Assembly (NCBI GenBank): GCA_020736575.1
Contig: JAGPYM010000004.1
Span: forward strand, 2,666,001-2,730,000
Direction: 5' to 3'
Source of the DNA: Thelonectria olida
Lineage: Eukaryota > Ascomycota > Sordariomycetes > Hypocreales > Nectriaceae
DNA: 64,000 nucleotides
Below the pieces are notes generated by a model. It did no database searches. It worked only from the letters and a program-made list of their open reading frames with translations, and had not been told where the DNA came from. The translations under genes were made by a program, and so were the position numbers. Positions 1 to 64,000 of the stretch are shown here, piece after piece (position 1 is the first letter of the stretch; each line of letters begins with the position of its first letter).

Positions 1-1730
1 ACCGATAAAACCATTCAAACGCGCCGCCTGGGGTATTTCAATAACGAAATGGATCGTGTCCTGTGAAATAGACACGATCTCGGCTAAGCAATGGCGAGTT
101 AGTACACGGGGTTCGAGTCGCCGTCTTAGGTTGTCATTATCTTACCAAGAAACAACGAGGACGGGACGTTATGTCCTTGGTGCGCTTCCATGCCGAGCTG
201 CATTGGACTGAGGGTTGTGCGAGCTGGACGAAGCATGGTGTGCTGGGAGTCGAGCAACAGAAGCGACAGCATGCCATGGCATTTGGTTGGGATCCTCATA
301 CATGAAGCGTTCGAGCGAGTAGGAGGTGTCCTGAGACTGTTGAGGCCAGTATTGGAAGTGGTCCTGAGGCTTGTCGCCGCTAGCTTGGGATGCTTGATGC
401 ACACGGCCCTTGTTCCGGGGGACTTGTACGTGGGAGTTGTCCGACATGGCGAAGATGGGTGTAAAGCGTTGTGATATACACTATTGCTTGACAGCGTTTG
501 GAAGAGGATGGCGAGCTTCCTCTACGACGAATATTAAAGACTTTGACCTGATGCAGAAGGATCTTGAGTTGGCTTAGTCAATCTGGCTATGAATGGGGGA
601 CGGAAGCTCCCCTTTTATCTCATCAAGAAGAGTCTTGGGAGCTTTGGTCACGTTTGGAACAGTTGATTTACAGAGAGCTTGGCCTTGGGACCATTTGCGA
701 TCACCTCGGACACATTGTGTTCCTTTGCCGCGAGCCATCGATTAAACGTATTTTCCTAGGCTGCAGCGTCATTCTGTTGGGAGGCTCAGGGCGACGAGAG
801 CTTCATGAACCTCAAACATCTGGAGCCCAGGCCAAGCCACAAGGGCATCCATGAATCTCTTTGCTCGGTGAGCTACCGCCGGAAGGTCTTCCACAAGAAT
901 TGGGCCAATCATGCAAAAGGACACAGCAAAAGATAGCCGGAAGGTTAGCGGAGGCAGTGCTCCAAAGGCCAGCTCTGCCTCTAGAGCGGAGCATAAAAGC
1001 ACATCCGAGCAAGTAGGTAATGACAAAAGCAAATATTCCTAAAAAAAAATCTCCAGTCTTGTCCTAATGTCCTCGGTGAAGCACACCGAGTCATGGCATT
1101 GTTTTGTGGCTTTTGTGCCGCCCTGGAAATGTAAAAAGCACGTCGGCACTTCGTGACAAAACGAGACAGGTACCTAGATTACATGAATGAACGCAAAAAC
1201 AACCCGACCCATGACCTTGGGCCGTTCAGCGTTGGCCACTTGCTCAAGGAAAGGAAGAAAACGTAGCTGCTGTTGCGGAGCGCGATGATGAAAGCAAGCA
1301 CCTCTGTTGAAGCAGCAGTCATCTAGTGCTTATGTATATCGCTGTGGGAATGGTTCATGATGTACTTTTGCCAATGGACGTCGAGGCTCGACAGTGCGCC
1401 GTCACTATCAAAAAGACAATAAGCCACATCCAGGCACATAAGATCGACACCAGGATCGGCACTTGGTACAACATGCGCCGGGAACAGTCACGAAGAAGTG
1501 CAAATTGAAAATTAAATCCATTTTGGTGCCTGGCTCTCAACAAAAAGACGGTGGTAAAAACAATGCAATCCCGCCCTAGAAGTACACTCTCGCCCTTACT
1601 GTGTTTTTGTTGTTGCCTCCTGTGGCTTATCCTCAGCCGCCCTTTTGGTGGTGGCGCCCAAGCATTAAAGTACGGATACACTGCGCATTTGTTGCATTTT
1701 CAGGCCGAGTCACCGAGGTGAAGGAGTGGA
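1..1730. other. Left-edge stretch with no convincing gene
   Basis: Apart from the weak small ORF at 169-447, I see no coding pattern, intron signals or family motifs here. A sequence resembling tRNA promoter boxes lies near 82-121 but does not fold into a tRNA (see the rejected list). Confidence 0.5.
169..447 (-). CDS. Possible small hypothetical protein (92 aa)
   Basis: A complete 92-residue ORF starts at an ATG in acceptable context (cttcgccATGTC). The protein is rich in Ser, Gln, His and Pro and has no signal peptide, membrane segment or motif I recognise. Third codon positions favour C and G, as in real genes of this window, which is the only reason to list it. It could also be the first exon of a gene running off the left edge: a GTAAGA donor-like site follows the stop codon in another frame. 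I cannot assign a function. Confidence 0.3.
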   Translation of the reverse strand: MSDNSHVQVPRNKGRVHQASQASGDKPQDHFQYWPQQSQDTSYSLERFMYEDPNQMPWHAVASVARLPAHHASSSSHNPQSNAARHGSAPRT

Positions 1731-2222
1731 CTATTGACGACGATCCTCGCTCCAGAACTTCTTGTCCACTTTATCGTCAGGTTCTTGCTTCGCATTCAAG
1801 TCGCGCTTGTGCTCGTTGAACTCGCGCCGCTGCTCGCCCCAGAACTTCTTGTCTACTTTATCGCCAGGCGCCTGGTGCCCGTGGTCGTGCTTCGCATCAA
1901 AGTCGCGGTTGTGCTCGTCGACCTCGCGCCGCTGCTCCTCGGTCAGGCTGCCCGACGAGTCCCAGCCGGGCACGCTCTGGTTGGTGATCTTGGGCTTGGC
2001 AGGGGCGTTTTTGGAGGCGTCGAGGGGCTTTCCGCCGCCGGTGCGGCCTTTGGCTTCGCCGTTGGCAAGGGCGTCGATCATATCGGCTGCGTCGTCGCTG
2101 TTCTTGCTGTTGGGGCCTTGGTCTTGGTGAATATGGTTCCGCCGCCGGATGATGGGGAGCGCCGAGATGGTCGGGCGGATGAAGGCGATGCGCGAGGTGG
2201 TGACGGTTCGTAGGGCGGACAT
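1731..2222 (-). CDS. Small repeat-containing protein, probably mitochondrial (163 aa)
   Basis: This is an intronless 163-residue ORF. The first 30 residues contain Arg and hydroxylated residues but no acid (SALRTVTTSRIAFIRP...IIRRRNH), which fits a mitochondrial targeting sequence. The middle is hydrophilic. The C-terminal third holds repeats built on VDKKFWxExRRExxEHxRDxxAK: the DKVDKKFW core occurs twice, and the RREVDEHNRDFDAKH and RREFNEHKRDLNAKQ segments are diverged copies. The last repeat is cut off at the C-terminus (VDKKFWSEDRRQ). The DNA repeats too: nearly the same 26-nt stretch occurs at about 1752 and 1842. I do not recognise the family. Mitochondrial location is inferred from the N-terminus alone. 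Confidence 0.65.
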   Translation of the reverse strand: MSALRTVTTSRIAFIRPTISALPIIRRRNHIHQDQGPNSKNSDDAADMIDALANGEAKGRTGGGKPLDASKNAPAKPKITNQSVPGWDSSGSLTEEQRREVDEHNRDFDAKHDHGHQAPGDKVDKKFWGEQRREFNEHKRDLNAKQEPDDKVDKKFWSEDRRQ

Positions 2223-4405
2223 TTTTACAATGGGATTGTGGTCAAGCTTGATGGTGGTTGCTTTAGATTTGAATTTCTCCTTTGGCGTCTGCTGTCTTTA
2301 TATACAGCTTAAACTCTTTATCGTGAGCACGACATACTTTGACGATCTGAGTGGTTGCAGCTATGTTACTGAGTTTGCCCCCGGATGACCCATGACGTCG
2401 AATTGATGACATCACCGATGAGCTCGAAGAAAGCAGATCGAAGCTCCTTTGCGACTAAAGCATTGAGTTTACGGAATTAGCCACCGTTGATGCCCGGGTG
2501 ATGGTTAGCGATGGCAATCTTTTACTATTTTCCGTCCCGGCCCTGACGTTTGAGTGTCTTGGCCATGTGATGCGCAGCTAACTACCAGATGAGGAAATCA
2601 GCTCAATTATGTAGAGTTTTGGAGATACATGATGCACACACACGCAATTCGGACTGAGGGATGGAGCAGGATTTAGTCGGCTTTGGTTTCTTTAAAGCCG
2701 ATGCCAACTTTTCGCCTAATGAAGCCATGTTCCCTAATATTTTTCATGAATAACGATAATCTCTTATTTCTCAATCATGTCGCCGTCGCCCTCAACCCCT
2801 CTGGCCAGAGTCACTCCTTCTCCTGCCCATGCTAGTCCTGCTCGCTCTGCTTCTGCTGTTGCTGTCTGTGCTGCTACTGCTTCTCATACTGCTCCTCTGA
2901 TGCCACTCCTGCTGATACTGTTCCTGTCGTGGCTGTTCCCGCTGCTCCTGCTCCTGCTGGCGCTCTTGCTGCTCCTGTTGTTAGAGCTACTGCTGCAGCT
3001 CCAACAAGAACGAGGGCCTGCCGCCTCCCAAGTTTCCAATTGCTGGATAATGAATGAACGTTTCTAAGTCAAAACCCATGCCCGTACGCCGACGAGCCCT
3101 CTGGTCAATCTAAGCATAGCAAAAGTAGGCTTGGTGGTCGAGTTCATGGTTTCCCATGACTCGGTAATGATGCGTCCCCTTCGCACCCGGGAACCTGCTC
3201 AAAGAGCCATACAAATGGTAGATACTGTAGAGATGACATACTGTTTGGCAATTGCCCGTCGATGGAACTTGGGGTATCGAAACCGACAGGTTCCCATGAT
3301 GGGTGGTCATTGTCTTCACGGCTAGGAACCTGCCAGTTTACCCCCAAAGTGGTTGCTTGGACGCGGTAGGTTGAGTAAGAAATCGATGGCAGTGGCTGAC
3401 ACGCAGGGTGGAAGGGGAGGGGAGATGAGGACGGAGGCGGACGGCAACGTGGGAGGTTGTCGTCCTCCTCTTCGGCCTTTTAGGCACGAGTTTCTGCCCG
3501 AAGGCGTTCGAGCTCGGTATGGAGCTGGCGCCTGGCGAGCTCCTCCCCAGAGACACGGGGGGTTGGGTGGCGGTTGATCTGACTCTTTCTACTTATAAAT
3601 TTGTGTGACGGCCATCATGTTCTTGACGAGTGTGAGTGTAGGCGTGTCCAGTTCGACATCTGCCCGCCAACTTACATCAACTACCATCACTTGCAGGCTT
3701 GGCACGTATCGTACAGGTTGGATCGTTTTATTTATTTGTACTTGCATACTAACATGCCGGAGTCCCTACAAAATCTCTTGCAAAACAGGCCCAAGTTAAC
3801 ATGACGTGGTTGTTTGTTTTCCCTGTTGACTCCCAAGCGATGACATAATGTTACGGGATAGTGGATGTATTCAATTTTCACGTGGAAATTCTCATGCTTT
3901 GGTGAGTTTTTGAACATCTCGTCACGGCGAAACTCGAAAGTAGACACTCGGTCGGTTGGAACCCTTTCTTTGGTTAACTAAGTGGTATGAGAAATGAAGA
4001 GTCTACTGGTTGCATGATACAAGATGAGTCAAGCACACAAGACTCACCAGAGTCGATAGAGCAACATTTTTCAAACAGAAAATCACCCAAGTACGCCATG
4101 TTCCATTCGAAACTGTCCCATATCATTATTCATGTCGGAATCTTAGCCAGAAAACCTGAATTGTCTCTCTGTGCATCTCACTCCTCTTAACCACCCCTAC
4201 CCTACAACTCCGCATCTTCGCGGAGCTACAGCTTCCTCCAGCCAACGTAAAGTAGAAACAAAGATACCTCCATCAAACGCCTCTAATGTTCTAGGCCTAT
4301 ATGCAAAAGATGTACATCCGTTAAGGAAAAATAGTATTGTTGAAAAATGCGTGGTTGACAAAGGAAAATTAAGGAATGTCCGCTTGTTTGCTTGTGGTTG
4401 GCTTC
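2223..4405. other. Intergenic region with a low-complexity repeat
   Basis: No convincing gene. The only notable structure is the imperfect CTG/CTC triplet tract at about 2820-3010. ORFs here are short, overlap on both strands and lack motifs or splice signals. Confidence 0.5.
2820..3010. repeat. Imperfect CTGCTC-type triplet repeat tract
   Basis: About 190 bp are made almost entirely of CTG, CTC, CTT and near variants on the + strand (for example gctgctcctgctcctgctgg). Read on the + strand it gives a Leu run; read on the - strand it gives Gln/Glu/Arg-rich sequence. It may be a stand-alone microsatellite or a remnant of a Gln-rich coding segment. Neither strand has a full gene around it. Confidence 0.7.
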
Positions 4406-6421
4406 TTAGCCACCCGCCGCCATCTCAATGTTCTTCCCCTTCACACTCTTCCACTCCACCAGCACCGCCCCGATAATCGTCGCCGACGCTGTCGCAGCAG
4501 CCACCCAGAAGCACACGTTCAGCGCATCGTTGTACGCGCTGATGACGCCCGGGAGCCACGCCGCCCTGATCTCGTCGCGGATTCGGGTCGCGCCCGCCTG
4601 GATCACCGTTTCGGGGTCGAGGCCCGGGATGTTGGCCTTGATGTTCTCGATGAGCTTGTTCGTGAAGACGGTCTGCGCGCCCGTGACGAACAGGGCTCCG
4701 CCGAGCGTCTGCACGAAGATGATCATGGCCGTGCCCGTGGGAACATCCGCCATGTCGCACACGACTTGCACCGCGATGAGCGGCTGTTGCATGCCGATGC
4801 CCACGCCGATACCTGCAATCATCTGGTAGCCGATCCATCCGCCAGCACCCGTGCTCGGCTTCAGCGTGGACAGGAGCCCAAAGCCGATGCCCATGCAGAT
4901 GGCGCCCACCACCATGAAGGGCGTGTAATATCCCCACCAGGTGACGATGGCGCCGGCAATCATGGAGAAGAGCACGACGCCCAGAAGCATGGGCAGGTTC
5001 CTTACTCCCGACTCAATGGCCGTGGTGCCCTTAACCGCCTGGAACCATATGGGTAGGAAGTATACTGACGTGAGGAAGCACGCGCCCGTGTTGAAGGCGA
5101 ACCAGCACGATGCCCACACCGATCGCTTCTTGAAGATGCGAGGCGGCACTGTGGCGTTCTCCTGCATCTTGTACTGGACGTAGATGAAGACGCAGAGGAG
5201 CACGGCCGCGAGCATGAAGAGCGACGTGATGCGCGAGTTGGACCATTCGTAGTCGACGCCGCCCCATTGCAGCGCGAGGAGGAGGCAGATAATGGCAGGC
5301 ATAAAGATGGCCGTGCCGATGGGGTCGAGCTGCCAGAGCCGCGTCTTCCAAGTCGCCGGCTCAATTTCCCGCTGCGGGTCGGGGAAGAAGATGGCGATGA
5401 CGACAATGGTGATGACGCCGATGGGCAGGTTGATGTAGAAGCACCAGCGCCACGAGACCCTGTCTGTGAGCAAACCGCCGAGCAGCGGCCCAGCGACCGA
5501 CGAAATCCCCCACATACCGCTCACCAAGCCTGTGTACACGGGTCTCTTGTGCAAGGGAACCGTGTATGCCAGGATCGTCAAGGCGCCGGCAAAGATGCCT
5601 GCGGAACCGACGCCGGCAATGGCGCGGCCGATGATGAGAGTGACACTGTTCGGCGCGATGCCGCAGATGAAGCTACCAATCTCAAAGATGACGACGACAG
5701 CGAGGAACGTCCACTTGATGGACCAGAAGGTGTAGAACTTGCCAAAGAAGAGCTGCAGACCTGCGCCTGTGAGCATGTAAGCCGAGCCGTACCAGCCTAC
5801 GTCGTTGAGGCTGTGGAACTGGTCAGTAATCTGGGGGATCGCGGTGGCGATGATGGAGTTGTCTATTGTTCATGTTAGCCGTCTGATGAAAAGGGGCTGA
5901 TATTGAGTGGACTAACCAAGAGCCATGACAAACACAGCAAGACAGAGGGCCAAGGTGATGAGGGCCAGCTTGACACCTTGCGGGTAGTCAAAGTCATCTT
6001 CGTCGGTGCGATGCCTCTCGACGTCGGAGGCTTCTGGATCGTCGCGGATCGTCTGTGTGAGCTTCTCGGTGCTTTCTGTTGTCTGGGGAGCAGTCCTAGG
6101 ACGAGTCTCATCATAGCGAAGGGAATACCGAAACGACCCAAAGCCGGGAAAGCTTGGGGGGTTCTTGGGAGGAGGCGCATAGCTCTCGCGGTCTATGTGT
6201 CTGGTGCTGAACTGGCTCGGTGCGATGGACGGTGGGCGAGTAATGTCGTCATCCGAAGAGAGCCATCGGTCGGCTTCGCGGGCTAACTTTGCGGTTTCAG
6301 GGTCGATGGAGAAGTATTGCGAGGACTGCATGAGGGAGGAGTGCAAAGAGTCATGGGGCAGACGAACACTGAGACGTGAACGCGCCATCGAGTAGTCGGG
6401 AGCTGTTGGTACAGAAGCCAT
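4406..6421 (-). CDS. MFS multidrug/toxin efflux transporter, DHA2 (14-helix) type
   Basis: Two exons (5917-6421 and 4406-5862) encode 653 residues; the intron has a GTTAGT donor and an AATAG acceptor. The start (ATGGCTTCTG, context aagATGg) was preferred over an upstream in-frame ATG at 6454. About 150 cytosolic residues precede the first helix (LALITLALCLAVFVMALG), followed by DNSIIATAIPQI. Family signatures visible include the LTGAGLQLFFGKFYTFW loop after helix 2 and the antiporter motif C region GISSVAGPLLGGLLTD, followed by RWCFYINLPIG. Helices continue to the C-terminus, consistent with 14. It should be a plasma-membrane or vesicle proton antiporter exporting drugs or a secondary metabolite; the substrate cannot be read from sequence. 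No biosynthetic gene flanks it, so it does not look like part of a metabolite cluster. Confidence 0.9.
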
Positions 6422-8184
6422 CTTTGACAAGACAAGGAAGTTGATCTCTCTCAATCTGAGACTCAGTGTCTTTGGCTCTGGCTTGAGATGGTCAAGGCTG
6501 GATGGGACAAGGCATCAGCAGAACGGGATCCGAGCAACAACTTATAATGCCTGAACGCCGGAAGAAGCATCTTGTCCTACAACCGCAGCGTGTGAGATTC
6601 TGACAGATTCGCAGCAAAAAGCCAAGACGAGTCTCCGAGACTGTCATCTGTGGGTTCCATGAACCACCGGCCAGCCTCCGCCGGTGGAAGGTGTGTGAGA
6701 AGAAAGGACGAGAGGTCTTCTAAGACGCACACCCTCCGCCGTTTAAAGTGGTGGGGAAGCCGAAATGACGTGCAGAACTCTCTTTGACAGCCATGCTTTG
6801 TGATTGGGTCTTTCACGTGGGAGAACCCCCCGTCGTGCTGTCCAAATGTGAACCCGGTTGTGCGTGGTAGCTAGATATATGCTGTCAGCGTGGAGAAGCG
6901 GCCTGAATGTGCTCCCCGACGGACTTAACTGCCAGGCCGAGAGGTTCGGCCGGACGAATCAGCTTCGACAGAAAGACTGTTCGTCTTCATTTCTGCCAGT
7001 CCGTGTATCCCCAGTTCTTCAAAAGAACACCTGCCTTTCGTGATTCCTGCAGACGGACGTCGGAGGCCGGAGCGCGAGACGCTTCCCCTCGGTGGGAGAT
7101 GGGAGAGGAAGAACGGCGATGTGATGGAGGCAGTGTGCTCGTCATTGTATCGCCAAGAAACATCGAATGGAAAACCAAATAAAAGGTGGCCTGTGCCACC
7201 TAGAGGCCCCCAAAGTTCGCCGCCTGGGCATCGGAGTGAGGATGAAGATGAGGCTGAGGATGGGTGGCTTATGTGCCCTGGGATGTGCTGGTGCGTCTCG
7301 CCCCTCGGACACCGAAGATATGTGCCCAAATTACTATGCATCAATTCCCGATAGTATAAATTCCTTGATTCCTGGTCTCGGAAAAAACTCCACCGCATTT
7401 CCCTTCGTGATTTCCCCAGTTTAAACTTGTCCTCATTCTGCCATGTTTTGTGCTGCTTCCACCTCGTCCCATCAATGAACCGTCTCTGCCCGTTGACTGT
7501 CCTACCTTCTAGTCCACTTCCTCCCACGACATGTCAATGATCCAAAGTCCCATTGTAGTACGTGTGCTTCTTGGCCTTCTTGGCAATTGCACAGCAAGAG
7601 GTGACATTACCCACATATCCTCACTGCCAACCCAACTACTCCGTCCATTTCTACACGGAGAGTGCTCGGGTGGGGCCGGAGCCGGAGCCGGAGAGCACTG
7701 ACTAAGCCGGCGACTTGCCACCAACCTCCAGTCTCACCTCAAAGATGGATATTTAAGCTCCCTTATCTTACCTGGCCGTACTTCATAAATTGTATCCCTC
7801 ATGAAAGTCGCACGTAACTATTCGAGTCTGAACAAATGGCCGACAAACATGCCGGTATCCCAAATGCTTGAGATGACCCTCTTCATTCATGAGCTAGGTA
7901 GCACGGAGACGGGACCAAGACATGGTCAGACGCGAGCAAAGTAAAGCCAGAGAATCGTCAATTCTAGTCAAACCATGTCTAGTCTCATGTAAGCCCTCCT
8001 AATTTGCCCTTTCTTGCATTGCACGAGCTGTTGGGTGGTGGTGATGTAAACAGATGAGGAACAACGCGAATCGACACCCCTCCAAAAAGATACGCACGAT
8101 TCAACGTCTTACAGAAAATGCACGCCCTCGGTAATTAATAATCATGCTTGTACCCCAAGCATTCCTAGAATATGGCCCCTTAAT
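6422..8184. other. Intergenic region
   Basis: This is the upstream region of the DHA2 transporter and downstream of the gene ending at 8185. A 200-codon open frame on the - strand (6925-7527) has no recognisable domain and is overlapped by comparable frames on the other strand, so I do not call it. A short GGAGCC triplet run occurs near 7675. Confidence 0.5.
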
Positions 8185-10192
8185 TCAGCTTGTCGGGACT
8201 GTTGGGCTGTCCTCTACAAATGGAGTCAGCTGGATGCGGGGACTGGCCCAAGACTGCCCTTTCGTTTTATCTTCCATGACCTTTCCCGATACTGGAGTAA
8301 AGTGGCGAGTTCGGTTTGTACTGCCGTCTGACGAAGGATGGGTGCCCTCCAATACATTTTCTTGCCCTTCGAGGTTGAGCATGGTCTCACCGGGCCCGCC
8401 CATCGAAGGAGTCCTTTGATTGTGCTCGGAGTTGATCAAGTCTTTGGCAATCCGTGCCTGTGACCCGTTCGCAGACGTTACGATACTACCCTTGGATGGG
8501 ACGAGCACTCGCTGGGAAACGTTTCGTCCCTTTTGGAGAACCGTCCCTGGGGTAGAGCAACGGATTGCAGATGAAGTGGGTTGACGCATTTGTGTTTCCT
8601 TGCAAGGCCAGCCTTCAGGCAATGCGGTGGTCAAGGTTGGAGTATTGGACTGCAGCATTGCCTGGTTGAGTAGAGAGTTTGTCAAAGTGTTGGCTAAACC
8701 GGGAGGGATTGAGTTGGCAGTCGGCATGACAGGGAAAGGTATTCCTGTAAGCCGTTAGCACGCCGTTCTATTCGCAAGGTGTTGCACAGCCATCATACCT
8801 CCGGTTTGAATACCCCTGTGCCCTCCACCCGTTGGCGTATTGGATGGAGCCTTCAGATATCCGGCGTTCCCCTCTTCCTCGAGTTGAAAACTTGACATGG
8901 TGAAGGGCGCCTCCTCTGAGATGGACATGCGTTTGTCCTGAATGGATGCATAATCCGGCATGCTGATGTCGGTGCTAGCTTTCCCTGACCTGCGAGCTTT
9001 AGAAGACGCTCCCACACCTTGTTGAGGGGCATCTGTCATAGTCATATCTAGGCTGCGAAGCCACTGAAAGTAGGTGTTGGAGTCTCCCAAGACGTCTGGA
9101 CACTGAGGACTAGGAAGTCCAGGTGGGCCTGCGGCTGGACCATTCAGCGGATCGCATTGCCTGGCAAAGACGTTATCAGAGCTATTGGCCATGCCACCCT
9201 GACTTGTGGGCATCTTGTATGATGTTACCGCTTTTGGAAGCATTTGGTGTCGCCGACGTGGGGAGTGAGCGTGCGATTGAACATCCTCTGAGGCATATGT
9301 TGGTACGGGCATCGAAGAGGTGAATGGTTCCCGTCGCCACATTGACGGGTTGGGCCAAGCAATGGAGGAGCTTTCGAGGATCTCTGAAGTAGTGAAGCAC
9401 GGGTTAATATATGCTCGCAATAGCCTGAAAGAGTGTTGACTTACCCAGTGGAGCGTGCTGGAACGAGAAAGCAACGAGATTCTTGACTCGCTCCATGGGC
9501 ATGGACAAAGAGTCCCGGGGAAACCCTTCGCTGATGACCAGCTTAATTCTGCCCAGATTATCGGCTGGGCTCCAGTAGTTCTGTTCGAGTAACTCCTTTC
9601 GAAAGGAGGGGAATTTCAGAGGCTCGAGGTCGCCGTTCTTGGAGAAATCTAGAGAAATGTTATCATCCTGCATACCAACAACGGAAGAGGTTAAGGGATG
9701 TACCAAAGCTGTGGGCAATGATATGCGGCCAGTCGCTCTCCGGATTGACAGATGCTGATCTATGAAGGCCTCGGTGATTAGTCGAGAGTAACATAGGCTC
9801 GAGAGAGAATGCCATACGCAACAAGTCCACCATCAATGAAGAGTCTGAATTCGAATTCTGCGTTTTCGGGGTACATGGAGTACGATTTGGTGAACTGACT
9901 GATGGCGGGCATGCTCCATGAATGGATAGAAATCTTGAATGTTGCCCCCACGGGCAAACTGGGCACGAAGCAGCACAACGTTGGGAGCCCAAAAGAGCCT
10001 TGAGCATGCGAGAATTCTGTCAACGTCATAGTTTAGCTCTACACACACATGCATTCTGCGGGTAAGGGCAGTGTTAGTGAATTATGACGACTTACCTGGA
10101 TCATGCACCACATGACATGCCACCTTGAACTCCTTCTGAGGCACCTCCCAGCCGCGAGGGAAGAGTAGAATGTCCCAATCCTCGTACCGCAT
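8185..10192 (-). CDS. Conserved fungal protein of unknown function (six exons, 566 aa)
   Basis: Exons were reconstructed at 10096-10192, 9818-10016, 9704-9759, 9445-9648, 8799-9383 and 8185-8744; all five introns are 54-79 nt with GT/AG ends. The start context is MRYEDWDILLFPRG. The first ~190 residues look like one folded domain: an opening strand segment, EFKVACHVVHDPEF, then GLPTLCCFVPSLPVGATFKISIHSW, FEFRLFIDGGLVAS, DWPHIIAHSF and RIKLVISEGFPRDS, ending with VAFSFQHAPLEILESSSIAWPNPSMW. I recall this arrangement as recurring in Sordariomycete proteins without an assigned function. The remaining ~370 residues are Ser/Thr/Pro/Asn-rich and probably disordered. The alternation of hydrophobic strands suggests a beta-sandwich, but this is inference. 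No catalytic motif, signal peptide or membrane segment is visible. Confidence 0.8.
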
Positions 10193-11087
10193 GGTGATAA
10201 GGGCTTGCTGATATAGTGGCCCGAGTCAAACGATCGGATAGGTAAGGCGATGCTGGACGAAAATGTCGGCCGAAACGAATGACAGTTGAGATGGTTCACT
10301 GCAAGAAGAAAAGTAGAAAAAGACTCGTGAAGATGAATCGTTGGTTTGGATGGATGGGCATTTAAGTGAGTAAACAAACCCCGTCATGTCTGTATTTGGT
10401 CGGGGCAGTAGCAATGCTTTGAGCTCCGCGGTTGGACTGGCCCAATTGCTGGCTTAGAGTACCATGATAGATGCCGGTGCAAGGCGTGAAAGGGCCCAAG
10501 GGAAAGAGACAAGAGAGCTAGAGTATTGCTAGAATCGAACGACATTATTAGTAGGGCGAAAGAGAGGGAAGCCATCAACACACAGCCACTTAGAATAGAG
10601 CTCAGCCGACATGATGCTCTTTCCCTCGCATGAATTGCCTGAATTGGACAATGGAAGCTAATGAGAAGTCACGGAAGGAGGCACAGCTCGTTGGGGTTTA
10701 GAGCTTTGGGCATCATGACCTAACGCATTGCAAAACTGGAGACGAGGCGAGGTTGCGTCATGTGAAAGACTTGCCGAAGGTCATGGCCTCTGTTGATGGT
10801 AAATAGTCGGTGGGCGGGTATGGGTTTCTTGGTGGGCACTTGATCAATTCACTTTGATAACGAAAGGAACTGACTCAGGTGACCAGAAAGAATACACTCG
10901 CACCTGTGATTGCTAAAGCTGTTACAGGTCAAAGAAATCCATGGTCGTCCAGTGCACATCGTACTCGCATATCCGGAGCAGTCAGCCTGCATCCCACAAA
11001 CGAAAACCTCGGTTATTCTGTATCAGTTCATTCGAAATCCATTGAATCCTTTCCTTCTTTATTTATATACAAATGAGAATCCCTTGT
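10193..11087. other. Intergenic region
   Basis: This lies upstream of the six-exon gene and downstream of the complex I subunit. No coding signal, repeat or RNA-like structure was seen. Confidence 0.5.
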
Positions 11088-11718
11088 TTAGGGGGCCTCA
11101 TCACCCTCCATGCGAGCCTATACAATGACCCGTTAGCATGTTCTCATTGACTGTCGTTAAAAGTGACCTACCCTCACAGCTCCGGTACCACCCAACTCAC
11201 GCTCCAGGCCACCCTCAAACTCTCGGGGAAAGGCGACCGTATCGGGGTAGTTGAGATAAACAAGACCAGTGACGCTGAAGAAGACGGCAAGGAAGGTGCC
11301 GACCATGATCAGACCAGGGCGGGTGGTGGTCCAGGTGTACTCCCAAGGGGAAAAGATGCCGAGAAGGTCGTTATCCTCGTGAATGGGCTCACCGAAGTTT
11401 CGACGTTCCTGGGGATCCCACCAGTCGGCGCGAGGGTCACGGAATTGGCGCTTAATTCGGGGAGGGTTGATGTAACCGCCGTTCTGCGATATTATCCATC
11501 AGCAACGCGGCTCTTTTGGTCGCGGGATATCGGCAACTAACCATGCCTGGATCCTCAGCCTCAGACAGCTTGGGAGGCTCGGGGTATTTCTCCTCGATCG
11601 TCCTCTTGTCGGTGTACGAGTGAGGGAGGAAGCATCGGCGCTGGATCGTGGGTAGTCGTCGAGCAGCCGACATGCCGTTGCGCAGGGCCGAGGCCCGCAC
11701 GATTCGTTGAGGGAGCAT
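11088..11718 (-). CDS. Mitochondrial complex I accessory subunit, NDUFB8 (ASHI)-like
   Basis: Three coding exons (11542-11718, 11172-11483, 11088-11117) encode 172 residues. The N-terminus MLPQRIVRASALRNGMSAARR is a typical matrix-targeting presequence. It is followed by the conserved segment INPPRIKRQFRDPRADWWDPQERRNFGEP and the acidic IHEDNDLLGIFSPWEYTW. A single membrane helix (GLIMVGTFLAVFFSVTGLVYL) and a short tail follow. This matches the NDUFB8/ASHI family, a membrane-arm subunit of NADH:ubiquinone oxidoreductase. The last coding exon is only 30 nt. Upstream, a GTATGT...ACAACAG intron (11719-11788) ends exactly before the ATG, and the leader exon has no ATG, so this is a 5' UTR intron. 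The gene is divergent from SWR1 and shares its upstream region. Confidence 0.85.
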
Positions 11719-12194
11719 CTGTTGTCGAAGGAGAAATGAAATTAGTCTGGTCAATTGACCGCATCCCAATGAATCCGCAGTGACATACCTCGGGCGAGTT
11801 GACAGTGTTGTCGGCGCCCAATTGCTCGTGACGTGATGTGATGGCTCTTCAAGGAAGCTTTAGCCAATGGAGGCCGTGATGATTCTCAACCCGGAAGTTG
11901 TGCCTGAGGCATAAGCGCGGCCACGCCAGGCGCGTACTCGCCTCTTTTGGGTTAGTCGAGTCCGGGTCCAGTGCGTGCATCCTCGCCTCCTCCCCAGTTC
12001 AAAAGTTTTGCTGACGACCAAGGATTTTACGACAAAATCCAACGCAGCCCGCCCTCCAGGCCTTTGATCATGTGCAAACTTTGTATGGAGATCCGCTGAA
12101 GCGCTACGATTCTGTAGACACTAGTTTCGACCCCGCAAATGATAGATTCGCAGAGTTCTTCGCCTGCTGCGTCTCTAGGCTCCACGTTGCTACT
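11719..12194. promoter_or_regulatory. Shared upstream region of the NDUFB8-like gene and SWR1
   Basis: The two start codons are 476 bp apart on opposite strands, so the promoters share or abut this stretch. It contains the 5' UTR intron of the NDUFB8-like gene (11719-11788). No TATA box is obvious, as expected for housekeeping genes. Confidence 0.6.
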
Positions 12195-15100
12195 ATGCCC
12201 GAGACCGCGTCGCCCGACAACGTGCTGTCCAGTTCGAACAACGATGTCCAAATTTTCGAAGATGACGCGATGTTGTCGCGCTCGGATGGCAATGGCGCGT
12301 TGAATGGAATCAAAAACGGTGTCGACGTGCCCCATGAGGCCGACCAAGAGACCACGCCAAAAACGAACGGCCATCTCCATGATTCCTTGAACGGCCATGC
12401 CCAAGACGACGAACGACCAGCGAAGCGACGTCGAACTCAAGACGCGACCCCTCCTCCTACCTCTCCCTCCAAGAAACCCAAGCCTGTGTCACCACCATGG
12501 AAGAAGATCGAGGCCGATGGCCCTACCAGCTTCACAGAGAACGGCCGGCGCAAATCCGGCCGCATCAACACTCTCCCATTAGAGCTTCAGCCCCCAGGCG
12601 CGACTCGCAGGACCAGACGCTCTCGAGGTGCCAGCTTGGCCACGCCAATAAAACCTGAACCTCAGCTCAATGGACACTCCAAGAAGACGCCACATGGCTC
12701 TCACAAGGCCACTCCCGCACCCAAATTCGCGCCCAAATCTACCCCTGCGAAACCCACCTCAACACCAACTCAGAAAGCCGCATCCAAGAAACCTGTCACG
12801 GAAACTCGAACTTCCTCCCGATCCACCCGCCGAAAAAGCCCTTCCCCTCACCCTCAATCGACCCGACACTCCACCCGCTCTCGACGATCGACACGACTTA
12901 GCGATACGGCTGATATCAAGAATGAGACACCTAAAGACACCAACAACGAGCCCGCAATCCGATCACCACGGCGGATCAAACTTAGGGTCGGCCGATCTGG
13001 TGATATCCCCCTCGTTCATCCGGATCAGGCTCCCAAGAGGCCCAAGATTGGGACAAGCTTTGAGGATTTCTGGGCTCGTGCGGGTGATATTCCCGTTGAA
13101 GAGGGAGGTCTACTAGCATCTGAAGATGGACCCCCTTACACCGACGAGATGGCACAAAAGGATGCCCAGACAATCCTCCGAATTGAAGAGGAGGTTGAAT
13201 CTGGCGGCCTTCTCTCCCAAGAGAGATGCTCCATTTTTCTGCCCGAACCGGAAGAGGAACCTCCGCGACAATGGGCTCGCCAGGATCACATGATGAAAGC
13301 TATGGTTAACTTCCGGAGGCTCATGCTGGCAGAGCAGCAACGGCATCGGTCTACCGCCAAGAAGCTTGCTGAAGCTTGCCGTGATGAATGGTTCCGACGA
13401 CAGCCAAAGTCGGCCGAACAGATAGAGGCCGAGGCACGGGAAATGTGGTTGGCTCGGTATCGAACAGTCATGAGAACCGTGGTTGGCACCTGGGAGAATG
13501 TCCGATTGGAAGTCAATCGCCGACGCTTGGAGGAGTGGGAACAGGAGGAGCAAAAGAGAGTGAAGGCAGCTCTCAACGAGGCCGTTCATCTCTCTGAACA
13601 GAAGCTCCAGGCTCGTCGTGCAGGTTTGGACTCCGAACAGCTCTCGGATGAGGACGATGGGTTTGACGATCTGACGGACGATGCGAGTCTCTCTGACCTT
13701 GATGACGATCTGGATCTTGCTTCCAACGAGGATGATGGAGATGAAGCGGATGTTGACGAGCAAGACAGTGACAACATGTCGTCTGACGAGGACGAGGTCG
13801 ACGAAGATGATGGCCAAGTGGATGCGGTGGATGAGAACCTGACCCAAGACCAGCTTCGAGCCAAGTATGCGGACATTCCAGAGCTGGAAAAAAATCTAGT
13901 TGATATCGAAACACCGGCGGATACCCCGGCCGACACGTTAGCCACCGGACCGAGTCGAGAAGATACTGAAGCGGTCGATATCACTGCCACCGAAGGCGCG
14001 GAGACTAGCGACGAGTCTATTGACATGGATGATGATATGGGATCAAGCAACATGGATAGCGACGAAGACGCGGCCTCTGGAGATGAAGAAGAATCCGAGG
14101 AAGAGTCAGATGACGACGACGCCGCCGCGGGTGGCTTGCTGGGCTTATTCTTCGGAAAATCTGAACTCAAACAGATGAACGACGAAGCGGCTGCACCCAC
14201 ACCCGTATCAAACGAAGATGTTCAGATGCGCGATGCCGATGCAGAGGATACCTTGGCCGCCAAAGTCACCGATCCCGCTAGTGAAGACGACGAAGTCTCG
14301 CTTGTTCAACATCCAGACGCAACAAAAGACGAGTCCATTCAAAACGGCCACCTTAGCCCTAAGGAGGTGAAAGAGGAGTCCCCATCCATCCAACAACCCT
14401 CAGCTCCATTTACTAAGGAAAAGGATTCTGCTGTTGTGAAGTCAGCCGATGGAATTGCCCTGGTGGAAGTCAATGGCGGACCTCCTCCAGCCAAGCCGGC
14501 CGACGACTCGAGTATTGCGCCAAGTGAAGAGGCCATTGACCCCGGAACAAATGGTCATCCTACCTCACCTAAGCTAGTCAATGGAGTGGCGCCGAATTCA
14601 GCGGTCCCCGCGCCAGAAGTCGAAACCGAGAAGCTTGCCTCAGGTCACCTAGTCAATGGACATGGACCTGCAACGAACTCAGAAACCCGTATTCAAGACG
14701 ATGATGTTGTCATGACTGGTGTTGATGAGCGACCTAACAACATCATCCAAGACGAAGTTTCAGCTCCAGAAGCATCCGAGCAACCGCAAATGGCAGAGAC
14801 GGACCCAGTCACCAACCCGCCGAGCTCAAACAACAGTCTCTCACCACCTCCGACTTCAGAGACCAGACCCTCCGAATTCGATACTACATCTGATATCGGG
14901 ATGGTTCTTGACAAACCTCAACCTGCCCGATCCACATCGCCACAATCTTCCAGGCACAAGATCGAAGTACCATTCCTTCTTCGTGGCACTTTGAGAGAAT
15001 ATCAGCGTGACGGACTCGACTGGTTGGCGGGGCTATACGCCAACAGCACAAACGGTATCCTTGCGGACGAAATGGGTCTCGGCAAGACCATCCAGACAAT

Positions 15101-17630
15101 TGCTTTGCTGGCGCACTTGGCCTGCCAACACGAAGTTTGGGGACCACACTTGGTCATTGTCCCCACAAGTGTCATGCTGAACTGGGAGATGGAGTTCAAG
15201 AAATGGTGCCCTGGCTTCAAGATCTTGTCATACTATGGCTCCCAAGAGGAGCGGAAGCGAAAACGACAAGGCTGGAATAACGACGACGTATGGAATGTTT
15301 GCATCACGTCCTACCAACTGGTTCTTCAAGATCAGCAGGTGTTCAAACGGAGACGCTGGCACTACATGATTTTAGATGAGGCACACAACATCAAGAATTT
15401 CAAGTCTCAGCGGTGGCAGACTCTCCTTGGCTTCAACACACACTCGCGACTTTTGCTCACCGGAACACCTCTCCAGAACAATCTCACTGAGCTCTGGTCG
15501 CTACTGTTCTTCCTGATGCCCGCGGAGAATGGTGTGGGCGGCTTTGCCGACCTGCAAGAGTTCCATGATTGGTTCCACAAACCCGAAACTCAGATCCTTG
15601 AGAGCGGTCGAGAACAGATGGACGATGAGGCTCGCGCTATCATTTCCAAACTTCATAAAGTATTACGGCCATACTTGTTGCGGCGACTGAAGTCCGAAGT
15701 CGAGAAACAGATGCCAGGCAAGTACGAGCACGTTGAGTTCTGCCGGCTCTCAAAACGTCAACGTGAATTGTATGATGGATTCTTGTCCCGAACAGACACA
15801 AAGGCCACCCTAGCGTCCGGGAATTATATGTCCATCATCAATTGTCTGATGCAGCTACGAAAGGTCTGCAACCACCCAGACTTGTTTGTTGATCGACCCA
15901 TCATGACGTCGTTCCGAATGGCCAAGTCTGTGGTGGCAGAATTCGACATGACGGAACTTAAGGTCAGGAAACTCATTGCCGACAAGCCCATGAGCATCGT
16001 TGATCTGGGATTCCTCAATCTCATTCCGACAAAATACGAGCACCTATCCACAGCGAAAACGGATCGGATTTCCCAACTGGGCTCACACAGAGCACTGATG
16101 GACCTTAGAGAGAGGCAGCGGGCTCGAGCCCAACGTGCTTATATGAAGCTAGACCCGGCTACTGTGGAATCGAATATTGCCTATCTTGAAAGTGCTTCAC
16201 GCTGGGGACGCTTTGAAGAGCTGCAGCATTGCGTCTATCTCAACGCTCTTCGTCGTCAGCAGAGGCCGATCTACGGCAAGAACCTTGTCGAGCTTCTCAC
16301 CATTGGCACTGACAAGCGGCCATTCAAACCACGGCCAAAGGTACCCCGACAAGTCATGGCTTGGTTTGAAGAGGATTCCCCCATCATTCAATCCATGATC
16401 TCCACCATCGACCAACGCGCCGATAGTTACAAAACTACCATCGAGAAGTTTTCATGTGTTACTCCGGCAGTCGTTACCCGTGATTTGGATCAGGTCGTTC
16501 TCGGTCGTGCAGGAGTGCAGGCGTTTACTAACGAAGATCTCAAATTGTCGGCGCCCGTCCGCTGGGCGCCATTCCTACCGAAGGAGGCCCCTATTGATCC
16601 GTGGCATGAAGCTCGAATGAGACTGAGTATCCAATTTCCTGACAAGCGCCTTTTGCAATACGACTGCGGAAAACTCCAGGCTCTCGACAAACTACTACGA
16701 AAGCTCCAGGCAGGTGGTCATCGTGCCCTAATCTTCACGCAGATGACCAAGGTCTTGGACGTGCTTGAGCGTTTCCTCAACATTCACGGACACAAATATT
16801 TGCGCTTAGATGGTGCCACCAAGGTCGAACAGCGGCAGATCCTCACTGACCGTTTCAACAATGACACTCGAATCCTGTGCTTCATCTTGTCGACGCGATC
16901 CGGTGGTCTTGGTATCAACCTCACCGGCGCCGACACGGTCATCTTCTACGATCAGGACTGGAACCCCGCCATGGACAAGCAGTGTCAGGACCGATGTCAT
17001 CGTATTGGACAGACTCGAGATGTGCACATTTACCGCCTCATTAGTGAACACACCATTGAAGCCAACATTCTCCGGAAAGCATCCCAGAAGCAGATGTTGG
17101 ATGACGTTGTGATTCAGGAGGGCGAATTCACCACAGATCATTTCAATAAGGTTTCTGTCCAGGATGTCTTGGTTGATAAGCTCGACTCTACGAGCCAGGG
17201 AGTCGACGCCGCAGATGCCGCTTTGGATCGAGTCCTCGGTGGTTCCAGTAGCAATACTGATCAGCGAAAGGTTGGTCGCGTCCTGGAACAGGCCGAAGAC
17301 CGCGAGGACGTAGCTGCGGCGCGTGTGGCAGAAAAGGAGATCCAAGCCGATGAGGCTGATTTTACAGAGAGGCCAAGCAACCTTGCCTCCGGTGCCTCGA
17401 CGACACGACAAGGAACGCCGGCCAGCAAGTCGGTGCTCGACGGGGGCCTAGATGATGCCGACCTTCAAGAAGAACAAGTGGTCGAGCTCAACGCATGGGG
17501 CGATCGGATGCACAACATTGACGATTACATGCTGCGAATCATGGCGGAACAGCTTAAGGGAACGAAGTTGGAGTTGCCTAAGGACAAGAAAAAGGGGAAG
17601 AAGAAAGGAAAGGACACACGCAAGAGATGA
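12195..17630 (+). CDS. swr1: SWR1 chromatin-remodelling ATPase (H2A.Z exchange)
   Basis: This single-exon gene encodes 1811 residues from the ATG at 12195; the frame stays open upstream to 12072, but the later ATG opens the low-complexity N-terminus expected of Swr1. Swr1 is the catalytic subunit of the SWR complex, which swaps H2A-H2B for H2A.Z-H2B in nucleosomes. Order of parts: a Ser/Pro/Lys-rich N-terminus; an HSA helix around residues 355-420 (PPRQWARQDHMMKAM...ACRDEWFRRQP); long acidic tracts (~480-650) resembling the histone-binding region; the SNF2 ATPase with DEMGLGKT near 958 and DEAH near 1060; a split insert; then the helicase C lobe near 1495-1635 with FILSTRSGGLGINL and DRCHRIGQTRDVHIYRL. 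The split ATPase with long insert separates Swr1/Ino80 from other SNF2 proteins, and the HSA plus acidic tract favours Swr1. A Lys-rich tail ends the protein. Confidence 0.95.
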   Translation: MPETASPDNVLSSSNNDVQIFEDDAMLSRSDGNGALNGIKNGVDVPHEADQETTPKTNGHLHDSLNGHAQDDERPAKRRRTQDATPPPTSPSKKPKPVSPPWKKIEADGPTSFTENGRRKSGRINTLPLELQPPGATRRTRRSRGASLATPIKPEPQLNGHSKKTPHGSHKATPAPKFAPKSTPAKPTSTPTQKAASKKPVTETRTSSRSTRRKSPSPHPQSTRHSTRSRRSTRLSDTADIKNETPKDTNNEPAIRSPRRIKLRVGRSGDIPLVHPDQAPKRPKIGTSFEDFWARAGDIPVEEGGLLASEDGPPYTDEMAQKDAQTILRIEEEVESGGLLSQERCSIFLPEPEEEPPRQWARQDHMMKAMVNFRRLMLAEQQRHRSTAKKLAEACRDEWFRRQPKSAEQIEAEAREMWLARYRTVMRTVVGTWENVRLEVNRRRLEEWEQEEQKRVKAALNEAVHLSEQKLQARRAGLDSEQLSDEDDGFDDLTDDASLSDLDDDLDLASNEDDGDEADVDEQDSDNMSSDEDEVDEDDGQVDAVDENLTQDQLRAKYADIPELEKNLVDIETPADTPADTLATGPSREDTEAVDITATEGAETSDESIDMDDDMGSSNMDSDEDAASGDEEESEEESDDDDAAAGGLLGLFFGKSELKQMNDEAAAPTPVSNEDVQMRDADAEDTLAAKVTDPASEDDEVSLVQHPDATKDESIQNGHLSPKEVKEESPSIQQPSAPFTKEKDSAVVKSADGIALVEVNGGPPPAKPADDSSIAPSEEAIDPGTNGHPTSPKLVNGVAPNSAVPAPEVETEKLASGHLVNGHGPATNSETRIQDDDVVMTGVDERPNNIIQDEVSAPEASEQPQMAETDPVTNPPSSNNSLSPPPTSETRPSEFDTTSDIGMVLDKPQPARSTSPQSSRHKIEVPFLLRGTLREYQRDGLDWLAGLYANSTNGILADEMGLGKTIQTIALLAHLACQHEVWGPHLVIVPTSVMLNWEMEFKKWCPGFKILSYYGSQEERKRKRQGWNNDDVWNVCITSYQLVLQDQQVFKRRRWHYMILDEAHNIKNFKSQRWQTLLGFNTHSRLLLTGTPLQNNLTELWSLLFFLMPAENGVGGFADLQEFHDWFHKPETQILESGREQMDDEARAIISKLHKVLRPYLLRRLKSEVEKQMPGKYEHVEFCRLSKRQRELYDGFLSRTDTKATLASGNYMSIINCLMQLRKVCNHPDLFVDRPIMTSFRMAKSVVAEFDMTELKVRKLIADKPMSIVDLGFLNLIPTKYEHLSTAKTDRISQLGSHRALMDLRERQRARAQRAYMKLDPATVESNIAYLESASRWGRFEELQHCVYLNALRRQQRPIYGKNLVELLTIGTDKRPFKPRPKVPRQVMAWFEEDSPIIQSMISTIDQRADSYKTTIEKFSCVTPAVVTRDLDQVVLGRAGVQAFTNEDLKLSAPVRWAPFLPKEAPIDPWHEARMRLSIQFPDKRLLQYDCGKLQALDKLLRKLQAGGHRALIFTQMTKVLDVLERFLNIHGHKYLRLDGATKVEQRQILTDRFNNDTRILCFILSTRSGGLGINLTGADTVIFYDQDWNPAMDKQCQDRCHRIGQTRDVHIYRLISEHTIEANILRKASQKQMLDDVVIQEGEFTTDHFNKVSVQDVLVDKLDSTSQGVDAADAALDRVLGGSSSNTDQRKVGRVLEQAEDREDVAAARVAEKEIQADEADFTERPSNLASGASTTRQGTPASKSVLDGGLDDADLQEEQVVELNAWGDRMHNIDDYMLRIMAEQLKGTKLELPKDKKKGKKKGKDTRKR

Positions 17631-18204
17631 ACGACGGCTACCTCAGGGGCCACTGTACACAATACTATTAATCACCACTAACGCATGTCTGTTCAATATT
17701 TGTATAGTATCATTACAAGGGACAGGGACAAGTCCCGCGAAAACACACGGGAGTCATATGATAGAAAAAGGCGTCAGGGTAACTCATGGCTTGGTTAGAT
17801 GTGCATTGGGATTCACGATGGTCGGGGTTCATTAAGGAGGTGCAAGCCAATGCTTGTCTATTCATATATACTACTATTCACGGTTTTCCCTGCCATGTTT
17901 GCTGCCCCTTGAGTCGACCAAGTTGCTGATGGAAAAGATGCAGGAGTTTTACGTCCCCCGCCCTTATTCAAGAAAGAATGAGCAGCGCCTACGGCTGCGT
18001 AGAATCGAATATGTGTGAGGTTTGTCGAAGACCTTTTGTGGCAGGGTCATTGTTACCCGCGACGTTTGGTTAGGGAAGTTGAAACGAGAGAATGAAAGAG
18101 AGCGTGCTGATCCGTTAGAGCAGTTGAAGCTATGTGACAATCTGATGAGGCAAGATGTTAGCAGGCTGCCACGAGTTGGGAAGACGTTAAGGGGCTTGAT
18201 TCAC
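17631..18204. other. Convergent 3' intergenic region
   Basis: This lies between the 3' ends of SWR1 and the pheromone precursor. No gene or repeat is evident; it presumably holds both 3' UTRs. Confidence 0.5.
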
Positions 18205-19011
18205 TTATTCGTAAGCCTCGACGATGCTGCGAGCAACAGTTCGCATGTTGTTGAGATCACGGCGGGCCTTCCAGCAAGACTGGCCAATTCGCTCACACCA
18301 GGGCTCGGGGTGGGCATCGCGCTTCTCCTTCCAGCAGGACTGGCCGATACGCTCGCACCACGGCTGAGCCTCGCGCTTGGAGAAGAAGTCGGGGTCGAAG
18401 GCAGCGTCGCGCTCCACGTTGTCGGCGTCACGGCCAACGACATCGAGAACCGCCTCGGCCGCGCGCTTGGCCTTCCAGCACGACTGCCCGATGCGCTCGC
18501 ACCAGCGCTTGTCCTTAGTCACGGCCTGCTTGTCGGCCTCGGCGTCGCGCTTCCAGCAGGACTGGCCGATGCGCTCGCACCACGGGTTGGGTAGGGCGTC
18601 GCGCTTCTCCTTCTCGTCCGAGTCGGGGTGGAACTGCGAGGCCAGCTCGAGGGCCTTGTAGTACTCCTCGGGGGAGTGTTGGGCGAGGGCGACGTGGCCG
18701 GCGAGCTCGTTGAGGGAGCGCTTGGCGGCAAAGGCGGCGCCGCCGGCGAGGTTGGACAGGTCGGCCTCGGCATCGCGGGCGGACAGGCCGCCGGAGGACT
18801 GAATGGCCTCATGGAAGGCCTCGGCGGCGCGCTTGACCTTCCAGCAGGACTGGCCGATGCGCTCGCACCAGGGCTCGGCGTCGGGGGCGGCGTCGCGCTT
18901 CTCCTTCCAGCAGGACTGGCCGATGCGCTCACACCAGGGCTCGGCATCAGCAGCGGGAGCGGCGAGGACGTTGGATGCCAGGATGGCAACGGTGGCAAGA
19001 GTGAACTTCAT
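18205..19011 (-). CDS. ppg1: Alpha-type mating pheromone precursor, six peptide copies
   Basis: This intronless 268-residue precursor is secreted and cut into peptide pheromone for the Ste2-type receptor of the opposite mating type. A signal peptide (MKFTLATVAILASNVLAAPA) is followed by six identical copies of WCERIGQSCW at residues 26-35, 48-57, 144-153, 170-179, 218-227 and 238-247. Each copy is followed by Lys and then a dibasic KR or RR site for Kex2. Copies are preceded by acidic-Ala/Pro dipeptides (DAEP, ALPNP, EAQP, HPEP) fitting Ste13-type dipeptidyl aminopeptidase trimming, except copy 4, which directly follows KDKR. Two Cys flanked by Trp (WCxxxxGQxCW) is the Sordariomycete alpha-factor pattern; Neurospora's peptide shares the GQSCW end. 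The spacer at residues 62-140 has Kex2-like sites but no pheromone copy. The upstream region is rich in a repeated motif. Confidence 0.95.
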   Translation of the reverse strand: MKFTLATVAILASNVLAAPAADAEPWCERIGQSCWKEKRDAAPDAEPWCERIGQSCWKVKRAAEAFHEAIQSSGGLSARDAEADLSNLAGGAAFAAKRSLNELAGHVALAQHSPEEYYKALELASQFHPDSDEKEKRDALPNPWCERIGQSCWKRDAEADKQAVTKDKRWCERIGQSCWKAKRAAEAVLDVVGRDADNVERDAAFDPDFFSKREAQPWCERIGQSCWKEKRDAHPEPWCERIGQSCWKARRDLNNMRTVARSIVEAYE

Positions 19012-19167
19012 GATGAAGGGTGAGTATCCTCAGAGGGATGGTTTGAAAGTAAGGGGGAAGGGGTTCTGTCGAGTGAGGGAGGTGATGAGGTTGTTGATGT
19101 TGTCCTTGAGATGTTGGAACAAGCCTGATGAGAAAAGACTGGACTTGAAGGGGGATTAGGAGCCAGA

Positions 19168-19175
19168 TTTATAAA
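19168..19175 (-). promoter_or_regulatory. Candidate TATA box of the pheromone gene
   Basis: The self-complementary octamer TTTATAAA lies about 160 bp upstream of the ATG, between the start codon and the YTATTGA cluster. The position is compatible with a TATA element and a leader of roughly 100-130 nt; no transcript start can be read directly. Confidence 0.5.
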
Positions 19176-19239
19176 CTTCATGGCGAACAGATATTGACGG
19201 GGAGGTGCTGTGGTGGTTGTGTGGTCGAGCGGTGTTCAG

Positions 19240-19276
19240 CTTATTGAGTCTATTGATGCAAGTCCGACTCAATAAG
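19240..19276. repeat. 11-bp perfect inverted repeat in the pheromone promoter
   Basis: CTTATTGAGTC at 19240-19250 is matched by its exact reverse complement GACTCAATAAG at 19266-19276, separated by 15 bp. A third direct motif, CTATTGAT, overlaps the spacer. The symmetry suggests a dimeric or paired protein binding site rather than a hairpin with a role in RNA. Confidence 0.7.
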
Positions 19277-20247
19277 GGGTGCATTAGCCCGCAACGCAAC
19301 AAACAAATCCTGGCCACAGAGAGAGCTCACGAGATGGACCACTCAAGAGAGAACCTGGTATGAGATGAAAGAGGCAATGTAGAAGAAGATCAGTCGAGGT
19401 GGCAACGAGTGTTTTGGGAGGACTAAAGGGTTGAAAGGCTGCTGGCCGTTGTTCGCCGTGATTGGACGTGCGGGCTTATTGATTCGGGTGTGTTCCTTGG
19501 ACGACTGTTGTCTCGACATCTATTGATTCGGACTTGGTGACGTTTGGTCCGTTAGTTACGAACTAGAGCTGCTGTCGTTGCCAGTTGAGGCTTGAGATCG
19601 TCCTGGGAGCTTGTCAGACGGGCCGCCGTTAGAACCTAGCTTATTGAGACGGACTTGGCTCAACGGCTTGAGTTTCTGCTTCTATTGACTAGACGAAGAG
19701 GATTTAACGATGCATATACCTGATGTGTTTCAGGCGAAGCATAACGGAGCCTTCCTCCCGGCCCAGTGTGTGTCTCCCCCGTCCCGCACTCTGTCCAACG
19801 TGAAGCAAACCCGCCGAGGGCCGATTGCAGATTTGTTTGTCCCCGAGTCAAGGCCGATTTCTCGTATTGGGCCTTGAGACCGAGCTCAAAGAAGTTGCCT
19901 GCGTGTATTTTTCTTTATTACCAATGTCGAGGTTGGCAACATCTGGCGGTAACTTGGATTATTGGTACGAAGTTGGTCCATGCCTATTCAAGTCTCATTC
20001 GGCCTATTGAAGCCTGAATAGAGTCAAGGGCGTGGTCGGCCACCGCAACGGCCAACCAAATATGGTAAAAATGGCTCTCATGTGACTATGATTCAAAAAG
20101 AGTGGAAATTTATTTTCAATATTGCTATGTGATGTTCTGTTCAGGCCAAGTCTGTTGCGTGGGGGGCGCCAGCTTCCCTGCCTTGGCCTCCCAACGACAA
20201 ACATACTGACACTGCCATGAAAGTACCAAGTCAATCGACCTATCAGG

Positions 20248-20451
20248 ATGCGTTCGACTTCAATGCAAGGTATTTCAGCTCATGTGGTGAGTAAGAATGG
20301 CCGAGACAGTGCGAGGACTGGAGCTGGCAAGAGTCTAACCTATATGCTTCCTGCCTACGTGAGAGTCGGTGTTGCCATTGTTATAGACGAGGCACACCTT
20401 GCCTTCGATGGCACCGACGAATTTCGCCCCTCCCTTACTCGTTGGCAATGA
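20248..20451 (+). pseudogene. Truncated relic of a RecQ-like DEAH helicase
   Basis: The frame encodes 67 residues containing RTGAGKSLTYMLPAYV, a helicase Walker A region, and after only five further residues VAIVIDEAHLAFDGTDEFRP, a Walker B/DEAH region. In RecQ-type helicases these motifs are separated by roughly a hundred residues, so the middle is deleted; everything downstream of motif II is missing. The combination IVIDEAHL...DEFRPxL is typical of the RecQ-like helicases that multiply in fungal genomes, often near telomeres or mobile elements. No flanking repeats or target-site duplication were found. The fragment sits between the pheromone promoter and the amidoligase-like gene. Confidence 0.65.
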
Positions 20452-20773
20452 AGCCGGGCATCAGTCGTTAAGTAAGCCATTAGCGCTCCTTGTTTGACCA
20501 GCTTAAGTTCGGTCTCGTTGATGGTAGTTATCATCTTCGCCCTTGTTGTATGCCATTGTTGTCACTATTTTTAATGCACCCAAGGCCAGAACGTCAGAAA
20601 ATCACAAAATGAATGGGGGCTTCGGTTTAAAATCGAGGAACAAACTGATGGGAATATTCTTTGACAAAGGGAAGATAATCTCAATAAAGCTACGAGTCTT
20701 GTCTATTCTCTCATGCCTCAACTCTCAACATCATCTATCTCTATTATTTCGAGTAGTTCAAAGTTGCAGGCAG

Positions 20774-22470
20774 TTACTCCTCCTCGGAGATGATAGACTC
20801 GGCGTCGTTATTGTCCACGACGAGGTCGGCGGGAAACTTCATTCCCGGCACCAACTCAGAATTGACCTCCAAATTGGGGCCCTCTCCCATCTCAATGTCT
20901 AGGAACTTCTCCGTGGGCCCCGAATACATGGTACACACGCTTCCAGAATCGTTCATATCCATACTGGAGTCGCCGTCCTGATCCGTGCTAGAACCCTTGT
21001 CAGCTTCCATGCTGGGCGCAATATCCGTATCCATGCCATCCAGGGCTGCGCGTAGGGCACGTTCCAACTCGGCCTGAGATTCAGTGTCCGTCTCTGTATC
21101 TGAATCATATTCTACCTCCGTATCTGAATCGTCGAGGCTTCCTATGTCCATGTCTATGCCGTCAACGTCATTGTCAAACGGCCTCAGGAGGAGGTCCTTG
21201 TTCAAGAGGGTGATTTCTCGTCCGCGGGCATAACCCTCAATTTGGGCTTCGCAGATGTCAGTTTGGTAAAACAGGAAGAGAGAGTCTGACAAGAGTGGCT
21301 CCCAAACGTCTTTTCCAGACTCGGTGACTTCATCGATTTTGGAGAGAAGCTCTGATAGGCGTGCCTTGTAATCTGTTTCATTTAGCAGAGCGATTTCAGA
21401 CACGGCAAACAGCACTTCAGCCCACATTTGGATAACGTCCTGGGAGAAGCTCATTTGCAGATAGCGAAACTCAAAGGTGCTGCTTGAGCCTTCCAAATCC
21501 ATTGCAGTGTCAGCAGACACGCGGTTTCCGTCCCTATCTCTGAGCGACAAGGCCGAGCCGAGTCGCTGACCATCGTTCGTCATGAGCTGAGCAAGCGCCT
21601 GTAGTGAACTGGTGCGCCAGATTCTCTCGAGAGACTCCTTGAAGAAGGATGGGTTCTGGCTGTTCCAGTGCTCCTCCTTGATAGCGTCGAACTCGGGGAA
21701 ATGGAGACGCAGCTGGGCGGCTCCGGTGGGGTCACTGTGTCGAGAGCCAACAGATGGTCCAGTGGCTAGGGCAGAAGATACGTGAATGTGTTCAGATTGA
21801 GGTCTAGTAGCCATGAGGGGGCCGCCAGAGCGCCGAAGAGCGGGCTCTCGAGAAGAAAGGCGAGCGTGGCCATCTTCTTGGCGAACAGGAGCGTCATGCC
21901 ACCGGGGACGCCAATGTGGACGTGCAAGCCACAAGACTCGTCGGCGGTGATATCCGTGTCGATAGACAGTTGGTGAAGGCACTTAATCATTCTCCCTATG
22001 ACGGGCGAGTCGTTCAGCAACTCGTGGCGATCGAAGATGGGCATTGCGAGTTTGACGCCGGGCCAGTTCCTGTCCGTGTTAATCTTAGATCGACCGTCGA
22101 GATACTCATCTTTGATCAGGAACACGCTGTGTGCAAACGTAGTTCCCGGGCGGACCTTGACGTCCTCTAAGAGTTCGGTGGCTGAGATGACTGGCGTCTC
22201 GCACTCGGTGAAGAGGCCGTCGGCCTCGCAGCTTAGGCACTTGTCGTGATTGAGGACGCCGGTGTAAGCGATGGGCAGGTCGGTCAGGGCAGCCAAGTCC
22301 TCAGCGAACTTTCGTCGGGAGAGGAGGCAGTTTTCAGGCGATTCCCACTCCTGTGTGCGAGGTTCATACATGAAGTGCAGCTCGATGCCGATAGTCAGGT
22401 CAGAGGAGAAGAGCATCTTGCCAGTGTTTGTGAAATCCATAAGGGAGCCGGTGCGGATGGATTGCACCAT
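20774..22470 (-). CDS. Amidoligase-fold protein with acidic C-terminal tail
   Basis: Two exons (21782-22470 and 20774-21734) joined by a 47-nt GTATCT...ACACAG intron give 549 residues. The first half matches the fungal putative amidoligase family (COOH-NH2 ligase fold related to glutamine synthetase): an opening strand with metal-site style TIGIELHFMY near residue 27, and the hallmark DESCGLHVHIGVPGG followed by a helix. Family members are thought to form amide bonds between carboxylates and amines of small molecules or peptides using ATP; no substrate is known for the fungal branch. The C-terminal ~170 residues are strongly acidic with Asp/Glu/Ser/Thr repeats (DSDTEVEYDSDTETDTES) and probably disordered. 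No signal peptide or membrane segment is seen. Confidence 0.75.
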
Positions 22471-25400
22471 TTTTTGCCAACGAGTATTTCGATATCTACT
22501 TCTGTGTGGTTGGGTTGCATTGAAGTCTTGGTAGATTTGTGTGTCTAGATCGTTTCTTCATGTCTACATTGTTTAAAAATACTTATAGAATCTATCACCA
22601 ATTCTGCTTTGGCTTTTCTTAGAAGAGATTGACTCCTATAGTACACACATGTACGAATATCTAGAGTGTTCGTGCCCTCTGTGGCCATTGTTCCATTGAT
22701 CTGACACATTCCGGGGGAAGTGACGAGAGAACAGTCCTGTGAAGCAACAAGCGAAGAAGGAGCAAAGCTAACACGCAAGCATAAGATGAAGAACACTATG
22801 AGATACAACAATGGCTTTGAGAACCTAGCACGGTTGGTCTGGAGCTTGGGTCAACCGAGAATGGTTGAAAGGGAGGTGGCGTCGTCGTTCACTCAACAAA
22901 GAATACGAAGTACAGGAGAAGAAGTCTCATCATGCTCTCAACCAAAGGAGAAAACTTTTCACCGGATCTGTTCCGCCTAACTAGATAACAGTCGCTTACA
23001 TCGTTCAGCTAAACGATGTTATCGAAGGAGTAAAGGATGAACTACACGAAACGCCACCACCTTAGCAAGGGTTTAGACGAAGCCGCCACCAGTCTGTCTC
23101 ATCGCTAGGAGGGGCTCGGTTTTTCGGCGTCGTCTACCGAGTACGTAGCTACAGGAAACACGCATGAATCACACAGCACCGTGTCGCATTGCGAGGCTAT
23201 GCCTGTAACTGTTAAGCCATCTCGCTATTGGAATACCAAGGTATTAGACGGGTTTCCTGTCTTGTTTAGGGGAAGTCAGCCCAATGAGATTGACGATGAA
23301 TCATTCAAGGAACATTCCAGCCCGTCGAGATCAATGCAAAATGAACAGCGCCTTCGCGTGGTGGCTGGTCGGCCATATTCAGGGTCTTTGCCATCACCCA
23401 CGTGTGCAGCACGAGCAGTGACATTCCCACGAGACTGAGACACGAGGAAGGATTCCAATTTCCAAGGTAGAAGACAGGAATGAACTCTAATTCTCGCCGA
23501 AAAGAAGGCGTTTCATGTGCATCTTAACTAATTGAGTACACCGTCATTGAGGCACAGCATGTTGCGCACGGAAGAAACGGTTGCTGTGCCGCCGCCGCGA
23601 CGCATGGACATGGATCATCATCACCACTGATGGGATCTTGACATTTCGCAACGTCGACATGTCGGCCGACTGTGCCCCAAGTGTACATGGATCAGGGCAG
23701 ATCCAGCAGACAAAGGCATCCACAGGATCTACGACAAGTGTCCCCCCCCTTCGGCCTCCAGCTGCTCTCCCGCGTCCGCAGAGAGCCGCTCAGTTCCTGC
23801 ATGGGCCCCGGCGTTGTGCTTGGGGGCGGCCGGATGAGAAGACCCGATGGGAACCAAGAAAGCCGATTCCAAGTCAGCAAGGACTAAATCTTGACCGGGT
23901 GGTCGAGGTCAAACGCGCCGGTCAAGGGACAGGCAGCATTGGCAGTGAGGGATATTGACCAGCCCAACAAGTTAATGTGCAAGGGGGACTGCATGTCTCC
24001 TTGACATGGCGAGTCCGCCGAAGCAGCTAAAAGCGTTGGCGGCGAGATCGGCAGTGCCACGTAATATCGAGGCTGATAATTCTCGAGGACAGATGCGAGA
24101 AGCAACCCGAAAACTCCCCCTGGGCGAGTCAAGAATATGTTTCAATGTTGGAGAGTGTACGTTACTTCTACCAAAGGCTTCTTCTGTTTTGAAAAGGCTT
24201 CAAACACGTCTTGAAAGCGTTACAGGCCTTTTCTCTTTGGGACGATTCACGTGCTTCATTCCTCGAAAACAGAGAGGCACTTGTCTTTCCCTCGAAACTC
24301 GACGCTAGACAGGGACCAGCCTCCAACCGACCCTGGCACTAGAGACTGCGGGGGAGGAGGAGGGGAGCGGTTGACTTGCCGGCGTCTAAGATTTGGGCTG
24401 ATTTCGCGAATGCTGAGAATCTTGGAATCCGGTCGGCTCGGACAAGGGCCATTCTTGGCAGCTCGTTCCCGCAAATAGAGCGTTGGAGCGAGCAGTGGCG
24501 TTCTGCTAACAGGCACACTATCTTTCCCAGCTTCCCAGCGGTCCGTCTGCTCATTCCTGATCAGTGACAGCTTTCGTCTAGTTTAAATTGATGCTTTCCT
24601 GCATGTGCGAGCCAAGTGCAAAAGCAAGTCAATGCCAAGAGGCGGGCTCGGGACGCTGCAAAGTGCGAAGGGGATGCGGGATGAAACGGCAACAGAGATG
24701 CCGGGTGAAGCTGAAGAATGCGGTTGCGAAGTTGGTGGCGTAGGTAATAGGAGGTAAAAAGACGCAGCCCATTTCTGACAGGGCATTGTTCGTAAGTCTG
24801 ATACAAGCCATGTAATCAAATGCGGCCTCCTGCATTATTAACAAAGGGACTGCTTCTAGACTTTGCGATGGAGTTTCCAGATCGCCAGGAACAATTCGAA
24901 AGAAGCAAAGAAAAAGGAAAAACATAGTTATGACAAACCGTTGCTTTTAGTTCTTCGGGAATATCGAGTTGTCATCCATCTCCATCCATTGTGACTAGTT
25001 GCTTCCACTGGTGACATGCCCAACCGAGGACAACAACTTCATATTCTCCTTTCACGATTTCCCATTGCCTGTCTCTCTCTCTCTTGACCACCGAATACCT
25101 AGTTCAAACCCTATTCCGGGGAGCCCTTGTCGTGAAGGCTCTCCAATTTGGCGTCGCATTGGCGCGTTCCGACTTCCCCGCCGATATTCACTGACGCCCC
25201 CCGGGGACCATCAGCTCGGCTGCATCTTCTCATTCGTCCTCAGCAAGCGGGAGGCCAAATAGACATCTCTTCCATGGTTGGTCCTGTCAGGGCTGATGGC
25301 TCACTGTGGCTGCACATCCGTCCAAGGTTGCGAGTCCAGCTGCCGTTGAATGACTCGTGACCTGACATTGAGGGGGAGGCACAATGGCTTGTTGACGTAG

Positions 25401-25940
25401 CCAGTCAAAGCAGCCCTCTCTGTTCCATATTGTTCCCAGACCAAGACGAGAAGGAGGCGTGTACCGATCCTCGTCCAAGTGGATATTCGATGCGAGTCCC
25501 GGGTTCACTGCTAGACGGTCTCGGGAGTAGAGCATTGGCACGCCAAATGTACGTAATAACTCTGGTTTCGATGGGGTCAGGACCGAGCTGACCGGTACGC
25601 TGGGTCGGGGACTGCTTGCCGAATAGCTTGAAGCCCGAGAAACCCTAGACGGAGTCATGAATCTGTGGTCGATCAGCCGTCGGGAGAGACCCTGCAACAG
25701 CCGGATGGATGAAGCCAAGCCTCTCTCTCTCCACTGCTGCGAGTGTGTGCAAAGTATCCGCACATATTATCCTGAGGCGACCCCCATCTCCATGTCCCCT
25801 GTTGGAGATCCTCTGCACCTTGCTTTTTCCCTTCCAAACTGCATCTTTTGTTCTGCAGGCCCTTCGATCTGGGGTAGTCCTTCATTCAACGACATATTCA
25901 CCCCATTCGCATCGCCATATCTCTTCTCTCTCCAGCCACC
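22471..25940. other. Long intergenic region (3.5 kb)
   Basis: No convincing coding sequence. The largest frame (25287-25763, - strand, 158 codons) lacks motifs and lies just upstream of the next gene. No tandem repeat or recognisable mobile-element remnant was seen. Confidence 0.45.
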
Positions 25941-27080
25941 ATGGCAGCCCCGGCAGGCTTCGGGTCGGGGACCGAGGGATATTCCCAGGTGTCGCTGTAC
26001 ATCATCATTGTCTTCCTGTCAATCTCCATGTACAATGTCCTCGAGCTGACCTTTATCATCTGGGGCACCTTCAAGCGGCACTCGGGCCTGTACTTCTGGT
26101 CCTTTTTGGGAGCGTCGTGGGGAATTCCATTCTACTGTGCCGGCTTCCTCATCAAGTACTTTTCCTCCGCGTCACTGGGCTACCTGGCTGGGACGTTGAT
26201 TGCCGCCGGCTGGATAGCCATGGTAACGGGACAGTCGTTGGTGCTGTGGTCTCGACTTCACTTGGTGTTGCGGAACCGAAAGACGCTGAAGATGATTCTG
26301 TGCATGATCTTGGTCGACGCTGTCATCTGCCACGGAGCCATTATACCCATGATTTACGGCTCGTTTTCTAGCAACCCCCTCCCATGGAAGAAGCCTTATA
26401 ACATCATGGAGAAGATCCAGGTGACCATCTTCTTCATTCAAGAGATTATCATTTCCTGCTTCTACATCTTCGAAACCATCAAGCTCATGAAACTCGAACA
26501 GAGTATGGGCAACAAGCGAGGAAGCCGCCGTCTGATGAACCACCTCATCTTCGTCAACGCCGTCATTATCATCCTCGACATAACCATCCTAGGACTCGAG
26601 TACGCCGACCAGTACCAGTACCAGACCGCATACAAGGCCTTTGTGTACAGCACCAAGCTGAAGTTGGAGTTCACCATCCTAAACCGCCTAGTGGAGATGA
26701 CGACTGGAAGCAAGGACGCCAGCTCGGGCCCGCGAAGCCGAACCAACCAGACCAACCCCAGGACGAACATTGCGCTCGAGACGTACATCAGCGAGGCTGG
26801 AGGCAAGCCCGTCGGCGATGTTTCATACCAGGCGTACGCCATGGGCGGCGAGGAGGGCATGGGCGGAACCAGGACACACCACGGAAAGCAGCGCATGGGC
26901 GACACAGGCGTCATGATGACTACCGAAATTGTAGTGCAACGAGAGAACCGCGACGACGACGACAGCAGCGAGGGGAGAAAGTCGATGACCGATTCAACCA
27001 ACGGACCGAGCAAGATGTTTGACGGAGAGAACTTGTCCAAGTCGTCGTCCGAGGTTCATCTGGCGACGCGAGGTTTCTAG
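25941..27080 (+). CDS. Seven-helix membrane protein, fungal-specific
   Basis: This intronless gene encodes 379 residues. Hydrophobic segments lie at about 17-40, 50-75, 79-108, 118-142, 160-183, 202-222 and 230-250, with a short N-terminus and a long hydrophilic C-terminal tail from ~255. Loop residues such as FKRHSGLYFWSFL, WGIPFYCAGFLIKYF and KLKLEFTILNRLVEMT recur in a family of ascomycete integral membrane proteins related in layout to Pth11-like and other GPCR-like proteins, though it has no CFEM domain. The tail is rich in Gly, Ser, Asp and Arg and may be phosphorylated. A receptor or sensor role is possible from topology only; no ligand or G-protein motif can be pointed to. Confidence 0.8.
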   Translation: MAAPAGFGSGTEGYSQVSLYIIIVFLSISMYNVLELTFIIWGTFKRHSGLYFWSFLGASWGIPFYCAGFLIKYFSSASLGYLAGTLIAAGWIAMVTGQSLVLWSRLHLVLRNRKTLKMILCMILVDAVICHGAIIPMIYGSFSSNPLPWKKPYNIMEKIQVTIFFIQEIIISCFYIFETIKLMKLEQSMGNKRGSRRLMNHLIFVNAVIIILDITILGLEYADQYQYQTAYKAFVYSTKLKLEFTILNRLVEMTTGSKDASSGPRSRTNQTNPRTNIALETYISEAGGKPVGDVSYQAYAMGGEEGMGGTRTHHGKQRMGDTGVMMTTEIVVQRENRDDDDSSEGRKSMTDSTNGPSKMFDGENLSKSSSEVHLATRGF

Positions 27081-28503
27081 ACTGACTGGCACCGGCTGTT
27101 ACGGATTTATTAGGGACACGAATACGAAGAGTTCTGTTTGTATTATTTTTTCTGGACGGATACCCTCGATTGGCAAAAGCTGCAAGGGCAGTGAATTAGC
27201 TACTTTACAACCATTTCCTTGCGGCACATAATCAGATGAATGTAATACAAAGTATATAATCCCCACGGCGATGGGACGGATAATACACAACATGTCGATG
27301 ACGATTCATACCGCGGTTGTTGTGTGAAGCGATCAACATTGCCTCGGCCGAGATGCATCAGTGGGCCGGTGATCAATCCTAGCGTCTGCAAAAGTACTCA
27401 TCAAAAGCAAAGCGGTCTGGGCTCAAGCAAGACGAATAAGGTTTGAAACGACGAACACGGCCAACTGATGAAGCCGTAATGTCGGGTTGATGTTGTTGAT
27501 CCATCAGGGGGTTTTGGTTACATGGCTCCAAGACGATGATCCACCAGGAGACGAACGGGTGGGTGACTAATGACTAACGGAAAGAGATCAAAAGCTGCAT
27601 CATGTCTGAGTTAAAGAGACGGCGCCTTTTTTTTCTCTTCCCTTAGTTTACATTTGCCAAGATCATACTACGTAGTGGGCATAAGTCATGAAACGAACCA
27701 AGACACTGCTTCACTAGAGTACGTATCGCAACTTACCCTGCAGTAGCGCCTCCCATATTATTCGAGGGCTGAGTTTGCCTTTCCGCCTTGCGATATGCGA
27801 AATGAGGAGAATCAGGGTTCATGAATCAGCTTAAGTGAGAGTGTCTTATTCCCATTGTTTCTAGGTCGACGTTTTCTGTCTTGAATGAGCCGGCGTGGCG
27901 TCAGCCTTGGGGTGAGTAATTAGGGCCTAGAAGCTGCATCTCGTGTGTTTTTCACGTGGAATGATTATTATATCACTGTGAAGTTTAGTTAGCGAATAGA
28001 ATGGCTCAGGAAACAAGACGATGTAAAACCCGTGTTTGCAATTTATGCTTCATTTTTAACATGTGGCACCTCCTGCGTCATCCGCGGGGGCACACCTCAC
28101 GAGTTGCCCAAAATGCACACCGAAAGAACCCCCGTCAACGCAGATAAATGATGATAAGCGGAGAAACACAAGGGCCGCCAATGCTTAAACAGCAGCAAGA
28201 ATGCAACTTAGCCGTCCAGGTTCATGATATCTCCCGAGCTTCGACCCAATGGAATCATCTTTCCACCCCACGGTGCACGAACTGTCCGAGCCATAACAAC
28301 AAAGGTGCGTGATATGCTCCATCACATACAACTCTTTTCGATCACCGTTGTTCAAATGGAGCGACATGTCCGTCTTCTTCATCCAATCGAAGACGCCTTC
28401 ACCGCCACGAGTTGCAGTGGCATCCATATTGATTGACATGGCATGACAGGGACACAGAAGCTTCAGCGCGTGGGCAGGGCGCGACACATGTTGTGCAACA
28501 AGA
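27081..28503. other. Intergenic region
   Basis: This spans the 3' region of the membrane protein gene and the upstream region of the phytase gene. Only short unsupported ORFs occur on both strands. Confidence 0.5.
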
Positions 28504-30955
28504 ATGGCTTATAAGAAGACCTCATCGCCCGCAATGGACCATGCCTTCGTATCCCCAAGCCGAAGACTCTGCATCACAATCATGATTCTCTCCAGCATCG
28601 TCACCCTGCTGGCCGTCGCCTTGCAGCTGTGGTTCGTCGCCGCAGCCGTTGTCGAGCTGGACGTGGCCGTCACCGCCGTGACCTCGCCAGACGTCGAGTC
28701 GGACTGGACGACGGTCTACTACTCGGACAAGAAGCCGCTGCTGATCGGCAACGACGGAGGGCCCGACAAGGGCGGGTTCCACGCGTACGGCCTCGGATCC
28801 GAGTCTCTCAAAGAAGTCGCCGCGCGGGTGACGGGACGCACCAAGCTAGTGACGACCGTGTATGGCGTCGGAGAAAGGGATCTGATCGTCACCATCGCGC
28901 AGCCCGACTCGGTGATGCGCGTCTTCGAAGCGCCAAAGCTAGAGCACGTTAGCGAAGCTGATCGCGAGGTGCTGGGCGATTGGTCTGCACTGTGCTCGTG
29001 GAAGAGCCCTACGGAGAACAACTACGTGTATCTGTTTGGCAAGAATCAAGCTGTGCAGCTGCTTGTGCGCGAGACAAAGAAGAAGGAGGAGTCGGTCGAG
29101 ATTCTTGAGGTTAGAAATTGCCTTTGCTGAACTGAGGTGTGCGCTGTTACTGACTGGCTGCGCCTAGATCCAAACGTTTGACACGGCCTTTGAAGTCTCG
29201 GGTTGCGCAGCGTCACCATCGCGGTCGCGCATGTACATTTCTGTCGACGACGACAAGGATGTCTACGTATTTGCCCTGGAAGAGAGTACCAAGGCACCCG
29301 AAATCTCAAAGTTGGGCGAGGCCGAGCATGATGTGACCGGTCTCGCCGTTTACGTGTCCAAGAAGGGCGCTGATTATCTGTTCGTCGCGCAGGAGGACAA
29401 GGTCGCCATCTACGACAAGTCTTTCAAACTGCAAGCGACGCTGGCCTTGACTGGGCTCGAGGGAATTGAGGTTCAGGGTCTGAATATGTATCAGGCGCCC
29501 ACCGATGAGTATCCCTCCGGCGTCCTGACCTACGCCATCGAGTCGGACGCGTCGACTGGCTTTGGCGTCACCTCCCTCGAGCATGTGCTCGGCAAAGTCG
29601 GCATCAAAGAAAACACGGGATACAGCCCCCACGAGGAAAGCGAAACATCTCAGAAGGATCCCATCTGCAAAACCTGCTCCAGAAGCGGATTCTGCCTGAA
29701 GGACAAGGGTCAGAAGTGCGAGTGCTTCGCGGGCTTTACCGGCAAGGACTGCACCAAGTACACTTGCACCGATGACTGCTCCGGCCGCGGCAAATGTGCT
29801 GGGCCAAATGTGTGCGAATGCAAAAAAGGATGGGGCGGACTGCACTGCTCGTTCCTCCTTGTCGAGCCGACGTATGAGACCGAGTCACGGCCGGGCGATG
29901 GTGATGATCCGGCCATTTGGATCTCTCCCGTGTCTCGCGAGGAGTCTCGAATCGTGGCAACGATGAAGTCGGGAGACGCGGCTGGGTTGGGCGTGTTTGA
30001 TCTGAAGGGAAATCTCGTCCAGGAGTTTTCTGCTGGAGAACCGAATAACGTCGACATTATTTACGGCTTCAAGGCGGGCAGTCGGACTGTCGATCTGGCT
30101 TTTGCAGCCTGTCGGGAAGATGACACACTGTGGTAAGGGCTTCTCTATGAGCTATCTCGCTTGATGTACTGATGGATTTCTAGTCTCTTCGAGATGCAGT
30201 CCAACGGCACACTCACAACCATCGCCGGCGGAAGCCATCCCGTAGTGGACGACTTTTCCGTCTACGGCTCCTGCACCTACCGCTCCCCCAAGACCGGAAA
30301 GCAATATCTCTTCGTCAACGCCAAGTCTGCTCGATATCTCCAGTACGAGCTGACCTCGACGTCTGACGGAGAGTTGCAGACGACGCTTGTGAGAGACTTC
30401 CAGGGCGGAAGCGGTGGCCAAGTCGAAGGATGCGTCACGGACGAGGAGAACGCGTGGATCTTCATCGGCGAAGAGCCCTCTGCGCTGTGGAGGTATGGAG
30501 CCGAGCCCGACTCTGAGGGTGAAGGAGTTGCTATCGCAAGTGTTGGCGATGGCCATCTTTACGGCGATGTCGAGGGCGTCACTCTCGTCCTGGGCCCCAG
30601 CCCAGATACAGGCTTCATCCTCGTATCCTGTCAGGGCGTCAGCGCATACAACGTCTACCGTCGCGCCGTCCCTCACGAGTACGTGACCACCTTCACCATC
30701 ACCGAGACATCCAACGGAAAGATCGACGCCGTAAGCAATACTGACGGCGTTGCGGCCGTGGGCGTGGCGCTGAGCGGGGATTTCCCGTACGGAGTCGTCG
30801 TGGTGCACGACGATGCGAACCAGCTGCCGGACGGGACGACCAGTTCGGCGGCGAGCTTCAAGATGGTGAGCTTGGAGAAGATCCTGGGGGCCAAGAGTCT
30901 GGGGATCAAAGGGTTGTTGGACGAGGTTGATCGGGATTGGGATCCGAGGAAGTAA
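28504..30955 (+). CDS. Membrane-anchored phytase, two propeller domains around EGF-like modules
   Basis: Three exons (28504-29109, 29168-30132, 30184-30955) encode 780 residues. The enzyme class removes phosphate from myo-inositol hexakisphosphate (3-phytase, beta-propeller type). A basic N-terminus and one hydrophobic segment (~22-50) act as signal anchor or uncleaved signal; a start at 28534 is also possible. Residues ~60-360 form a first, diverged propeller. Two Cys-rich EGF-like modules follow at ~368-425 (CECFAGFTGKDC and CECKKGWGGLHC). The second propeller from ~435 begins with the family motif GDGDDPAIWISP and continues NNVDIIYGF, which carry Ca/phosphate-binding residues. The layout matches fungal double-phytase-domain proteins facing the cell exterior. 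The first domain lacks a clear DDPAIW motif, so it may be non-catalytic. Confidence 0.85.
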
Positions 30956-31017
30956 GCGAGATGAAGGTAGACACCGTTATGAAAAGTCAATTGAACTTCT
31001 GATGACCTCGATTGTTA

Positions 31018-32664
31018 CTACTCTACTGCTGGGAACTCTGCGCAAGACACTTCAGCTTCCTGGACCGGACCACCCATGTCATACCGCAACCCATCCTGAT
31101 TCCCGCTCTTGAATAACGCTGGCGTCACGACAATCTTCACAGACTTCGAGCATTGGTCGGCGGTTGCGCCCTCGACGTCATCTTCGGGCTGGTTGTCCAC
31201 ATCTACCATGGTTGAAGGCTCAAAGCGATTGGATGCTGCCAGATCCGGGAAACGAACGCTCCAGCAGGCGCACTGGCGGCGAAGAAGCTGCGAGAAACTC
31301 AAGGCGGGGAAGAATATGTTGTCTATAAGCTTCTGCCGCTGCTCGCCATTGCCGGGTTGCGAGGTCAGGGGCAGAATGGCGGAGAGGGCGAAATCCACGC
31401 GGTCATCAACGAGATTTATCGTGTCCTGTGGCCACTGTATCGGAGTGTAGACCTTGTCGAGCATGGCCATGGTAATCGTCCTCCATCTATGGAAAGCCGT
31501 GAGAGTGACGGCCTCGCCTACATGCAAATTAGAAATGTCAATTCAACTCTTTTGGAGACTGGGGTATGGTACCGGACTCGAGCAGCGTCTTCTGCAGCTC
31601 AGTAATGCTATTGCGAGTGGCGGGAGGCATCCAGAAGTCCTGCGCAGCACTTGCGGGATACGATGGTTCGGGCAAGGAGCAAATGATGAACTCGGCCAAT
31701 ATCAAGCCCACCCACCCGCGGACGAAATTTCGTCGACGTCGGATATAGTTTGGAGGTAAGAACTCTGGCAGATCTTCAGCACTTGCGAGTGAAGGCAGGA
31801 CGCGACGGATCAGCTCAAAGTTCTCCCTGTGCACATCGGTCACTTGCATTGGACTCTTGGCCGAGCTGCAGAACCGACTTGTCCAGTTCTTCAGCTGAAT
31901 GAAGATCTCATCAAACTCTCCCGAGATGTTCGAGTCCTGTTCCTGTCGCCCAAGAAGCTCATATTGCGCATCGAGAGAAGACTGCATGACATTGTTCCGT
32001 CTCTTCAGCTGGGCGCTGATTTCTTCATGCACCTTCAACCGGCCCTGGAGCGTTTCGATGACGGCATTCGCGTCGGTAAGCCGCAACCGAAGCTCTTCGA
32101 TTTCTCGCAGATGAGTCGTTTCTTGGTAAGGAGTCTCGCGGGAGTCGATATCATCCACACGGTGGGCATAGGACTGCCGATAGCTGGGCTCGCGACCATA
32201 AACCATATCGAGGATCTGTTGGCCGAATGTCAGAAACATTATGAGTCGCTGATTACAACGAGTTATTTCCTCTGTCACCTTCTTCGCCGGATTTCGGCGG
32301 CTGCTTGAGCCTGACCCTTTTACCGAACTCGCCTCTGGACGACGCTCATGGCCACTTTCTCGATAGGGATGGTGATTGTCTCGGTCACGTTCATTCATGG
32401 GCCTCTGGCTACTTCCCCAAGCTACGGGAGATTAGTTGGATGCGCCGAAATCCCAGGGCTACACATACACGATCCTCCATTCGTGGGAGCGAACTGCAAG
32501 GGGGGCTCTTTTTGATCAAGCCTATCATGTTGGTAAGATTTGAGGGAGCGCTTTCTGCCATCATCATCTTTATGCCTGGGAAGGGAGAGGGCATCATCAC
32601 GGTCCATGTCAACCGAGTCAGAACCAAAGCCGTCGCTCAGGCCAAGAGGGCGAGGCCTCGACAT
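31018..32664 (-). CDS. Coiled-coil protein of unknown function (514 aa)
   Basis: Three exons (32469-32664, 31573-32421, 31018-31517) encode 514 residues. Both introns are 48-55 nt with clear branch sites (CCAACTAATC and TTTCTAATT). The N-terminus MSRPRPLGLSDGFGSDSVD is hydrophilic and charged. A heptad-like coiled coil (LREIEELRLRLTDANAVIETLQGRLKVHEEISAQLKRR) sits near the middle. It is followed by a globular segment with FDEIFIQLKNWTSRFCSSAKS, FVRGWVGLILAEFIICSLP, and a helical C-terminal part (VDFALSAILPL, DNIFFPALSFSQLLRRQ). I recall similar helical proteins in other ascomycetes without a role. It has no signal peptide. It is convergent with the phytase gene, the 3' ends being 62 bp apart. 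Confidence 0.75.
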
Positions 32665-33305
32665 GATAGTAGTTAGTACTTGAACAGGTATCAAGCAATG
32701 GGGTGCCGTGCAAAAAAGCAAACTGATTGTAGGGACGAAGGGTTGTCAGCTGAGGTTGGAGGAACCGCCGCCGCTCACCGCCGGTAATGGATAATGAAAG
32801 TGATATGGAGGCAAGGCAGATTTCGAAAGCCGAATGTGCCGAGCTGAACTGAGACAGGGCTGAAGGCGCATGCTCGAGGCCCTGCCTCCTAGCTCAAAGT
32901 CACCAAAGTGGCTTTATTGACGCAGAGCAGTGTCACGGGTCTTCGCGGGCGTCGAAGCTACGTCGTCCGCCTCCAAACCAGATGCGATGATCTTCAAGCC
33001 CAGGGAATACCAAGTTGTGTCACCATGCCGGAAGATCCAAGACGGCGTGGTCGAGACTCGTCAAGTCACTTCCCCTCACGTCGCCACGTCTCACGCCCAT
33101 GCGGTCGTTGGCTGCGTGGATTGTGAAATACACGGGCTTTGCGGAGCTGCGTTGCTCACATGGTAACAGAGGAGGAATCACGTAGTAACAGGACCAAGCA
33201 ACATTCTTGTTCTGGCGTCTCACCTGAGAAGCTCTCATTTCTGCTATCAATACTAATCAATGAAAATGCGTGGAGATATCCGCGATTATATCGAGAGCTG
33301 CCAAG
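32665..33305. other. Intergenic region
   Basis: This is upstream of the coiled-coil gene and downstream of the GTPase gene. No gene or repeat is evident. Confidence 0.5.
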
Positions 33306-34412
33306 TTACGCCTCTTCACACCACCCGAACAACAGGTCCGACGCCTCTGGAGGGATTCCAACGAACATTCCGAGAATGCTCAACGCTGCCGGGAGAAATG
33401 GAAACAGTTTCTTGAGCACGCTGGACTTGGGCTTAGCCCCCGCATTGATCTGCTCGTGAACTTCCCCAGCAACATCGGCGTGCAGACCTGCCTGTTCCTC
33501 TTCCGCCTTTCGTAATTTCTCACGTTCCCGGTCAAGATCCAACCCTAACTGACGTCGCATTTCACGGTCGTTATCCTGCAATTGCTTTCGTAGTTTTTCG
33601 AGTGAGTCGAGCTCTGCAAGATACTTGTGCCGCAGGCTATTGAGATCCTTATCGACATACGAGCCCGCCTCCGTTTCGTGCAGCTTCTTGCCTTCGTTGA
33701 TCATCTCGTGCTGGAGACGGAGTACAACGGGGTTCTTGACGATGAGTTGGCTGATGAGCGCAACGGCCGAGGTACGATCGCCGTGGAAGCGGCTCATCTG
33801 TGAGCCACGGCCAAGCATGTAAGCCCAGAAGTCGCGCCGGAGCTCGCGCTCTCGAGAGGCTCCAGTGACCTCATCAATCTTGTTCCAGAGGGTGGTGGCA
33901 AGCAGGACGTTGGACAATGCATCTTCTCCGCAGATTCTCTTGAAGATTTCAAATGTCTTGACTGCAGAGCCGGCGTATCTAATGTCGGTGATTCTATGGG
34001 CGTAGATTATCCCTTTAAGTTCGAGTCCTACTTCATACTGCGCTGCAAGTAGTCTCGCGATCTCACCCAGGATTTCAGAATCGGATCGCTTGGGATCGTC
34101 AAACCCTGGAGTGTCAATCAGAAGCACTTTGGTCTTGCCAATGTTTGCCGGGATCATCTGGCACGCTTGAGTGCCTGGGGATCGTGTTAGTGACTTGGGG
34201 GTTTGGGATATTTCGTCGATGGTTCCTGAATTCTACTAACATGAGGCCAGATCCTTGCCCTCCTTGACAACCTCTTTTCCAGCTAATTTATTGATGAGAT
34301 AGCTCTTTCCGGAGCCTGTGACTCCCATCACCACCACCATGAATTTGATGTCAGTGTGAGAAGGGCTGGAAGCCGAGTGGCTTGAAGCCAGCTGTCTGAC
34401 CGTGCTGTGCAT
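33306..34412 (-). CDS. P-loop GTPase with coiled coil and C-terminal hydrophobic helix
   Basis: Two exons (34241-34412 and 33306-34174) encode 346 residues. GTPase motifs: G1 GVTGSGKS at residues 30-37, G3 DTPGF at 78-82 and a G4-like NKID at 154-157 (TTLWNKIDEV). The core resembles AIG1/septin-like translocation-GTPase-type fungal proteins, with the recurrent segment IIYAHRITDIRYAGSAVKTFEIFKRICG. After the G domain comes a charged helical region (~215-295, likely coiled coil) and near the end a hydrophobic stretch KKLFPFLPAALSILGMFVGI that could insert into a membrane. The longer upstream frame begins with GTG, so the ATG at 34412 is used. The gene is divergent from the Hsp70-like gene, with starts 1.06 kb apart. 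Cellular role unknown. Confidence 0.8.
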
Positions 34413-35473
34413 ATCGTCTGTAGAGGTCGAAGGTCGGTTGTGGGGGGGAAGTAAGATGCGTACACTGTAGGGAGACACAAGAGACGCTCTTTAAAGGAAG
34501 AGTCATCGCAACTTTCTGCTGGTTTCTGCGACAACCCAGGCTCGTTGCAACGAGGGTGGGTGGACAGCGGTGTAGGCTCAGATGGAGATTGAAAGCTTCC
34601 AAAGTAACTACGTGGCACGAACTCAATGTGATGAAGGTGACTGCTTCCGGCTTTCAAGGGGTGACGCCGCACTGACTAGGTAACTATGTACTGTTGTCTA
34701 GACCCTTGGATTGCTGTAGGACTATCAGTTCTATGCAACCCTCTCCCTTCGAGCAGCCTATAATTACAAATTTGACCAAGTCACACATGGTCTAGACTAC
34801 AAGGTTTCGGCTCCAAGAACCACAACCAATGGCTTTGATGTTGTTCCCACTTAGCTATTCTTTGAGGCGTAGGCTTAATGCGGGCGCCACCATGCATAAT
34901 AGATGCATATAGTAACGGCAGCTATGGGGATGGCTCCTTACTTCAGGCAGAAATTGCTCCAAATAGATCTTCGCACAATGATAGGACGCCACTCTGTCTC
35001 GTCTCTCAATGGCGAACTCAACAGAATCGCCGTCACAGCATGTCGAGGCTTGCCTTATTGTTCTAGGCCTTGCCTTGTGGGCCAAGCGGCTGACTATGTT
35101 AATGTGCTCAGACGAAATAGCCTGAATCAAAAAGATACATTGGGTGGATTGGCACGGGGCAACGAGGGCTCTTTGTCTTCTATGACACCTGGTTTCAGCT
35201 CGGGAATGTCGGCATAGATACTACGTAGGTACCCTAATCATGGCGAAGTGACTGAAGCTTATTGCCAGCTTAGGCCGCACTCGGCCGTGCCATCCCCTCT
35301 AAGCAAAGGTGTTTGTTTTCTCTATTTTGCCCTTCTTCCATTGGGTGCCTATCTATTTTTTGGCTTTATCCACGAGCATATTTCGGTTCTACAAACTCTC
35401 GGTGTCGTCGTGTCGTAAATCGCTGACATCGTCCGCCAAGGCCTGCGCTTCTCTTTCTTGTCGTTTCAACAAC
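34413..35473. promoter_or_regulatory. Divergent upstream region of the GTPase and Hsp70-like genes
   Basis: The stretch holds the 5' regions of both genes and no credible ORF. I see no heat-shock element array (no run of alternating nGAAn and nTTCn units). Confidence 0.5.
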
Positions 35474-37736
35474 ATGGTTGGCCTAAGTTCAGAGATCATA
35501 GTTGGGATAGACTTCGGGACCACGTAAGTCGGCATCGTATCCTCCTCTGCATGGCTATGTACTGAACCTTTCCGCCCAGTTACTCTGGTGTCTCGTGGGC
35601 AGTCAACGAAGGCCTTAAGAAGATACGACTCATCACAGACTGGCCTAATCTGGGCGAGGCGATTGCAAACCAAGACAAGGTCCCCTCCACCATTTCATAC
35701 AATAACGGGCAAGTCGCGAACTGGGGCTACGAAGTGACATTCAGGGATGAATCGTTCAAGTGGATCAAGATTCTCCTCGAGCCCAATTCCAAGTATGCGA
35801 CGACTGTTCAAGAGGTTCGCGATTCCAACGAGCTCCTTCGAAGGCTCGGCAAGACAGCCGAAGAAGTGGTCCGGGACTACCTCCGGGAGATTTGGCGATA
35901 TACCAAGGAAGACATCCGGAAGCGAGTCGGCGACAATGACTGGGAGAACAACTTTTCCATTCATATAGTTTTTACGGTTCCCGCCATGTGGTCCCATCTG
36001 GCCAAGGATAAGACGTTGAAGGTCGCTCGTGCTGCTGGCCTGCCTGGCAACATCAAGCTTGTTACGGAACCGGAGGCTGCTGCCTTGGCAACACTTCACG
36101 ACAAGGCTGAAGAGAATTCTCTAGCGGTATGTTTTCTACTGGGATGTCCAGCGAGGGGCCGGGCTAATATGTACAGCCTGGTGATACATTTGTCGTCTGT
36201 GATGCTGGAGGGGGCACAGTTGTGAGTTCCCCTGCATCCTCAAATCACCTCCCGTACGGTAGTTAACATAACCACTAGGACTTGATCAGCTACAAAGTAA
36301 ATCGAGTCAAACCTCTCGGTATTGAAGAGTGTGCGATCGGAGACGGTGCGAGGACCATCACTATGTCTTTTTAAACCATTGGCTGACGGTGCGACTGCAA
36401 CAGGCGGGCTTTGTGGTTCTATCTTCCTTGACACGTCGTTCGAAAAGCACATCTGTACGCTTGTTGGAGAAAGGGAATATTCCAGGATTCGGCCTCTTGA
36501 CAAGCGTCGCATGATGAAAATGTTCGAATTGGGCGTCAAGCGATCCTTCACGTTGGAGTCTAACAAGGATTATTCCGTCGAATTAATAGGCGTTGAAGAC
36601 AACCCCGATGAGGGCATCGTGGAAGACATGATCAATCTGGAGACGTACGTGCCTTTCTCCTAACATCTTGCCATCTCATTTCTAACCATTTGTCGTATAC
36701 CAGGTCCATGCTCCGCACCGTCTTCGACTACGTGTGCGGCCAGATTGACACCCTCATCCAGAGACAAGTCAACCAGGTCCAAGACAAAGGGTCCACAGTC
36801 AAGGTAAGAAGGAGAGCGAGTAATCATGTTCATGGCTAACTGAAATTGCCATTGTCATCGGGATTAGGCCATTCTGCTCGTTGGAGGTTTTGGGGCTAGC
36901 AAGTACCTGCACAAACGTATCGAGAACTCGTATTCGTCTCTCGGCATCAGAGTGCTTCAGGTCGACGGCGCGTAAGTCACTCTCTTTAAAACGCATTTGC
37001 ACTCTCTGGGCTCTGATACTGTTCTCAGCTGGTCGGCCATATGTCGAGGTGCCTGCCTCTGGGGACTTGAGCATACCCAGAATCTGGGCAGTATAACGCG
37101 AGCTGAATTGAAGCCTACTCTCTCATCATGGCTTGCTCGATACAGCCTCGGTGTTTCGGCATCTGTGCCATTTGACCCAGCGAGACATCTTTGGCAGGAT
37201 CGAATTTTACACCGCGCGAAGAACAAGTACTACGCCTCGGACCAGATGATATGGCTATTGAGAAGGGTATGTATTCTTCTCTGGCCCAGTGCTGCATAGA
37301 TCTAACCCTCCCCAAAGGGTGAAACAGTTACTCAAGACCGAGTCCTCCATACCAAACTTGTAAACTCTGTTCATGGAGTGGGATTCACCAGTTCCGGAAC
37401 CCGGCAGTTTTCGCATGAGCTACTGTACTCGGACGAGTCTGAGCCACCGTCGAGGCAAAATGAAAGTAAGTCTTAAGAGGCAGCGACTGGAACTTTAGCA
37501 CCAAGATACTGATGGTGATGGTAGAGGTCAAGCAGCTATGTTCGGTCGAGTTCGGAGTCCCCGAGACCAAGATCTGGAAAGAGAAGAGCTACACGAGTGG
37601 CGCGGTTGCGGGAAAATGGCGCGATATGGTTTTTGACCTGAGTGTAAATTTAGGAAACACGAGCCTGGATTTCGTCGTAGCCCACAAGAGCGAGCCTCTT
37701 GGGTCCGTCGAGGCAACGTACCTTCAACACTCTTAG
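35474..37736 (+). CDS. Hsp70-like ATPase (HSPA12-like fungal family), ten exons
   Basis: Exons: 35474-35523, 35580-36126, 36177-36221, 36279-36345, 36404-36644, 36704-36803, 36868-36971, 37029-37266, 37318-37465 and 37525-37736, giving 583 residues. Actin/Hsp70 nucleotide-binding motifs are intact: phosphate-1 VGIDFGTTYSG near residue 10, phosphate-2 VCDAGGGTVDL at 206-216, and the adenosine motif ILLVGGFGASKYL at 352-364. The segment GDGGLCGSIFLD and the absence of a canonical Hsp70 substrate-binding domain and EEVD tail place it with the HSPA12-like proteins that are widespread and duplicated in ascomycetes. It probably acts in the cytosol; clients are unknown. Its first neighbour upstream is a divergent P-loop GTPase. 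Confidence 0.9.
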
Positions 37737-38155
37737 GTATATCGAGAAAGAACCTGGCTCGAATGATGGAGTCCTCAAGCGGAGCTGGAGATGTTAGGAT
37801 GCGGAGTCAGCGCTGAATGTAGTCGTCGATTAGTCTATATGATGAAATCAAATGGCTTGATCTCTTCTTGCTTGATATCGATTATTTTCACACGTCGCTG
37901 TTTCTTCCATGTCAAAGAGCGACCCTTCCGGGACCGAGGCCGGACGCTGCCCCACCCCGTACCGGCGGTGGGGCCGGGTCCGGAGGCTCTCGTCTCGAAG
38001 ACGGGGAACTGGAGTTAACAAACTTGACAGAGATTAGGGAAGAAGTAAAGGTCTTCGGCGCATCTCGTACACGAAAACAACACCAACAAGGGCTTCCAGC
38101 ATAGACAGAACAGCAACACCAGCAACACTCCCCCGCCCAAAACCAACCATCACCC
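37737..38155. other. Convergent intergenic region
   Basis: This lies between the 3' ends of the Hsp70-like and Cys-rich genes. It includes a short CCGGGACCGAGGCC-type GC-rich patch near 37928 but no gene. Confidence 0.5.
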
Positions 38156-38542
38156 TCAAACACTCCCCTTCCCCTCGCCACCGCCCTCCTTCTCCCTCTC
38201 TCTCTCCTTATCCTTCTCCGGCCCCGGCGCCTGCCAGCTCATGCTCGGCGGCGCGCACGTCTCGGCGCACTTGACGCACGCCAGCTCGCTCTTCTTGTAG
38301 CTCCCCTTGATGACGCGCTTCTCGTCAAAGCTGTACCGCGGGCAGTGCATCGTCGGCGCCGCGTTGCGCCCAAACAGCCGCCGCTGGTAGTCGCACGCCG
38401 CCCCTAGGTCGTCTACGGCGAAGAACGAGTCGATGTGGTGGAAGACCTCGCCGCCGATCATGGCCCGCCCGCGCGTCATCTGCGGGCACTCGGTGCCCTT
38501 TGCGCAGGAGCAGACGACTTGTTGGAACGAATACGTGCACAT
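38156..38542 (-). CDS. Small cysteine-rich protein (128 aa)
   Basis: This intronless ORF starts MCTYSFQQVVCSCAKGTECPQM. It has nine Cys, several in CxC or CxxC spacing (CSC, CVKCAETC), and a strongly charged Lys/Glu tail (PEKDKEREREKEGGGEGK). It has no signal peptide, so it is probably intracellular; the Cys pairs could bind zinc. Small ascomycete proteins opening with a similar Met-Cys-x-Tyr pattern are common, but I know no function. The tail coding sequence is a GGAGAA-type purine-rich stretch with low complexity. Confidence 0.65.
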   Translation of the reverse strand: MCTYSFQQVVCSCAKGTECPQMTRGRAMIGGEVFHHIDSFFAVDDLGAACDYQRRLFGRNAAPTMHCPRYSFDEKRVIKGSYKKSELACVKCAETCAPPSMSWQAPGPEKDKEREREKEGGGEGKGSV

Positions 38543-40115
38543 GGCTTTGCTGAGGTTATTGAAGCTCTTCTCGGAGGCGTATTTGTGTTCTTTATGTTCG
38601 TTAGGCCGTTGTCGTATGGGCGATAGATGGTGTCGTCGATGAAAGCGACGATAGGGCTTGGTTGGCTCCTATATCGAGGAGACACTCTGCAACCCGCCAC
38701 TAGCATGCACTTTTCTCCGGGTATATCGTCGTCGAGGCGTTTTCCAAAGTATCTCTCCTTCTATTCCAACAGAAAGCTGCAAGCAAAAACGAAGGTATTT
38801 CACCCACAAAGTCGAGCCAGGCTTCTCTCACGATGGGGTCAAGAGCGGTGAATAAAGAAGAGACACACAACAGAGAGAACACACACACGCGCACACACAG
38901 CACAACAGAACACGACACATCTCACTTCACTTTTTCCCTTTCCCTTCCCTCTCTCCTCCCCTTCGCACCTCCAGAAATGCCGGCGTTACACACATGGTAC
39001 CCTCGTTCGACTTTTCGTGCTCCCGAAACCTTGGCCCCCGTTCCCTTTCCCAGTTTCCATCTCCGAGGCTGACCCGCGAGAACGGCAGAGGGCAAAGCGG
39101 GAATTGGTGTTGTGTTTGCGTACGTTGCCTTTTTTGAAAATTTGTTGCCTTTCTCTTGTGTGTTTGTGTGCGGCGACGGCTTCGTCTTCCCGCGAAGTAC
39201 AAGGGATGCGGCGGCCCGTGGAGGATGGGAAACGGGCGGATAGGATGAATGGACGGACACTGTGAAGGACGAGGGAGAGGGATGGCTTGACAAACACTTT
39301 TGTATATTTGAACGGGAACACTATTCTAATGCAAGTTCATTAGCGTATATTTCGCATCCTATCCATCCGTCATAATGCATTAATGGCCTTCAGGGTGGGT
39401 GTGCAATACAGTGCTACCCTTCCACCAAGCAAAACTTGGACGAACCTCGAACCTCTCCTCGCACGAATACACGTCGAATCCCACATGCGAAATTCCTCGA
39501 GTCCACAAGCTTTTCCCTCTCTCTCCAACCGCGGCTCAACTTCCCCAGATTATGCCTCCCCCCTGTCGCCTCCGCCTCCGCTTTCCCCTCCCCGCGCCCC
39601 AGCCTTATCCCACACGGTCGATGATCCCCATCTCAACACCTGCAAACCAAAAGAATACGGGGAGGGGAACACCCTGGCAGAGGGAACTTATGTACGAGGC
39701 TTTTTTTTTCTTGTTTGGTTTTGTTCGTCATTCTAAAATGAGCTTGTTGGGAGCTGAACACTTAAACCTGGTTAAAGGATCTCGGAATGTGTGCCTGATT
39801 GAGCATAGTTGCGGAGAGGTGCTGTTCGTGAGGTTGGTGATTGTCTACGCCACAGCTGTTGGGAGTCCGAACAGGACATATGCTCCGTAGGTGAAGAAGC
39901 CGAGCAAATATTCATGTGTAAATGGAGGCTGTGGAGGACGTATTTAAGGAACGTGTGGAAGGTTGCTGTTGCGGTCGAGCTGTTCTCGTGGCTGCGTTCT
40001 CCCTCTGTCAGGCTGAAGTCAATCGTTGAAGCATCCTCCAATCGTTTGAGTCCAACCAGATCTGTATATACCCTCAAAAGACGTCACACTCGGACAAACA
40101 GCAACCACCATCACC
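38543..40115. other. Intergenic region
   Basis: This is the divergent upstream region of the Cys-rich gene and the HsbA-like gene. It carries short CA and CT microsatellites (for example acacacacgcgcacacacag near 38880) and no credible gene. Confidence 0.5.
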
Positions 40116-40637
40116 ATGCTTCTCTCCAGAGTCCTCACTCTCGCCGGCCTGGCCTCAACAGCCGTCGCCTCGGGCGCCACCATCATCGCGGCCATGGACT
40201 CCATCTCCAACAGCACCAAAGCCCTGAACAAGACCATTGCGTCGTGGGACGGCCGCGTTCTCGGCGTGTGTGGCATCACCGTCAAGTCCACCCAGCTGCT
40301 CCTCGACATCAAGAACGGTACTGAAGTAGCCCACGCCTCTGCCAACCTCACCTTCAACGAGGCCGTGCAAGTCGCCTCTGCAACCACTTCGCTCGCCACC
40401 GTCGTCAACAGCACCCTCACCACCATCATCAAGGCCAAGAGCAAGTTCGACAAGCTCCTCCTCACTCCCGTCATCCACGTCACCTTGGAGCTGCAGAAGA
40501 ATGCCACGGACGAGTTCTCGGCGGCAGTCATCGAGAAGGTTCCGAAATCGCTGCAAGGCACTGCCAAGGGTCTGGTCAAGCCCATTGCTGAGGCCTTTGA
40601 CAAAGCCATTAAAAAGTATTCCTCGACCAAGAAGTAG
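40116..40637 (+). CDS. HsbA-type secreted hydrophobic-surface-binding protein
   Basis: This intronless gene encodes 173 residues. A clear signal peptide (MLLSRVLTLAGLASTAVASG) is followed by an all-helical, Ala/Thr/Ser/Lys-rich domain with five N-x-S/T glycosylation sites (NST, NKT, NGT, NLT and NST) in its first half. The pattern, including IxxxMxSISNSTKALNKTIASWDG at the start and regular hydrophobic spacing, is that of the HsbA / cell-wall galactomannoprotein (Mp1p-like) family. HsbA proteins coat hydrophobic surfaces and can recruit secreted hydrolases; Mp1p-type relatives bind fatty acids. The protein lacks a GPI signal, so it is likely released or loosely wall-bound. Confidence 0.85.
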   Translation: MLLSRVLTLAGLASTAVASGATIIAAMDSISNSTKALNKTIASWDGRVLGVCGITVKSTQLLLDIKNGTEVAHASANLTFNEAVQVASATTSLATVVNSTLTTIIKAKSKFDKLLLTPVIHVTLELQKNATDEFSAAVIEKVPKSLQGTAKGLVKPIAEAFDKAIKKYSSTKK

Positions 40638-41004
40638 TCTAGCCTCGGCATCTGCATCTGCATCTGCATTTGGAATTTCATATGACAGGACGTTACGTTA
40701 ATGATGGATGAGGGGGCACTAATCCGGGAGAGGCGGGCAACTAGCCACATTTAATAAAGATGTTCGTATCCATGTACATAGGTCAGCAGCTAGACTCAAT
40801 TGATAGAAGTAATAAATCTCTGAACAACGTTTTGGGAAGCTCGGAAGGGTCTGACTGGACATATGTGAGGAGGGGCACTTCTGCACCGTGTGACTGGGAA
40901 CCATCGGTGGCACTTCCATGTGAAACTCACGCAATGTCCTCTGATAAATGACTTTTTCGTATTTTTTTTCACTTTGGTATCTTCATACATTCATTTCCTT
41001 TGAC
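40638..41004. other. Convergent intergenic region
   Basis: This lies between the HsbA-like and aminotransferase 3' ends. A short CATCTG hexamer run follows the HsbA stop (about 40648-40668). No gene is evident. Confidence 0.5.
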
Positions 41005-42201
41005 TTAATCCATCTGATCAACAGTCTGGGCATCGCCGTTCTGGTCCTTGGATGCGCCAGCCACGTTCTTGTCGGCCTCGCTAATGGCGAAGCGCCAGTT
41101 GAACTGATCGTCAACCTTGCCGAGCTGAATGCTCTTCAGTGTCGTCAGAAGCTTGGTGCAAATAGGCCCAGCCTCCTCTTGGCTAGCAGGGAGGTACTGG
41201 GTCGTGTTCTCGACATCGCCAGCGTTACGGGTGATGGATCGAATTGGAACGAGGGCTGCAGCGGTTCCCGCAGCCATGACCTCGCTGAAGTCGATGAGCT
41301 CGTTGTACTTGATGACTCGCTTCTCGACCTTCCAGCCGAAGCTACGAGCAATCTCCTGGATGCTGTCGCTGGTGACACTGTCAATGACGCACTTGGAGTC
41401 CGGGACAACGAGGGTGACATCATCGCCGTTCTCAATGGCGCCGATGAAACCACTGGTGCTGAACTCGTCCACCTCCTCGTGTCGGGCGCTGTCCAGGTGC
41501 AGGGTAATGCCGTAGCCCTCCTCGCGAGCCTTGTCGCTCCATCGCAGAACAGGCGCATAGTTGCCTCCAACCTTGGCGTTGCCGGTACCGTTGGGAGCAG
41601 CACGGTCAAAATCCTCGAGAATCAATGCCTTGACGGGGTGCGAGCCGTGGTAAACGCCAGTAGGGATGACAAAGACGCAGAAGGTGTACTCCTCGGGAGG
41701 AGACAGACCCAGCTGGGCGCTGGAGCCGTAGATCTGAGGGCGAATGTAGAGCGCGGCGCCGGTGTCGTGGGGAGGCACAAACTCGGCGTTCAGGGCGACG
41801 GCGGCACGACAGGCGTCGAGGAACATGTCCTTGGGGACGGGGGGCATGGAGACGACCCTGGCCGAGTGCTGCATGCGGACGGCGTTGCGGTCGGGGCGGA
41901 AGATGGTGATGCCGGCGTCGCCGGGGGTGCGGAAGGCCTTGAGACCCTCGTAGGCCTGTTGGCCGTAGTTGAGGGCGGGGGCCATGCCATGGATGCGCAT
42001 GAAGGGGTCAGCGACGAATTGGAGGGGCGACCATTTTCCGGTGGTCTTGGAGAAGGTGGACTCGATGTGGCCGTTGACTGCAGAGACGAATGTCAGCTGT
42101 TTGGCCCAGTTCATTCAAGTGGCATTCTCACCTTCGCGAATCTTGAAGCCCACGTTGGACCAGTCAATGGTGTTGACGGGCGGGGGAGGGAAAGCACCCA
42201 T
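41005..42201 (-). CDS. Branched-chain amino acid aminotransferase, probably cytosolic
   Basis: Two exons (42132-42201 and 41005-42077) encode 380 residues. This PLP enzyme interconverts Leu, Ile and Val with their 2-oxo acids using 2-oxoglutarate/glutamate. Fold-type IV features: ALNYGQQAYEGLKAFRT, ALYIRPQIYGSSAQLGLSP, the catalytic Lys192 in KVGGNYAPVLRW, and the C-terminal phosphate-cup region SEVMAAGTAAALVPIRSI. The N-terminus MGAFPPPPVNTIDWSNVGF lacks a targeting presequence, so a cytosolic isoform is likely. The family's more usual GTGTAxVVxP stretch reads AAGTAAALVP here, a mild variation. The 54-nt intron separates the leader from the conserved core. Confidence 0.9.
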
Positions 42202-43441
42202 CTTGGTTTTTGCTGGAGGGGGGAGTTCGGGGAATTGAGCAGCAGCAGCAACGAAGCTTCGTTTATGAAGAAGAAGGCTCAAGTCTTTATCCAAGAAGAG
42301 AAGTATTCCAAAGGAGAAAATAAGCCAAATTCAATTCTGACCGCAAGATTTTGAAGCTTTGGACCTTGACTCAGCAGCGAGATCCCTTGACCCCGCCGAT
42401 GTCGCTCTGCTCGCCAGCCCCGCGGTGGGTTTCGTCCCCCTTCGTCCTTGTGGGCGCGGGGTTGTTCTCGTTCGTTCCTGGCAGCTTCGGCGTGGTTCGA
42501 TCCGTTCCTACCTATGCTGGCTTCGTCTAGCTCGCACCGACTGGGCTGACGAGAAGCGATTCCACAGCTTCCCATTGGTTGCTTCAAGGGAGGGAATGAC
42601 AACTTCGTCTCGACGAGAGTTTCCTTCGGCTTTGGATGTCACCTTGGCCTCGTATTCATCACTGACTGCACTTGTAGTAAGCAATGGCGTCGGCCGCCGA
42701 TACACGAGAGCAGCATACACAAGAACCACAAATAACACCTATTACACAGATCAAATAACTCCAATGATAAAATTTGACTACCCAACCCTAATGAAATGAA
42801 TACCCGTCCGTCTATTCAAAAACAACGTCCTTGGAGGCATGGCTTTGCTTCCCGTCTCGTTCTTTTTTTTTCTCGTGTCATTTATCGCTACCATGAAATA
42901 ATGCATTGCTAATACTAATGAAATATCCCAATCCTTTCCAGGCTGTGTTCGCGTGGGCTTCGCCCTCCATCTCGGAAAGCGTCTTTTTCGTTCTCGTTGA
43001 TCCATCCTATCCCTCATCCTTCAGTCCATCCGCAAAATCATCAATCAATAACACAAAAACGAATGTTAATAAGTTTGGGTAGGTTCCTCCAAGGAAACCA
43101 GAAAAGGGGAGAGAGCGACATGTAGGCGTAGTGCGAGTGTGAGTTGAAACGTTGTAGGAAATCCATCCTAGAGCGGATGCAGCTGTATCCCCCGAAATAG
43201 CTATTCTGTTGAATCAGCTCTCCATACTTGCGCTTGTCAAAGATGCCGATAAAAAGAAAGACTAGATTGAATGGTGTCTCTCTCGTTGAGACGTTCGTGG
43301 GGGAGTCTTCAGGTATGATTGTGAGACTCGCTTCCACCGCCTCATCCCGTTGCTTGTGTGTGCGCCCGCTGACTCAACGCCTACCACGTAATAAACATAC
43401 GCCACGAGATAAAATGCAAGAAAGCCAGCGTACGACTCTAG
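42202..43441. other. Intergenic region
   Basis: This is upstream of the aminotransferase and downstream of the trehalose gene. A 146-codon + strand frame (42359-42799) has no motif and is not called. Confidence 0.5.
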
Positions 43442-46299
43442 TCAGGCAAGAGCCGCTAGACGTTGGAGACAAGAAAGAACACCTAGAGTCGCTTGATTAG
43501 AACTTGTTTTCGTTTTGGGTGACACCACTGGGTACTCACCACTGACACCCTGCGTCAATGTGGCCGTCGCCTCAGTGTTTCGGTTACCGAGGCTGACTGT
43601 CACCACATCCTTGACGGTGCCGTCGTCCTGAAGCCTGTTGGCCCACTTGAAGACTTTTTCATCCTCTCGACCATCTCCGATGACCATGAGGAAGTCGACA
43701 GGGTCCTTATGGGTGTCATCAGGGCCCATGTGCGTCTTCAGGTTCTCAAACACTTTGCGTGCCGCGCCCTTCTTGGTCCAATCGATGGGTTCAACAGCAA
43801 TGGACCCATCGAGAGGAATGGCGTGGACTCGCTGAGCTTCACAAGCATCGTTAACGTGACTTGAACAATCCGAAGCCTGTCGCGAGGCCGACTCATAGTC
43901 CTCGGCGCTCTTGTAGTGGAAGATGAGACTGCAGCGACGTTCTTCAATCTCAGCTCCCGGTGTTCGCTCGAGGTAGTAGGTCATGATGGGCTTGACCGAC
44001 TCCTTCCAATCCTTCACCTGGTCTAGATCCGCCCGCTCTACCCACTTCTCTTCGCCAGTTTCCCTGACGAAGCAGCCGTTCTCAGCAATCAATCCCAAAT
44101 TGGGGACACGGCGGAAGACTCTGTCGAGCTCCTCAGGCCGGCGGCCGGACATGACGTAGACGGTGTTGCGGTCGTCCAAAAGCAGATCATTCAATACATC
44201 CAGTGTCCTTTGCGGGCTGATTGGAATGATCTGGTTGACAGGGCCCCAGCTGACAAGAGTACCCTCGTAGTCCAGGATAAACAGTCTGCGCTTCGCATTC
44301 TGATATTTTGCGGATACACCATGGATCGATAGTCGAGGGACTGAGGTCTGGTCTCGCTTGTGCTGCTCGTCATAAACAAGGTCGAGACGTGAAAGAAACT
44401 CGCTGAACCAGTGAGAGCCAGTGTGTTTCACTACACGGCCGTAAAGCTTCTCCCACCGTTGTTCTTTCTCCTCGTCGCCCATTTCCAAAGCTTGCTTGAT
44501 CGCGTTGGCGCATTGTCGATAGTCCCAGGGGTTCACAGACAGTTCATTCTTATTGAACAGGGACGAAGTGCCAGTGAACTCGGACAAGATCAGGGAGCCA
44601 TGCTTCTTCTCGGGAAGCAGGTTTCCGTCTTGGCAAAAGAGGTACTCATGAGAGGTCAAATTCATACCTTCGCGCTGGCTGGTGATCATAAGGGCATCGG
44701 CGATGGTTAGCAAAGCGAGGTACTGCGCGTAGTCGATGTCCTGTTTCAAATACACGACGGGTTGGTACGCGAGGTTGGCCCAGGATGAGTTGACACGGGT
44801 GACAATGTCGGAAACAGTAGCATCTAGGTCGCTCTTCTCGCTCGAGGACAAGGCAACCTGAATCAAAACCGTGTTTTCACGCCACTGTGGGTTCTTGTTG
44901 AGGAACAACTCGTATGAGAGCAGCTTCTGTCGCACTCCACGGACGTGGTCCAGCTTGTCTCGAGCGACGATGAGCTTCTTTCCCTTGTAACGCTCCTGCA
45001 TAATTTGCAGCCACTTGGCAACCTCTTCATCGGCCAAGTGATTTTTTAGGCTCACAGGGTCGATGCCAATGGGTAAGTGAATGCAGTCAACGAATCGGTC
45101 TTCCAACTGTAGTCCATCCGGTGTTGCCTCAGCATTGAGGAGGCGGCTGCAGGTTTGCAAGAAATGGCGAGTGTATTCGTGGATCTGGAAGCCAATAAGA
45201 TTGGCACCCAGCATGCCTTCAAGGAGCTCCTTTCGAACAGCCAGACAACGGAAGACCTCAGAAGAAGGGAAAGCGACGTGAAGGAAGAAGCCAATCTTGG
45301 CATGAGGGAGCTTCTTGCGGACCATGCCGGGGACCAAGAGTAGATGGTAGTCGTGGATCCAGATTACATCACCACGCTTCCAGTTTTGAACGATACGGTC
45401 GGCAAAGGCTTGGTTGACGTTGACGTAATACTTCCATGAGTGGTCCTCGTAGGCCTTGCTCTTTGGGTTGTCGGGAATCTGGTAGTGAAAGACGGGCCAG
45501 AGAATGTTCTTGCAGAAGTGAGCATAATGACCGTCAAAGTCCTTATCGGAACAGAAGACCGTCAGCATGTTGTGTTCGGTAGCCAGCGTATCTTCGATGT
45601 CTTGTTTCTGTTGGGTTCCGTCGAGCGCATCGGTCGGCATGCCCAACGTGCCCACCCATGTGTAGTCGGCCAGCTTGCCGTCGCGGGCGGCAGCCTCAGC
45701 AGCATTGCGCAGGCCGCCGTTGCCCTGGTCTGCGTTTACCACCCTCCAGTGCGCCGAGGCGAAGACCCGGTCGTGACTCTCGCTTCTAACGAGAGATTTC
45801 GGCTGGATGACTCCTTGGCGACCCAGCTCCCGGGCCTTTTGCATCGTTCGGCTATGCTCGGCGATGGTGGCTGGCGGAGGCGAGTTGGCACGAGACTTGG
45901 GCTGGTTTGCCCGGCTGCCCCATGAGCGTAGCTCTTGGACATCGTTGGAGCTGAAAGCCCCAGGGAATTGTATACGGAAGCCATCTTCGTTGGTGTAGGG
46001 ATTCGGTGACTCGGGTTCTTCGACAGGGGTGTGGGGAGGAGTGAGGTCGTCTCGGCTCGCAAAGAGACTGGGCTGGCGTACAAGTTCGGCCCTCTGCGGC
46101 CGGGCTGGCTTAGGTATAGAGCTGCTGGGCTTGGGGGGGCGTCGTGCAGGATCAACACCTCGAGGAGGAGTGCCTGGAAGGGTAAAGTGGACGGTCTTGG
46201 GGAGGAAGCTATTTTCGCATTAGCCACCAAAATTGAGATGCGAGAAAGGATAAGTAAATCGAGGGGAATTACTTACAGAGAACACACAAAGACAGTCAT
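43442..46299 (-). CDS. Trehalose-6-phosphate synthase complex subunit, Tsl1/Tps3-like
   Basis: Three exons (46277-46299, 43540-46208, 43442-43482) encode 910 residues. The first exon is only 23 nt (MTVFVCSL), joined to FLPKTVHFTLPGTPPRG. A Pro/Ser-rich N-terminus leads into a GT20 trehalose-phosphate synthase-like domain (~150-620: VWIHDYHLLLVPGMVRKKLPHAKIGFFLHVAFPSSEVFR, SQREGMNLTSHEY). It is followed by a HAD trehalose phosphatase-like domain (~640-900). Active Tps2 phosphatases carry DxDGT; here the motif is DYEGT (654-658), the second Asp replaced by Glu, and the metal motif reads VIGDGREDEKVF. These changes suggest a regulatory rather than catalytic subunit, as with yeast Tsl1/Tps3, although a Tps2-type enzyme cannot be excluded. 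Trehalose synthesis here serves stress tolerance and storage. Confidence 0.85.
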
Positions 46300-49200
46300 G
46301 TTGGGCTAGTGTGGTTGATCACCTTCGTATAGGGTGTATAGGTGCAGGGTGTAAGTGGCTACAAGCAGCGCAATGGACTGCGGACTGAGTGGTGAGGGAG
46401 TCGGAATATATCTTAGAGCTCCCGTATGACGAATTCATGTGTGTACAAGACGGCAACTGATAGAGGCGTTTGTGTGGATTGTGCTAGATTCCTCGGAGGA
46501 TGGAAATGGATATCGATGGAGGTTGGTGTTTTTCCTTGTTGCAACGCAAAACGCCTCTTTGTCGCAGATGAGATCAGCAGGCAGGGGGGCAAAGGTTTCT
46601 CGGATCGGGACGAGCAGTTGCAGACGGGAAATGCAACGCAACACACACTTTTTGGTCGCTCTCAAATAAACAGAGATAAGAGGAGAGAATAGGAGAAAAC
46701 GGGTGACTGAGGCGTAGAGGAGAAAAGGGACAAGAAAGCGTAACACGAGAGTTTCTTGCTCGGTGTGATTTCTGTTTCCTCAAATCTCCGAACGTCGCCG
46801 TGCAGGCTCGGATTCCACTGAGCCGTGCCGTGAGATTGAGGTCAGGTGGTTCGACAGCTTCAAGCTTGGACAGCTCTCCGACCGCAGCTCCAGTCAGGCT
46901 GGCGCAATTGCGAGGTGAGTCGAGAGACTCGAGAAGACAGCAGGGATGAATGACAATAGGAGTCAGAGAGGTAGGGAGTAGGGATGCTGGGGAAGAAAGG
47001 AATTGAGCCCCGAAGAAAAGCACTGAGCACTGACGTAATGTGCGATATGTGCTTTATGGGGATTGGGGGGAGCTCGGGAGGGCGAAGGGTTTGGTCAACG
47101 TCCCAACGGACAGAGCTCCGGAAAAGGTGGGCTTATAAGGAACGAGGCGCAAAGAGGGTGTAAGTGCAAGTCCCAGGTGAGACAAGGTGGATGTAGACGG
47201 ACGTTGTTTGGAGGAACTGGATGGACAGGAGGGCTGGACCAGATAACAAATCAAGCAGTGACGTCTTAGAAGAGGAAGTTCATCCAGGAGCAGGAGGGTT
47301 TAGTCCGTGGCTGGCTGGAGAATTGTTGAAATCAAGAAGAGGGGGAGGGGCAAAACAGAGAATCTCGATGAGGGGAAGCTGCCAAGTATAAGAGAAAAAT
47401 CCATTCCATGACGAGAAAAAAAACACTCTCGATGGAAACATGGGTCACGATGGCATGAGACGGGCGGGACGGGACGGATTGATGACAGACAGACGGATGG
47501 CCATGAATGTACAATGCTGTCACTCACTGTAACGGGTACCTGTGATGCAGGTATTATTTCCTTCTTTTTTTTTTTTTTTTTTTTTTCTCTCGCGATGGGG
47601 CTCGAGGCCACGATGGTCCAGAGTCGGAGCCAGGGCCGATGCGAGGAGGAGTCCCATTGTGATTTTTTTTTCTTCCTCTTCCCTGCCTTGGCTCCCACCA
47701 GTTGGTTGGCTGGCTTGCTGGCTTGGGCCTCTTTGGGCGTTGGAGAATGAGGCCCAGAGTTCCAAGTTGGGTTGGAATTAGCGCTGAGGCTAAAGACGGG
47801 CCAGCGGGGTGGGTTGGCATCCGGATGGTTTGCTGGGATTGGATTTCGTGCTTTGGTTCGGGCATCCCTGCCCACCCATCATAACTGTGGTGGCATGCAT
47901 TTGTAGACGGAGGCCTGCACTCCGTAACTCCCTCTGACGAGACCTGACAAACGGGACAAACGGGAGACGGAGAGGGAGCGAAGTGTCGACAAGGGACATT
48001 GGCACGGCCGTCAGCCAAACACGGGACAGAACCGGGGGTCTGGAGGCGAGGTACATGAGAGCGCGGCGCATCACATCGGGCTTGTAGGGATGCGTGTGGA
48101 GAAGCAGCTGCTGGGTGATGATAAATGTATGATGCGCTTATGGTGTCGCGGTACGAATACCTACCTAACTTACAGCGGGTGCTGGGACTGTCTTGGAAGA
48201 GATTCAGACCTCCCTAGACCAACGATGCATCTGTCGTTTCTTTTCCATCCTCCAGCGTTTGAACAGGTGACAGTTGAAACACCTCAAACGTGAATGCTTA
48301 ATTGACGGAGAAAAGTGCCGTTATTTCGAGTCTAAACACTCCCCCGAAGCTCCTTCCCAGCGCACCGTAATCGACCAGTTTTAAACGGCAGGAGCTTCCT
48401 ACCCACGTTCTCATTCTGGCGCATTCTGGCTCCCTCCCAATCATTCCACACACGCCCCCAGCAACCCGCCAACTCAACGGGCAACATTCCCGCCAAAACA
48501 ATGTGATCTATCTTTATCTTTCTTTCTCTTGTGCATGTGTGATATGTACTGCAAACACATCCTTACGCATGCCGGAATTACAAAACAAGACACTGCCCGG
48601 TTCGCCCTCATGCGGTCGAGAGATAGGACGAGGGGAAGGATTTCGTCAGTCAATCACGTATTGTTGTGGGCAAGCAATTATCCCAGCCCTGCATTCCATC
48701 TTGCATTCTCAGATTCGGCTCCGACGATCCAATAGAAGATGGCATGGGATGCCTGTGCCTAAGGTATTGTGCAAGGCGCAACTATAAGGTGCTGCAGGAT
48801 TGCTGCATGGATTCTGTTGTGTCGATTACGGCAGTTGACTGAACAATCGAACTGCCAGATTCATGAACAGGTCAGCCAGTTGAGCTCGGCTGTGACTGCG
48901 TGATGACAGCCCAGTCTCATCGGTGCCAAGAATACCCCATCATTCATGATCTAGTTGCCTGCCAGCTTCCGTGTGCTCTGTGCGGGCAGCCAAGCGAACA
49001 TCTACTATGTACAGACCAGAAAGAGGCTTGTGTCGTCAGCCCGACCACGTATCTTCCTCGGCGTCAATAATGCAAGAAACAGGGCAAGCAGAACTTTGGC
49101 CCTGGTTTTGCGGGCCAGTCAACGCAAGTCAGGAGTGTCATCCATTGCCTGTCTTTGCTTGCCTCCCTGTCCTGTCCCGCCTCGCTTCCAGCCACCGAGA

Positions 49201-52200
49201 TGCTAAACAAACAATTCTGATGCATCTGCATGCACCACCATTACTCTTGCCCTCCCGTCTCAGGCCGCTCACGACTTTTTGTTACTGCTGGGGATTCGAT
49301 CCGCATGGACCATGGGATTGAGTGTGGAGAACGGGCGCATGCGAGTTGGCGGGCGTGCCATGTCCATGTTGATGGAGTCTTCTCCAGGATGCCATGCTAC
49401 TCGCTGCAATTATGCAAGCCTCGTTGATGCAGAACGTAAAATTTCGCGCGATTTCTTTTTTTTTCTTTTTTTTCTTCTGACCTTGAATCTTGATAGGGAC
49501 TTGCCACTGGGTTTCTCTCCTTGGCCTTTGCCACGGAACTGATAGATCACCTCGAGATTCCCGGCCTCAACCCGGCCGGCTATACGATGCTCGTAGCCGG
49601 TGACTGGATGCAAACGAACTACAGTTTCGAGACAGCAAACAAGACAATGGACAGTCAACAACATCACCCGACTTGATAGCATCCAGGTCCGATCTAGAAG
49701 CACTACTATCACTCGGAGAGCCCACAGCAAGGTGATCGATCTTCAGGTCCCCTCCATACTAAGGAAGCTACTGCTACTGCTAAAAAAGCGTTCTTGGGGC
49801 CCTGATTGCACCTCCACAACTGCTCCCCACAGCTCCCACATCCTCCCCGTCCCATCTCTTACCAACCCTGTGGGTAATCAGGGCGGCGGGTTCGGCCTAG
49901 ACGCTCAGCACCAACGCTCGGCACCACAGCAGATTGGTGCTGGCGTCTTGTGCTGCGTACCTGAGGGTGTGATGGACGACAGCAGGTGGAAGTCCCGGTT
50001 AGAACAGCAAACCGCATCGTCCAGCGCTATGGCATGCAACACAGGGGCATTGCTGAAAACGAGGCAAACCGTCGTCAGCATTGCAGTCCTCTGTTGATCT
50101 GCCCCGAGTATCAGGAATGATTGGCAATGGTTATTTCCTCAAGTGTTGGCTTTGATCAGCAAGTTGAGCATGTGCTATTATCAGCATGGCTGAGACAACA
50201 GCTTCAGCAACATCAGCTGTGCATTTCATCTGCAAGCCACTCATGCATCACCTTCCTCTGTGGTAATTTTTACGTTGCCATCCCACGGTTTCCAGCTGCA
50301 TCCCTCGGTCATCCGGTGTCATCCGTCCATCCGTTTGCATTTTTCGAGTAACGGCAAGACTATCGGTTTCTCCAACACCGAGACTTCAACCTCCGACGCC
50401 GTATGCCCCCACTAGTTGACGACCAACGGAAAAGCCACATACATGAGTGGATGATCTGATTCAAACGTGCTTGTCAAATCGAGATTCAACTCCAGAACAT
50501 GTGCGAAGCAGTCAAGTAGAGTTCCCAATCGTCATCTCCTGCCATGTATTGTGAAACCCGGGATCTCGCCGATCCGGCCCTTCATCCACCCCGCAGCCCG
50601 ACGGCTGAAGCTTGGTTGACATATGGCCCAAAGGAGACAATCCCGGCGGCGATGACTGGAGTCGAATACCACCCCTTGACTACTATTACCTGACCAGCCA
50701 TACATCTAGGCAGGCAAGCAGGTACCGTTGTGTTTCCGAGAGTACACGGTTGTTATTACCAAACTAGAACCTATTCTCATGACCACAACCAGCAACCCAT
50801 TCGTTGCTTCGCCGGGCTCCTCACCATACTTCGCACACCATCCTGTTGAGGCCTTCAACGCATGCGCCGCTCGAAATGAAGGAACCGCACAGGCTATTCT
50901 CACCGAGCGTATCCTACCCCTCACTCGCAATGCAAACTCATCTCTCTTCTCATGGTCCAGATGACCTCCGTTTCATCAACACACAACCCTCTCTTGTCAA
51001 CCTCGCCGCTCCAACTCCCGGCCCCAGTTCCCCACCGAGGCCCCGCGCGCCAGCATAAGAACCGGTGGTCTAGGGTAGCCCCGCGGCTTTCCGCCCGTGA
51101 TGATGACTGCTTCTCGAAAACCACCAGTCACGATCGGTGGAGTCACCTCGTGGGCCAGAGCCGACCTGCAAGAAGCGCCGCAAGACGTTGGTTGCTCCGC
51201 CCTCTACTATCCTGCAGAGCACTAATCTTGGACCTCTCTGAACCTCCTTCAGGTGCAGTACCTACATATTTCCTACACACACACAATGCCGTATTTGTGG
51301 TTTCTTTATCTCGCAGCAGCGTGGCCCCTGTCAAGCCCTGGCTTTTTACCCCGTGGTGCTTGGTATGTAGCATTTGGCTCTTCAAGAACCATCCATCACA
51401 TCTAGTTACGGATTATCAGAAAAGGAAAAGCTCCGTTTCCCTGGCACAAGCGACTGCCGGCTCCGGTGGGCCAGGCCCGAGAAGACCCGAGGCGGGCTGG
51501 GCACAGCGATGAGAAGCATGGCCATTATTCGAATTCTAAACGTCTATTGGTGTATGAATGAGGCTGTTGTATGTGTGCGTATGCATGTGCATCCCTAAGC
51601 GGTGCATATCTCGACTTGACGAGCTTGGTTGCAAGGTTCAAATGGTACCTTGCGTCTCTGTCTCTCACTAAAGCCACCTACTGAGACCTAGGCCTACAAC
51701 GAGAGGGATAAAAGAAAGGAAAAGAGTTCCATATTGCTTGCTAGAACGCGGGCCGACCCAATGGTTCGATGATGGCTGGCTGCAATGTTACCCCACAACA
51801 CCACTACCCGGGCAGAGAGACATTTGAAGCTATCGTGAGCTTCATCGGAGGTCCTAATTCGACAAGTTTTTCCCTGGTTCTGACGCCCGTTGGGATGACT
51901 CTTACTGTACTCTTGTGCAGCCGAGATATCCTCGAGAGTGCCACAACCCGAAGCCCCGAGCACTGCACTTTTCTTTGCAAGCGAACCTATCAGCGTGCTA
52001 CATTTTGCTTTGGAAACCCGACCACACACCCGCGATACTCCCCCATTCCTTATTATGCAATCGTCCATCATGGGAGAAGCAGATCGGCACTATCGAGGTT
52101 CGAGCAAGGAAGTACCTGCAACCAACATACTCCCACCCACGGACGGCAGCGGTCCAAGGACCAGCTATGCTGCACCACCCTTTGAGATACAACTTAACCT

Positions 52201-52691
52201 TGGTTGCTGCACCGTCGACTTTGGTTGCGGACCAACCAACTTTCCACAACCAACTCCCGGACGGTGCATGATCTAGCTGTTTGCTGGCGTCGGTAGGTGC
52301 CCGTACGTGGCTCTCCCCTCTGCCTCTGAGCCGCTCCGCCACTGAGCACCTTACTGGCCGACCGTTCCGTTGCCTATTTTCCTGACACCCAGGGTCGATG
52401 GTTGTCAGTAATTGCAGAACCCTTGTGGTGCCACGAACAGGAGGCGCGTCTAAGTTAGCGAGTCAGAAAAGCACGCCTTGCAGGCTTGCATCCGGACGAA
52501 TGCAGGTGGTTGGGTGCAACAAATCGAGACTCCGAAGGTGGAACCGCTTCCAAATCAAGGGCCAAAGAGGCAAATATTCTTCCAGCATTTTGACCGTGTG
52601 AATCGACACTGTCGCCTTCTCACGGGAGGATTGTGTCTGTTTCAAGGGGGTATCTCGATCCGAGGTATTGTCTTTTGTTTTCATCGGGCTT
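46300..52691. other. Long gene-poor region (6.4 kb)
   Basis: No convincing coding gene. Frames reach 190 codons (47300-47875 and 50952-51512) but are low-complexity or motif-free and overlap others on the opposite strand. It includes the leader/promoter of the trehalose gene and a T22 tract. Low-copy transcripts or a gene with very short exons could be missed. Confidence 0.45.
47565..47586. repeat. Homopolymer tract, 22 T
   Basis: This is an uninterrupted run of 22 T on the + strand (22 A on the - strand) flanked by C/T-rich sequence. It lies in the gene-poor region about 1.27 kb upstream of the trehalose gene start. Confidence 0.8.
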
Positions 52692-54341
52692 CTAATTCCG
52701 CCAAAGCCGGACGGCCTTGTCCTTGCCACCGCTCGCAACTCTTTTCCCATCCGGCGCCCAATCCACCGCATACACCTCATCTTGATGGCCGGGGAGGTCC
52801 ACCGCGAGCTTGTGGGATGCCATTGACCACACCTTCAAGGTTGTATCCTTTGATCCTGTCACCAGTAGCCTTGAATCTGCCGAGAATGCGCACTGATATA
52901 CGGGAGCCACATGTCCTCGCAGGGTGTTGATGAACTTGCCGTCTCTGAAGCAAATCGTTAGTGTTTGAGGCCATCTGGATAAATCCGGGGACATACCTTG
53001 CGCTCCAAATCTTGGCGTGGTTATCCCAACCTGCACTTGCAATGAGGCTACCGTCGGGTGAAAACGAGACGTGGTTAATCTGCTTTTGGTGACCTAGTAG
53101 ACGAGCAACGGGCTTCGTTCCTTGGCTTGGATCCCAGAGATACATGGTGAAGTCATCACTTGCCGAGACGAGACGCTCTACGACCTGACCCTGGAACTTT
53201 GCAGCCTTCTCAAAACGCTCCTTGGCCTTGGTTCGCTTGGCCTCCTCGCCATCTGGTACCGGCGTGTGGTCATAGAAGGCCGTCCGCAACGCAAAGTCGG
53301 TGGAAAGCGCCAAGTGGTTCACCCAGTGAGCATGTGAAGATAGCGTGTGCACCAGCGTCCCCTTTTCGGCATTCCACACTCGCACCGTCTTGTCGTGGCT
53401 TGCGCTGTAGATGTGTCCCGTTCCACCCCAACGCACGCAGCTGACGCTGCTCTTGTGCCCAGATAGGACGTGTTCTGTTCGGCCCGTGTTGACCACCCAC
53501 ACGCGGACGGTGGCATCCTTGCTCGCGCTCGCAATGCGAGGTGTCCCGTCTCTCCAGAGATGATAAGGCTCCCACGCAATGTTTGTCACCCACTTCGAAT
53601 GTCCCGTCAGAGGGCTTCCCACGGCCTTTCCAGTGTCGGGGTTCCAGAGGCGCAGCGATTTGTCCATGCTCCCCGTGGCCAACCTCTCGCCGTCAGGCGA
53701 CCAGGCCACGCAGAGCACCCACCCGCTGTGGCCGCTGAGGGTGTGCTTTGGCGTGCCCGTCTCCGTGTCCCATATCCGAGCCGTCTTATCGCCGGAGCCA
53801 GTGGCCAGCAGGCCGCTACTCTTGGGGCTGAACTGTGCCGCCAGGATGGCTTCCCCGTGGCCAGGCATCCGGTGCGACATGCGTGTCACTGCGTGGACTT
53901 TAAAGACGGCTTGAGGCTCGGCGCTGAGCGTGACGGTCGTTTCAAAGGGGTTCTCGATGCCATGGCTGCGGAGCAGCTGGAGCAGGTCTGTCGGGTATTG
54001 ATCGACGACGATGTCGGTGCCGGGGACGTGGATGCGGAAACGGTATGGGAGGAATTCTTCCCTTTCCTGTGCGATGCGGGTTAGTATACGCAGGATCCAT
54101 TAGACGATTTGCATACTCTAGCGAGGAGTGTGTTTAATAGAAGCGACAGGTTCTTCTCTGAGGCATCTGCAAGAGGCACCTCAATCACATCGGCCATCTG
54201 CTGGCCATCCCCATCGACGAAGCGAGCCTTGAACGACCCCGCGGGCCCAGCTGCAATAGCCGTGACATCCTGCTGAATCTGCGTGCGCTCAAGATCCTCT
54301 CTCCTCTGCCGCTTGGACGGCGGAGGCACAATCGTCGCCAT
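52692..54341 (-). CDS. rsa4: Ribosome assembly WD40 protein Rsa4/Notchless
   Basis: Three exons (54117-54341, 52997-54066, 52692-52944) encode 515 residues, the family's usual length. Rsa4/NLE1 sits on pre-60S particles; its N-terminal NLE domain (ubiquitin-like, here ~35-110, containing QQMADVIEVPLADASEKNLSLLLNTLLARE and FRIHVPGTDIVVDQYPTDLLQLLRSHGI) is held by the Rea1/Midasin MIDAS domain, and ATP-driven pulling releases assembly factors. Seven to eight WD repeats follow (for example GSGDKTARIWDTETG, SGHKSSVSCVRWGG, SGGKDKAVRLWRN). The protein ends immediately after the last WD blade, as in yeast. It acts in nucleolus and nucleoplasm. Confidence 0.95.
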
Positions 54342-54872
54342 ATTTTACGCAATGAAGTTGGAATATTGTGAAGTGTACGAATAGGCCCCAACGGCGGGAT
54401 GATGGCGGGGCAGTAATTTTTCTGGCAAAATCTTTAGAAATTTTGGCGGTGAGGTTTTGCTATGGATACTCTAACAGTACCGGCGGGAACCCCCACACAT
54501 TCCCGTTAATAGAGCTGGTGTGCGGCTGGAAACTAAAATGCACAGACAGAAAGATAATCGACAAGTGCCACCCATTCTTCCCATCCTCTTCTTTATTATT
54601 CGTACTTTGACGCTCCAATGTGATTTTGATAGGCCAAGCCCTGCCCTGGTCACAAGACGGAGTTCTCATCCAAGACAGAGCTTTTGTCCAAGGCCTTATC
54701 AACGACGCTTGGCTGCCCTGGTTGGCCTTGCTTGTCCCTTCGTCGGCCGACATCTCTTTTAGCCCGAGGATTGTTGCTACCTGGATCGGAGCTGGCAGTG
54801 TCAGAAACTTGAGGTGGAATCTGATCTTGGTCTGGAGCTTGACTTTGGGCTTCTTCCGGGACCAGGCGATTT
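54342..54872. other. Intergenic region
   Basis: This is upstream of RSA4 and downstream of the zinc-finger gene. No feature is identified. Confidence 0.5.
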
Positions 54873-55931
54873 CTAGGTAACCTGTTGCTGTGCTGCTTGC
54901 GACGATCCCTGTGAAGGCCGGCCGCGCATGCGCTTGGGGGGCCCGGGATAGTGCTGGAACGAAGGCATAGCCATTCCCTGGACGGGAGGGATTTGGGCTT
55001 GCTGGCCATTTTGCTGCGAGAGATACATCGATGACTGCTGCATCATGGCTTGGGCTTGAGCCTGGGCCTGAGCTTGTGCCTGTGCTTGAACTTGTACTTG
55101 GACATCCTGCCCTGGCAGTGGCTGCTGTTGCACAGGTGTCTGCTGTTGTTGCTGCTGTCCCATGTCGGTCTGTCGCCGGCGGCTTTTCCTCATAGAAACG
55201 CCTGTGCGCTTGCCATCTTCGATTTCGCGGTGTCGCTTGTCCTGAAGTTCCTGCCTTCTTTGTCGCTGTACGTCTTCGTTTTGAACTGCGTAGATGGCAG
55301 CGATTCTGAGTTGGAGTTGGGAGAGGATGCCTAGTCGTTCTGGTTGCGACATTTTGCGGTATTCGCTTTTGAATTGATGAAACGTATCGCCGGTCAGACG
55401 GAGGACCGCGTTCGAGACGCCTGCTACTTGAATCGCAGCCGAGGTCTCCGCATCAGGCTGAGGTCCATCATCTAGACCTCATTAGCAACTGGAAAACTCT
55501 GTATTCGGTGCTTGCTCACCTTCTGCATCTTCTGCATCATTCTCTTCTTCGCTGGCAGGTTCGGGGGTCGGGGGCTCGGGCGTGCCGGGTTCGTGGTTGT
55601 GCTGGTCACAGGTAATGGTCAACACCCATCCACCCATCGTCTTCCTGTGCACTGCCTTGGCCTTCCATGGACAATCCGTCTTCTTTGTCGTTGTCTTGTG
55701 CTTGGTCGCCATGCATCGGTACGGTCTTCCTCCTCGGTCGCAGACGAGATCACATCGGACAATCTCGTTTCCTGGGATGTCGGCGCCTCCGACTTTGCCG
55801 CGATGGGACCTGGCCTTGACGACCTTGTAGCCATCCTTTTCCATACGGTCGTTGAGTTCCTTGAAGAGTTCATCATAGGAACCGAAGATGCCTGCGTGAG
55901 GCACCGAGACGGCCTCGAGGATGCCGAACAT
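54873..55931 (-). CDS. FAR1/GCM1-like zinc-finger protein with Gln-rich tail
   Basis: Two exons (55520-55931 and 54873-55471) encode 336 residues. Residues ~16-115 form a FAR1/WRKY-GCM1-like DNA-binding module: SYDELFKELNDRMEKDGYKVVKARSHRG, Cys60/Cys64 (RCDLVCDRGGRPY), Cys87 (TDCPWKA), Cys108 and His111/His113 (TITCDQHNHEP), consistent with zinc binding. In plants and transposons this fold binds DNA. A Glu/Pro-rich linker, a helical part with two basic clusters (QRQRRQELQDKRHREIEDGKR, MRKSRRRQ), then a Gln/Ala tract (AQAQAQAQAQAQA) follow. The basic patch could be a nuclear signal. It is probably a transcription factor, perhaps domesticated from a MULE-type transposase; no transposase catalytic domain is present. 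Confidence 0.8.
55060..55100. repeat. Hexanucleotide repeat encoding Gln-Ala
   Basis: An imperfect CAGGCT/CAAGCC-type hexanucleotide array (coding strand) gives the AQAQAQ tract of the zinc-finger protein. Length variation between strains is likely. Confidence 0.6.
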
Positions 55932-56564
55932 GGTGGGCTTTTGGACGCGATCAACGCGTTTGGGCGCTCAACGATGTGTGGATTTGCTTATTAACCGGTG
56001 TCAGACGTTCGGGGGTCGTGTAAATGGTGGCGCGGGGGGAAGTTTGGTGAAGAATCTCCGGCCCCTCCCGGCAGGAATAAGGCTAAGCTTCGGCTGAAAG
56101 TGCTGAAAAATGAGGTGAAGTGGGTGCGAAGGCTCCAGTCAGATCATGACAAGCTCATTACCAAATCCATACGCCTTGGTCTCTCCACGGAGGTGTCGAT
56201 GCAAGTTCGATATATATATATGTAGCTTTCGCTCAATATCCGAAAACAGAAGGTTCCCTTGATGAAGGTTGTAGGGCGCCTGTTCTCTCCAAGAGTGGTG
56301 TAGTCTGAGGTACCGACGAATACCGGGAAACTCTTTGCTCCTTCCTCCCTCAACATATCCCAACAAACCTTCGCTTTCGCATCTTGCTTCATGTCGCCTC
56401 CAACAAAATATTTCTCTATTCTCCCAATCCAGCACGAAATCAGCATGCAACCGATAATTTACTGAACTCGATGCAAACCTTCCGTCATTTCCATGATTAT
56501 TTGTGTTTGGTGTTCTGTGCTCGCGTGCTATCGCCATCTCGACTGATTCCATCATTGATGAAAC
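55932..56564. promoter_or_regulatory. Divergent upstream region of the zinc-finger gene and MSH4
   Basis: There are 633 bp between the two start codons on opposite strands. A short TA microsatellite (tatatatatatg near 56211) is present. No ORF is credible. Confidence 0.5.
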
Positions 56565-59437
56565 ATGGCCCACAGGCCCTCCCTATATCCGCCGCCCTCG
56601 AGAACGTCTAATCGATCTTCTTCCGTGTATTTCGAAGGTAATGGGCGCCAGTCGCGCATTGAAAGCACTTCGGTGCCTAGTGACAGCAGGGGAGAGAGAT
56701 CCCACACCAGCATGAGCTACAGCACTACGTACACTCGATCTGCAGCGACTCCGAGAACAGCCGCATCTCGGCCATCCACGGTGCGTGCTGGCACCCGACC
56801 AAGTACGGCGTCGGGACGAAAGTCAAGAACTGGTACAACCTCATCTATACTGGGCCTCACCGAATCCCAAAGCATTGTGTGCGCGGTCAGCGAAGCTCGC
56901 GGCGTCTCCCCAGCGGTAGGCGTTGCGTTGGTCAATGTCTCCATCGGCGAAGTCGTCCTCAGTCAAATATGTGACAACCAATCCTACGTGAAGACTATCC
57001 ACAAGATTCAAATGTCATCTCCTTCTCGAATCCTTTTCATGGCCACTGCCTGTCAACCAAACGCGCCGAGCACGCTCTGCTCCCTTGTCCAGGAGCTGGT
57101 TCCAGAAGCCCAAATCAATGCATTGGATCGATCGGCTTGGTCTGAGACAGAGGGTCTCGAGTATCTCCAAGATCTAGCCTTCAAGGACGATATTGAGCCT
57201 CTCAAGGTGGTCACTCAGGGCAAGTTCTATGCCATCAGCTCTTTCGCTGCTGTAAGTCTAAGATCAGTAATGGGCACGCATCGCAACCTGACAAAGATCT
57301 AGGTAATGAAGTACATTCAGCAACATTTCTCCATCAATTTCTCCCCTCATTCTCTGCGCATCTCATATCAGCCCTCGGAGGATACCATGATGATTGACAT
57401 ATCAGCAATTCAATCGCTTGAAGTGATGCAAAATCTGCGAAACGCAAAGTCCAAAGATTCATTGTTTGGCCTGTTGAACCATACCTCGACTCCAATGGGA
57501 TCAAGGATGCTTCGCAGCAACATCCTTCAACCACCAACTCGCCCGGAATCGTTCATTGTGCCTCGTTATGATGCTTTAGAGGAACTGACTACCAACGAGG
57601 AGATGTTCCGAGAGATTCGTAAAGGTTTGATGCCAAATTCTCATAATGAGCTGGATTTCTAACTTTCTGAAGCTCTCAAGCTCTTCCATGATGTTGAACG
57701 GTTGCTGACCAAGGTATCTGTCAAGACTCATGTGACATCACACCATCTGACAGTTGTAGTTGATCATTGTCCCCACATCCGGAGATGTGCAGCAAGTGGA
57801 GGAACAGATCAATCAAGTATTGATGGTGAAGAGTTTCCTTGAAGCTATCCCGGAGCTGTACGCAGCCCTGCAACCTGCAACAAGTCCCTTGTTGACAAAG
57901 ATCCGTGGTCTCTGCCGGCCAGAAATTAGGCGTCACACCCTAGACATGATTCGAAGGACCATCGAGGCAGACGTCTCGTACGCCAAGTCTCCATTGGACT
58001 TGCGGAACCAGAGAACCTTTGCAGTCAAGGCCGGCATCAGCGGCATGTTGGACGTTGCGCGTCAAACCTACAAGGAGCTTACTGAAGAAATTCACAAACA
58101 TGTCGACGAACTCAATGGTGCGACCAAATGTGTAGCTGGGAGACAAATGCTGATAGACTCCAGACGAGCATGGCTTTGATGCCGTTCTCAAATTTGACAA
58201 CGGCCGGAAATACTGGCTTCGTCTACAGGCTGCCGACTTTGAAGGCCGCTCTTTGCCTCCTGTTTTAATCAACGCCGTCCGGAAAAAGGACAAGATCGAG
58301 TGCCAAACCCTGAACCTCGTCAAACTCAACTTGCGACTATCTGATACCTCGAATGAAGTTGTCATTCGGAGTGATGCTGTCATTCAAGGCTTGGTAAAGG
58401 AGCTCAGACACGAGGCGCCTCATCTCTTCCGCGTTTGTGAATCAGTTGCTCTCGTTGATATGATTTCGTCTTTCGGAGAGTTGGCAACAACTAGAGACTA
58501 CGTTCGACCCGACATCACTGGCACACTGGCTCTGAAGGCGGCGCGACATCCAGTCTTAGACAAGGTACGGTATCTTCCTTTGGTCGCCTGCTCGATGCTA
58601 ATGTGGCAGACTATGTCTGGCAATTTTATCCCGAACGACTACTATGCAACCGAACAATACTGCTTTCACATCGTGACAGGGTGCAACATGAGCGGCAAGA
58701 GTACATACATCCGTGCTGTCGCACTTTTGCAGATTATGGCGCAAATCGGATCATTTGTCCCTGCTGAATATGCCGCCTTCCCGATGATCCACAACATCTT
58801 TGCTCGAGTTTCGCTCGAGGACAACATCGAGAGCAATCTCTCAACCTTTTCGGTCGAGATGCGCGAGATGGCGTTTATCCTTCGGAACATTGACGACAAG
58901 AGCCTCGCTGTCATTGACGAGCTTGGCCGGGCAACAAGCTCCAGAGACGGTCTGGCCATAGCGATCGCAATGTCAGAGGCATTGGTTCAAAGCAAAGCCT
59001 CGGTCTGGTTTGCAACCCACTTTACGGATTTGACTCGGGTCCTTGCAGACAGACCAGGCGTGCTGAACCTTCATCTGGCATCTGATAGTTCCATCACGGA
59101 GGATGGATTACCCCAGATCACAATGCTGTACAAGGCCACCTCGGGGGCAATCGGGGATGAAGAACATTACGGCATCAACCTAGCAAGAGCAATTGGATTG
59201 CCGCAGGCTTTTATCCAAAAGGCAGAGGATGTCGCGAAGGACCTCAGACAAAAGAGGGAGGCCAGCAAGCGAAGCTCTGAGTCGACAAAGTTGTTGGCAC
59301 GTCGCAAGCTCATCTTGAATCTTCAGGAGGCACTGAAGCAGGCCAGGGACTCGGGCAGCGAAGAAGCGTTGCCTGCATATCTCGCAAGACTACAAGAGGA
59401 GTTTGTTGTTCGCATGGAGGAAGTGGACAAGCTGTAG
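56565..59437 (+). CDS. msh4: Meiotic MutS homologue MSH4
   Basis: Six exons (56565-57251, 57303-57624, 57673-57713, 57760-58117, 58164-58564, 58610-59437) encode 878 residues. With MSH5, MSH4 forms a sliding clamp that stabilises meiotic recombination intermediates and promotes crossovers; it does no mismatch repair. After a Ser/Thr/Arg-rich N-terminus (~90 residues), the connector, lever and ATPase domains follow; the mismatch-binding MutS I domain is absent, as expected. Motifs: SKDSLFGLLNHTSTPMGSRMLRSNILQPP, FIPNDYYATEQ, Walker A GCNMSGKST and Walker B/signature VIDELGRATSSRDGLAIAIAMSEAL. An apparent stop at 57660 lies within the intron with branch site TTTCTAAC, so the gene is intact. The last intron (45 nt) is a multiple of three without a stop. 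Confidence 0.93.
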
Positions 59438-59534
59438 TCACAAATAGTGGGCATTTTTGTAAGGGTTCGTGGCACGCCTTGTGGCCATGGCACCTGGGGT
59501 GCAAAGATATTCTATTGGTATCATGTAGTTATGT

Positions 59535-60941
59535 CTAAGTGCCAGGTCGCTTGTAGTCAAGCTCTCGAACACGCTTCCACACCTCCCTTACAGTTCTCTC
59601 TTGTGTTTGACGACCTGTCTCCGTGTCTGAATCGCCAGCAGGACTGTCATAGTTAGATATGTGGTCAAGGGTTACGAATTTGGGACATACCGAATGGCTA
59701 GGTATAGTCGACCGCCAAGGTGGGCTCTAGTAATTTCCGCCGTCTCGATGTCCTTTGGTGGATTCGCCGTGGTGATTAGACCTCCGGCTTCTTCGAGGAT
59801 GGCGATGCCAGCAGCGACATCCCACTCCCAACAACCACCTTCCCACCAGATATCGAACGATCCCATGGCGGTATATGCTAGGTCGAGCGTCGCACTGTTG
59901 ATCATGTCAGCATGACCAATGTATGTTGCTATAACGGTTCAAAGTCTGGCGCCGCCTCATATATCGCATTTAAGTGTGAGGTTAGGAATGAGGTGGGGGG
60001 TAAGGTTAGGAGTGAGGTTAGGAGTGAGGTTAGGGGTGAGGTTAGGAGTGAGGTTAGGAGTGAGGTTAGGAGTGAGGTTAGGAGTGAGGTGAGGAGTGAT
60101 AGTGCCAGACTTTTGGCTTAGTTGTAGTACATACCTCCCCAAGCTTCGCACACCGTGGACCATGCCACCCTTTCCCCCTCGCCCACTCCGCTCAGCAGCC
60201 ATGTTCACAAACGATTCCACCTTGCGTGTCATGTTCCCGTCAGGGATGTCCCTCCGGTCCTTCCCCCACTCGCACGAAAAGGTGCAGCCGCTGGGGGCGT
60301 TGGGCGGCAGCGGCGGGGTCGGGTTGCGCAGCAGCGGCAGCGGTTGCGTCTCGTTGAGCCAGGCGCCGCGGCCGCGGCACGACGAGAAGGTCTGGTGCAG
60401 GAAGGGCGCGTTGATGACGCCGATGACGGGCACGTGGTCGACGCAGAAGGCGATGGACACGCAGAACATGGGGAACAGGTGCGTGAAGTTGACGGTGCCG
60501 TCGAGGGGGTCGACGATCCATGTTGGGCCGTCCGAGACGAGGTATGTGCGGGACGCGCCGGCCGAGTATGATTCTTCGCCGAGGAAGCTGTTGGCGTCGT
60601 CGTGTTAGGTGTCGGGAGGTGTCATGACAGGTAAGCGGACTCACCCATGATCAGGATACTTTTGCTCGACTGCGGTTCGGATGAAGTGTTCGACGTCTGG
60701 TTTACCGCGGGTCAGCTCACTAACGAGCAGAAACGTAGGAGATGCACGCGGACGCACCGTTATCGGTCTTGGTCACAATATCTACCGAGTTCTCCTTCTC
60801 AACGTATGCGACGCTCGACGAGCCCGGGTTCGGACCACCATCGATCCGGCGCCGGGCCGCCTGCATGAGCATGTCGCCGGCATCCTTGGCCAGCTGGAGG
60901 GCAAAGGCGTAGATTTCGGCCAGCTTGTCGTCGTCCATCAT
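59535..60941 (-). CDS. qutG: Inositol monophosphatase-family protein of quinate cluster (QUTG-like)
   Basis: Five exons (60758-60941, 60645-60696, 60135-60587, 59691-59894, 59535-59643) encode 333 residues. FIG/IMPase metal-site motifs are complete: GEES (82-85), DPLDGT at 105-110 in WIVDPLDGTVNFTH, and the C-terminal WEWDVAAG. The family hydrolyses phosphomonoesters such as inositol phosphate with Mg. The closest family match by eye is the Aspergillus QUTG / Neurospora qa-x product, a member of the quinate cluster whose substrate is not settled. The ending AIRPAGDSDTETGR...VREVWKRV fits that subfamily. Intron 3 (59895-60134) is 240 nt and carries a 12-bp minisatellite. The gene is divergent from the dehydroquinase, with a candidate activator site between, and convergent with MSH4 (98 bp). 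Confidence 0.88.
59981..60100. repeat. Intronic minisatellite, ten 12-bp units
   Basis: Ten consecutive 12-bp units with consensus GTTAGGAGTGAG (+ strand) lie wholly inside intron 3 of the QUTG-like gene. Seven central units are identical or differ by one base; the outer units are diverged (GTTAGGAATGAG, GTGGGGGGTAAG, GTGAGGAGTGAT). In the transcript orientation each unit reads CTCACTCCTAAC, and eight of the ten contain CTAAC, the fungal branch-site core. The TTAGG core also resembles telomere repeats, but no telomere context exists. Confidence 0.9.
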
Positions 60942-61575
60942 GTTTACTTTTGCTCTGGAAGAACGCTTATTAGAAGAGAAAGTCAGTCACAGTTCAACGT
61001 TGGAAGCCCCCGCGGGGGGACGAAGCGGAGAAGTTTTGGTCGAATGAGTGTCGAGAAGAGCCGCCTCAAACCGGGCGCCGTCATGGTTCCGCACGTACCG
61101 CAGTGGAGAAGAACAAGTCAGACGCCGATCTCAGATCTGTCAGTTGGGAAGCCGGTATCTGGGAGGCTCGGGATTGGGCGGTAGTTGCTGTCGTCGGCGT
61201 TGCAAGAGGTGGCTTGTGAGAGTGAGAAAGAAGTGGGTTGGATGGGTGAAGCTTTACCCGGAACCGTGGGGCACGTCTACTTGTCCATGGCAGGGGGCCT
61301 TTGTGGTCACGACTTTGGGCATGTTACCGAGCTTTGCCTAAAAGATCAATGTTGAGTTGTTGATGAGAAGAGAGAAGCAATTTGGGCATTGAACAGTATA
61401 ACTTGTCACTGCTTGGTAAGGGGAGGGGGGTTGAATCGTCACCAGTACTATGTATTAACTAGAATCAAACACTCTAAACACCAAACATCTATCCATCTCA
61501 TATCATTCTCATATCCATCATCTAATTCGCACCAAAAGCTCCAATATGCCACAAGCAATCACACAATCACACACC
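60942..61575. promoter_or_regulatory. Divergent promoter of the QUTG-like and dehydroquinase genes
   Basis: The start codons are 634 bp apart. The near-palindrome GGGTGAAGCTTTACCC at 61244-61259 lies almost centrally and resembles the quinate activator site (listed separately). Confidence 0.6.
61244..61259. promoter_or_regulatory. Candidate QA-1F/QUTA activator site
   Basis: GGGTGAAGCTTTACCC compared with the Neurospora QA-1F consensus GGRTAARYRYTTAYCC: both half-sites and spacing match except one base in the left half (GGGTGA for GGRTAA), and two spacer positions differ. It lies about 317 bp upstream of the dehydroquinase ATG and about 303 bp upstream of the QUTG-like ATG. Confidence 0.5.
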
Positions 61576-62034
61576 ATGTCTCGCCAAATCCTCCTCATCA
61601 ACGGCCCCAACCTCAACCTCCTCGGCCTCAGAGAACCTCACATCTACGGCTCAACAACCCTCTCCGACGTAGAAACCAACGCCAATTCCCAAGCCGAGCG
61701 CCTCTCAGCCACCCTCCAGGCCTTCCAGTCCAACTCGGAGGGCGCAATTGTCGACCGCATTCACGCCGCCCGCGGCAACACGGACGCCATTGTCATCAAC
61801 GCCGGCGCCTACACCCACACGAGCGTGGCCATCCGCGATGCCCTTGCCGGCGTCGACATTCCCTACGTCGAGGTGCACATCACAAACGTCCACAAGAGGG
61901 AGCAGTTTAGGCACCACAGCTATCTGTGCGACAAGGCCGAGGCTGTCATTTGTGGCATGGGAGTGTTTGGCTACACGGCCGCGATTGAGTTTGCGGCGAA
62001 GCACATTACCTTGAGGAATCGACCCAAGTTGTAA
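61576..62034 (+). CDS. qa-2: Catabolic 3-dehydroquinate dehydratase, type II
   Basis: This intronless gene encodes 152 residues from the ATG before [16 protein letters not shown]; an upstream in-frame ATG (61546) would add ten residues and is less likely. It dehydrates 3-dehydroquinate to 3-dehydroshikimate in quinate breakdown (Neurospora qa-2, Aspergillus QUTE), in the cytosol, as a dodecamer in known members. Type II active-site residues fall at the textbook places: Arg19 and Tyr24 in GLREPHIYG, Asn75 and Tyr79 region in [11 protein letters not shown], and His101 in [17 protein letters not shown]. The separate small type II enzyme shows it is the catabolic form, not the pentafunctional AROM protein. 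Confidence 0.95.
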
Positions 62035-62287
62035 ATAGAATAGACATGTCACAATTTTACTGTAATCAAAACAAAAGCTAGGATAGATTCTTGGGTGTGA
62101 GATAAAGGGAAACTGGATAGACTCCAGTGACAGATGGCAGAAAGGGGTTATCACACACTCTGCATTTATGGAAATAGGTTCATCATGAGATCAAAAAGAA
62201 TGAATCAGAAACATTGGAAATTATTATCCAGACTCGCTATGCTATCAATGGCTTTTACATTCTTTTGCTTTCTCATAAAACACACGC

Positions 62288-63343
62288 CTACAACATGGCC
62301 TGCAGTCTCGGCTGCATATCATCCTCGGTCCTCAACCCACAATCAGCCGTCATCTTGACAAACGACTCGGCCGACCGCCTGGCCATCTCCTCAGGCACCG
62401 CTTTGTCGGTGTCGGCCAGCCTCCTGTTGAACACCTCAAAGCTCAACCAGCCCTCGAAGCCCAGCCCGTGGACAATGGCGCGCAGGACGTGCTTGACGGG
62501 CATGTACCCGCCGTACTGCGGCTCGCCGTAAAACAGTCTCGCGTTGCGCGACCAGCTCATGCGGGTCGGCTGCTCGGCGTTGTAAAAAGCGTGGTTCTTG
62601 TCCAGGGGCTGCTCGAGACGCTCGCCGTCTGCCACCTGGACGAGAAACAGCTTGCTCACGTCAACGTCGGAGATGATTCTCTTGACCGAGCTGACGGTGG
62701 CCTCTTGGAAGTCGGGCGTCTTGCCCGTGGGCGACGCAGGGTCGGCGTAGATCCTGCCCAAGATGTTGTACGTGTCGAGGCACAGGCCAAAGTTGGGCCG
62801 GTCGACGCGCTGTACGAGGTCCCAGCTGGCTTCCCAGGTATCGATCCTGGTGCCCCAGCACAGGGCCTCCATGGCGAACTTGATGCAAGGCGACTCCTGG
62901 AGGCCCATCTCGGCAGCTTCTGTGAAGTCGGCGACGGCCAGGTCTAGGTCTTCGCTCACCTGGTCAGGAGAGAGGAAGCTGCTGGGAAACAGGATCAGGT
63001 CGGTGCCGAGTATGTGGGCGAGCTGGAACCACAGCTGCAAGTCCTGCAGACGGCGACGGTGCTCGGCGCGGTCGACGAGGCCGCCAAAGTGCATAAAGGG
63101 CTGGATGCAGATGATGTCGAGGTTGCGAGCGTCGCAGAGCTGGCGGATGGTGCGGGCGGCGGCGAGTTGGTTCTCGGGGGTGTCGCCGCCGGGGAACGAC
63201 TTGGCGAGGTCGACGAGGTCTTCGTAGAAGACTTCGAGGCCTTGAAAGCCGTACTTTTGGGCCATGTCGAGCTTGTGAGGGAGGGAGTGGCCGGCGAAGC
63301 AGCGTCCCAGGGACATTGTGCATATGCTTGACTTGTGAGCCAT
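62288..63343 (-). CDS. qa-4: 3-Dehydroshikimate dehydratase
   Basis: This intronless gene encodes 351 residues from the ATG at 63343 (MAHKSSICTMSLG); an ATG 27 codons upstream gives only a His/Pro-rich extension. It converts 3-dehydroshikimate to protocatechuate, the step after dehydroquinase (Neurospora qa-4, Aspergillus QUTC). The sequence is a xylose-isomerase-like TIM barrel. Candidate metal ligands are Glu159 (AMEALCWG), Asp190 (GLCLDTYN), Gln236 (LVQVADGE) and Glu303 (SFEVFNRR). It is convergent with the dehydroquinase gene (253 bp between stops). Protocatechuate then enters the beta-ketoadipate pathway. A good activator-site match lies about 580 bp upstream. Confidence 0.93.
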   Translation of the reverse strand: MAHKSSICTMSLGRCFAGHSLPHKLDMAQKYGFQGLEVFYEDLVDLAKSFPGGDTPENQLAAARTIRQLCDARNLDIICIQPFMHFGGLVDRAEHRRRLQDLQLWFQLAHILGTDLILFPSSFLSPDQVSEDLDLAVADFTEAAEMGLQESPCIKFAMEALCWGTRIDTWEASWDLVQRVDRPNFGLCLDTYNILGRIYADPASPTGKTPDFQEATVSSVKRIISDVDVSKLFLVQVADGERLEQPLDKNHAFYNAEQPTRMSWSRNARLFYGEPQYGGYMPVKHVLRAIVHGLGFEGWLSFEVFNRRLADTDKAVPEEMARRSAESFVKMTADCGLRTEDDMQPRLQAML

Positions 63344-64000
63344 TGTGTGTGTGTGGTTGGGTGGCAGGTAGGGGAGAAGGGGTATCAAGGGGAGAGCAGT
63401 ATGATGATGATGATGATAGTACACGGAGAGGTATGAACTCGATGAGATGAGTTGATGATGTGATAAATGAGAAGAGGAGAACAGTATCGACTTGTCAACA
63501 GAATATACCGAGGGGATAAGAAAGTATAGGAAAGTCGACTTGAGGCAATGGAGTCTATCTATGGGTCCAACTGAGAAGCGAGGAGGTGCATTTGTGGCAA
63601 CCCTTTTTGTTTACGAGAGGGCCCCGGAGATGGTAAGAATGCAGGCATCATGACGAATCAAGCCTCGCTTTCCAATAGTCCGCGAATTGCGATATGTGAC
63701 CAGCAGGGCCGGTTGTCGTCCGGACAAGGCGGCAACTGCAACATTGGGGGTGGTCACAAGACAGTTTAGGTGGTAGTAAGAACAATCTACCGGATTACTA
63801 ACGATGAAGAGTGGGTGGCGGTGTCCAGAAGAAGCAATTATGGGAAATCCTCTGGGATGTCGAGTTTATCCCGAGATGGATTGGCATCGTCATGGGGACA
63901 TCATGACGGTGGTATAAGCCTGGATAAATCTTTACCCCCAGTGTGGATCTCGTTCGGCAAAGGCAAGATCCAGCATACAGATCAGGATCTCGGGAACGGC
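63344..64000. promoter_or_regulatory. Upstream region of the dehydroshikimate dehydratase gene
   Basis: It carries a GAT triplet run (63400-63418) close to the gene, and the activator-site match at 63922-63937. A half-site (TTTATCCCG) occurs near 63866. No further gene starts before the window ends. Confidence 0.55.
63922..63937. promoter_or_regulatory. Candidate QA-1F/QUTA activator site upstream of qa-4
   Basis: GGATAAATCTTTACCC fits the consensus GGRTAARYRYTTAYCC at 15 of 16 positions, with both half-sites perfect. It may serve qa-4 (about 580 bp away) or a quinate gene beyond the right edge. Confidence 0.6.

Follow-up and report, generated by a model that had tools for sequence, protein, structure and literature searches.

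In yeast, the alpha-domain factor MATalpha1 marks the alpha-pheromone and a-receptor genes. It works together with Mcm1 (PMC2253631, PMC2999568), and the core of its sites is CAATG (PMC2999568). A Penicillium MAT1-1-1 target, named in an earlier note on the DNA described here, is indeed in print: the tom1 promoter of P. chrysogenum contains CTATTGAG, to which MAT1-1-1 binds (PMC10512297), the motif being that of Becker et al. 2015 as given in PMC10512297 and PMC5905970. Among the P. chrysogenum MAT1-1-1 targets are ppg1, pre1, kex1 and kex2, and a tom1 reporter was not driven by the single verified site and seemed to require the wider set (PMC10512297). In Neurospora crassa, the STE3 orthologue pre-1 is mat A-specific, like ccg-4 (PMC11481897). 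The evidence on MATalpha1 control in Fusarium graminearum, a homothallic species, is mixed. Under sexual induction the GzPPG1 transcript falls to 0.0 in a MAT1-1-1 deletion, but it is equally 0.0 in the MAT1-2 deletion, and GzPRE1 stands at 2.5-fold in the MAT1-1-1 deletion (PMC4559316). Also arguing against MATalpha1 control of pheromone genes are the elevated levels, in vegetative hyphae of a mat1-1-1 mutant, of the pheromone and receptor genes, all four of them (PMC3691137), the assignment of PPG1 to the control of MAT1-2-1 and REL3 (PMC11708053) and, in Podospora, the HMG core ATCAAAG common to both pheromone genes (PMC3730723). In two-hybrid assays the F. graminearum MAT1-1-1 protein interacts with Mcm1 (PMC3691137). 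According to a 2024 study of the same species, CIS-BP offered no motif for MAT1-1-1 (PMC11708053).

The window (the whole 64,000-nucleotide stretch of Thelonectria olida DNA that was analysed) contains an alpha-pheromone precursor gene at 18205..19011 on the minus strand. Its intact open reading frame encodes 268 amino acids with six WCERIGQSCW repeats and begins with what looks like a signal peptide. The best match of the precursor outside this genome, a protein of Mariannaea sp. PMI_226, is 86% identical over the whole length. Among the best 120 of 185 hits, many of the named ones bear the label pheromone precursor or clock-controlled pheromone ccg-4. The gene is single-copy, with no second match in the 52.5-Mb genome, and no relative turned up when a viral contig collection was scanned with its protein. 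At 19168-19173, 162 bp before the ATG and on the strand of the gene (minus), stands a TATAAA word, which we take to be the TATA box; 18 bp separate it from the nearest TATTGA. The promoter also has one copy of TGTTTCA (TGAAACA) at 19726..19732 on the plus strand, presumably a Ste12-type pheromone response word, four CCAAT words (background 2.0 per kb) and two copies of RRCAAACA, the PNA1 word (background 0.19). The next upstream open reading frames, at 20774-22470, lie on the same minus strand, and that at 20774-21814 has no Pfam match. Since the next long upstream frame thus shares the strand of the pheromone gene and has its end at 20774, the simplest reading of the region 19191-20011 is a promoter that serves only the pheromone gene. 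A neighbouring gene at 12195-17630 (plus strand) encodes an SNF2-family remodeller of 1811 residues with a weak HSA-domain match, which we assume to be of the SWR1/INO80 type.

Between 19192 and 20010, on both strands, the promoter carries nine TATTGA words as putative MATalpha1 sites, starting at 19192, 19242, 19251, 19269 (minus strand), 19477, 19521, 19642, 19683 and 20005. The site at 19192 reads ATATTGAC and the other eight YTATTGA, as the earlier note had reported for 19191-20011; three of the nine end in G (TTATTGAG). The earlier estimate of less than one such word by chance agrees with 3000 dinucleotide shuffles of the 821-bp region, which gave a mean of 0.30 and a maximum of 3. An equal density in random genomic DNA, which the earlier note had named as evidence against its reading, was not encountered. 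The comparison comprised 221 tiles of 1 kb from this genome: 160 came from 16 stretches that were hand-picked at round coordinates rather than drawn at random, and 61 from the remainder of the window. Of these tiles, 161 lacked the word, 50 had one copy, nine had two and one had three. The 24 tiles below 50% GC contained at most two copies each.

The genome also allowed the other mating genes to be consulted. A profile search revealed one MAT alpha-box match (PF04769, 126 bits, C96:270411-270836), and the strain therefore carries MAT1-1-1. There is one Ste2 gene and one Ste3 gene, the latter with two exons. Of eleven HMG-box matches, five were read by eye and none of these was a MAT1-2-1 gene; the best match lies outside those five. 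An a-pheromone search with the published h-type motif matched six genomic places, two of which were read. One of these, C133:60236-60376, is a frame ending in three PLGC(N/T)VM repeats, in agreement with the h-type precursors that PMC3068285 describes for Hypocreales, and is the candidate a-pheromone gene; the other, on C13, was rejected, a stop standing immediately before the motif.

In the 1 kb before the start codon, TATTGA occurs nine times in the pheromone gene, five times in Ste3, once in Ste2 and not at all in MAT1-1-1. Several cores in excess are therefore found in the promoters of both alpha-specific genes, with no excess before Ste2 or MAT1-1-1. For Ste3, whose promoter is independent of the choice of motif in the earlier note, 0.30 copies were expected and the shuffle maximum was 3. 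The exact Penicillium octamer CTATTGAG stands at three of the five Ste3 sites (0.03 expected, shuffle maximum 2) and at none of the nine pheromone sites. When the 1159 six-mers occurring in either of the two promoters, pheromone and Ste3, were ranked by log10 joint Poisson probability, TATTGA came first at -15.1. Ranks two to four (-5.8, -5.6 and -5.2) overlap TATTGA, and TATAAA, at -4.7, leads the words that share nothing with it. The proposal that the array is read by MATalpha1 is partly supported: it has gained a motif in print, a MAT1-1-1 gene in the strain and a Ste3 promoter with the same core, and the lack of the exact octamer at the nine pheromone sites makes the fit less than perfect.

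A further candidate is a KEX2-like gene. Pairs of TATTGAG were found at 13 places in the genome compared with 18 for the reversed control, and this lack of an excess counts against the MATalpha1 reading. Five of the 13 were inspected, and those of Ste3 and KEX2 were retained. The remaining three were attributed to chance: the pair on C84 falls within an open reading frame next to an exon of zinc-cluster-like type, that at C79:446273 within an open frame and that on C35 just past one. The KEX2 pair is located upstream of the gene with the only above-threshold P_proprotein match of the genome. Counted from its start at L057:1294, three TATTGAG words stand at -1189, -1093 and -1072, in one orientation and within a span of about 120 bp. 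In these 1293 bp the Poisson probability is 0.0005 for TATTGAG and 0.007 for TATTGA, both uncorrected and for a trio noticed post hoc. Counting against this candidate, the nearest 1 kb contains no TATTGA, and ATTGTT occurs twice in the 1293 bp. The trio supports the MATalpha1 reading but does not decide it.

Based on these observations, we consider it quite probable that the array is a cluster of candidate sites for MATalpha1 (MAT1-1-1), with the core TATTGA/TCAATA, that serves MAT1-1-specific pheromone expression. An origin by chance or composition without function is very improbable. In its favor, TATTGA triples also occur in repeated DNA: when gaps of 0-30 were allowed, TATTGA-TATTGA-TCAATA was found at 28 places compared with 38 for the reversed control, and 25 of the 28 places for this one triple pattern fall into two types of repeated sequence, the array being one of the three unique places. 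Against it are the nine copies observed, three times the shuffle maximum, the low counts in the tiles poor in GC and the independent recurrence of the word before Ste3. The repeated sequences themselves, a 56-bp sequence at 22 places and a 38-bp sequence at three, contain the triples in nearly identical copies and are likely mobile elements.

Another HMG-type regulator, whether FMF1/PaHMG5-like, MAT1-1-3 or MAT1-2-1, might read the array in place of MATalpha1. The alpha domain is related to the HMG box (PMC2999568), such that the words of the two are alike, and the genome has eleven HMG-box matches. In Podospora, PaHMG5 weakly binds sites of pheromone genes in EMSA (PMC3730723), and a MAT1-2-1 site has been placed in PPG1 of F. 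graminearum (PMC11708053). However, neither the pheromone nor the Ste3 promoter contains ATTGTT, the MAT1-2-1 word of F. graminearum (PMC4559316), nor any TCTTTGTY, WWCAAWG or ATTAAT, and a cluster of HMG-box (MAT1-2-1/FMF1) sites is absent from both. The absence of ATTGTT taken by itself is weak evidence, since zero copies in 2 kb have a chance probability of 0.40. Independent binding data exist for a word that fits TATTGA, and that word is the one of MAT1-1-1; control of the array by an HMG-type regulator is accordingly regarded as unlikely. In 1-kb promoters ATTGTT numbers four before Ste2 and two before MAT1-1-1, with a background of 0.46 per kb. The four Ste2 copies have a Poisson probability of 0.0013, for one among 15 words counted, and may be a MAT1-2-1 counterpart of the TATTGA code. 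Two of them (L031, ATG at 6545, minus strand) are 11 bp apart, and the Ste2 promoter also contains three WWCAAWG.

Three of the nine sites belong to a longer element of 18 bp, which the earlier note had described and which was found without mismatch at all three places: CTTATTGAGTCGGACTTG at 19259..19276 (minus strand), TCTATTGATTCGGACTTG at 19519..19536 (plus) and CTTATTGAGACGGACTTG at 19640..19657 (plus). A degenerate copy, CTTATTGATTCGGGTGTG at 19475..19492 (plus), has three mismatches and keeps CGG at 2 nt from the core. The minus-strand copy is part of a perfect 11-bp inverted repeat (19240-19250 and 19266-19276) around CAAGTCCG, of the form TATTGA-TG-CAAGTCCG-AC-TCAATA; at 19251-19274 this octamer stands between two TATTGA, 2 nt from each. 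Across the 52.5 Mb of the genome the 17-mer form has three exact matches, as has a form that specifies 14 bases, all in the array. One mismatch admits 12 places elsewhere, compared with about 16 expected assuming equal bases, and the 3-kb loci of these 12 contain at most four TATTGA each. Up to two mismatches give 322 places compared with 206 for the reversed control. The shorter form TATTGANNCGGAC occurs 18 times in the genome (reversed control 7), three of them in the array. None of the other 15 coincides with the coordinates of MAT1-1-1, Ste2, Ste3, KEX2 or the a-pheromone gene; two of the 15, at C89:2282175 and C101:212291, lie inside stretches that were read, and so does C133:1801683. The idea that the extended element marks other mating genes therefore fails: it has no further exact copy outside the array and TATTGANNCGGAC is absent from those located.

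The extension follows the core at a fixed distance. CGG stands exactly 2 nt after TATTGA at four of the nine array sites and at none of 98 others (Fisher 2.4e-5), the latter taken from the other genomic stretches read, including the five sites of Ste3, and from the rest of the window. When any trinucleotide and eight offsets were allowed, 0.2% of 5000 nine-site background samples equalled the CGG association, which thus looks real. The 16-bp cores of the three composite copies differ solely in the 2-nt spacer, whereas their 60-bp flanks are alike at 14-18 of 60 positions, the level of chance. Cores alike between such flanks indicate either that selection has kept the element or that it was copied as a very short block. 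The CGG at 2 nt (four sites, with the full CGGACTTG at three) probably represents a second contact, whether of MATalpha1 or of a partner protein. At 19140-19147 on the plus strand, in the interval from the TATA word to the pheromone ATG, TGGACTTG matches the octamer of the extension at all but one base, with no adjoining TATTGA.

What CGGACTTG itself contributes can be read in two ways. It could be the site of a partner other than Mcm1, and it is conceivable, if doubtful, that in this lineage MATalpha1 acts on the alpha-pheromone gene through a fixed TATTGA-N2-CGGACTTG composite, joined there by another DNA-binding protein distinct from Mcm1. The arrangement at 19251-19274 would then suggest a single partner that places two MATalpha1 molecules, with a TATTGA on both sides at the equal spacing of 2 nt. 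In the alternative reading, to which we give an even chance, CGGACTTG has no partner and is the trace of very-short-block copying or of a wider MATalpha1 footprint. Support for this alternative comes from the near identity of the three cores, from the restriction of the CGG spacing to the array among the sites read, Ste3 lacking it, from the occurrence of the octamer CGGACTTG alone at eight places in the other 200 kb read (L029-L048) and from the lack of TATTGANNCGGAC at the other located mating genes. Arguing against it is the fourth site, which keeps CGG at 2 nt with a differing sequence beyond. A larger recent duplication would give neither flanks at chance level nor copies in both orientations. 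Literature searches on CGGACTTG, MATalpha1 sites and Mariannaea mating genes found no published counterpart of the extension; the TATTGA in PMC13152902 was rejected, being merely part of a PCR primer.

In its known part the locus is an array of putative MATalpha1 sites, and the fixed-spacing TATTGA-N2-CGGACTTG composite is its variant part. As in P. chrysogenum, the sites have the core TATTGA, several to a promoter, with the Penicillium octamer itself before Ste3, and the putative targets are the genes of the alpha-pheromone, the Ste3-type receptor and possibly KEX2. The many-site array fits the Penicillium system, where the verified site alone was insufficient and a wider set seemed to be required. 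Thelonectria olida differs from P. chrysogenum in belonging to another fungal class, in lacking CTATTGAG at the pheromone gene and in having three sites with CGGACTTG at 2 nt. The marked set also resembles the alpha-specific genes of yeast, since TATTGA marks Ste3 and possibly KEX2 in addition to the pheromone gene. A possible second half-site at fixed spacing recalls the MATalpha1-Mcm1 composite, with CAATA here in place of the yeast CAATG (PMC2999568). The extension does not have the CArG form of the yeast partner site, however: the strict form CCWWWWWWGG, and with it an Mcm1 box so defined, is absent from the pheromone and Ste3 promoters, and the relaxed form CCNNWWNNGG occurs once in each (background 0.83 per kb). 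With the MAT1-2-1/FMF1 sites of F. graminearum the locus would share the control of pheromone and receptor genes by mating type within Hypocreales, but ATTGTT and TCTTTGTY, absent from the array and from Ste3, set it apart, ATTGTT being found four times before Ste2.

MAT1-1-1 most likely binds the array, activates transcription from it and confers specificity for the mating type. In the proposed model, MAT1-1-1 in MAT1-1 strains would occupy several of the sites, which lie a short way upstream of the TATA box, and the pheromone gene would be activated, whereas in MAT1-2 strains the factor would be absent and the gene off or low. Ste3, and possibly KEX2, would be activated together with the pheromone gene. 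In one hypocrealean genome, TATTGA marks the genes of the alpha-pheromone and the a-receptor, and possibly KEX2 as well, and ATTGTT marks the alpha-receptor gene, which gives cheap and concrete probes for the mating-type code in promoters of filamentous ascomycetes. CGGACTTG is a candidate partner site comparable with the Mcm1 box of yeast. If the composite does recruit a second protein, pheromone output could answer a signal that the receptor gene ignores.
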